Positions 1 through 39,001 of a DNA stretch of 39,001 nucleotides are shown piece after piece. The number at the start of each line of letters is the position of its first letter. Within the stretch, counting starts at the first letter, position 1. The translations under genes were made by a program, and so were the position numbers. Source of the DNA: Pseudomonadales bacterium (lineage in GTDB: Bacteria; Pseudomonadota; Gammaproteobacteria; Pseudomonadales; Azotimanducaceae); the NCBI GenBank assembly GCA_007130155.1, contig SLTB01000055.1:1-39001 (forward strand), in the 5' to 3' direction. The notes under the pieces were generated by a model. That model worked only from the letters and a program-made list of their open reading frames with translations, searched no databases and was not told the origin of the DNA.

Positions 1-638
1 AGGGTTATCTGGTGACCTACGGCAGCTATATCCCTCGCCGAACCCATGTCCCGCGGGCCAGCCTGATCGTGGCCGGAACTGAAACGTCCGTCGCTTTGCT
101 TGCCGGCTGGATGATCTTCCCGTTCGTTTTTACCTATGGCTTCGATCCGGGCGCGGGCAGTCAGCTCGCATTCGATACCCTACCGCGCGTATTCGAGGAA
201 ATGCGGGGCGGAGCTTGGCTCGCCATGGTTTTCTTCCCACTTTTCTTTGCCGCCGCATTCAGTTCCTGCCTTGCAGGCTTGAAGGTCATCATCGCTGCAC
301 TTTCTGAAGAGTTCCGCATGGGAGATGTGCGTGCAGTACTGGCGGTGGGTTGCCTGATGATCTTTCTCGGGCTGCCCTCGGCTCTGAGTTTTACGCCGTT
401 GAGGCTGACCGTGATGGGTATGCCCTTTCTGGATTTCATGGATCAGTTCGGCGGTACCAATGTCGTCGTGACCTCTGGCGTGGTCGGTGCGGGCCTGTTC
501 TGCTGGTTCGTGCCCCGAAGTCGGATGGCCTACGCCCTCGGTGCCAAAAGCCGCTGGTGGGAGTACCGTATATTCATCGTTGGACGCAGCCTGCCGTTTC
601 TGGCTCTTGCTTTCGTGGTCTGGACCTTATTGGTTTGA
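1..638 (+). CDS. Sodium:neurotransmitter symporter family transporter, 3' part
   Basis: This is the C-terminal part of an inner-membrane transporter; the reading frame is already open at the left edge, so the gene begins outside the window. About 210 residues are visible, with roughly five hydrophobic segments. The opening GYLVTYGSYI stretch and the following membrane-helix pattern resemble late helices of bacterial SNF/NSS (LeuT-type) transporters, which move amino acids or related solutes with sodium. The substrate cannot be told from this fragment. An apparent GTG start at 12 is only an internal Val codon. The gene converges on prpF. The family call rests on overall resemblance without a diagnostic motif. 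Confidence 0.75.
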   Translation, partial: GYLVTYGSYIPRRTHVPRASLIVAGTETSVALLAGWMIFPFVFTYGFDPGAGSQLAFDTLPRVFEEMRGGAWLAMVFFPLFFAAAFSSCLAGLKVIIAALSEEFRMGDVRAVLAVGCLMIFLGLPSALSFTPLRLTVMGMPFLDFMDQFGGTNVVVTSGVVGAGLFCWFVPRSRMAYALGAKSRWWEYRIFIVGRSLPFLALAFVVWTLLV

Positions 639-733
639 GATGGATCGCAGGTCGAGTTGATACGCATGGGCGCTGTGGATATGTGCACAGACTTTCTTTG
701 CGAGGCCTGAGCGGCGGGGGCGGGAACAAAGAC

Positions 734-763
734 CATTTCCAATGGCCCCCCGAGGGGGGGGTC
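734..763. terminator. Possible hairpins between convergent transporter and prpF
   Basis: Between the two convergent stop codons there is a small CCATT-TCC-AATGG hairpin (734-746), followed by a C6-GA-G8 inverted repeat that touches the prpF stop codon. No T-run follows on either strand, so a classical intrinsic terminator is not shown. It may act as a bidirectional transcript end. Confidence 0.25.
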
Positions 764-1940
764 ATGGAGAGCTTTGAGGCACCCTGACCCAGCCTTCCAT
801 CAGTACCCGGGCGCTGCGGGACATGCGCACCCGAGTGACGGCCCAGTCGTCGCCGATGAGTTCGGCTTCGGCACCCACGCCCAAGGTCCCGGAGGGATGC
901 CCGAACACCACCGAGTCCCGCTCGCTGCCACCTGCGGCCAGATTCACCAGGGTGCCCGGAATGACGGCTGCGGTGGCGATGGCGACCGCGGCGGTACCCA
1001 TCATGGCGTGATGCAGTTTGCCCATGGACAGGGCGCGCACGCAGAGGTCGATCTCTTCCTCGGCGATGACCTTGCCGCTCGAGGCAGTGTAGCCGGCGGG
1101 CGGGGCGACGAAGGCGACCTTGGGCGTGTGCTGCCGGGTGGCCGCCTCGGCGATGTCCTCGATCAGGCCCATGGCCACGGCACCATAGGCGCGGATGGTC
1201 TCGAATCGCTTCAGGGCTTCCGGGTCCGAATTGATGTCGTCCTGCAGCTCGGTGCCGGTGTAACCGATGTCTGCGGCATTGACGAAGATGGTCGGAATGC
1301 CCGAGTTGATCATGGTCGCCTTGAGCACGCCGATGCCGGGTACGTCGAGGTCATCGACGAGGTTGCCGGTGGGGAAGAGGGCCCCTTCGCCGTCGGCGGG
1401 ATTCATGAAGTCTACGGGCACCTCGGCGGCGGGGAAGGTGACGCCGTCGAGTTCGAAGTCACCGGTCTCCTGCACGCAGCCGTTGGTGATGGGCACCTGA
1501 TTGACGATGGTCTTGCCGATGTTCGCCTGCCAGATGCGCACTTCGCAGGTGCCGTTCTCGGGCACCTTGGCGGGATCGATGAGGCCGTTGCTGATGGCGA
1601 ATGGGCCGACTGCGGCTGACAGGTTCCCGCAGTTGCCTGACCAGTCCACGAAGGCTGAGTCGATGGACACCTGACCGAAGAGGTAGTCCACGTCATGGCC
1701 GGGCTGGCTGGACTTCGACAGGATCACTGTCTTCGACGTGCTCGATGTCGCTCCGCCCATGCCGTCGGTGTGCTTGCCGTAGGGATCGGGGCTGCCGATC
1801 ACCCGAAGCAGCAGGGCGTCTCGGGCCGCGCCTGGCTTTCGGGCAGCCTCCGGAAGGTCGTCGAGTTTGAAGAACACGCCCTTCGAGGTGCCGCCACGCA
1901 TGTAGGTGGCGGGAATGCGGATCTGAGGTTGATGTGCCAT
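762..1940 (-). CDS. prpF: 2-methylaconitate cis-trans isomerase PrpF
   Basis: Cytoplasmic isomerase needed with AcnD in the AcnD/PrpF version of the 2-methylcitrate cycle; it converts the 2-methylaconitate isomer made by AcnD into the one used by aconitase. The 392-residue protein has the family length and opens with the typical RIPATYMRGGTSKGVFF. The diaminopimelate-epimerase fold is expected, and the Lys and Cys of the active site are seen as K70 (STSK) and C104 (SGNCGN). The ATG at 1940 was chosen because AGGGAAG lies just upstream and the family N-terminus starts there, although the frame is open to 2156. It is the last gene of the prp operon, separated from acnD by 301 bp of repeat-rich DNA. 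Confidence 0.95.
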   Translation of the reverse strand: MAHQPQIRIPATYMRGGTSKGVFFKLDDLPEAARKPGAARDALLLRVIGSPDPYGKHTDGMGGATSSTSKTVILSKSSQPGHDVDYLFGQVSIDSAFVDWSGNCGNLSAAVGPFAISNGLIDPAKVPENGTCEVRIWQANIGKTIVNQVPITNGCVQETGDFELDGVTFPAAEVPVDFMNPADGEGALFPTGNLVDDLDVPGIGVLKATMINSGIPTIFVNAADIGYTGTELQDDINSDPEALKRFETIRAYGAVAMGLIEDIAEAATRQHTPKVAFVAPPAGYTASSGKVIAEEEIDLCVRALSMGKLHHAMMGTAAVAIATAAVIPGTLVNLAAGGSERDSVVFGHPSGTLGVGAEAELIGDDWAVTRVRMSRSARVLMEGWVRVPQSSP

Positions 1941-2030
1941 GGATCGCTTCCCTGTGTGCATGTGCCGCACCTCGTGACGGGGCGGGTTCGGTGACTCATT
2001 CGTACTCGCGGTCGCTGCCCAGTCCTCTCT

Positions 2031-2224
2031 GTGGGAGCGGCTTCCGAGGGTGTCGCAAAACTCAGCGTGGCGCCCCTGTGGGAGCGGATGTATCCGCGAA
2101 TGACCCCGCAAGTCATTGATTTCTCGCAGTCCATTCGCGGCTGAAGCCGCTCCCACGGAGTCTTGCCAACCTTTTGCGACACCCCCTTTCGCCGCGAAGA
2201 CTTCGCGGACAAGTCCGCTCCCAC
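2031..2224. repeat. Nested inverted REP-like element in the acnD-prpF gap
   Basis: Three nested inverted-repeat pairs are visible: GTGGGAGCGG at 2031-2040 with its complement at 2215-2224; GGGTGTCGCAAAA at 2048-2060 with its complement at 2172-2184; and an inner pair at 2078-2102 and 2132-2156 starting GTGGGAGCGG. A further CGCGAAGACTTCGCGG palindrome lies near 2193-2208. The core matches the other GTGGGAGCGG elements in this window. Such repeats are typical REP/BIME elements and could fold strongly in the prp transcript. Confidence 0.85.
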
Positions 2225-2241
2225 GGGGATGTTCTCCGGCC

Positions 2242-4836
2242 TCAGGCTACGGCCTCGGATTCGAGGAAGTCCTGGGCGAAGCGCTGCAGCACGCCGCCGG
2301 CCTCGTAAATGGTGACCTCCTCGGCGGTGTCGAGCCGGCAAGTGACGGGGACTTCCACCTGTTCGCCGTTGCGTCGCGTGATGACCAGGGTCAGTTCGGC
2401 GCCCGGCTTCAGGTCGCCGAGGACGGTATAGGTCTCGGTGCCGTCGATGCCATAGCTGTGTCGTGTGTCGCCTGGCTTGAACTCGATGGGCAGTACGCCC
2501 ATGCCGATCAGGTTGGTGCGGTGAATGCGCTCGAAGCCTTCGGCCACGATGGCTTCGACGCCGGCAAGACGGACGCCCTTGGCCGCCCAGTCCCGGGAGG
2601 AACCCTGGCCGTAGTCGGCACCGGCGACGATGATCAGGGGCTGGCCCCGCTCCATGTAGGTCTCGATGGCCTCCCACATGCGCGTCACTTCACCTTCCGG
2701 CTCGATGCGGGCCAGGGAACCCTGCTTCACTTCGCCGTCCACCACGGCCATCTCGTTGACCAGCTTGGGGTTGGCGAAGGTGGCCCGCAGCGCGGTGAGG
2801 TGGTCGCCGCGATGGGTGGCGTAGGAATTGAAGTCCTCCTCCGGCAGGCCCATCTTGGCCAGATACTCGCCGGCGGCGCTGTCGCGCATGATGGCATTGG
2901 ACGGCGAGAGGTGATCGGTGGTGATGTTGTCGGGCAGCACCGCCAGCGGACGCATGTCCTTCATGGTCCGCGGCTTGGCCAGCGCGCCTTCCCAGTAGGG
3001 GGGGCGTCGGATGTAGGTGCTCATCTCCCGCCAGGCATACAGCGGCGTGACGTTGCTGGTGGTGTCCGTCACCTTGATGAACATGGGGTCATAGACGTCG
3101 CGAAACTGCTGCGGTTTGACGCTGGCCTTGACGATGGCGTCGATCTCTTCGTCTTCTGGCCAGATGTCCTTGAGGGTGATGGGCTTGCCGTCGGCGTTGT
3201 GGCCCAGCGCATCCTTCTCGATATCGAAGCGGATCGTCCCGGCAATGGCGTAGGCCACCACCAGTGGCGGCGAGGCCAGGAAGGCCTGCTTGGCGTAGGG
3301 GTGGATGCGGCCATCGAAGTTGCGGTTGCCGGACAGCACTGCCGTGGCGTAGAGGTCGCGGTCGATGATTTCCTGCTGGATTTTGGGATCCAGCGCGCCG
3401 GACATGCCGTTGCAGGTGGTGCAGGCAAAGGCCACCACGCCGAAGCCGAGTTGCTCGAGCTCGGGCAGCAGTTCCGCCTCAGCCAAGTAGGTCTTCACGG
3501 TCTTCGATCCCGGTGCCAGGGAGCTTTTAACCCATGGCTTGCGGGTTAATCCGAGGCGGTTTGCGTTACGGGCGATGAGGCCGGCTGCGACCATGTTGCG
3601 CGGATTGGAGGTATTGGTGCAGCTGGTGATGGCGGCGATGATCACGGCACCATCGGGCATCTCGCCCGGGGTCTCTTCCCAGGGCCCGGCGATGCCGCGG
3701 CTGGTCAGTTCCGACGCCAGCAGCTTGGCGTGGGGCTTGGATGGACCTGCAAGGGTGCGCTCGACCTTGGAGAGGTCGAAGCTCAGGACGCGCTCGTACT
3801 CGGCGGTCTTCAGGTCGTCGGCCCACAGGCCGGTATGTTTGGCGAACTTTTCCACCAGAGCCACCTGCTCGTCCTCGCGTCCAGTCAGACGCAGGTACTC
3901 GATGGTCTGGCCGTCGATGAAGAACATGGCGGCCGTGGCGCCGTACTCCGGCGTCATGTTGGAGATGGTGGCTCGGTCGCCCACGGTCAGGCTGTCTGCA
4001 CCTTCGCCGTAGAATTCCAGGTATGCGCCCACCACCTTCTCCTCGCGCAGGAACTCGGTGATGGCCAGCACCATGTCGGTACTGGTGATGCCGGGCTGCA
4101 GGCGGCCTTTGAGTTCCACGCCAACGATGTCGGGCAGGCGCATCATGGAGGCCCGGCCAAGCATGACAGACTCGGCCTCGAGGCCGCCGACGCCGACGGA
4201 GATGACGCCGATGGCATCGACCATGGGGGTGTGGCTGTCGGTGCCGACACAGGTGTCAGGGTAGGCGACGCCGCCTTGCACCTGCACCACGGGCGACATC
4301 TTCTCCAGATTGATCTGGTGCATGATGCCGTTGCCGGGCGGGATCACGTCGACGTTGTGGAACGCGTCCTTGCACCAGTTGATGAAGTGGAAGCGGTCGG
4401 CATTGCGGCGTTCTTCCACTTCGCGATTCTTCTCGAAGGCATCAGCCTCGAAGCCGGCGTGCTCCACGGCCAGGGAGTGGTCGACGATGAGCTGAGTCGG
4501 CACCACCGGATTGACCTTGGCCGGGTCGCCACCCATGGCGGCGATGGCGTCGCGCAGACCGGCCAAGTCCACCAGTGCGGTCTGGCCGAGAATGTCGTGG
4601 CAGACCACTCGTGCGGGATACCAGGGAAAGTCCAGGTCGCGCTTGCGCCCGATGAGCTGCGAAAGTGCCGCATTCAGCAGCTCAGGGTCGCAGCGGCGAA
4701 CCAGTTGCTCGGCCAAGATGCGCGAGGTGTAGGGCAGCTTCGCGTAGGCGCCGGGCTCGATGGCATCAACGGCGGTACGGGTATCGAAGAACTCGAGGTC
4801 GGTACCAGGAAGGGGCTTTCTGAATGCGGTATTCAT
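2242..4836 (-). CDS. acnD: Fe/S-dependent 2-methylisocitrate dehydratase AcnD
   Basis: Aconitase-family [4Fe-4S] enzyme that dehydrates 2-methylcitrate in propionate catabolism; PrpF then isomerises the product. The 864-residue length and sequence fit AcnD. The cluster-binding cysteines are seen as C406 in SCTNTSN and C472/C475 in ACTTCNG. The N-terminal catalytic domains are followed by the swivel domain, with the GSSRDWAAKG motif in the last quarter. The start at 4836 gives the family-typical NTAFRKPLPGT opening, but no good Shine-Dalgarno sequence precedes it. It lies 72 bp downstream of prpC on the same strand, and together with prpF it replaces the PrpD route found in enterobacteria. Confidence 0.96.
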   Translation of the reverse strand: MNTAFRKPLPGTDLEFFDTRTAVDAIEPGAYAKLPYTSRILAEQLVRRCDPELLNAALSQLIGRKRDLDFPWYPARVVCHDILGQTALVDLAGLRDAIAAMGGDPAKVNPVVPTQLIVDHSLAVEHAGFEADAFEKNREVEERRNADRFHFINWCKDAFHNVDVIPPGNGIMHQINLEKMSPVVQVQGGVAYPDTCVGTDSHTPMVDAIGVISVGVGGLEAESVMLGRASMMRLPDIVGVELKGRLQPGITSTDMVLAITEFLREEKVVGAYLEFYGEGADSLTVGDRATISNMTPEYGATAAMFFIDGQTIEYLRLTGREDEQVALVEKFAKHTGLWADDLKTAEYERVLSFDLSKVERTLAGPSKPHAKLLASELTSRGIAGPWEETPGEMPDGAVIIAAITSCTNTSNPRNMVAAGLIARNANRLGLTRKPWVKSSLAPGSKTVKTYLAEAELLPELEQLGFGVVAFACTTCNGMSGALDPKIQQEIIDRDLYATAVLSGNRNFDGRIHPYAKQAFLASPPLVVAYAIAGTIRFDIEKDALGHNADGKPITLKDIWPEDEEIDAIVKASVKPQQFRDVYDPMFIKVTDTTSNVTPLYAWREMSTYIRRPPYWEGALAKPRTMKDMRPLAVLPDNITTDHLSPSNAIMRDSAAGEYLAKMGLPEEDFNSYATHRGDHLTALRATFANPKLVNEMAVVDGEVKQGSLARIEPEGEVTRMWEAIETYMERGQPLIIVAGADYGQGSSRDWAAKGVRLAGVEAIVAEGFERIHRTNLIGMGVLPIEFKPGDTRHSYGIDGTETYTVLGDLKPGAELTLVITRRNGEQVEVPVTCRLDTAEEVTIYEAGGVLQRFAQDFLESEAVA

Positions 4837-4908
4837 GGTGTCAGACGTCCGTGGGTTTGAGGCCAGCCGGGATGGGCATCATAGCCCTCCCCGGCCGGCT
4901 GGGCATGG

Positions 4909-6036
4909 TCAGGCGCGGGCTTCGATGGGTTGCCACTCGCTCTTTTCCGGGCCGATGTAGTCGGCGCTCGGGCGAATGATGCGATTATTCTCGCGCTGTT
5001 CGAAGACGTGGGCGCACCAGCCGGTGACCCGCGAGCAGACGAAGATCGGCGTGAACAGCTTGGTGGGAATGCCCATGAAGTGGTATGCGCTGGCGTGGAA
5101 GAAGTCCGCATTGCAGAACAGTTTCTTTTCCCGCCACATGACTTCTTCGACCTTGGCCGACACCGGGTAAAGCACGGTATCGCCCACGTCGTCCGCCAGC
5201 TTCTTCGACCACTGCTTGATGATGGCATTGCGTGGGTCGGACTCGCGATAGATGGCGTGGCCGAAGCCCATGATCTTCTCTTTGCGCTCGAGCATGCCGA
5301 GAATCTCGCGCTCGGCCTCCTCCGGCGACGACCACTGCTCGATCATGTCCATGGCCGCCTCGTTGGCGCCGCCGTGCAGCGGACCGCGCAGGGAGCCGAT
5401 GGCACCGGTGACGCAGGAGTGGATGTCGGACAGGGTGGAGGCGCAGACCCGGCCGGTGAAGGTGGAGGCGTTGAACTCGTGCTCGGCATAGAGGATCAGC
5501 GAGACGTTCATGACGTCGGCGTGGAGCTTGCTTGGCGCCTCGCCCCGCAGCATGTGCAGGAAGTGGCCACCTACGGAGTCGTCATCGGTTTCGGTCTCGA
5601 TGCGCACACCGTCGTGGGAAAAGCGGTACCAGTAACAGATGATGGAGGGCAGGATGGCAAGCAGGCGGTCGGCGGCGTCCTGCTGTTCGGCAAAGCTGGC
5701 CTCGGTTTCGAGGTTGCCCAGCATGGAAGTCCCTGTGCGCATCACGTCCATGGGGTGGGCGCTGGCGGGAATCTGCTCGAGTACGGTCTTCAGCGGCTGA
5801 GGTAATCCGCGCAGACTCTTGAGCTTGGCGATGTAGCCGTCGAGCTCGGCCGCATTGGGAAGCTTGCCCTTGAGCAGCAGGTAGGCGACTTCTTCGAAGC
5901 GTGCCTTCTCAGCCAGTTCGCTCATGTCGTAGCCGCGATAGGTGAGGCCGGATCCGGTCTTGCCCACGGTGCACAGGGCGGTGCTGCCGGCACTCTGGCC
6001 GCGCAGTCCCGCGCCGCCAAGCTTCTTCTCTACCAT
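4909..6036 (-). CDS. prpC: 2-methylcitrate synthase PrpC
   Basis: Condenses propionyl-CoA with oxaloacetate to 2-methylcitrate, the first step of the methylcitrate cycle, in the cytoplasm. At 375 residues it has the short-form citrate synthase length. Catalytic residues are visible: H221 in PLHGGANE, H260 in MGFGHAIYR and D311 in CNADFF, with R355 in RIIRPSADY for the carboxylate. The start ATG at 6036 follows a strong AAGGAGG. It lies between prpB and acnD in the operon. The neighbours make 2-methylcitrate synthase far more likely than housekeeping citrate synthase. Confidence 0.96.
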   Translation of the reverse strand: MVEKKLGGAGLRGQSAGSTALCTVGKTGSGLTYRGYDMSELAEKARFEEVAYLLLKGKLPNAAELDGYIAKLKSLRGLPQPLKTVLEQIPASAHPMDVMRTGTSMLGNLETEASFAEQQDAADRLLAILPSIICYWYRFSHDGVRIETETDDDSVGGHFLHMLRGEAPSKLHADVMNVSLILYAEHEFNASTFTGRVCASTLSDIHSCVTGAIGSLRGPLHGGANEAAMDMIEQWSSPEEAEREILGMLERKEKIMGFGHAIYRESDPRNAIIKQWSKKLADDVGDTVLYPVSAKVEEVMWREKKLFCNADFFHASAYHFMGIPTKLFTPIFVCSRVTGWCAHVFEQRENNRIIRPSADYIGPEKSEWQPIEARA

Positions 6037-6107
6037 TGTTGCCTCCTTGGATTGACGTCTGTCGTCATTTTGAATGTCTGTGCGTTCGCCCTGCGCAGCG
6101 CAACCCC

Positions 6108-6205
6108 TTGTGGGAGCGGACTCCGTCCGCGAATGCTCGCGCCACGCCTGGATGCCTTGTGGGAGCGGACTTTGTCCGCGAATACTCGCGCCACGCCCGG
6201 ATGCC
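6108..6205. repeat. Two tandem 49-bp REP-like repeats between prpB and prpC
   Basis: Positions 6108-6156 and 6157-6205 are direct copies with four mismatches by eye. Each begins TTGTGGGAGCGGAC and contains the imperfect inverted repeat GCGGAC-N4-GTCCGC. The second copy ends immediately before the prpB stop codon. The core is the same as in the element at 2031-2224. No gene lies in this gap. Confidence 0.9.
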
Positions 6206-6206
6206 T

Positions 6207-7097
6207 TCAGGCGTCCGAACCCTTCTCGGCGAACAATGCGTCGAGCTTCTCCTCGAAGCTGTGATAGTCGAGGAAGTCGTAGAGCTCGTCGCGGGTCTGC
6301 ATGAGATCGACCACGTCCTTCTGGTGGCCGTTGTCATGAATGCTGCGGTAGACCTTCAGGGCGGCCGCATTCATGGCCCGGAACGCGGACAGCGGGTATA
6401 GGACCATGCGGCAGCCGGTTACGCCGAGTTCCGATTGAGTGAACAGCGGGGTGGCGCCGAACTCGGTGATGTTGGCCAGGATCGGGGCGTCGACGCGGCT
6501 GCAGAAGGCCCGATAGTCGTCCAGCGTGTGTACCGCCTCTGCGAAGATGGCGTCCGCCCCCGCCTCGATGCAGGCGTTGGCGCGCTCGATAGCAGCGTCG
6601 AGCCCCTCCTTCTGGAAGGCATCGGTACGAGCGATGAGATAGAAGTCGGGGTCGATGCGCGCATCGGCTGCAGCCTTGACCCGATCCACCATCTCGTCCT
6701 GGGACACGATGGCCTTGTTGGGCCGATGACCGCAGCGCTTCTGGGCCACCTGATCTTCGAGGTGAACGGCGGCGACCCCGGCGCGCTGCATTTCCTTCAC
6801 GGTACGGCTGATGTTGAAGGCGCCGCCCCAGCCGGTATCGATGTCCACCAGCAGCGGCAGATCGGTGGCGCCGCAGATGCGGTGGGCGTCGGTGACTACG
6901 TCGTTCATGCTGGTGATGCCGAGATCAGGGAGGCCGAAGGAGGCATTGGCTACGCCTGCACCGGAAAGATAGATCGCCGCATGGCCGACCCGCTCGGCCA
7001 TCAGGGCCGTGTAGGCATTGATGGTGCCGACGATGGGCAGCGGCCGGTGGGCTTCGAGCGCGGCGCGAAAACGGGCGCCGGGGGTGGGTGCGGTCAT
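6207..7097 (-). CDS. prpB: Methylisocitrate lyase PrpB
   Basis: Cleaves 2-methylisocitrate to pyruvate and succinate, the last step of the methylcitrate cycle. The 296-residue protein has the isocitrate-lyase/PEP-mutase superfamily fold signature. The catalytic loop KRCGH is at 120-124, and Mg-binding acidic residues lie in [10 protein letters not shown] (near 85) and VHLEDQ (near 112). The frame is open to 7370, but the ATG at 7097 is chosen because AAGGAGA precedes it by seven bases and family homology begins there. It is the first enzyme gene after the regulator, 43 bp away, and is followed by the tandem repeats. Confidence 0.96.
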
Positions 7098-7140
7098 TGC
7101 GGATCTCCTTGAGTGAATCCGGTCTGGCCGAGCCGTGGGC

Positions 7141-7857
7141 TCAGGCCTGCTCTTTAGTCTCTTCCTGTGACGACAGCGTGGCAGCGTAGCGTTCGGCCAC
7201 ATTGTCCCGCGACGCCCTGACGTGGCGCCGCATGAGTTGTTCCGCCCGTTCACCGTTTCCCGCAGCGATGGCATCGACGATGTGGTGGTGCTCGGCGAAA
7301 GCCGTCTGCGGTCGGGTGCCGCTGGCGCTGAACTGGGTGCGGTACAGCCGCACCAGGTAGTACAGGTCATCGCAGAGCAGGGTGATCAGCATGCGGTTGT
7401 GGCTGCCTTTGACGATACGATAGTGGAAATCCAGATCGCCCTCGCTTTGGTAGTAGGCCTCGCCCCGGCGCAGATCGTCCTGACCCTGATGCACGGCCAG
7501 CACGTCGCGCAGACCTTTGATCTCCTCGGCCGTCATGTGCTCGGCCGCAAGCCTGGCGGCAGTGCTTTCGAGGGCTTCGCGGACGTCGAAGAGCTCCAGC
7601 AGTTCCGGCATGGACAGTTTCACCACCCGCGCGCCCACGTGCGGCACTCGCTCGATCAGCCGGTGGGCCTCCAGGCGGCGCATGGCTTCGCGCAGTGGGC
7701 CGCGGGAAATACCGTAGGTCTGAGACAGCCCCGGCTCGGTGATCTTGCTGCCCGGAGCCAGCTCGCCGCGGACGATGGCGTTCTGCAGCTCCTGGAAGAC
7801 CCGCTCCGCTAAGGTGCGGATTTCAGGTGCGCTGGATGCGGTTGTGACTGAACTCAT
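7141..7857 (-). CDS. GntR-family (FCD domain) regulator of the prp operon
   Basis: A 238-residue transcription regulator. Residues about 10-75 form the winged-helix GntR DNA-binding domain ([20 protein letters not shown], then [14 protein letters not shown]). The rest is an all-helical FCD ligand domain with metal/ligand-type histidines in DLDFHYRIV and [10 protein letters not shown]. It is the first gene of the methylcitrate operon, so it likely senses a pathway intermediate and controls its own operon; that role is inferred from position. The start ATG at 7857 has no Shine-Dalgarno sequence because the leader there is occupied by a perfect palindrome. The classical sigma54-type PrpR is not present in the window. 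Confidence 0.9.
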
Positions 7858-7860
7858 GAA

Positions 7861-7874
7861 GATTGTCGACAATC
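7861..7874. promoter_or_regulatory. Probable GntR operator palindrome
   Basis: GATTGTCGACAATC is a perfect 14-bp palindrome lying between the predicted transcription start and the first codon of the GntR gene. TTGTCGACAA-like palindromes are the usual site shape for FCD-type GntR regulators. Its place about +7 to +20 suits repression of the whole prp operon by its own product. Confidence 0.7.
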
Positions 7875-7887
7875 TCGAGGCGGGCGC

Positions 7888-7916
7888 ACTATAGACAGGA
7901 GGCGGATGGGGGTCAA
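7888..7916 (-). promoter_or_regulatory. Sigma70-type promoter of the prp operon
   Basis: Reading the minus strand, TTGACC (7916-7911) and TATAGT (7893-7888) are separated by exactly 17 bp, close to the sigma70 consensus. Transcription would begin near 7881, only about 24 bases before the regulator start codon, with the palindrome in between. Confidence 0.7.
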
Positions 7917-7964
7917 CCCGGGTCCACGGCTGTCGGCGGTTGCCGTCCGTTCGTGGCGATCGTG

Positions 7965-7992
7965 TTGCATCCGGGGCACAGAGCATTAAACT
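7965..7992 (+). promoter_or_regulatory. Possible promoter of the toxin-antitoxin pair
   Basis: TTGCAT (7965-7970) and TAAACT (7987-7992), spaced 16 bp, precede the antitoxin GTG at 8024. An AGTC-TGTG-GACT inverted repeat just downstream (about 7996-8007) could be the autoregulatory site. Each hexamer matches consensus at only four of six positions. Confidence 0.35.
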
Positions 7993-8023
7993 AAAGTCTG
8001 TGGACTAAGCCGGCTGTGCAAGC

Positions 8024-8281
8024 GTGGACATTTTCAACATTCATGAGGCGAAGACCCATCTCTCCAAGCTCGTCGAGCGTGCCGCCCGAGGGGAACCTTT
8101 CATCATTGCCAAGGCCGGGCGTCCGGTTGCGAAGGTCGTTGCAGTCGATGCGCCTTCGCGAGCGGCCCAGCTTCGCGTGGGATTTCTGGCTGGAGAAATC
8201 GATGTGCCCGATGACTTCGATCTGATGGGGAGCGCGGAGATCGAACGGATGTTCGCTGTCGCCGATGATCCTGCTACTTGA
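8024..8281 (+). CDS. Phd/YefM-type antitoxin
   Basis: An 85-residue antitoxin of a type II toxin-antitoxin pair. The N-terminal half (DIFNIHEAKTHLSKLVERAA, then GEPFIIAKAGRPVAKVV) is the Phd/YefM DNA-binding and dimerisation fold. The C-terminal acidic tail (DVPDDFDLMG...) is the expected toxin-neutralising region. The start is GTG at 8024, since an in-frame TAA at 8006-8008 excludes any earlier one; no clear ribosome site is seen. The gene overlaps the toxin gene by 17 bp. It is expected to bind the PIN-domain product and to repress its own promoter. Confidence 0.9.
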   Translation: MDIFNIHEAKTHLSKLVERAARGEPFIIAKAGRPVAKVVAVDAPSRAAQLRVGFLAGEIDVPDDFDLMGSAEIERMFAVADDPAT

Positions 8282-8651
8282 TACCCATCTCCTGCTCTGG
8301 GCTGCGGGTCAGCCCGATCGCCTGTCGTCCGACGCCCGGAGCCTGATCATGGCGGACGAGCACGAGCTTGTGTTCAGTGCGGCGAGTATCTGGGAGATCG
8401 CTATCAAGCGCGGCCTGGGCCGCAGTGATTTCCGCGTGGATCCTGCGCTGCTGCGCCGCGGTTTGCTCGAAAATGGCTACGATGAACTGCCCATTACCGG
8501 CAGACACGCTCTGGCGGTGGATCGACTGCCGGATCTGCATCGGGACCCCTTCGATCGCATGCTGATTGCACAAGCCGTCGAGGAGAGTGTTCTGCTGCTC
8601 TCATCAGACGTGCAGGTGGCTCAGTATCCCGGTCCAATCCGTCGAGTCTGA
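8265..8651 (+). CDS. vapC: PIN-domain toxin ribonuclease (VapC type)
   Basis: A 128-residue PIN-domain endoribonuclease, the toxin partner of the overlapping Phd/YefM antitoxin. The acidic metal-binding residues of PIN proteins are visible: Asp in ILLLDTHLLLWA near the N-terminus, Glu in SAASIWEIAIK, the Asp pair in HRDPFDRMLIAQA and Asp in LLLSSD. All conserved motifs are intact, so the toxin should be active; the RNA target is not predictable. The LLDTH-LLLWA/ASIWEIAIK pattern fits the PIN subgroup usually paired with Phd-type antitoxins. The cassette sits alone between metabolic genes and may have arrived by transfer. Confidence 0.92.
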   Translation: MILLLDTHLLLWAAGQPDRLSSDARSLIMADEHELVFSAASIWEIAIKRGLGRSDFRVDPALLRRGLLENGYDELPITGRHALAVDRLPDLHRDPFDRMLIAQAVEESVLLLSSDVQVAQYPGPIRRV

Positions 8652-8702
8652 AGGGCCGGAGGTGACTGGAGCGGGGAAACCCGGTTCAGAGCCTGATGGG
8701 GC

Positions 8703-9776
8703 TCAGGACAGAGCAGGCAGCAGCTCCCGCCCCACGCGCTCGAGAACCTCGTAGCGGGGATCGAAGGCCGGCAGGATCATCACTTCGTCCAGGCCTGCCG
8801 CATGCAGGGCCCCCAGGCGGTCGATGAGCTGGTCGCGGCTGCCCACCATGCAGGTGGCTTCGATCAGGCGAGCACTCAAGAAGCGCTCCTCTTCGGGCAG
8901 CACCCAGCAGTTGTGGCCGGCGTGGATGCGCTGATGCAGGCGCTGTGCAGGGACCTGATCGAGCAGGGCGCAGTAGTCCTCCCAGATGTCCGCCACGACT
9001 GATGGCGGCGGCTGGCCGAACTGACGGTGCTGATCGTAGGCGTAGTGCAGCGTCGCCATGGCGAAGGCACCACACTCGGCGCGGATGCGCGGCGAGTCCG
9101 CCGTCTCGCCGGCATCGAGAATGCTGATGGTGGTGAGCGCGGTGGTGTGAAACGAGCGGCGTTGCAGACGTCGCCCTGCGGCTTCGGCGCCCTCCCTGAC
9201 GAAGCCGAGCAGGCGTTCGAGCACCTGAGGATTGGCAGGCAGGCCAAAGACTGCGCCGTCCCCGTGGCGACCAGCCAGTGCCAGCGAGCGGGGTCCGAAG
9301 CCTGAGACGTAGAGCGGAATGGGATCGACGAAGTTGGCGAAGCCACGCTCGGGCATGATGTGGCGTATGGGCGTCGAGCTGTCAGCGAAGCGCACCTCCG
9401 CCTCGTCCCCGCGCAGCAGCGGGCGCAGTTCTTCCAGGTAGCGGTCGAACTCGGCGATGCGCTGGGGTTTGCGGCCCATCACCCGCATGGCAGTGTTGCC
9501 GGCACCAACGCCGAGAAAAGTCCGGCCGGGGGCGATGGCGTTGATGGTCGCAATGGAGGCCGCCGTCACCGCTGCCGGCCGCGTGCCGGTAACGGCCACT
9601 CCCGTGCCGAGACCGATGCGCGAGGTCCGATCGGCAGCCAGCGCCAGGGTGGCGTAGCAGTCGGACCAGAGCATCTGGCTGTCGGCAAACCATAGCCTTT
9701 GGTACCCGAGCTGCTCGGCGCGAACGGCATAGTCGATGTCGCCAATGTGACTGGCGACGCATACTCCAAGCTGCAT
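8703..9776 (-). CDS. LLM-class (luciferase-like) flavin-dependent oxidoreductase
   Basis: A 357-residue TIM-barrel protein of the bacterial luciferase-like superfamily, which uses FMN or F420. Family features are the opening MQLGVCVASHIGDIDYAVRA, YQRLWFADSQ, the IGLGTGVAVTGTRPA strand, the FLGVGAGNTAMRVMG loop and a late VGSRDQLIDRLGALHAAGLDEVMILP segment. The substrate is unknown. The ATG at 9776 is supported by GGAGAG nine bases upstream and by the family N-terminus; the frame remains open upstream. It converges with the toxin gene and is divergent from the exporter operon 212 bp away. No neighbour suggests a pathway. Confidence 0.85.
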   Translation of the reverse strand: MQLGVCVASHIGDIDYAVRAEQLGYQRLWFADSQMLWSDCYATLALAADRTSRIGLGTGVAVTGTRPAAVTAASIATINAIAPGRTFLGVGAGNTAMRVMGRKPQRIAEFDRYLEELRPLLRGDEAEVRFADSSTPIRHIMPERGFANFVDPIPLYVSGFGPRSLALAGRHGDGAVFGLPANPQVLERLLGFVREGAEAAGRRLQRRSFHTTALTTISILDAGETADSPRIRAECGAFAMATLHYAYDQHRQFGQPPPSVVADIWEDYCALLDQVPAQRLHQRIHAGHNCWVLPEEERFLSARLIEATCMVGSRDQLIDRLGALHAAGLDEVMILPAFDPRYEVLERVGRELLPALS

Positions 9777-9988
9777 GACTTGCGCTCTCCATCTCCACTT
9801 TCGAACTGCATATTGACCCATTTCGGCCAGCCGGTCCTTCAGCCGTGTCGGCTCGGCGCTGTCTGTGGTCGCTGCTGCCCATCGAGGTCGATGGTTTGGC
9901 ATGCAACCTGCTGTAGATTGGGTGGTCGAAGCGAAGTCCGGCCCTTCGATAGACCACTGCACTTCTCCCACGGGCTCCAGGAGTATTC

Positions 9989-11449
9989 ATGCAACGCATT
10001 GCCGGTGGGATCCTCATGCTCGCTGCCCTTGCTGCGGGCCTGCTGTTTTTTCGTGGTAACGACGAAGCCGGCAGGCTGCAGATCGAGAGCGCTGCAGTGG
10101 AGCGCCGGGACCTGTCGCGCATCGTGACGTCCTCGGGACGGATTGCGCCGCTGGTGATGGTGGAAGTGGGGTCGCAGCTCTCCGGACAGGTGGCCAGTAT
10201 CGAAGCCGACTTCAACGATCGGGTCGCCGCCGGGGCCTTGCTGGCTCGGCTCGATCCCCAGTCTTTCCAGACCCGGGTCAGGGAGGCCGAGGCGGCCCTG
10301 GAGGTGGCCGCAGCCCAGGTGACGGTATCGGAGGCGACCATCCTGCGCGCGAAGGCCGAGCTCAACGCGGCCGAGCGAGGCTTTGCCCGGGCCCAGGCCC
10401 TGCGTGAGCGAGGTACCTTCTCCGCCGTGCAGTTCGACGAAGCCGAGACGGCGCTCGAGGTCGCGCGCGCTGCCCTGGCTGTTGCCGAGGCGAATCTTCG
10501 CAATGCCAAGGCGACGCTGCAGCAGCGGGATGCCACCGGCGAGAGTGCGCGGGTGGATCTGGAGCGGACCTTCATCCGCTCACCCATCGACGGCATCGTC
10601 GTCGACAGGCAGATCGATGCTGGTCAGACCGTGGCAGCGAGCCTCAACGCGCCGATCCTGTTTCTCATCGCGCAGGATCTGGCACGGATTCAGATCGAGG
10701 CCCAGGTGGACGAAGCGGACATCGGTCGCATCGAGGTCGGCCAACCGGTGACCTTCGACGTCGATGCCTGGCCTGATCAGAGCTTTCGCGGCACGGTCAC
10801 CCAGGTCCGGCTGGCAGCCACCGCCGAACAGAACGTGGTCACCTATACCGTGGTCATCGAGGCCGACAATCCCCGGCAGCGGCTGCTGCCGGGCATGACC
10901 GCCAATGTCTCCATCGTCACCGGAACCGTCGCCGGTGTCCTCACCGTGCCGGCGGCGGCCCTGCGCTTTTCGCCCCGCGGCACGGCCGAGGCACTGGTGG
11001 TGGATGGGGGCGCGGGAGGAAGCGGATCAGGTGCGGGAGCAGGGGGTGGTGGCCCTGCCGCCATGGTCGAACGTCTGACAACCGAACTTGACCTCGATGC
11101 CGCGCAGCAGGCAGAGGTGCGGGATAAGCTCGCCGAAGCGTTCCGACGCCTGCGGGGACAGATGCAGGCCGGCGGCGCTCCTCCCGACGTGCAGGGGCTC
11201 ATGCGGCGCGCCCTGGCGGATGTGCTGACTGCGGAACAGCTGGCCCGTTTCGAAGCCCTGCAAAGCCAACGTGCCGGGGGGCGGGACGGTGGTGCACGGG
11301 GCACGATCTGGATCGAGACCGACGACGGCCGGCTGCGATCGCAGCGCGTGGTTATCGGTTTGTCCGACGGGCAGTTCACCGAGGTCACCGGGGCCGATCT
11401 CGAGGAGGGGACGCGGGTCGTTCTCCGGGTGCGCGAGCCGCGCTCATGA
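9989..11449 (+). CDS. MacA-like periplasmic adaptor with LTXXQ-type insert
   Basis: A 486-residue membrane-fusion (HlyD/RND adaptor) protein that should link the ABC exporter below to an outer-membrane channel. An N-terminal membrane anchor (about 5-22) precedes a lipoyl-like half (SSGRIAPLVMVEVGSQLSG), a long alpha-helical hairpin (about 95-185), the second lipoyl half (RSPIDGIVVDRQID) and beta-barrel domains (IQIEAQVDEADIGRI). Unusually, residues about 340-438 interrupt the last domain: a Gly/Ser/Ala-rich linker followed by helices with LDAAQQAEV and LTAEQLARF, resembling the paired LTXXQ motifs of Spy/CpxP chaperones. The canonical strand resumes at TIWIETDDG. CAGGAG precedes the ATG. It overlaps the ATPase gene by 4 bp. 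Confidence 0.9.
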   Translation: MQRIAGGILMLAALAAGLLFFRGNDEAGRLQIESAAVERRDLSRIVTSSGRIAPLVMVEVGSQLSGQVASIEADFNDRVAAGALLARLDPQSFQTRVREAEAALEVAAAQVTVSEATILRAKAELNAAERGFARAQALRERGTFSAVQFDEAETALEVARAALAVAEANLRNAKATLQQRDATGESARVDLERTFIRSPIDGIVVDRQIDAGQTVAASLNAPILFLIAQDLARIQIEAQVDEADIGRIEVGQPVTFDVDAWPDQSFRGTVTQVRLAATAEQNVVTYTVVIEADNPRQRLLPGMTANVSIVTGTVAGVLTVPAAALRFSPRGTAEALVVDGGAGGSGSGAGAGGGGPAAMVERLTTELDLDAAQQAEVRDKLAEAFRRLRGQMQAGGAPPDVQGLMRRALADVLTAEQLARFEALQSQRAGGRDGGARGTIWIETDDGRLRSQRVVIGLSDGQFTEVTGADLEEGTRVVLRVREPRS

Positions 11450-12126
11450 CCGGGCCCCTGATTCAGGCCCGGGGTCTGGGCCGCGTCTATCGGCTGGGTG
11501 GTGGCGATGTGCATGCCCTGCGCAGCATCGATGTGGACATCGACGCGGGCGATTACGTGGCGGTGATGGGGGCTTCGGGTTCCGGCAAGTCCACATTCAT
11601 GAATCTGCTCGGTGCTCTGGACAGCCCCACCTCGGGCGAACTGGTGGTGGCCGGCGAGTTGCTGGCAGACCGGGACCCCGATGATTTGGCAGCTTTTCGC
11701 AATCGCATCATCGGCTTCGTGTTTCAGCAGTTCAATCTGCTGCCGCGGACCACGGCGCTGGACAACGTTGCACTGCCTTTGTTGTACCGCGGCTGGAGCG
11801 TCAAGCAGCGCCGGGAGCGGGCACTGGCCTGTCTCGAGCAGGTGGGCCTCGCTGATCGGACCGATCACCATCCGGGCCAGCTTTCAGGCGGGCAACAGCA
11901 GCGGGTGGCCATTGCCCGGGCTCTGGCCGGCAAACCGACGATTCTGCTGGCGGATGAACCCACCGGCGCCCTCGACACCCAGACCTCCGCTGACGTCATG
12001 GACATCTTCGACAGTCTCAACGCCCAGGGCATCACCATCATTCTGGTGACCCACGAGGACGACGTGGGTGCCCATGCCCGGCGTCGCATCCTGTTTCGCG
12101 ACGGGCAGATCGTGGAGGACGTTTGA
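11446..12126 (+). CDS. ABC transporter ATP-binding protein (MacB/LolD type)
   Basis: A 226-residue nucleotide-binding subunit of the exporter. Walker A is GASGSGKST (42-50), the Q-loop lies in FVFQQFNLLPR, the signature is LSGGQQQR, Walker B is ILLADEPTG, and the switch His is in LVTHE. Length and motifs put it with the MacB/LolD/FtsE group that drives substrate movement from the periplasmic side. It is a separate protein here, unlike E. coli MacB, where ATPase and membrane domain are fused. The start ATG overlaps the adaptor stop (ATGA), which implies translational coupling. Confidence 0.95.
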   Translation: MTGPLIQARGLGRVYRLGGGDVHALRSIDVDIDAGDYVAVMGASGSGKSTFMNLLGALDSPTSGELVVAGELLADRDPDDLAAFRNRIIGFVFQQFNLLPRTTALDNVALPLLYRGWSVKQRRERALACLEQVGLADRTDHHPGQLSGGQQQRVAIARALAGKPTILLADEPTGALDTQTSADVMDIFDSLNAQGITIILVTHEDDVGAHARRRILFRDGQIVEDV

Positions 12127-13376
12127 TGAGTCCCATGGCTGCCATTCTGGTGGCGCTGACGGCGTTGCGGGTCAACGCGCTGCGCAGTCTGCTGGCCATC
12201 GTCGGTGTCGTCTTCGGGGTGGCGGCGGTGATCATTACCGTGGCCCTGGCGCAAGGGGCCCGGGATGCGGTGGAGGAGCAGATCGCCAGTCTCGGCTCCA
12301 ACACGCTCAACATCCGACCCGGCTCGGACATGCGCGGGGGTCGCCGTGGCGGCGCGGGTTCAGGCCTGCCCTTCGCCACTGCGGACGTGGAGGCGCTGCG
12401 ATCGAATCTGCCGGTGGTGACGTCCGCTTCCGGAACCATTCAGTCCCAGGTGACCGCCACGGTGGATGGCGTCAACTGGCCCACTCAGATTCTGGGCGGC
12501 AACGACGAGTTTCTCGAGGTGCGGGATTGGCGCATCGAAACGGGCCGCAGTTTCACGGCAGCCGAGGACGCGCGGGGCGCGCGCCTGGCCGTGCTCGGTC
12601 GAACCGTGGCGGAAGAACTCTTTCCCGGTGGCAGTGCCATCGGCTCCACGCTGCGGCTCAATGGCCAGCCCTTCGAAGTCATCGGCATCCTGGCCGAGCG
12701 CGGGCAGGGCAGCTTCGGCCAGGATCAGGATGACATCATCCTGGCGCCGGTGACGACGGTGCGTACCCGCGTTGCTGGATTTTCCCGGGCCGGCGTCCGG
12801 GATCCGGTGCAGGTGATCTGGGTGAAGATCGCCCCCGGCGTGAACATGGCTGAGGCCGAGGAGGACATCGCCGCCCTGCTGCGTCAGCGCCGCAACCTCG
12901 CAGCGGGCGCCCGCGATGACTTCACGGTACGCAACTTCGCCGACTTCATCCGCGCCTTCAATGAGACCCAGCGGGTCCTGGGTCTGCTGCTTGCTGCTGC
13001 GGGTCTGATCACCCTGCTGGTGGGCGGCATCGGCATCATGAACGTCATGCTGGTTTCCGTCACCGAGCGCACCCGGGAGATCGGATTGCGCTTGGCGGTG
13101 GGTGCCCGTCGGCGGGACATCCGCTACCAGTTCCTCACCGAATCGGTGGTGCTGTGCGCCATCGGCAGTCTGCTGGGTCTGGCGCTGGGGGTGGCGGTGG
13201 CCTTGGCGGTGGAAGGGCTGGGCCCGGAGCTGGGTGTGGAACTCAGCGTCAGCGTGGATCCGTCCATCGCCCTGATTGCCATTTTCTCCGCGGTGGTCGT
13301 GGGGGTGCTGTTCGGTTTCTATCCCGCCCACCGTGCCAGCCGGCTGGATCCCATCGAGGCCCTGCGCCACGAGTGA
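12126..13376 (+). CDS. MacB-type ABC transporter permease
   Basis: A 416-residue inner-membrane permease. One membrane helix near the N-terminus (about 13-38) is followed by a large periplasmic MacB-type domain (about 40-275) and three C-terminal helices of the FtsX-like domain, with the conserved GGIGIMNVMLVSVTERTREIGLRLAVGA segment and a C-terminal PAHRASRLDPIEALRHE. The ATG at 12126 is preferred over a TTG one codon earlier because GGAGG lies seven bases before it; it shares one base with the ATPase stop. The outer-membrane channel is not encoded here, so a TolC-like protein elsewhere is presumed. Substrate unknown. Confidence 0.94.
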   Translation: MSPMAAILVALTALRVNALRSLLAIVGVVFGVAAVIITVALAQGARDAVEEQIASLGSNTLNIRPGSDMRGGRRGGAGSGLPFATADVEALRSNLPVVTSASGTIQSQVTATVDGVNWPTQILGGNDEFLEVRDWRIETGRSFTAAEDARGARLAVLGRTVAEELFPGGSAIGSTLRLNGQPFEVIGILAERGQGSFGQDQDDIILAPVTTVRTRVAGFSRAGVRDPVQVIWVKIAPGVNMAEAEEDIAALLRQRRNLAAGARDDFTVRNFADFIRAFNETQRVLGLLLAAAGLITLLVGGIGIMNVMLVSVTERTREIGLRLAVGARRRDIRYQFLTESVVLCAIGSLLGLALGVAVALAVEGLGPELGVELSVSVDPSIALIAIFSAVVVGVLFGFYPAHRASRLDPIEALRHE

Positions 13377-13384
13377 CGCCGCAG

Positions 13385-13732
13385 TCAGCCGTGGTCGTGA
13401 TCATGTGGTCTGGCGGCCAGGGCTTCAGCTCGCAGGGCGAGATCGCCTGCGCCGCCGAGTCCTTTCTCCGTGACGATGGCCCTGAGGGCCGTGAGCCAGC
13501 AGTCGTAGTAGGGGTAGGGGGTTCCGGGCGCAGCTTGGCGCTCCCAGGTTGCAATGGCTTCCATGAGGCGCGCCCGGAACTCGTCCCAGGAGAAACACCC
13601 GGCATCCGCGAGACTGACCGCCATGCCGAAGGCGCGGGCCTCCCAGGGCGCCCCGAACAGCAGTTCGCCGTTGGCGCTCGGTGGGGCCTCAGGCGCATCA
13701 CTGTCGATCCATGGCGGGCTGCCACCGCTCAT
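13385..13732 (-). CDS. Nitrile hydratase accessory protein (beta-subunit-like)
   Basis: A 115-residue protein resembling the N-terminal half of nitrile hydratase beta subunits ([20 protein letters not shown], then [16 protein letters not shown]), as do the small activators of cobalt-type enzymes, which help load cobalt or swap the alpha subunit. The C-terminus ends in an HDHDHG tract that may bind metal. It is the third nitrile-hydratase gene of the operon and overlaps the alpha-subunit gene by 4 bp, so it is likely co-translated. The order beta-alpha-activator is the one seen in known cobalt-type operons. Confidence 0.88.
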
Positions 13733-14346
13733 GCGGGCCGCGGCTCCGGAACCTGCTCGACGCCGATCATCGCATCCCGGGTGACCAGGGCAGCGAGATC
13801 GTCTTCACTCCAGGCCTCGGTGCCCCGCGGCCGCTTGGGCAGCACGAGGTAGCGGACTTCGGCGCTGGAATCCCAGACCCGGATCTCGGTGTCAGGGGCG
13901 AGCTGCGTGCCGAACTCCGTCAGCACCGCCCGCGGTTCCCGGACGATGCGGGAACGGTACTCGGGGCTCTTGTACCAGCGGGGCGGCAGCCCGAGCACCG
14001 CCCACGGGTAGCAGGAGCACAGGGTGCAGACCACCACGTTGTGGACGCGCTCGGTGTTCTCCACCACCACCAGCTGCTCCATCTGCCCGCCGGGGCCGCT
14101 GTCGATGCCGAGTTCAGCCACCGCGTCGCTGCCATTTTCCAGCAGGCGCTGGCGGAAATCTGCATCGCTCCAGGCCCTGGCCACCACCCGGGCACCGTTC
14201 ATGGGGCCAATGCGCTCGTTGAAGGTGGCGATCACAGCATCCACCGCAGCTGGATCGAGCAGGCCTTTTTCGATGAGCAGACTCTCAAGGGCTTCGGCCC
14301 GAATGGCAGGGTCGTCGGGGTGGTGTTGATGATCATGGTCAGACAT
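13729..14346 (-). CDS. nthA: Nitrile hydratase alpha subunit, cobalt type
   Basis: The 205-residue metal-binding subunit of nitrile hydratase, which hydrates nitriles to amides. The metal-binding claw is seen at 107-112 as CTLCSC; Thr after the first Cys marks the cobalt type, whereas iron enzymes have Ser there. The N-terminus carries a His/Asp-rich stretch ([12 protein letters not shown]). Other family features are [35 protein letters not shown] and [13 protein letters not shown]. It overlaps the beta gene by 8 bp and the accessory gene by 4 bp. Thiocyanate hydrolase gamma subunits share the claw, but the beta gene here is of the nitrile-hydratase kind. Confidence 0.95.
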
Positions 14347-15016
14347 CGGCGAGTTCCAGATAGGGTTCGAACAGGTCGAGGTGCACGCGCAGGGCCGGGT
14401 CCGCCTCGCTGCCCCATAATTCCTTGCCGGTGAACATCACCGTATAGAGATGCTTGGGTTGGTCGCCGTGACCATGGGCATGGCTGTCTGGATAGACCCA
14501 CGCGTCATGGCAGGTGAGGATCCGCCCCCATTTGCCGCGAGCATAGCGGGGCAGACGGGTGTGACCGGCTTTCACATCGGTTACCGTCCGGACCGGATCG
14601 CCGGTGGCGAATTGCGGTGGCTGGCGCAGCTGACGACGATTGTCGGCGGATGCGGCGGGTGTGACGCGATCGGGATGGGGCGACGGGCGGGCTGCGATGC
14701 GGGCATGCGGTCGGCCTCCAAGTACCTGAGCACGGGCGGTGATCTCGGTCTGCTCGACGAGGCCGGTTTCAGCCAGCAGCGTTTCGACAGCACCCAGCCA
14801 GCGCCCGTAGTAGCCATGCTCCAGATACGCAATGGGGTCGATGCGCTCAATGGCGTGGCGGAAGCGATCCGCGTTGCCGGTGGCGCCGGCACGCCCGGCT
14901 GCCATCACCATGGCGAAGACCGAGGCTTCCCAGCGCTGATGGAAGGCCGGTTCGTCCTCTTCCCGCTGGATCGGCCCGAAACCGTGCATGCCGCCGAGAT
15001 CATGGATGCCGTCCAT
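14339..15016 (-). CDS. nthB: Nitrile hydratase beta subunit
   Basis: The 225-residue partner of the alpha subunit. It opens with the family signature [16 protein letters not shown], continues with [12 protein letters not shown] and [18 protein letters not shown], and ends with the SH3-like C-terminal domain ([39 protein letters not shown]). Length is normal for the family. The start ATG lies one base after the dioxygenase stop codon, so the two genes are almost certainly translated from one message. Together with the alpha subunit it forms the active-site cleft. Confidence 0.95.
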
Positions 15017-15017
15017 G

Positions 15018-15926
15018 TCAGCTGTCGCGATCCTGCTGCGACTTCAGATAGAGATAAAGTTGCCGGTCGTGACGGCTGGTGGCGGACAGGCGACCCGGTC
15101 GAACCCAGGGTTGCCAGCGGGGCGGGGCGACACCCTCGGGCGCATCTCCCATCACCGTCACCCGCTGAATCACCCGTTCCCCCTCGAAATCGTTGAGCAC
15201 GAAGTGCTGGGTGGCGCGGTTGTCCCACATGGCGATGGTGTTTTCCCGCCAGCGATAGCGGATGGTGAAGCGTGGTTTCTGCACCCAGCCGGTCAGGTAG
15301 CGCAGCAGCATGTCGCTCTCAGTGGCGTTCATCTCGACGATGCGGCGGGTGAAGTGCTCATTGACGTACAGCGCCTTGCGCCCGGATACCGGATGTACGC
15401 GCACCACCGGGTGCACGGCCATCTGCTCCGGGCGGTTGTGAGGAGCGGCGTCATGCAGAGCCGTGAGGCCGCAGCAGAGTTCCTGCATGGGCGCGGACAG
15501 CTCATCAAAGGCCTGGCAAAGATTGCTCCACATGGTGTCGCCACCGTAAGCGGGGCACTTCACCATCTTCAGGATGGACATCAACGCCGGGTCGGAGCGG
15601 AAGGTGATGTCGGTGTGCCACTCGTCGGCCACGCCCCCCTGGCTTGCCGCCAGCTCGAACAGTTCCGGGTGCGCAGTGAATGGGTTCTTCAGGTTCGGGT
15701 GGCCCTCCAGAGGGCCGAAGCGGCGGCCCAGCGCCAAGTGTTCGTCGACGCTGATCGTCTGCTCCGGGAAGAACAGTACCATGTGCTCGACCAGCATGGC
15801 CTTGATGGTCTCGACGTCGGCATCGCTGACATCACCGAGGTCGATACCCCGAACCTCTGCTCCCAGCGCACCGGCCAGGCGATCGACCTGCGAGTCATTG
15901 TGTTCCCGTGTCACGGCGGTGGTCAT
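15018..15926 (-). CDS. TauD/TfdA-family Fe(II)/2-oxoglutarate dioxygenase
   Basis: A 302-residue non-heme iron dioxygenase. The iron ligands are visible as H104 and D106 (WHTDITF) and H241 (NRATQHFVL), and the 2-oxoglutarate-binding arginines as R251/R255 (ERVIQRV). The N-terminal GAEVRGIDLGDVSDADVETI and FGPLEGHP are typical of the TauD/TfdA group, whose members hydroxylate taurine, aryloxyacetates, carnitine precursors and some isonitrile precursors. The substrate is unknown. It is the first gene of the nitrile-hydratase operon and touches nthB, so its product probably lies in the same pathway. A weak AGGGG precedes the ATG. Confidence 0.92.
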   Translation of the reverse strand: MTTAVTREHNDSQVDRLAGALGAEVRGIDLGDVSDADVETIKAMLVEHMVLFFPEQTISVDEHLALGRRFGPLEGHPNLKNPFTAHPELFELAASQGGVADEWHTDITFRSDPALMSILKMVKCPAYGGDTMWSNLCQAFDELSAPMQELCCGLTALHDAAPHNRPEQMAVHPVVRVHPVSGRKALYVNEHFTRRIVEMNATESDMLLRYLTGWVQKPRFTIRYRWRENTIAMWDNRATQHFVLNDFEGERVIQRVTVMGDAPEGVAPPRWQPWVRPGRLSATSRHDRQLYLYLKSQQDRDS

Positions 15927-16079
15927 CGCTCATGCCCCTTTAGGCTGACGTGAGGCACTCTATGCTGGCACATCCCTTGCTGATCGGCACCCGCTCGCCG
16001 GCTGGTGAGATTTCCGGGCTAAGTCGTCGCTGGGAAAAGGTAGAAGTGCGGCTCATGGAAGCCGATGCCAGCGCCCAGC

Positions 16080-16316
16080 TCGGTGCGCGGGTGCGGCACG
16101 GGTCAACAACCGGGAGCTGATGGACTTCTGTGCTGTGGATCCGCGGATTCCGGCAGCACTTTTTATGTCCGGCTGCTGTATCCGGAGCGATCAGCGGCCG
16201 TGGCCGCCGGGGCCATCGCCATGGGAGTCAGTGCGGGAGCGGTTCTCGGGAACTTGCGCGATCTGATGGGTCCTCAGCTGGTCGGGATGCAGAATCCCGA
16301 TCCCGAAGCCCGCTGA
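16080..16316 (+). pseudogene. Remnant of an amidohydrolase (amidohydrolase_2-like) gene
   Basis: Two reading frames carry successive pieces of one protein pattern. The frame of 16096 reads ARVNNRELMDFCAVDPR. From about 16150 the frame of 16065 reads STFYVRLLYPERSAAVAAGA. Joined, they match the ARxxNRxLxDFCxxDPR ... PLxDPERAxxAAxxAIAMG stretch of TIM-barrel amidohydrolases (decarboxylase/metal-dependent hydrolase type). Both ends of the gene are missing, and no single frame is intact. It lies between the dioxygenase and the PPOX gene on the opposite strand. The family call is by eye. Confidence 0.55.
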
Positions 16317-16530
16317 ATTGCCGAGTCCGATCGCCATCGGCACAGTCGGGGCGGGGGGATGGTCGTCCCGTCCTGCTTCCTCGTTGCGTTGCGGCGATCG
16401 TTCTGATCACCGCCCCCGTCACCGGCGGATTCGGCTTGTTTGCGTTTCTGGGCACCGGGACCCTGTTGCCAGGTCTCCTGTGACGGGCTGCTGAGGTCGT
16501 CAGCAGTCCGTCCAGTTTGCTCTGGGACGC

Positions 16531-17130
16531 TCAGCGCGGAGGCAGACCGCGCTTGGCCCGTTCTGCGTTCATGCGCTCCCGGTCGCCGGAGAGGCGCTCA
16601 CCGAGTTCCTTTTCATCGACGGTGCCGGCCATGTGACGTTCGGCCAGGCCGCCGTTGTACATGATCCGCTTCACTGGGGTGACGGCCAGGATTGTCCGCA
16701 GAGGAGAGCTGAGCAGACTGTAGAACGCCTCTTCGCCTTCCTTGCTGTCGGGGCTCACTTTTTTTGCCAGCGCCCGGTAGAACCACTCCTTGGTCTCGTC
16801 GTCGTCGAGGAATTCACCGGTGCCCTTGAAGGTGATGGCGCCGGTGGGCAGACCTTCGGGTGCGCCCTTGGGATAGCCGGCGCTGCTGACGTTTACCGAG
16901 ACGCGTGAATCCCGGCGAATGGCTGCCGCACGGTGGCGGTGATTGGAGAAGGTCAGCCAGATCTTGCCATCGTGCCAGACGAAGGCGTGGGTCACCCCCA
17001 CTGGCCAGCCGTCCTTGGTTGCCCACATCAATACGCACTCGCTGGAGTGAGTCATCATCTGATCCGTTTCTTCGTCCGTAAACGGATAGATGGATACGAT
17101 CTCGTGATCCTTGGTCTGTGCCTTCGCCAT
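16531..17130 (-). CDS. Pyridoxamine 5'-phosphate oxidase-family (PPOX) flavoprotein
   Basis: A 199-residue split-barrel protein of the FMN/F420-binding PPOX superfamily. The N-terminal part VLMWATKDGWPVGVTHAFVWHDGKIWLTF, followed by HRHRAAAIRRDSRVSV, is the typical barrel with its cofactor-binding segment. The C-terminal tail (after about 150) is charged and lacks the RLHDR-type signature of true PdxH, so it is not the vitamin B6 oxidase. Function unknown; such proteins reduce or oxidise small substrates. The ATG at 17130 follows GAGGGGAC by five bases; the frame is open further upstream but without family resemblance. It follows the aminotransferase on the same strand after 76 bp. Confidence 0.85.
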   Translation of the reverse strand: MAKAQTKDHEIVSIYPFTDEETDQMMTHSSECVLMWATKDGWPVGVTHAFVWHDGKIWLTFSNHRHRAAAIRRDSRVSVNVSSAGYPKGAPEGLPTGAITFKGTGEFLDDDETKEWFYRALAKKVSPDSKEGEEAFYSLLSSPLRTILAVTPVKRIMYNGGLAERHMAGTVDEKELGERLSGDRERMNAERAKRGLPPR

Positions 17131-17206
17131 GTGTCCCCTCGCTGTTGAGAAAGTTCGTTGATGAAACTGAGTGCGCATACCAGCACAGATGCCAGCCCAA
17201 TGGAAG

Positions 17207-18349
17207 TCAGGCTTGACTGTTTTCCAGTGCGCGCGTGAATGCGGACGCAAGACGTGCCAGTGTCCCATCCACGTCGGCCAGCTTGTCGAGGCCGAACAGG
17301 CCAATGCGGAACGTCTTGAAGTCGGCCGGCTCGTCGCAGGCCAGAGGCACACCAGCGGCGATTTGCGTGCCCTCGGCGGCCAGCCTGCTGCCATTTTGCA
17401 GCGCAGGATCGTCGGTGTAGCAGACCACCACGCCGGGCGCTTCGAAGCCCGCTGCAGCGACGCTTGCGAAACCCATCTCTGCGAGCAGCATGCGCACCTT
17501 GCGTCCGAGCTCGAGCTGAGCGTCGCGGCTACGCTCGAGACCGAAGCTGCGGGTTTCCTGCATGGCGTCGCGAAAGCGGTACAGAGCATCGGTGGGCAGT
17601 GTCGCGTGGTAGGCGTGCCCGCCGGTCTCGTAGGCCTTCATGATAGAGCGCCACTTCTTCAGGTCGCAGGCGAAACTGCTGCTCTCAGTCTCGGCCAGCC
17701 GTATTTCGGCACGGCTGCTCAACATGACCAGTCCCGCGCAGGGCGATGCACTCCAACCCTTCTGCGGCGCACTGATCAGGACGTCGACGCCAATGGTCTG
17801 CATGTCTACCCAGATCGTTCCGGAAGCAATGCAGTCCAGTACGAACAGCGCGCCGACAGCGTGGGCCGCCTCAGCTATCGCGCGCAGATAGTCATTCGGC
17901 AGCATGATGCCGGCCGAGGTTTCCACGTGGGGTGCGAACACCACCTCGGGGCGGAAGCTGTGGATGCGGGCCACCACATCCTCGATGGCTGGTGGTGCGA
18001 AGGGCTGCTGCGATCCCGCGGCCACCGGTGCCGCCTTGTGCACTTCGACCTCGCTGGCGATGCGCCCGGTTTCCAGGATCTGGCTCCAGCGGTAGCTGAA
18101 CCAGCCATTGCGGATGACCAGAGCCCGGCGGTCAGTGGTGAATTGCCGTGCCACCGCCTCCATGGCGAAGGTGCCTCCGCCGGGAATCACGGCGACGCCA
18201 TCGGCGTGATACACCTCCCGCAGACCCGTTGAAATGTCTCGCATCACCTGCTGAAAGTTCTGCGCCATGTGATTCAGAGAGCGGTCTGTGAAGACCACCG
18301 AGAATTCTTCGAGGCCGCCGGGGTCGACGGCAGAAAGTGGCGTGCTCAT
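17207..18349 (-). CDS. Class V aminotransferase
   Basis: A 380-residue PLP enzyme of fold type I, class V (serine-pyruvate/alanine-glyoxylate group). K197 in SAPQKGWSASP is the PLP lysine, D172 in LFVLDCIAS should bind the pyridine nitrogen, and IPGGGTFAMEA (55-65) is the phosphate-cup region. APHVETSAGIMLP (139-151) matches the substrate-loop motif of the group. The amino donor and acceptor are not predictable. GAGGA six bases before the ATG supports the start at 18349. It heads a likely two-gene unit with the PPOX protein, upstream of and codirectional with the dioxygenase-nitrile hydratase operon. Confidence 0.9.
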   Translation of the reverse strand: MSTPLSAVDPGGLEEFSVVFTDRSLNHMAQNFQQVMRDISTGLREVYHADGVAVIPGGGTFAMEAVARQFTTDRRALVIRNGWFSYRWSQILETGRIASEVEVHKAAPVAAGSQQPFAPPAIEDVVARIHSFRPEVVFAPHVETSAGIMLPNDYLRAIAEAAHAVGALFVLDCIASGTIWVDMQTIGVDVLISAPQKGWSASPCAGLVMLSSRAEIRLAETESSSFACDLKKWRSIMKAYETGGHAYHATLPTDALYRFRDAMQETRSFGLERSRDAQLELGRKVRMLLAEMGFASVAAAGFEAPGVVVCYTDDPALQNGSRLAAEGTQIAAGVPLACDEPADFKTFRIGLFGLDKLADVDGTLARLASAFTRALENSQA

Positions 18350-18384
18350 GACGGGTCCTCGGTGACAGTTTCCAGGCGGCGGGG

Positions 18385-18393
18385 ACTATAGCA
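18385..18393 (-). promoter_or_regulatory. Extended -10 promoter before the aminotransferase
   Basis: The minus strand reads TGC-TATAGT, an extended -10 element, about 36 bp before the aminotransferase start codon. No convincing -35 box is present at 17 bp, which is tolerated by extended -10 promoters. Confidence 0.45.
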
Positions 18394-18539
18394 GCCGTCA
18401 ATGCGGCCGTCCCGCAACCGAGGGATGTGCCAGCTTCGAGTGATGAGCCTTGGTGTGATTCGCTTCGTTGCGGTGCTTCTGGCGGGTCGCGTAGGCTTCG
18501 GCGGTGCCGGGAGTGGCGAGAAATGGGGGTGGCGGCCGG

Positions 18540-18778
18540 CCCATGTGGACGTCACGTCGAATCGAACTCACGTCGGTCATGGGTCTCGGTATCGGCACCC
18601 TGGCCGCCCATGTCCATTCGCTTCCGACTGGGTGCTTCTGGCCGCACCGGAAAACAGCTGGATCCGCAGTAGCCCGCTGATGGATGCGGTGTCCTCCGAA
18701 CTCACAGGGGCTCCGGAACTGTGGACGGACCGCTACAGCAGTCTGTTCCGCATCATGCGTACAGCGCCGCGGATCTGA
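18540..18778 (+). pseudogene. Remnant of a spermidine-synthase-like gene
   Basis: The plus strand carries disconnected pieces of a spermidine synthase-like protein. TSNRTHV is followed in another frame (from 18576) by VMGLGIGTLAAHVH, the usual SAM-binding glycine loop. After an apparent internal deletion near 18616 comes FASDWVLLAAPENSW, and the end reads GAPELWTDRYSSLFRIMR, like the C-terminus of fused MFS/spermidine-synthase proteins. The pieces are in two frames with most of the catalytic domain absent, so the gene is dead. It lies between the aminotransferase and meaB in a 489-bp gap. The assignment is by eye. Confidence 0.45.
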
Positions 18779-18838
18779 GGGCGCGGCGAGCGTGCGGGTT
18801 CGGAAGTGCAAGTCGGCTTGGCCGCGGGTGGTGCCCGC

Positions 18839-19801
18839 TCAAAGTAGTTCGACGATCTCCACGGCGGCCGCGTAAGGGGTGAGTTCACCGCTCTTGACCC
18901 TGGATTCAAGTTCGCAACGGCGTTGATTGAGGCGTTCGTTGCGAGTCAGTCGCGCCTCCACCAGGGCCAGTATCAGGTGCTGCATCCATTCCAGGTTCTG
19001 GCGGGCCCGGCGATCGGCGAAGGCGCCGCTGGCGTCGGCCTGGGTGCGAAACTCGCAGATGAGCTGCCAGATGGCGTTGATGCGGGTGTGCTCGATGGCT
19101 GAGCAGGTGAGCACTCTGGGTGTCCAGCCGCTGCGGCGACCGAGCAGGTCCAGGGCACTCTGGTAGTGGCCCCGAGTGCGCTCGGCCTGGGCCGTCAGCT
19201 CACCGTCAGCCTTGTTGATCACCACCGCATCGGCGAGTTCGAGGATGCCCTTCTTGATGCCCTGCAGTTCATCGCCGGCGTTGGGCAGCATCAGCACCAG
19301 GAAGAAGTCCACCATGCCCGCCACCTGGTACTCGCTCTGCCCGACGCCGACGGTCTCCACCAGGATGACGTCGTAGCCGGCTGCCTCGCACAGCAGTTTA
19401 GTCTCGCGTGTTTTCTGTGCGACGCCGCCGAGGGCGCCGGCCGAGGGTGAGGGTCGGATGAAGGCATTGGCTTCCCGGGACAGCTCTTCCATGCGGGTCT
19501 TGTCGCCCAGGATCGAGCCCCCGCTCACGGGTGAGCTTGGGTCCACGGCCAGCACGGCGACCTTGTGGCCCTGCTCGATCAGATGGCGGCCAAAGGCCTC
19601 GATGAAGGTCGACTTGCCCACGCCGGGGCTGCCGCTGATGCCGATGCGAATACTGCGTCCGGTATGGGGCAGCGCTTCCTGCAACAGGGTCTGGGCGGCC
19701 TCACGATCGGCTTCGCGGGTGCTCTCCACCAGCGTGATGGCCTTGGCCAGCGCGCGGCGCTGGCCGCCGAGTATGTCGTCGATGGAAGGTGGCTGCGTCA
19801 A
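18839..19801 (-). CDS. meaB: Methylmalonyl-CoA mutase-associated GTPase MeaB
   Basis: A 320-residue G3E-type GTPase that guards and reloads the adenosylcobalamin cofactor of methylmalonyl-CoA mutase. The P-loop GSPGVGKST is at 57-65, followed by [21 protein letters not shown], the ETVGVGQSE switch region and the NKAD base-specificity motif. The C-terminal helical dimerisation arm is complete. The start appears to be TTG at 19801, two bases after the mutase stop codon; no ATG fits the N-terminus. Position immediately after the mutase is the usual one for meaB. Confidence 0.96.
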
Positions 19802-19803
19802 GC

Positions 19804-21972
19804 TCAGGCTGCCTGGGTGTGCTCGATGGCTTTGAGAACGTCCCTGGCCGCCACTGGAATGCGCGTTCCAGGCCCGAAGATGGCCGCCGCACCCGCCTGA
19901 ATCAGGAAATCATAGTCTTTGCGCGGAATCACCCCACCCACCACCACCAGAATGTCGCTGGCACCCTCCTGCTTCAGGGCGGCGATAAGCTGAGGGACCA
20001 GGGTCTTGTGCCCGGCAGCCTGGGAGGACACGCCGACTACATGGACATCATTTTCCACGGCCTGACGGGCTACTTCTTCCGGGGTGGAGAACATCGGCGA
20101 GAGGTCGATGTCGAAACCGAGATCGGCAAAGGCCGTGGCGATCACCTTGGCGCCGCGGTCGTGGCCGTCCTGGCCCATCTTCGAGACCAGCATCCGTGGC
20201 CGCCGACCCTGGCGCTCGACGAAGCCGGCGATGTCCTGCTTGAGTCCCTGCCAGTCCGGATCGTCCTGCCAGGCGCTGCCGTAGACGCCCGAGACCGTCT
20301 GCGACTGCGCCTTGAAGCGCCCGTATTCCTTTTCCAGGGCGGCTGAGATCTCGCCGCCCGTGGCGCGCACCCGGGTGGCTGCTACAGCCAGTTCCAGCAG
20401 ATTGCCTTCACCGCTCCGTGAAGCCTCCTCGAGGGCGTTCAGAGCCGCGGTCACTGCGGGCTCGTCGCGCGTGGCACGAATCTTCTCCAGGCGGCGGACC
20501 TGGGATTCCCGGACGGCCTCGTTGTCGATGTCGAGAATCTCCACGGCTTCGTCCTGGCCGTCGCCAAGCTGATATTTGTTGACGCCGACGATGACGTCCT
20601 CGCCGCGATCGATGCGCGCCTGCTTGCGGGCTGCGGCCTCCTCGATGCGCAGTTTGGGCAGCCCGGTCTCGATGGCCTTGGCCATGCCGCCCTGGGCTTC
20701 CACTTCCTCGATCAGCGTCCAGGCCTTCTCGGCGATGTCGCGGGTGAGCTTCTCCATCATGTAGGAGCCGCCCCAGGGATCCACCACCTGGGGGATGCCG
20801 GTCTCTTCCTGCAGGATGAGTTGGGTGTTGCGGGCAATGCGGGCGGAAAATTCGGTGGGCAGCGCGATGGCCTCATCCAGCGCATTGGTATGCAGGGACT
20901 GCGTGCCGCCGAATACGGCTGCCATGGCCTCGACGGTGGTCCGCACGACGTTGTTGTAGGGGTCCTGCTCGGTGAGCGACCAGCCCGAGGTCTGGCTGTG
21001 ACAGCGCAGCATCTTCGAGCGGGGATCCTTCGGCTCGAAACCGTCGATGATCCGCGACCACAAAAGGCGGGCGGCGCGCAGCTTGGCGATCTCCATGTAG
21101 AAGTTCATGCCGATGCCCCAGAAGAACGACAGTCGCGGCGCGAACTGATCGATCTCGAGGCCCGCCCCCAGGGCTGTGCGCACATACTCGAGGCCGTCGG
21201 CCAGGGTGTAGGCCAGTTCCAGTGCCGAATCCGCGCCGGCTTCCTGCATGTGGTAGCCGGAGATCGAAATCGTGTTGAAGCGCGGCATGTGGGCGGTGGC
21301 GTAACTGATGATGTCGCCGATGATGCGCATGGATGGCAGGGGCGGGTAGATGTAGGTATTGCGGACCATGAACTCTTTCAGGATGTCGTTCTGGATGGTC
21401 CCGGAAAGCTTCTCGGGCCCCACCCCTTGTTCCTCTGCGGCGACGATGTAGGCGGCGAGCACGGGCAGTACCGCACCATTCATGGTCATGGATACCGAGA
21501 CTTCATCCAGCGGAATGCCGTCGAAGAGGATCTTCATGTCCTCCACCGAGTCCACCGCCACGCCGGCCTTGCCGACGTCGCCGGTCACCCGGGGATGATC
21601 CGAGTCGTAGCCGCGATGGGTGGCGAGATCGAAAGCTACCGATATGCCTTGGCCGCCCGCAGCCAGCGCTTTGCGGTAGAAGGCGTTGGATGCTTCGGCG
21701 GTGGAGAAACCGGCGTACTGGCGTATGGTCCAGCGACGGCCCACGTACATGGTGGCCTGGGGGCCGCGGATGAAGGGTTCGAAACCGGGCAGGGAATCCA
21801 TGAATGGCAGATCGGCGGTGTCGGCCTCGGTATAGAGCGGCTTCACGTCGATGCCTTCCGGTGTCTGCCAGGTCAGATCCTCAGGGCTGAGCCCCTTGGA
21901 CTGCTTGGCGACCAGCACCTCCCATTCCTCGAAGGTGGCAGGCTTGGGCTGGTAGTCGCGTTTCTCGGTCAT
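19804..21972 (-). CDS. scpA: Methylmalonyl-CoA mutase, single-chain
   Basis: Interconverts (R)-methylmalonyl-CoA and succinyl-CoA with adenosylcobalamin. The 722-residue chain has the catalytic TIM-barrel domain first ([23 protein letters not shown] near the N-terminus, then RMIGDI-type helices and [14 protein letters not shown]) and a C-terminal B12 domain with D602-G-H604-D-R-G607 and [17 protein letters not shown]604 is the expected cobalt ligand. The start at 21972 follows a GGAG at moderate distance. It is the middle gene of an acylating aldehyde dehydrogenase - mutase - meaB set on the minus strand. No propionyl-CoA carboxylase or epimerase gene is in the window. Confidence 0.97.
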
Positions 21973-22082
21973 GCTGTTGGCCGCTCCATGGGTCCCTGGT
22001 TGGACGGTTCGACACCCCTGACATGAAATGGCCTGCGACCGAGCGGGCTCAGCGGCAGGCCATCTTGGGGCAGGCTTGGCGC

Positions 22083-23516
22083 TTACTTCAGGCGATCGAT
22101 CACGTTGCCGAACAACTGCTGATCCGTGGGCAGCGCCTTAGGAACTGGCAGTGGCTTCGACACCCAGGTGACGTTGATCAGGTGTCGCCAGTTGATGTTC
22201 TCGCAGGTGGAATTGCCGCCCCAGGTGCCGCAGCCCAAGGAGAAAGTCTGGCGCATGCCGTTCCACAGGTTGCCACTGTTGGAGGCCGCCTGGGGCTGGT
22301 TGACCATGACCCGGGCGGTCTTGGTGCCATTGGCCAGCTTCATGATGTTGTCGTCGTTGTAGGAGTAGATCCCACAGGAGTGGCCCATGCCCTGGTACTC
22401 CTGGATGCGGTTGGTCAGAGCCACCGCCTCGTCCATGTCCTTGACCTTGTAAAAGGCCATGATCGCAGAGAGCTTTTCGCCGGAGTAGGGGTGATCCGGG
22501 CCAGTGCCCGTCTCGGGCATGATGATGAACAGGCGGTCGTCGGGGATGTCGACGCCGGCCATGGCGCAGAGTTCCTGGGGCTTCTTTACGACGGCATCGG
22601 GGTTGAGGTAACCATTCTTCCACAGCACGGACGCGATCTTGCCGTAGGCATCCCTTGGCGCCACCCAGCCACCCTCGGCTTCGAGGGCCTTGATCAGATC
22701 ATCGGCGATGGCCTCGAGCGCGATCACCGAGTTGTCGGACGAGCAGGATGCCGCCAGATCGAGAATCTTGGAGATGCGGATCTTTTCGGCCGCCTCGGCG
22801 AGATTGGCCGAGTCATCGACGGTGATGACGGCATTGCCGACGCCGACGCCGAGGGCCGGCGTACCGCTGGAGTAGGCTGCGCCCACCATGCCTGCGCCAC
22901 CCGTGGCGAGAATGAGGTCGCACTGCTTGAGCAGTTCGTTGGTCTTCTCGATGCTCACCGGACCCACATCCTGAATGAGGTCGCGCGGGGCACCCATCTT
23001 CTCGAGGGCGTCCTGCATGCGTTCGATGATCATTTTGTTGGTTTTGTAGGCACGCGGGTGTGGCGCAACGATGATGGCGTTGCGTCCCTTCACCGCGTTG
23101 ATGCCCTTGATGATCGGTGTGGCTTCGGGGTTCGTTGAGGGTGCCAGGGCTCCGATCACGCCCACTGGCTTGGCGATCTTGACGATGTGCCGCTCGGCGT
23201 CTTCCTCGATGATGCCGACGGACTTGTCGTTCAAGATGTCCATCAGCGCCGCGCGGACTTTGACAGACATCTTGGCGAATTTTCCATTGTAGTCGCCGAG
23301 GCGGGTTTCATCGAGAGCGTGCTGGGCGATCTCCTCGGCGACTCCTGGCTGGGCGCAGGACCACACCATGGCCCGGATCAGCTCGTTGACCCGCTCTTGG
23401 GTCGCATCGGCGATCTGTTCCTGGGCCTTGCGGGCACGGGTGATGATCTCCGCGATTTCAGCCGCGGCATGGCCTTCGGCCGACTCTGGCGGTTGACTCT
23501 GAGTTTGTGCGGACAT
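22083..23516 (-). CDS. CoA-acylating aldehyde dehydrogenase (SauS/EutE-like)
   Basis: A 477-residue NAD(P)-dependent aldehyde dehydrogenase of the type that makes acyl-CoA from aldehyde and CoA. The catalytic Cys is C258 in [24 protein letters not shown] (117-130) and [23 protein letters not shown] (206-228) are the acylating-family signatures shared with EutE and the AdhE N-terminal domain. The C-terminus [23 protein letters not shown] resembles proteins called sulfoacetaldehyde dehydrogenase (acylating). The natural substrate is unknown; acetaldehyde, propionaldehyde, sulfoacetaldehyde and, given the neighbours, methylmalonate semialdehyde are candidates. GAGGTT seven bases before the ATG supports the start. 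It lies 110 bp upstream of the mutase on the same strand. Confidence 0.93.
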
Positions 23517-23653
23517 GGCAGAACCTCGCTCTTTTCAGGTGCTCTGGCGCGTCCTGCACGGGTGCTGGACAGCGCTGGATGATCTCCGGGTGGCGAAGGA
23601 TACCACCCCGAAGGTGGATCTGGCAGCGCGCGTCGAGGGCAGTTGAAGCCTGT

Positions 23654-24109
23654 TCAGGGCTTCAGTTTGACCCCGAACTCGCCTTCGAACATGGCGGCAT
23701 CTTCGCCCTTGGCTTGGATCTGGGTAGTCAGCGGGAAGCGTGCCTTACCGGTTTCCTGCAGTTGATCGAAGACAGCTGCCTGCTCGCCGAAGCGACAGAC
23801 TGCGACGATGTCTTCCGCCACTGGTTTCAGGTAGCGGATATGGCCTTCGGCCAGCACGATGGAGCCGTGCAGTTCGCGCATGGCGAGCTGCAGATGAACC
23901 ATGGACCAGCCGCAGAGCGCACTGATGGCATACAGGCTGCCGGCGAAAGCGGTGCCGTGCAGATTGATATTGGGTGCCAGTCCGGCGGCGACTTCGAGTG
24001 ATTTGCCGTCGAAGCTTCGGACCTTGATCTCCAGTGCGCGCGTCAGCGGGATTGTGTCGTGCCAGACCCTTTCTAGCTCGCCACACAGCGCGGACAGGGA
24101 TGGATTCAT
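23654..24109 (-). CDS. Hotdog-fold thioesterase (YiiD C-terminal type)
   Basis: A 151-residue protein resembling the C-terminal thioesterase domain of YiiD. Key stretches are IPLTRALEIKVRSFDGKSLEVAAGLAPNINLHGTAFAGSLYAISALCGW and the strand GSIVLAEGHIRYLKPV. The NxHGTxFAGS loop is the family hallmark and its Asn/His region the likely active site. It should hydrolyse an acyl-CoA or related thioester; the substrate is unknown. The ATG at 24109 gives the MNPSLSAL N-terminus; an ATG six codons earlier (24127) is possible. Neither has a strong ribosome site. It reads in the same direction as the aldehyde dehydrogenase, 137 bp downstream. Confidence 0.85.
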   Translation of the reverse strand: MNPSLSALCGELERVWHDTIPLTRALEIKVRSFDGKSLEVAAGLAPNINLHGTAFAGSLYAISALCGWSMVHLQLAMRELHGSIVLAEGHIRYLKPVAEDIVAVCRFGEQAAVFDQLQETGKARFPLTTQIQAKGEDAAMFEGEFGVKLKP

Positions 24110-24230
24110 GAGTAGGGTGCTTCGCATCAAGACAGTGAGGCGGCGCATTATGCCGGGCCGTGGGAGAAGGTCCAGTGGCCAGCCGCGAGGGGATACGCCT
24201 CCATTTTGAGAAGTGACCACAATGAAGGCG

Positions 24231-24236
24231 ACTATA
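24231..24236 (-). promoter_or_regulatory. Possible -10 box for the thioesterase unit
   Basis: The minus strand shows AGC-TATAGT about 120 bp before the thioesterase start, similar to other -10 boxes in this window. No good -35 box accompanies it. The rest of the 368-bp divergent gap (24110-24477) shows only a small GTTGC-N6-GCAAC hairpin near 24383. Confidence 0.3.
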
Positions 24237-24477
24237 GCTGCCCTGTGATGGGTCCAGCACCCTGTCGGATTCGCGGGTCCTCAGTTCGGATTGGATCCGG
24301 ATGCTTGGGGCGCGCCCATGGCCTGTGTCAAAATAGGCCCCTGCGCCGGTTTTTCCTTTGAGCCTGTCGGGCTTGGCAGCGCGTTGCTGTGTGGCAACGA
24401 TCCTGTGCTGGGCGCGTGGCAACGAATGACAGAACCCTGGGGCGTGCTGCCGGGCATCATGATTGGGGACTAGCAGG

Positions 24478-25653
24478 ATGGATTTCGAACTTAACGACGA
24501 CCAGGTCGCCTACATCGAGACGGCGCGGCAGTTCGCTGCCAAGGCCATGGCGCCGAAGGCGGCGGAGTGGGACGCCAAGGCGATCTTCCCCAAGGATGTG
24601 CTCAGGGAGGCGGGGGAGCTTGGCTTCATGGCCCTCTATACGCCCGAAGATGTGGGGGGTATGGGGTTGTCCCGACTCGATTCCAGCCTGATCTTCGAGG
24701 AGCTCGCTGGCGGCTGTACCTCCACAGCGGCCTACATGACCATTCACAACATGGCACTGTGGATGATCGCCAGTTTTGGTACCGAAGCCATTCGCGAGCA
24801 GTTCTGTCCCAGTCTCATCAGCGGCGAGACTTTGGCGTCCTACTGCCTTACGGAGCCCGGGGCTGGCTCGGACGCCGCCTCGCTGCGGACCACGGCGCGT
24901 ATCGACGGTGACGAGTACGTGCTCAATGGGCAGAAGATGTTCATCTCCGGGGCCGGCGACACCGATGTGCTGGTGGTCATGGCCCGGGTGGCTGATGGCG
25001 ATGGACCACGCCCAGGTGCCAAAGGTATTTCGAGCTTCGTGGTGCCGGCCGATACGCCTGGAGTCTCCTTTGGCCGTAAGGAAGAGAAAATGGGCTGGAA
25101 CAGTCAGCCCACACGTGCGATCACCTTCGAGGACGCCCGGATTCCTTCCGGCTACCGCCTCGGGGCCGAGGGAGAAGGCTTTAAGATCGCCATGAAGGGC
25201 CTCGACGGTGGCCGCATCAACATCGCTACCACCGCGGTCGGCACCGCGCAGGCTGCGCTGGATACCAGTGCCCGATACGTTCAGGAACGGCAGCAGTTCG
25301 GCGGCCCCATCAGCCAGTTCCAGTCGGTGCAGTTCAAGCTCGCCGACATGGCCACCGAACTGGTGGCAGCGCGTCAGATGGTGCGTATGGCGGCATCCCG
25401 TCTCGATGCGGGTCATCCCGAGGCCACCTTGTACTGCGCCATGGCCAAGCGCTTCGCCACCGACGTGGCGTTCACAGTGTGCAACGAGGCCGTGCAGTTG
25501 CACGGCGGTTACGGCTACATCCGCGAGTACCCCCTGGAGCGCCATCTGCGCGACGTGCGGGTACACCAGATCCTGGAAGGGACCAACGAGATCATGCGCG
25601 TCATCATTGCAAGGCGCGTGCTGATGGAAGGGGCAACCGAGGTGATTCGATGA
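24478..25653 (+). CDS. Acyl-CoA dehydrogenase, probably isobutyryl-CoA dehydrogenase
   Basis: A 391-residue FAD flavoprotein expected to oxidise isobutyryl-CoA to methacrylyl-CoA in valine breakdown. Acyl-CoA dehydrogenase signatures are present: CLTEPGAGSDAASL for FAD and substrate, RQQFGGPISQFQ, QLHGGYGYIREYPLERHLRDVRVHQILEGTNEIMR, with the Glu of LEGTNE placed as the catalytic base. The substrate is inferred from the three genes that follow, which make up the next steps of valine degradation. The ATG at 24478 is chosen over a TTG five codons earlier; GGGGA lies eight bases before it. It overlaps the next gene by 4 bp. Confidence 0.93.
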   Translation: MDFELNDDQVAYIETARQFAAKAMAPKAAEWDAKAIFPKDVLREAGELGFMALYTPEDVGGMGLSRLDSSLIFEELAGGCTSTAAYMTIHNMALWMIASFGTEAIREQFCPSLISGETLASYCLTEPGAGSDAASLRTTARIDGDEYVLNGQKMFISGAGDTDVLVVMARVADGDGPRPGAKGISSFVVPADTPGVSFGRKEEKMGWNSQPTRAITFEDARIPSGYRLGAEGEGFKIAMKGLDGGRINIATTAVGTAQAALDTSARYVQERQQFGGPISQFQSVQFKLADMATELVAARQMVRMAASRLDAGHPEATLYCAMAKRFATDVAFTVCNEAVQLHGGYGYIREYPLERHLRDVRVHQILEGTNEIMRVIIARRVLMEGATEVIR

Positions 25654-26438
25654 TCCAGAGCAGCACTGAAAAACTGAAAGTGGCTATCGATGGCAACACC
25701 GCCGTCGTCACCGTCGACAATCCGGCAGCCAACGTCTGGGACGAGGAAAGTCTCAGTGGTCTGAAGGATCTGGTGGCGCAACTCAACAGCGACCCTGACA
25801 TCTACGCCGTGGTGGTGACCGGAGCGGGTGAGAAGTTCTTCTCCGCCGGCGCTGACCTCAAGGTCTTTGCTGATGGCGACAAGTCCCGTGCCCGGATCAT
25901 GGCGCGCTGCTTCGGCGAGGCCTTCGAGGCCCTGGCCAACTATCGGGGCGTGACCATCGCAGCGATCAACGGCTATGCCATGGGCGGTGGTTTGGAGTTC
26001 GCCATGGCCTGCGACATTCGCATCGCCGAGGAGCATGCGCAGATGGCGCTGCCTGAAGGCACGGTCGGTCTGCTGCCCTGCGGCGGTGGCACCCAGAATC
26101 TGCCCTGGATCGTCGGGGAAGGCTGGGCCAAGCGCATCATCCTCTGCGGTGAGCGCGTGGACGCGGCCACGGCCGAGCGCATTGGCTTGGTGGAGCAGGT
26201 GGTGGCCAAGGGCGAAGCGCTGACCACCGCCAAGGCCCTGGCGGCCAAGGTGGCGAAGCAGAGCCCGGTGTCGGTCACCGCCTGCAAGACCCTGATCCAG
26301 CAGGCCCGGCAGCGCCCCATGGCGACGGCCTACTCCCACGAGCGCGAGGCCTTCGTCGACCTGTTCGACACCGCGGATCAGAAGGAGGGGGTCAACGCCT
26401 TCCTCGAAAAGCGGCAAGCGGAATGGAAGAACGCATGA
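25650..26438 (+). CDS. Enoyl-CoA hydratase (methacrylyl-CoA hydration)
   Basis: A 262-residue crotonase-fold enzyme, expected to hydrate methacrylyl-CoA to 3-hydroxyisobutyryl-CoA. The oxyanion-hole segments FFSAGADLKVF and GYAMGGGLEFAMACDIRIA are present, with both catalytic glutamates visible (GGGLE and LPEGTVGLLPCGGGTQNL). The start ATG at 25650 overlaps the dehydrogenase stop (ATGA) and follows GAGGTG. The C-terminal helix region (REAFVDLFDTADQKEGVNAFLEKR) is normal. Role in the valine pathway is inferred from its place between the dehydrogenase and the hydrolase. Confidence 0.94.
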   Translation: MIQSSTEKLKVAIDGNTAVVTVDNPAANVWDEESLSGLKDLVAQLNSDPDIYAVVVTGAGEKFFSAGADLKVFADGDKSRARIMARCFGEAFEALANYRGVTIAAINGYAMGGGLEFAMACDIRIAEEHAQMALPEGTVGLLPCGGGTQNLPWIVGEGWAKRIILCGERVDAATAERIGLVEQVVAKGEALTTAKALAAKVAKQSPVSVTACKTLIQQARQRPMATAYSHEREAFVDLFDTADQKEGVNAFLEKRQAEWKNA

Positions 26439-27592
26439 CCATGGAGGAAAAACTGCTGAACGATGCTGACGCGCCTGCGATTCTGGCTGAGTGGAACACC
26501 GTCGACGGCCATGTGCTCGGCGTCATTACACTGAATGTGCCGAAGACCCTGAATTCCCTGACGCTGGACATGATCCGCATCATGGACCCACAACTGCGGG
26601 CCTGGGCCGATGATGATCGGGTCGTGGGCGTCTATCTGCGCGGGACCGGTGAGCGGGCTTTCTGCGCCGGCGGTGATATCCAGGCCTTGTATCGCTCGGT
26701 GACGAAGAACCACGCCGCTGGCAAGCAGGTGGACGACCATGCTGTGACCTTCTTCGAGGAGGAATATCGGCTCGACCATCTGCTGCATCGTTATCCCAAG
26801 CCTGTCGTCTGCTTTGGCAATGGCGTTGTCATGGGTGGCGGGCTCGGTCTGCTGTCGGCCTCGAGCCATCCCGTGGTCACTGAGACCAGCCGTGTGGCCA
26901 TGCCGGAAATCACCATCGGCTTGTTTCCAGATGCCGGCGGCACCTCGCTGCTGACCCGGATGCCTGGCTCCATGGGTTTGTTTCTCGGCCTCACCGGTGC
27001 CCAGATCAACGGTGCCGATGCACTCGAGGTGGGCCTTGGCCGCTTTCTCATCGCCTCCGATAGGCAGGCCGAGCTGGAGCAGGCCCTGCTGAGCCAGTCC
27101 TGGGCGGGCGATGGCTCGGCAGCGGCGCTCGATGCCTTGCTGGCGCAGTTGGATGCTGTTTCCCGGCCGAGCCGCCCGGACTCCCGGGTGGCCCCTAATC
27201 GCAGTGCCATCGATGCTGCGCTGGACGGCAGGCATGGCGATTACGAGGCTGTGATTGCCGGCGTGCGCTCTCTGGCGGGGTGTGACGCTTGGGTGGACAA
27301 GGGTCTCGCCACCCTGGAGAAGGGCTGCCCGATCACCGCCGGTATCGTCGTCGAGCAGCTGGCCCGTGCCCGCGGCATGGCGCTGGGTGACATGTTCCGC
27401 ATGGAGATGGTCATCGGTACCCACTGTGCCCGCCAACCGGACTTCGCGGAGGGTGTTCGGGCGTTGCTGATCGACAAGGACCAGACGCCCAAGTGGAGCG
27501 TGGCATCCCTGGACGAAGTACCCCGGGAACGGGTGCTCGAACACTTTGAAGCGCCCTGGGAGACCAATCCACTGGCGGACCTGCGCGATTGA
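26435..27592 (+). CDS. 3-hydroxyisobutyryl-CoA hydrolase
   Basis: A 385-residue crotonase-superfamily hydrolase that releases 3-hydroxyisobutyrate from its CoA ester. It has the longer length and motifs of the family: RAFCAGGDIQALY, NGVVMGGGLGLLSASSHPVVTE and MPEITIGLFPDAGGT, and a C-terminal extension (after about 250) with DMFRMEMVIGTHCARQPDFAEGVRALLIDKDQTPKW. Three ATGs lie close together (26423, 26435, 26441). 26435 is preferred because it overlaps the previous stop as ATGA and follows GGAAGA. Confidence 0.94.
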   Translation: MTMEEKLLNDADAPAILAEWNTVDGHVLGVITLNVPKTLNSLTLDMIRIMDPQLRAWADDDRVVGVYLRGTGERAFCAGGDIQALYRSVTKNHAAGKQVDDHAVTFFEEEYRLDHLLHRYPKPVVCFGNGVVMGGGLGLLSASSHPVVTETSRVAMPEITIGLFPDAGGTSLLTRMPGSMGLFLGLTGAQINGADALEVGLGRFLIASDRQAELEQALLSQSWAGDGSAAALDALLAQLDAVSRPSRPDSRVAPNRSAIDAALDGRHGDYEAVIAGVRSLAGCDAWVDKGLATLEKGCPITAGIVVEQLARARGMALGDMFRMEMVIGTHCARQPDFAEGVRALLIDKDQTPKWSVASLDEVPRERVLEHFEAPWETNPLADLRD

Positions 27593-27636
27593 TCTGATCG
27601 CGCCAGCCGGCGCGGTGCATACGGGAGGAGAAAGGC

Positions 27637-28548
27637 ATGGCACGGATCGGATTCATCGGTCTCGGCAATATGGGCGGCCCGATGGCGCTCAATCTGGTGA
27701 AGGGTGGTCACGACGTTGTGGCCTTCGATCTGGTGGAGGCGGCTTTGGCGAAGCTCCGTGAAGCTGGGGCTAAGACCGCCGCCTCAGCGCGCGAAGCCAC
27801 GGTGGAAGTCGACTTTGTCGTATCCATGCTGCCAGCCGGACGTCATGTTGAAGGCGTCTATCTGGGCCAGGAGGACAACGTCTGCCTGCTCGATAAGATC
27901 GCAGCGGATACCGTGATCATTGATTGTTCGACGATTGCTGCCGAGACCGCCCGCAAGGTGGCTGCGGCTGCAGCCGAGCGCGGCCGAAAAATGCTCGATG
28001 CGCCGGTGTCCGGTGGCGTGGGCGGAGCTGAAGCCGGGACATTGACTTTCATGGTTGGCGGCGATGCTGCCGTGGTGGATGAGGCGCGCCCCATCCTCGA
28101 TGTCATGGGCAAAAACATCTTCCACGCCGGCGCTTCAGGTGCCGGGCAGGTGGCCAAGATGTGCAACAACATGCTGCTGGCGATATTGATGTCGGGCACC
28201 GCCGAAGCCATTGCGCTTGGTGTCGCCAACGGACTCGATCCGGCAGTGCTTTCTGACATCATGAAGCAGTCCTCCGGTGGTAACTGGGCCCTGAATGTCT
28301 ACAACCCTTACCCGGGCGTGATGGAAGGCGCGCCGGCCTCGCGCGGATACACGGGCGGCTTCCAGGTGGATCTCATGATCAAGGATCTGACGCTGGCCAT
28401 GGATGGGGCCGCTGCGGCGGGCCAGTCGACGCCCATGGGTGCGCTGGCTCGTTCGCTTTACGTGCTGCACAAGAACAACGGTGCCGAAGGTCAGCACGAC
28501 GCCGGCGGGCTGGATTTCTCGAGCATCCAGAAGTTCTACAGCAGGTAG
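27637..28548 (+). CDS. mmsB: 3-hydroxyisobutyrate dehydrogenase MmsB
   Basis: Oxidises 3-hydroxyisobutyrate to methylmalonate semialdehyde with NAD. The 303-residue protein starts with the Rossmann motif GFIGLGNMGGPMA, followed by VDFVVSMLPAG. It has the substrate-binding DAPVSGGVGGAEAGTLTFMVGG and the catalytic Lys in GAGQVAKMCNN. A GGGAGGAGAAAGG purine stretch gives a strong ribosome site. It is the last gene of the valine operon, 44 bp after the hydrolase. The partner MmsA (acylating, decarboxylating methylmalonate-semialdehyde dehydrogenase) is not found in the window. Confidence 0.96.
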   Translation: MARIGFIGLGNMGGPMALNLVKGGHDVVAFDLVEAALAKLREAGAKTAASAREATVEVDFVVSMLPAGRHVEGVYLGQEDNVCLLDKIAADTVIIDCSTIAAETARKVAAAAAERGRKMLDAPVSGGVGGAEAGTLTFMVGGDAAVVDEARPILDVMGKNIFHAGASGAGQVAKMCNNMLLAILMSGTAEAIALGVANGLDPAVLSDIMKQSSGGNWALNVYNPYPGVMEGAPASRGYTGGFQVDLMIKDLTLAMDGAAAAGQSTPMGALARSLYVLHKNNGAEGQHDAGGLDFSSIQKFYSR

Positions 28549-28565
28549 GGCTTGTTCGCTGCGCT

Positions 28566-28627
28566 GTGGGAGCGCGCACCGCGCGCGATGGATCGTTGCA
28601 GCGCCTTTCGGCGCTGATCGCTCCCAC
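28566..28627. repeat. REP-like hairpin after mmsB
   Basis: GTGGGAGC (28566-28573) pairs with GCTCCCAC (28620-28627) and encloses GCGCGC-ACC-GCGCGC and CAGCGCC-TTTC-GGCGCTG hairpins. It shares the GTGGGAGC ends with the other repeats of the window but has a different interior. It starts 18 bp after the mmsB stop and may mark the 3' end of the operon transcript. The remaining 28628-28754 shows nothing recognisable. Confidence 0.8.
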
Positions 28628-28754
28628 GAGGTTGAGCCGCGGATTTCGGAGCCCGTATTGCGGGCGATCGCCTGTGATGCCAGCAGACGAGGACGACGCC
28701 CGCAGTTACAGGGCCTGGGGCCGCTGATCGTCGAGGTGGCGCAGCACAGTGGTG

Positions 28755-29807
28755 TCAGGCCCGCAGGGCCAGCGATGGCACGTCGTAGGGCAGCTCTTCC
28801 AGCGTCAGAGCGTGCTTGCCGACCGCAAGGGTTTGCTCTGCAGCATCATTGCGGATGACTGCCAGCAGTTCGCAGCGGCCTTCATCGCAGGCTGCTGCCA
28901 CCACTTCACCGACTTTCTCACCGTCCACATCGTCCAGCGTCACTGGGCTGCCGAGGGCCGGCGCGTTGCGCTCCAGACCGGCAATGGAGAAGCGGTACAT
29001 GCGTTTCTTGAGTTTGCCGAGGTGCTGCGTCCGGGCCACCACTTCCTGGCCGAGGTAGCAGCCTTTCTTGAAACTGATGAGGCCGTTGGCCTGCAGGTTC
29101 AGGGCCTGGGGAACGTACTCGCCCGCGGTGCGTGGTGAAAGCTCAATGTAGCCGGCGCGAATCCGGTGGGCGGCCCAGCGCGACCAGGGCACTGGCCGTG
29201 ACTTCCCGGCCAGCGTTTGCCAGACGTCAGGTGCCGCGGCGACTGGCAGCCAGATTTCGAAACGGGCCCGCTCGCCGCGATTGCGGATGGCGGTCCAGGG
29301 TGCTTCGGCAGGACCCGCGGTGATGACTTCGCCAGGCGCCGGTGCCGCGCCGAAGAGGTCAGTGATGTGTTCCTCCGCTCCGTCGCCAACGAGACCGATG
29401 CCCACCATGTCGTCACCGGCTTCGATGAGTTCGGCTTTGGCGAAAACGATGAAGCGGGCCAGCAGATCGCGGACGGGCACGATCAGATCCCGGTGCAGAC
29501 GCAGGGTCAACGCGTCCGGCGCTCCCCACATCCTGAAGGTGGCAATGGTGCGGCCCTCACGGCTGCAGAGCGCGCCGGGCAAGGCGCGATCGGGTGCTGC
29601 GTCGCGCAGGTCGCAGGTGGCATAGCCTTGAAAGAACTTGCCTGCTTCCGGTCCCTCGATGCGCAACAGGCCGAGTGGCGAGAGGTCAGCAAGCTCCGGC
29701 TGCATGCAAGGGGTCGGCCCGTCGAAAGCGGCGACGCCGGGGGCGCCGTCGACATCCTCGAAATGAGCGCCTTGATGTTCCAGGAACTGTTGCCAATCGG
29801 GGTGCAT
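28755..29807 (-). CDS. ygfZ: Folate-binding YgfZ-type Fe-S/tRNA modification protein
   Basis: A 350-residue GcvT-fold protein that uses folate and supports Fe-S enzymes such as the tRNA methylthiotransferase MiaB. The diagnostic KGCYLGQE motif is present with C250, and ISFKKGCYLGQEVVARTQHLGKLKKRMYRF is the most conserved region. The N-terminal half carries the GcvT-like fold (GKFFQGYATCDLRD, LCSREGRTIATFRMW). GAGGAG six bases before the ATG supports the start. It is divergent from sdhE, as in E. coli, where ygfZ and ygfY(sdhE)-ygfX lie side by side. Confidence 0.93.
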   Translation of the reverse strand: MHPDWQQFLEHQGAHFEDVDGAPGVAAFDGPTPCMQPELADLSPLGLLRIEGPEAGKFFQGYATCDLRDAAPDRALPGALCSREGRTIATFRMWGAPDALTLRLHRDLIVPVRDLLARFIVFAKAELIEAGDDMVGIGLVGDGAEEHITDLFGAAPAPGEVITAGPAEAPWTAIRNRGERARFEIWLPVAAAPDVWQTLAGKSRPVPWSRWAAHRIRAGYIELSPRTAGEYVPQALNLQANGLISFKKGCYLGQEVVARTQHLGKLKKRMYRFSIAGLERNAPALGSPVTLDDVDGEKVGEVVAAACDEGRCELLAVIRNDAAEQTLAVGKHALTLEELPYDVPSLALRA

Positions 29808-29999
29808 GGAGTACTCCTCGGGATCCCTCGGGCGGCGCAGGCGTTGCCAGGCTAGGTTACGCGCTACTGGCTGGTCGCGCTCTGCATCCGGATGGGGGCT
29901 TGCGGATCACAGTGTTCTACGACATGTGCTCTGTCCGTGCTGCCCGGGTTCCTCGTTTGTGAGAGGGTGCCGCTCCGATCTGCGGAGTCAGGCGCCTGC

Positions 30000-30008
30000 T
30001 GCTATCAT
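30000..30008 (+). promoter_or_regulatory. Extended -10 promoter for sdhE-ygfX
   Basis: TGC-TATCAT forms an extended -10 box about 72 bp before the sdhE start. A weak CTGCGG lies at the -35 position. The leader then contains two copies of ATAGACAGG (30056-30064 and 30070-30078), of unknown meaning. Confidence 0.4.
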
Positions 30009-30080
30009 AGTGCGCCTCTTCTCGCAGGAACGGCATGGGCGTTTCGGCGGGCATTATAGACAGGGTGTGATAGACAGGTC

Positions 30081-30359
30081 ATGACTAATGGAGATTCTCA
30101 TGACGACCGCGCGCTCGATGCGCGGCGCATGTGGTGGCGCAGCCGCCGTGGCCTGCGGGAGCTCGATCTCCTGCTGCTGCCCTTTGTGGAGGATGTCTAT
30201 CCCTCCCTGGACCCTGAGAAGAAGGCCATTTACCTGCGACTGCTGGACAATGAGGATCCGGAATTGCTGGTCTGGTTCACGGGCCGCGGCTCGCCTCTGG
30301 ATGGTGATTTGACGGCCATGATTGCGTTCATCCGTGCCCATGGCCGGCCGGTGAGCTGA
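30081..30359 (+). CDS. sdhE: Succinate dehydrogenase flavinylation/assembly factor SdhE
   Basis: A 92-residue member of the SdhE/Sdh5 family, which helps attach FAD covalently to SdhA. The RGxxE motif is seen as RGLRE at 23-27 in WWRSRRGLRELDLLL, followed by the family helices (YPSLDPEKKAIYLRLLDNEDPELLVWFTG). Length is typical. A downstream in-frame alternative start is not needed, although the ribosome site (CAGG) is weak. The next gene encodes a YgfX-like membrane protein, the usual partner. Confidence 0.93.
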   Translation: MTNGDSHDDRALDARRMWWRSRRGLRELDLLLLPFVEDVYPSLDPEKKAIYLRLLDNEDPELLVWFTGRGSPLDGDLTAMIAFIRAHGRPVS

Positions 30360-30363
30360 CGTC

Positions 30364-30846
30364 TTGGTGCTTCGGGGCACTGTCCGTCTCGAGCCTTCCC
30401 GTTGGGCCCGCCGGGCGATTCGCTTTGGCCTTCCTGGCGTCATCCTGCTGCTGATGCACGCCGCATGGTTGGCGGGCTCCATCCAGCCTCTGTTCGTTCT
30501 CCCTGCCGTAGTGCTGGTGTGGCTGTTCGCCGCCATGAACTGGGACCGCGTGCGAGGTTTGGAGCTCAGGCCGCGCGCCCTGTTGCTGGACCTGGGCGAT
30601 GGCCAATGGCATTCGGTGGTGCCCATCGGCGAAGCCCGTATTTCGGCCCTGGCCGTGACCCTGGCATGTCGGCGCGAAAGCGACGGCCTCAGACTGCGCC
30701 TGAATGTGTGGCGTGATGCGGTGGACTCAACCACTTATCGTCGTCTGGCGCGGATCGCCCGCCATGGGCGCTGGCCCGCAGCAGGCGACGAACCTGATGA
30801 CGGAGCAGTCAGGGGGGCTCGAATTGCCAGCTCCCGTTACCGTTGA
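30364..30846 (+). CDS. ygfX: YgfX-like inner membrane protein
   Basis: A protein of about 160 residues with two close hydrophobic segments (FGLPGVILLLMHAAWLAGSI, then LFVLPAVVLVWLFAAM). A soluble tail follows, with the family-like NVWRDAVDSTTYRRLARIARHG. In E. coli the ygfX product (CptA) was described as a toxin acting on cytoskeletal proteins with sdhE as its partner, but its role is disputed. The start is uncertain: TTG at 30364 or GTG at 30367, only a few bases after sdhE. The last 38 bp overlap the 3' end of nadB on the other strand, which adds a poorly conserved C-terminal tail. Confidence 0.75.
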   Translation: MVLRGTVRLEPSRWARRAIRFGLPGVILLLMHAAWLAGSIQPLFVLPAVVLVWLFAAMNWDRVRGLELRPRALLLDLGDGQWHSVVPIGEARISALAVTLACRRESDGLRLRLNVWRDAVDSTTYRRLARIARHGRWPAAGDEPDDGAVRGARIASSRYR

Positions 30847-32455
30847 TGTCCAGGCGTCTTGGCGAGGGGGTCAGGACGGTGTCCCTTGGTGTCGAAATCT
30901 GCTCCGGATAGTCCAGCGTATAGTGTAAACCCCGGCTCTCACGCCTGCTCTGGGCGGATTGAATGATCAGGTCCGCCACCAGGGCCAGGTTGCGCAGCTC
31001 GATCAGATCGTTAGACACCTTGTAGTTGGAGTAGTACTCGTGGATCTCTCGACGCAGAAGATTGATGCGATGCCGGGCCCGCGCAAGGCGCTTGTTGGTG
31101 CGGACGATGCCGACATAGTCCCACATGAAGTGGCGCAGTTCGTCCCAGTTGTGTGAGATCACCACGTCTTCGTCGGAGTCGGTGACCTGGCTCTCGTCCC
31201 AGGCCGGCGCCTGCGGTATGGCAGACGTCGCCGGTAGCTTCGTGAGGATGTCAGCGCTGGCGGCGCGCGCGAAAACCACGCACTCGAGCAGGGAGTTGCT
31301 GGCCATGCGGTTGGCACCGTGCAGGCCGGTGAACGAGCACTCGCCAATTGCATACAGTCCTGGAACGTCAGTGCGTCCATGGCGATCGGTGACGATGCCG
31401 CCGCAGGTGTAGTGAGCTGCTGGCACAACGGGGATCGGTTGCCGGCAGATATCGATGCCGAGTTCAGCGCAGCGTCTCAGGATATTGGGGAAGTGGGATT
31501 CGAGCTTGCCATGATCGATATGGGTGACGTCGAGAAAAAGGCAATCGGCACCGAGTCGCTTCATTTCGAAGTCGATGGCGCGCGCGACCACATCCCGGGG
31601 TGCGAGCTCTGCACGGGGGTGGAAGCGTTCCATGAAGCGCTCGCCGTTGGGCAGTCGCAGCAGACCACCTTCCCCGCGCAGGGCCTCAGACAGCAGGAAG
31701 CTCTTGGCCTGGGGGTGAAACAGGCAGGTGGGGTGGAACTGATTGAATTCCATGTTGGCGACGCGGCAGCCGGCACGCCAGGCCATGGCGATGCCGTCGC
31801 CGGTGGAGCCGTCCGGGTTGGAGGTGTAGAGGTAGACCTTGCTCGCGCCGCCGGTGGCCAGCACCACGAAGGGGGCTTCGAACACCTCCACGCTGCCGGT
31901 GATGCGATTCAGGGCGTAGACGCCGGTGCAGCCCGTTCCCGGCAGCCCCAGTTTCTCCTGTACCAGAAGGTCCACGGCCACATAGTGCTCGAAGAGCACT
32001 ATGCTCGACTTGGCCCTGACGCGCTCGAGCAGGCTGCCGCTGACCGCGCTGCCAGTGGCGTCTGCTGCGTGCAGAATCCGACGATGACTGTGGCCACCTT
32101 CCTGGGCGAGATGAAAGCGAGGGTTGCCGTCGGGGCCAGCTTCGGTGTCGAAGGACACGCCCTGCTCCACCAGCCAGCGAATCGCATCGGGTCCGCGCTC
32201 TACCACGTAGCTTACGGCCTGGGCGTGACAGAGTCCGGCGCCTGCAACCAGGGTGTCGTCCACATGGGCTTCGAGTCGGTCTTCATCGGAGAGCACGGCG
32301 GCAATACCGCCCTGAGCCCAGCTCGTAGAACTGACGGGCAGTAGATCCTTGGACAAGATGGCTACGCGGCCATGGTCGGAGAGACCGAGCGCCGCGGTGA
32401 GGCCGGCGGCGCCGCTGCCGATAATGATCACGTCGAATGCGTGGTGTGCTGTCAT
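30809..32455 (-). CDS. nadB: L-aspartate oxidase NadB
   Basis: An FAD enzyme that oxidises L-aspartate to iminoaspartate, the first step of de novo NAD synthesis. The 548-residue length is typical. The FAD motif IIGSGAAGLTAAL is at the N-terminus, followed by SSTSWAQGGIAAV, EGGHSHRRILHAADATG, VPAAHYTCGGIVTD and GLHGANRMASNSLLECVVFA. The C-terminal helical domain contains the LRHFMWDYVGIVR segment. GGAG eight bases before the ATG supports the start. It is divergent from rpoE, the conserved gammaproteobacterial arrangement. Confidence 0.97.
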   Translation of the reverse strand: MTAHHAFDVIIIGSGAAGLTAALGLSDHGRVAILSKDLLPVSSTSWAQGGIAAVLSDEDRLEAHVDDTLVAGAGLCHAQAVSYVVERGPDAIRWLVEQGVSFDTEAGPDGNPRFHLAQEGGHSHRRILHAADATGSAVSGSLLERVRAKSSIVLFEHYVAVDLLVQEKLGLPGTGCTGVYALNRITGSVEVFEAPFVVLATGGASKVYLYTSNPDGSTGDGIAMAWRAGCRVANMEFNQFHPTCLFHPQAKSFLLSEALRGEGGLLRLPNGERFMERFHPRAELAPRDVVARAIDFEMKRLGADCLFLDVTHIDHGKLESHFPNILRRCAELGIDICRQPIPVVPAAHYTCGGIVTDRHGRTDVPGLYAIGECSFTGLHGANRMASNSLLECVVFARAASADILTKLPATSAIPQAPAWDESQVTDSDEDVVISHNWDELRHFMWDYVGIVRTNKRLARARHRINLLRREIHEYYSNYKVSNDLIELRNLALVADLIIQSAQSRRESRGLHYTLDYPEQISTPRDTVLTPSPRRLDINGNGSWQFEPP

Positions 32456-32651
32456 GCATGGGCTCCGCCTGGCGAACCCTTTGGGATCGCTGGCCTTCGT
32501 GGTTCGAACGGACTTGCAGGACTTCAGTCGCTGGAAGCAGGCGGGAAGCGCCGAAGTTGATGGCCTTCCAGCCCGAACATGTCAACGATGCACCGCTTCG
32601 GCCGCGAATTTACCGACAAACCGCGCCGGGCCGCCGGTGGGGTTGCGCTGT

Positions 32652-32730
32652 TGCGCACCATGGATGGTGCGCACCCTGCGTGCGACCCGATTCGCTCCAG
32701 GCGAATCGGTCGACGTACGCTCAAGTACGC
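32652..32730. repeat. Cluster of three palindromes in the nadB-rpoE gap
   Basis: Three hairpin-forming sequences follow one another: a perfect 22-bp palindrome TGCGCACCAT-GG-ATGGTGCGCA (32652-32673), CGATTCGC-TCCAG-GCGAATCG (32688-32708) and CGTAC-GCTCAA-GTACG (32714-32729). They lie about 200 bp before nadB's start codon on its upstream side and 400 bp before rpoE. They do not resemble the GTGGGAGCGG repeats. Role unknown. Elsewhere in the 32456-33099 gap only a lone TATAGT (32815-32820) and the sigma-E-like site were noted. Confidence 0.75.
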
Positions 32731-32990
32731 CTGCGCGCCCGCACGGTCGCGCGCCTTGTCTTTTCAGACATCTCCACGCCCTCGCTTTGCGCATCGGTGA
32801 GATATGCGGGCTAGTATAGTCCTCTGGCGACCGGCAGAATCACCCGTTAGAGCGCATAATGGTCTGCGGTGGTCGTTGGCCGGCTTGGCGTGGCCAGGAA
32901 GTCCGGGTGCCGCCTGCCTCTTGATCGCCGCTCAATGGCCGACTCAATAAACCATATCGAAGCGCGCCGCCATGGGCGATGACGCGCCAG

Positions 32991-33019
32991 GGAACCAAAG
33001 CGTGGCGTTAGCGGTCAAC
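32991..33019 (+). promoter_or_regulatory. Possible sigma-E promoter of rpoE
   Basis: GGAACCA (32991-32997), 15 bp, then GGTCAAC (33013-33019) resembles the RpoE promoter pattern (GGAACTT, then GTC-A-rich). Autoregulation of rpoE is usual in this cluster. The match is moderate. Confidence 0.45.
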
Positions 33020-33099
33020 ATGGGTGTACCCAGACAGGACGGGAGTGGTTTGTGGCCGAGCCGGCACGCGAGCGCGGAACGGAAATTGGCGCGAGTCGC

Positions 33100-33681
33100 A
33101 TGAGTGCACCGAAAGCCACGGACGCCCGCCTGGTCGAGCGGGTTCAGCGCGGCGACAAGCACGCGTTCGACCTGCTCATGGGAAAGTACCAGCATCGCAT
33201 CCAGGTGCTCGTCTCCCGCTATCTGCGGGATCCGGACGACGTCCAGGACGTGACCCAGGACGCCTTCATCAAGGCCTACAGGGCGCTGCCGAACTTTCGA
33301 GCAGACAGTCAGTTCTACACTTGGCTGTATCGCATCGCGATCAATACTGCTAAGAACTTTCTGGTGGCCCGCAGTCGGCGGCCTCCGGCTTCGGACGTGG
33401 AAGCCTCGGAGGCGGAGTACTATGCCGGCGGCGAAGCGCTGCAGGAAATCGAAACGCCGGAGAATCGGCTGGCAGGCGACGAGCTCAGCCGGGTGGTCTT
33501 TGCGGCCATTGAAGCGCTGCCAGAGGACCTCCGAACGGCGGTCACCCTGCGTGAGTTCGACGGCATGTCCTATGAGGATATCGCCGCCGTGATGGATTGC
33601 CCAGTGGGCACGGTGCGTTCGCGCATCTTCCGCGCACGGGAGGCCATCGACGCCGAGATCCGGCCGCTGCTCGAGGGTTGA
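33100..33681 (+). CDS. rpoE: Extracytoplasmic function sigma factor RpoE
   Basis: The envelope-stress sigma factor (AlgU/RpoE). From the ATG at 33100 it has 193 residues and aligns end to end with E. coli RpoE: LVERVQRGDKHAFDLLMGKYQHRIQ (region 2.1), DAFIKAYRALPNFRADSQFYTWLYRIAINTAKNFLV (2.2-2.4), and LPEDLRTAVTLREFDGMSYEDIAAVMDCPVGTVRSRIFRARE (region 4). The ATG has a poor ribosome site, whereas a GTG 16 codons earlier (33052) follows GGGAG by six bases, so a 209-residue form is possible. It is followed by its regulators rseA, rseB, rseC. Confidence 0.96.
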   Translation: MSAPKATDARLVERVQRGDKHAFDLLMGKYQHRIQVLVSRYLRDPDDVQDVTQDAFIKAYRALPNFRADSQFYTWLYRIAINTAKNFLVARSRRPPASDVEASEAEYYAGGEALQEIETPENRLAGDELSRVVFAAIEALPEDLRTAVTLREFDGMSYEDIAAVMDCPVGTVRSRIFRAREAIDAEIRPLLEG

Positions 33682-33714
33682 AAGCTGGAAGGCTGATGAA
33701 CACCGACTGAACGG

Positions 33715-33742
33715 GGAACAATCGCTTTCCATGAGAGTCATA
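33715..33742 (+). promoter_or_regulatory. Possible sigma-E promoter before rseA
   Basis: GGAACAA (33715-33721), 15 bp, then GTCATA (33737-33742) in the 115-bp rpoE-rseA gap resembles the RpoE consensus. It would give the regulators their own stress-induced transcript. The match is by eye. Confidence 0.4.
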
Positions 33743-33796
33743 TCAGCTAAGCGCGGACGCAGGCGAACGTCCGAAGGGCCAACGAGGTGAAAGACT

Positions 33797-34486
33797 ATGA
33801 GTGAGCGCTTGCGAGAGTCTCTCTCCGCTCTGATGGATGATGAAGCCGACGATCTCGAACTCGGTCGTATCTTGCGTGCCATGGACAGTGGTGAGGCCGA
33901 TCTGGCCACTACCTGGTCCCGCTACCAACTCGTCAGCGCTGTTCTCAAGGGCAGTCCGGCCTCGGTGGGAATGCGTCCGCTGGCGCTTGACCTCGAGGCG
34001 GCCGACGTCGATTCGGATGTTGGCCATGCCGACGGTGTCATCGGCATTGACAGGGCTCCGCTTGCGCCTGAGGCGGCGCGGGGTCGTGGGCGGCGCGCTC
34101 TTGGGAGTTTTGCTGTGGCCGCTTCCATTACGGCGGTGGCGGTGGTGGGTTGGCAATGGCAGTCAGTCAACGAAGGGGAGCCCACGCAGGTGGCGTCCGG
34201 GGCTCCGATGACGGCGCCCGAGAAGGGGCCCGCTACCTCCATCCTGCCGGCATTAAGGACGGCGGATCAGCGCGGGCTGCTGCAGGCTTCCGAGCAGGGC
34301 CGATTTGGGCGTGATGCAGTCCGCGCCCAGTCGGCTGCCGCAGGGGCGACGGCAGCCGCGGCTGAGGTCGACATGCGTCAGCGTGTCGAGGCTTATATGA
34401 TCCGCCACGCTGAACACAATGCCTTGCACAGCCGTTCTGGCATGATGCCTTTTGCCAGGATGGCTGCCTTCGACGGCGCTCAGTGA
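33797..34486 (+). CDS. rseA: Anti-sigma-E factor RseA (MucA type)
   Basis: A single-pass inner-membrane anti-sigma factor of 229 residues. The N-terminal cytoplasmic domain LSALMDDEADDLELGRILRAM...TTWSRYQLVSAVLKG is the RseA/MucA sigma-binding domain. A membrane helix spans about 101-119 (ALGSFAVAASITAVAVVGW). The periplasmic part is low in complexity and ends with DMRQRVEAYMIRHAEHNALHSRSGMMPFARMA, a conserved MucA-like C-terminal segment that should be bound by RseB. Under stress it would be cut by DegS- and RseP-type proteases. It lies 115 bp after rpoE and its stop overlaps the rseB start. Confidence 0.93.
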   Translation: MSERLRESLSALMDDEADDLELGRILRAMDSGEADLATTWSRYQLVSAVLKGSPASVGMRPLALDLEAADVDSDVGHADGVIGIDRAPLAPEAARGRGRRALGSFAVAASITAVAVVGWQWQSVNEGEPTQVASGAPMTAPEKGPATSILPALRTADQRGLLQASEQGRFGRDAVRAQSAAAGATAAAAEVDMRQRVEAYMIRHAEHNALHSRSGMMPFARMAAFDGAQ

Positions 34487-35574
34487 GCATGCTTGCGGTG
34501 AGACCGCTCGCCTGTCGCTCCGGCGTTATGGTGTCCAGCACCCTGTTGCTGTTGGCGGCTCTGAGTGGGCTCGCGCGAGCGGATGACCCAGGGGCCTGGT
34601 TGGATCGCATGCACACCGCTCTTGCCGAACTCAGCTACCAGGGCGAATTCAGCTATTATCACGGCGGCGAACTCGCCAGTCTCAGCATTGCCCATGCCGT
34701 GGTGGATGGGGTGAGGCATGAACGACTCGTACATCTCAATGGCACGCCTCGTGAGGTGGTCCGCCACGGTGATACGGTTACCTGCGTGCTGCATCCAGGC
34801 GATCGCCTGATCGATCTCGAGCAGAGTGTCCCGGCCGGTCCTTTTGCCCAAAGTTACGGTCGCGTGCTCGATGGGCTCCCTGAAGGTTACCAGGCTACGC
34901 TGGTCGGCGAGGATCGCATTGCCGGGCGCACTGCCGTAAAGCTGCGCATCGATCCCGAGTCCGCGGACCGCTACGGCTATCGTCTCTGGCTCGACCACGA
35001 GACCGCCTTGCTGCTGCGCTCGGAGTTGCTAGACACTGCCGATACAGCGCTGGAAATCTTCCAGTTCGTGCGTATCGAGATTGGTTCCCCTATTGATACG
35101 GTCATGCTCGAAGCATCGGTGGGCGATCATCTGGTCAAGCATGAATTGGTGAAGCGGGACCGGGTCTCGCCTGACTGGGTCGGACGCGACCCGCGGCAAG
35201 CTGTCGGTGCCTTCGCGTCCGCGTCGAGCAGTCCCATGACGGGTGGTGATGGTGTGGAATGGGAGGCTGGCTGGGTGCCAGCTGGTTTCGCGATGGCCTC
35301 GGCGGACATCCGGCGGGTCCCTTCGCGCACTGATTCTGTCGCGAATCTGGTCTACAGTGACGGCATGGCAACCTTCTCGGTGTTTCTCGAGCGCGCTCCA
35401 GCGGATTTGTCGCCGGTGCACGTGGCACGTCATGGCGCTACGGTTGCGGTGATGCGCAGAGTCATGGCTGAGACGCCAGAGCCTTGGCTGGTGACGGTGG
35501 TTGGTGAGGTACCCATTGAAACGGCCGAGCGCGTGGCGGAGCATATCCGCCCACGTTCGGCGTCTGGCGATTGA
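34483..35574 (+). CDS. rseB: Sigma-E regulator RseB (MucB type)
   Basis: A periplasmic protein that binds the RseA periplasmic domain and shields it from proteolysis, sensing lipoproteins or LPS intermediates. Signal peptide residues 1-33 end in GLARA before DDPGAWLDRMHTALAELSYQGEFSYYHGG. The MucB/RseB N-terminal domain follows, then a C-terminal domain (VEWEAGWVPAGFAMAS...NLVYSDGMATFSVFLERAP). The 363-residue length is a little above the usual. The start is GTG at 34483 overlapping the rseA stop (GTGA); an ATG two codons later is possible. Confidence 0.94.
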   Translation: MSMLAVRPLACRSGVMVSSTLLLLAALSGLARADDPGAWLDRMHTALAELSYQGEFSYYHGGELASLSIAHAVVDGVRHERLVHLNGTPREVVRHGDTVTCVLHPGDRLIDLEQSVPAGPFAQSYGRVLDGLPEGYQATLVGEDRIAGRTAVKLRIDPESADRYGYRLWLDHETALLLRSELLDTADTALEIFQFVRIEIGSPIDTVMLEASVGDHLVKHELVKRDRVSPDWVGRDPRQAVGAFASASSSPMTGGDGVEWEAGWVPAGFAMASADIRRVPSRTDSVANLVYSDGMATFSVFLERAPADLSPVHVARHGATVAVMRRVMAETPEPWLVTVVGEVPIETAERVAEHIRPRSASGD

Positions 35575-35625
35575 GTCCTTCGCTGCCACGCTGCGACAAG
35601 GTCGGCCGACGAAGAAGGTCGGGTC

Positions 35626-36117
35626 ATGAAGGGTGAGCGCCTGAACGAAGAGCTGACGACAGTGATGGCGGTGCATCCTCACCGCGTCGAGCTCGCTGCG
35701 CGGGACTTTTCCACCTGCGGGAGTTGTGCGGCCCGGGCAGGTTGTGGCCATGGCCTGCTCGATAGCCTTGGGCGCGGTCGGCGCCGGACCTTCACGCTGC
35801 CCCGGGCATCGCTACCCGCGGATGTCAGCGTCGGCGAGGCATTGCTGGTAGGCGTCCCGGAAGGCGCCATCGTCCGTGCTGCCGCGGTGGTTTATGGCCT
35901 GCCGCTTGCCGGTCTCGTGGCTGGCGCGGTGCTGGCGCCCGGGCACGATGGAGCGGCGCTTCTGGCCGCTTGTCTTGGCTTGGCGGCAGGTTGGTTGCTG
36001 GCCCGTCGATTGCGGTTCGGTCAGGCTGAAACCATGCTGCGTTGCAGGCGGCCTTGCCCCAGCGGGCCGGGTATCATCCCGTCCGAAGCTGAACCAAGGG
36101 CGCTTTCGGTGGTCTGA
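35626..36117 (+). CDS. rseC: SoxR-reducing system / sigma-E positive regulator RseC
   Basis: An inner-membrane protein of 163 residues. The N-terminal cytoplasmic part carries the cysteine motif STCGSCAARAGCGHG (C-x2-C-x5-C), matching E. coli RseC, where it may carry an Fe-S cluster or redox centre. The fold continues with VSVGEALLVGVPEGAIVRAAAVVYGLPLAGLVAGAVLAP and a second helix (AALLAACLGLAAGWLLARRL), giving two membrane segments. RseC mildly stimulates the sigma-E pathway and takes part in SoxR reduction in relatives. It sits 51 bp after rseB. Confidence 0.92.
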   Translation: MKGERLNEELTTVMAVHPHRVELAARDFSTCGSCAARAGCGHGLLDSLGRGRRRTFTLPRASLPADVSVGEALLVGVPEGAIVRAAAVVYGLPLAGLVAGAVLAPGHDGAALLAACLGLAAGWLLARRLRFGQAETMLRCRRPCPSGPGIIPSEAEPRALSVV

Positions 36118-36156
36118 GTCGCCAGCTGCTACGAGCCCGTCCCGCTCTGTCTGCCC

Positions 36157-36183
36157 GAACTGGGATTCATAGGCCCGATCCAG
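36157..36183 (+). promoter_or_regulatory. Possible sigma-E promoter of mucD
   Basis: GAACTG (36157-36162), 16 bp, then TCCAG (36179-36183), 24 bp before the mucD ATG. It fits the GAACTT-N16-TC pattern expected for a periplasmic protease of the RpoE regulon. The -10 part is weak. Confidence 0.4.
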
Positions 36184-36206
36184 CCGGAACCACAACTGGA
36201 GTGATC

Positions 36207-37652
36207 ATGTTTGCATCTGTTCGCGCTTCCTCAGGCCTCATGGGCCTGCCTATTGGCCTGTTGCTGTTGGGCCTGCTGATGACGGCTTTAGCGCCCCACT
36301 CCCAGGCTCGGGGCCTGCCCGATTTCACCGAATTAGTGGAGCAGGCGTCCCCGGCCATCGTCAACATTTCGACGGTGCAGCGGGCGGATTCCCGCCAGGG
36401 TGGTTTGCCGCGAGGGATGGATCCGGAAAATCTGCCGGAATTTTTCCGGCACTTCTTTCGTGGCGTCCCGGAGGGCGGTGCTCCGAGTCAGCGGGAGCGG
36501 CGTTCTCTCGGGTCCGGTTTCATTATTTCCTCGGATGGCTTCATCATCACCAACAATCATGTGGTGGACGGTGCCGACGAGATCTTCGTGCGCCTGATCG
36601 ATCGCCGCGAGTACTTGGCGACCGTGGTGGGGACGGATCCGCGCTCCGATCTGGCGCTGCTGCAGGTCGAAGCCACCGACCTGCCCACCGTGACCATCGG
36701 TGAGTCTGCCTCGCTTAAGGTCGGTGAGTGGGTGCTGGCCATTGGCTCGCCTTTCGGCTTCGACTATTCCGTGACCGCCGGTATCGTCAGCGCCAAGGAG
36801 CGCAGCCTGCCGGATCGTAACCGGGAGAACTACGTTCCCTTCATCCAGACTGATGTCGCCATCAATCCGGGCAACAGTGGCGGTCCGCTGTTCGATCTGG
36901 AGGGCCGTGTAGTGGGCATCAATTCCCAGATCTTCACGCGCTCTGGCGGCTTCATGGGGCTATCCTTCGCGATTCCCATAGACATCGCCATGGATGTCAT
37001 CGATCAGCTCAAGGAAACTGGCACCGTATCCCGGGGCTGGCTCGGGGTGCTGATCCAGGATGTGAACCGCGATCTGGCGGAATCTTTTGGCCTTGACAAG
37101 CCGGCCGGCGCTCTGGTTGCCCGTGTCGTGGAGGATTCACCCGCGGCTGCAGCGGGTGCCCAGGCCGGGGACATCATCGTCGAGTTCGCCGGCCGCAGCA
37201 TCGACCTCTCCAGTGATCTGCCGCACATTGTCGGCCGCACACGCGCCGGGTCTGAGCAACCCATGGTGATCGTGCGTGATGGTGAGCGGATGTCCCTCAC
37301 GGTCAAGGTTGGGGAATTGGCGGAGTCGGGGGCCCAGGTGGCGGCCCAGGCACCGGGCCGCAGCGCGCAGAATCCGCTCGGCCTCACGGTGGAGGATCTT
37401 CCCGATACCGCGGTCCAGCGTCTTGGCGTCAGCGGTGGTGTGCAGGTGGCGGCGGTGGATGACGGTGTGGCCGCCCGGGCTGGCATCCGCCGCGGCGATA
37501 TCATTACTCGTCTGAACAACGAGGAAGTCACCTCCGTGTCCGAGTTCCAGCGCATTGCTGAGGAGTTGCCGGCGGGGCGCTCGGTTCCGGTGCTTGTGGT
37601 GCGTGGCGGCAACCCCACTTTCCTGGCGCTTCGCGTACCCGGCGCGGATTGA
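36207..37652 (+). CDS. mucD: Periplasmic serine protease/chaperone MucD (DegP/Do family)
   Basis: A 481-residue HtrA protease that degrades misfolded envelope proteins. A signal peptide of about 34 residues ends in SQA. The trypsin-like domain has the triad H118 (NNHVVD), D148 (RSDLALL) and S224 (GNSGGPL). Two PDZ domains follow (about 265-360, RGWLGVLIQDV..., and 385-475, GLTVEDLPDT...). Of GTG 36201 and ATG 36207, the ATG is preferred with GGAG about six bases before it. Its place after rseC matches the algU-mucABCD arrangement of pseudomonads. Confidence 0.95.
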   Translation: MFASVRASSGLMGLPIGLLLLGLLMTALAPHSQARGLPDFTELVEQASPAIVNISTVQRADSRQGGLPRGMDPENLPEFFRHFFRGVPEGGAPSQRERRSLGSGFIISSDGFIITNNHVVDGADEIFVRLIDRREYLATVVGTDPRSDLALLQVEATDLPTVTIGESASLKVGEWVLAIGSPFGFDYSVTAGIVSAKERSLPDRNRENYVPFIQTDVAINPGNSGGPLFDLEGRVVGINSQIFTRSGGFMGLSFAIPIDIAMDVIDQLKETGTVSRGWLGVLIQDVNRDLAESFGLDKPAGALVARVVEDSPAAAAGAQAGDIIVEFAGRSIDLSSDLPHIVGRTRAGSEQPMVIVRDGERMSLTVKVGELAESGAQVAAQAPGRSAQNPLGLTVEDLPDTAVQRLGVSGGVQVAAVDDGVAARAGIRRGDIITRLNNEEVTSVSEFQRIAEELPAGRSVPVLVVRGGNPTFLALRVPGAD

Positions 37653-37762
37653 GGCAGGAATTGCCAGAGCAGGCCCTGTTGTTGTCGGCGTTGTACTGGA
37701 GTTGGAGCCGTTGCAACGCCAGTGGCCTGGTGGGCAGTCAGGCAAGGCGTTCTGCTTCGGTC

Positions 37763-37771
37763 TGCTATAGA
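37763..37771 (+). promoter_or_regulatory. Extended -10 promoter for lepA
   Basis: TGC-TATAGA, about 42 bp before the lepA start, looks like an extended -10 box. No clear -35 is seen. The mucD-lepA gap (37653-37812) otherwise holds only a CGTTGCAACG palindrome, with no clear terminator. Confidence 0.4.
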
Positions 37772-37812
37772 ATGCCTCGCCTCCATGTGGGCCACTGCCA
37801 GGACCGAACCCC

Positions 37813-39001
37813 TTGACCGACCTTTGCAACATTCGCAATTTCTCGATCATTGCCCATATCGATCATGGAAAATCGACGCTGGCGGATCGCTTTATTCAGC
37901 GCTGCGGTGGCCTCGCTGATCGCGAGATGGCCGAGCAGGTCCTCGATTCCATGGACCTCGAGCGGGAGCGTGGCATCACCATCAAGGCTCAGAGCGTAAC
38001 GCTCTACTATGATGCCCAGGATGGCCAGCGCTACCAGCTCAACTTCATCGATACGCCTGGACATGTGGATTTCTCCTACGAGGTGTCGCGCTCCCTGTCG
38101 GCCTGCGAAGGGGCCTTGCTGGTGGTGGACGCAGGGCAGGGCGTCGAGGCTCAGTCCGTGGCTAATTGCTACACCGCCATCGATCAGGGACTCCTGGTGA
38201 TTCCGGTGCTCAACAAGATGGACCTTCCCCATGCTGATCCGCCCAAGGTGCGGCGCGAGATCGAGGAAATCATCGGTGTCGATGCCACCGATGCGGTGGA
38301 AGTGAGTGCGAAGACAGGCTTTGGTATCGACGCGCTGCTCGAGAGTCTTGTGCAGCGTATCCCAGCACCACAAGGCGATCCCGAAGGACCGCTGCAGGCA
38401 CTGATCATCGATTCCTGGTTCGACAACTATCAGGGCGTCGTGTCGCTGGTACGGGTCGTCAACGGCAGCCTGCGTAAGGGCGACCGGATCATGGCCCGGA
38501 CCCTGAAGAAACTGCATCAGGTGGACAGCGTCGGCCGCTTCACCCCCAAGCAGACAGCCACGGGTGTCCTGCAGGCCGGCGAGGTCGGCTACATCATTGC
38601 CGGTATCAAGGATGTACGCGGTGCCCCGGTGGGGGACACGCTGGTCCATGAACGCTCAGAGGCACCGGCACTGCCCGGTTTCGAGAAGGTGAAACCGCAG
38701 GTTTTTGCGGGTCTGTTCCCGGTCAATGCGGATGATTTCGAGGATTTCCGGGACGCACTCGGCAAGCTGACGCTCAACGACGCCTCCCTCGTCTATGAGC
38801 CGGAAGTCTCCGATGCCTTGGGTTTCGGTTTCCGCTGCGGCTTCCTCGGCATGCTGCACATGGAGATCATTCAGGAGCGGCTCGAGCGGGAATACGGTCT
38901 CGACCTGATCACCTCTGCGCCGTCCGTGGTCTACGAAGTCCTTTGCAATGACGGCACGCTGCTGCACGTGGACAATCCCTCGGCGCTGCCGGATCCGGCC
39001 A
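37813..39001 (+). CDS. lepA: Elongation factor 4 (LepA), 5' part
   Basis: The ribosome back-translocating GTPase LepA/EF4; about 396 of roughly 600 residues are in the window and the gene runs off the right edge. The G domain shows AHIDHGKST (14-22), the [10 protein letters not shown] switch I, DTPGHVDF and NKMD, followed by domain II ([25 protein letters not shown]) and the LepA-specific [23 protein letters not shown]. The start is TTG at 37813, which gives the family N-terminus [16 protein letters not shown]; no ATG or GTG fits. AGGA lies nine bases before it. lepA follows the rpoE cluster as in many gammaproteobacteria. Confidence 0.96.

Follow-up and report, generated by a model that had tools for sequence, protein, structure and literature searches.

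What is a TauD-family dioxygenase doing at the head of a nitrile hydratase operon? The gene set that raises this question lies at 13385-15926 on the minus strand of the window, by which we mean the whole 39,001-nucleotide stretch that was analysed (SLTB01000055.1, positions 1-39,001). Its parts, and a nearby scar to which we return below, are as follows:

15018-15926, minus strand: TauD-family Fe(II)/2-oxoglutarate (2OG) dioxygenase, first gene, 302 aa (PF02668 match and alignment to solved TauDs)
15014-15020, minus strand: junction TGACATG between the TauD stop and the nthB start, with a 1-base gap, identical in 5/5 genomes
14339-15016, minus strand: nthB, nitrile hydratase beta subunit, 225 aa (TIGR03888 match)
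13729-14346, minus strand: nthA, nitrile hydratase alpha subunit, 205 aa (TIGR01323 match)
14011-14028, minus strand: CTLCSC metal-binding motif of nthA, residues 107-112 (alignments to 4ob1 and 3qxe)
13385-13732, minus strand: nitrile hydratase accessory (activator-like) protein, 115 aa (TIGR03889 match)
16032-16292, plus strand: deletion scar of three short amidohydrolase fragments, from a gene whose copies in the sisters are longer (blastn against the sister genomes G077 and G059; protein fragments)

A preliminary description of the locus had reported four genes with a 1-bp gap or 4-8-bp overlaps, dioxygenase first, and this layout is borne out: TauD and nthB are 1 base apart, nthB and nthA overlap by 8 bases, and nthA and the accessory gene overlap by 4. 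The same holds for the gene families and metal ligands it named, with PF02668 and three equivalog models matched and both H104/D106/H241 of TauD and the CTLCSC motif in place. TauD and the nitrile hydratase are encoded by adjacent genes, with no protein fusion, and the set is presumably co-transcribed. No promoter or terminator was found in a scan of 13000-16600, nor any RNA family in a scan of 12000-19000.

The nitrile hydratase half of the operon is conventional. NthA scores 290.7 bits on the alpha equivalog TIGR01323 (cut-off 249.85), nthB 244.7 bits on the beta equivalog TIGR03888 (cut-off 152.2), and the accessory protein beside them 76.4 bits on TIGR03889 (cut-off 46). The best solved relatives of nthA are Co-type alpha chains, those of nthB are Co-type beta chains, and the Thr in the CTLCSC motif is a mark of the Co-type enzymes. 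With three equivalog scores above cut-off and this motif, nthB-nthA-accessory is a predicted cobalt-type nitrile hydratase, and the three models, the motif and the nearest structures are all shared with known Co-type operons of beta, alpha and accessory genes. Unlike those, the window operon opens with a TauD gene and contains no amidase or aldoxime dehydratase. The earlier claim that amidase is missing stands for the operon, which has no PF01425 match, and fails for the genome, which has 7 elsewhere. In clusters of the aldoxime-nitrile pathway, aldoxime dehydratase is encoded together with nitrile hydratase, according to passages of PMC8955678. None was seen among the 10 window proteins scanned; PF13816, the aldoxime dehydratase family, had 0 matches in six genomes of the genus in a search whose control was equally silent, so that absence is not shown by it. 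To our knowledge, the physiological substrates of nitrile hydratases are mostly unknown. As a side observation, nthA (13729-14346) scores as well against models of NHLP leader peptides and TOMM precursors; such precursor peptides resemble nitrile hydratase alpha chains.

The arrangement is conserved within the genus, a group of uncultured bacteria. A genome search for the neighborhood, which the preliminary description had proposed as a check, covered the six available genomes of the genus: the window's own, the four sisters G077, G059, G093 and G110, and G035. (Locus records L032-L035 come from the same genomes as sisters G077, G093, G059 and G110 and add no extra evidence.) The neighborhood is not unique to one strain. 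A TauD orthologue stands directly before nthB in five of the six genomes, the window's included, and the other four orthologues are 84-91% identical to the window TauD. The 1-base TauD/nthB gap and the 8-base nthB/nthA overlap are found in 5/5 genomes, and the 4-base nthA/accessory overlap in 4/5, the accessory start of the fifth not being fixed. Because the arrangement recurs in five of six genomes with the same TauD/nthB gap, it reflects more than chance, and the gene set in the window is confirmed as real. The operon TauDs form one clade with support of 100/99 in a tree of 49 TauDs. Pairwise dN/dS is 0.07-0.14 for TauD, 0.09-0.22 for nthB and 0.08-0.23 for nthA; for the accessory gene, compared in four sequences, it is 0.10-0.36. 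The compared sequences have no internal stops. TauD and nthB are under purifying selection here, and the 1-base gap between them has been kept over synonymous divergence of up to ~1.

The history of the operon may include recombination. When 12123-14922 of the window is compared with sister G077, nucleotide identity is 95-98% up to ~14122, a stretch that spans a MacB permease, the accessory gene and most of nthA, and 75-88% from there to ~14922. This step looks like the edge of a recombination tract that ends inside the operon.

Outside the genus, the two halves of the operon are common and apart. We surveyed 150 genomes of the family, calling TauD orthologues at E <= 1e-75 and nthB at E <= 1e-5, or at E <= 1e-30 for a strong match, with genome lists compiled by hand from the search outputs. 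TauD is present in 88/150 genomes, as a single match in 86 of the 88, and nthB in 89/150 at the looser and 79/150 at the stricter cut-off. With strong matches, 62 genomes have both genes, 26 have TauD alone, 17 nitrile hydratase alone and 45 neither. TauD was found (at E <= 1e-4) in 0/56 fetched nitrile hydratase loci outside the genus, with flanks of at most ~5 kb, some shortened by small contigs, and nitrile hydratase in 0/76 named TauD loci outside the genus, with flanks of at most 6 kb. At the level of the class, 11/369 genomes, the window's among them, carry a nitrile hydratase, and none of 12 loci fetched from the remaining 10 shows a TauD in flanks of up to 1.5 kb. Outside the genus, 57 of the family genomes carry both genes; in two of them the main TauD and nitrile hydratase places share a contig, over 140 kb (G049) and about 24 kb (G146) apart; a third genome, G134, has a second TauD match on its nitrile hydratase contig, ~268 kb away. 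The parts of the operon are ordinary, and among the fetched loci their linkage is limited to this one genus.

Other neighbors recur at these unlinked loci, as called with an ORF caller that places some frames on the wrong strand in GC-rich DNA. Nitrile hydratase in other genera lies near a LysR regulator at 16/60 loci, a GH78 rhamnosidase-like gene at 16 and an alpha/beta hydrolase at 11 (e.g. L125, L135, L139, L142, L149 and L176), each family having been assigned from one representative; a literature search found no pertinent report on this neighborhood. Unlinked TauD (L058-L092) lies beside a family III CoA-transferase at 30/80 loci and an aldo/keto reductase at 27/80, and also, of the same 80 loci, beside genes with the Pfam domains NAD_synthase (23) and AIRC (22), which we take to be LarE and LarB. 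One TauD, 75% identical to the window's, comes from a metagenome-assembled genome labelled Klebsiella pneumoniae (L039); the tree places it among gammaproteobacterial metagenome records, and the label is probably wrong.

What the dioxygenase does is best approached through its relatives. It scores 184 bits on PF02668 (cut-off 27), which places it in the TauD/TfdA family of 2OG oxygenases, and its iron ligands H104, D106 and H241 are kept in all 49 sequences compared (5 from the operon, 44 unlinked). Its closest solved structure is PlaO1 (PDB 7qtd; Z 34.0, rmsd 2.2, 268 aligned residues, 42% identity), which is also first by sequence score at 245 bits, followed by E. coli TauD (1gy9; Z 33.5, 36-38% identity), with AAD-1 and AtsK after these at Z ~32 and P. 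putida TauD (3pvj) at Z 31.7. PlaO1 belongs to phenalinolactone biosynthesis, and no cluster of that type was seen here. With the nearest solved chains ~42% identical, the window TauD does not group tightly with a characterized taurine or aryloxyacetate enzyme; tight grouping of that kind is what the preliminary description had said would undo its reading. The taurine dioxygenases of E. coli and P. putida share its fold, the His-x-Asp...His ligands and the equivalents of Arg266, Arg270, His70 and Phe206; the window protein, however, scores 226.8 bits on the taurine dioxygenase equivalog NF007104, short of the cut-off of 313, and lacks Tyr73 and Asn95.

The pocket residues suggest what kind of substrate it takes. 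In E. coli TauD, His70 and Arg270 contact taurine, and Asp94, Asn95 and Ser158 form a network at the amine end, as described in passages of PMC9304159. By alignment, R251 and R255 of the window TauD are the equivalents of Arg266 and Arg270, with R251 present in 49/49 TauDs; H76 corresponds to His70, and the Phe206 equivalent is likewise kept. Tyr73 is replaced by L79 and Asn95 by A100, the latter in 49/49, and Ser158 by H163, this last by a hand count only, in a region between two aligned stretches of the printed alignment. Since H76 and R255 are kept and the positions of Asn95 and (by that hand count) Ser158 are changed, the substrate is probably an anion-bearing compound other than taurine. 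We compared the five operon TauDs with the 44 orthologues that have no nitrile hydratase in their fetched flanks. Of 22 inspected ligand and pocket columns, 20 are identical in 49/49 sequences, and the other two, 161 and 164, vary among the unlinked proteins too. Ten internal columns hold a residue common to the five operon TauDs and rare elsewhere, none of them a ligand or an inspected pocket position; the one nearest to a ligand is A238, three residues before H241, where 41/44 unlinked TauDs have C. Because the inspected positions are the same in both sets, the enzyme likely performs the same reaction inside and outside of the operon. The AlphaFold model has a mean pLDDT of 86, with 58-68 at residues 91-110, too low for a reading of pocket geometry.

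The reading that we tentatively favor, while giving it a little less than an even chance, is that an anion-anchored hydroxylase was captured by the operon once, in this genus only, and works in parallel to the nitrile hydratase. One rearrangement would have joined two units that are otherwise apart in the family, a mostly single-copy TauD hydroxylase and a Co-type nitrile hydratase. The nitrile hydratase, matured with its accessory protein, would hydrate a nitrile to an amide, which could then be cleaved by unlinked amidases. The dioxygenase would keep the reaction of its unlinked orthologues, in which 2OG and O2 give an Fe(IV)=O species that hydroxylates the substrate, here an organic anion that H76 and R255 hold in place and that is perhaps a sulfonate, sulfate ester or carboxylate. 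TauD and nitrile hydratase would then be co-made for two catabolic steps that run in parallel, and the nitrile would not come from TauD.

A possible but less likely alternative is a two-step pathway on one molecule, in which TauD acts as a hydroxylase on an anion-bearing nitrile, or on the amide derived from it, and so releases or unmasks the target group of the nitrile hydratase. The tight spacing kept under purifying selection in 5/5 genomes argues for it, and a 1-base gap retained at such divergence is as much expected of a joint pathway as of parallel steps, a point against our preferred reading. The inspected pocket residues, shared with the 44 unlinked orthologues, argue the other way, as do the TauD-bearing genomes without a nitrile hydratase (26/88 at E <= 1e-30, 21/88 at 1e-5). 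G035, the sole genome of the genus in which no TauD orthologue was detected, also shows no nitrile hydratase; its contig, however, breaks off within a GntP-like gene that precedes the cluster in two sisters, so this absence could be an assembly gap and is weak evidence.

Co-occurrence across genomes bears on the same choice. A raw Fisher test of TauD against strong nitrile hydratase matches over the 150 genomes gives p = 1.7e-7, and an unrelated gene, the aminotransferase found near TauD in the window, also co-occurs with nitrile hydratase (0.0016) and with TauD (0.0039). When labels are shuffled inside genera, strong matches give 62 genomes with both genes against 59.2 expected (p = 0.085; 0.18 without this genus), which counts against one shared molecule. 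Adding ten genomes with weak matches, all in genera g7 and g37, to reach 89 gives 67 against 61.6 expected (p = 0.0036; 0.0095 without this genus), which favors one shared molecule and counts against parallel steps. Adjustment for genome size and completeness yields 0.13 for strong matches (0.25 without the genus) and 0.0066 for all 89 (0.019 without it). In the same adjusted test, the control pair of DAHP synthase and aminotransferase, for which no link is expected, reaches 0.0012, a further point against the joint pathway, and aminotransferase with nitrile hydratase 0.70. The co-occurrence signal, dependent as it is on the cut-off and on unclean controls, is at most suggestive. Within g7, TauD orthologues occur in 3/9 genomes, and the same three have a weak nthB-like match (35-38% identical) on other contigs or far away; G006, G062 and G096 are examples of such genomes from g7 and g37. 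If these weak matches do represent a divergent nitrile hydratase that goes together with TauD, the case for functional coupling would be stronger.

The surroundings of the operon raise a further alternative. In 4/4 sisters, a DAHP synthase gene (PF00793) lies directly 5' of TauD, with an opposite-strand amidohydrolase (PF04909) further out; a GntP-like permease and a DUF4397 gene lie between these two in G093 and G110. Beyond the amidohydrolase, G059 and G077 have both a PPOX and an aminotransferase gene, and G093 has the aminotransferase but no PPOX; the aminotransferase of G110 is found on a different contig from the cluster. Blastn of the window against G077 and G059 finds no DAHP synthase left at the deletion site, and against G077 it places the last part of an MgtE-type transporter, from 16413, joined to the PPOX side. 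As judged from these alignments, the window species is without the DAHP synthase and most of the amidohydrolase of its sisters by deletion, and it is this deletion that puts the aminotransferase and PPOX close to TauD in the window. The preliminary description had suggested that these two genes may serve the same pathway. We reject this on synteny: the sisters have the DAHP synthase and opposite-strand amidohydrolase in between, the closeness is the product of the deletion, and both genes are still present in G035, where neither a TauD orthologue nor a nitrile hydratase was found.

The DAHP synthase itself could be part of a specialized three-gene pathway with TauD and nitrile hydratase, leading to a shikimate-derived product and already decayed in the window species, an explanation that we consider improbable. 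Its position directly 5' of TauD would be odd for a purely catabolic unit, which again counts against parallel steps, and DAHP synthase matches number 3 in each sister, compared with 2 in the window genome and 2 in G035. Within genera, the TauD-adjacent isozyme also co-occurs with strong nitrile hydratase matches (p = 0.027; 0.065 without this genus). However, it does so at p = 0.18 with all 89 nitrile hydratase genomes, and it shows no association with TauD (Fisher p = 0.42; within genus 0.61). Outside this genus the isozyme is found in 30 genomes, where the search tables, read by eye, place it on a contig apart from TauD and nitrile hydratase, and the window species keeps TauD and nitrile hydratase intact without it. 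A fuller version, to which we give a similarly small chance, is that this genus assembled formerly scattered DAHP synthase, TauD and nitrile hydratase genes, that the anion-anchored 2OG oxygenase and the cobalt nitrile hydratase work one after the other on a single molecule, as a nitrile route lacking both amidase and aldoxime dehydratase, and that the window species has since lost the DAHP synthase.

The central proposal of the preliminary description, that TauD belongs with the nitrile- or isonitrile-forming oxygenases of the ScoE/PvcB type and feeds the nitrile hydratase, fares poorly. ScoE-type structures share the superfamily and the broad fold (Z ~26), but their identity to the window TauD is 24%, against 42% for PlaO1 and 36-38% for E. 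coli TauD. ScoE comes last among the solved relatives compared, at 60 bits to PlaO1's 245, and the window protein scores 71.3 bits on the ScoE equivalog, far below its cut-off of 400. ScoE lacks the Arg266 equivalent of TauD and has that of Arg270, according to passages of PMC7949033, whereas the window TauD has both; its inspected pocket residues, moreover, are those of the 44 unlinked orthologues. On score, identity and the Arg266 equivalent, with ScoE rather than PvcB as the comparison, we reject this candidate as very unlikely. Finally, an assembly artefact or chance neighborhood, which might be entertained given that the named sister records are metagenome assemblies, is hardly credible with the same junction in five genome assemblies.

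No TauD-nitrile hydratase operon appeared in titles or abstracts among the literature matches listed, and PMC11857848 names both a TauD and a nitrile hydratase that are far apart (genes 4391 and 5439-5441). The locus is a clear case of operon birth: one genus has, as a tightly spaced unit, genes that are separate in the rest of the genera sampled from the family. If TauD and nitrile hydratase do share a substrate, this would provide a natural role for a nitrile hydratase, and a function for a widespread and uncharacterized group of TauD orthologues.
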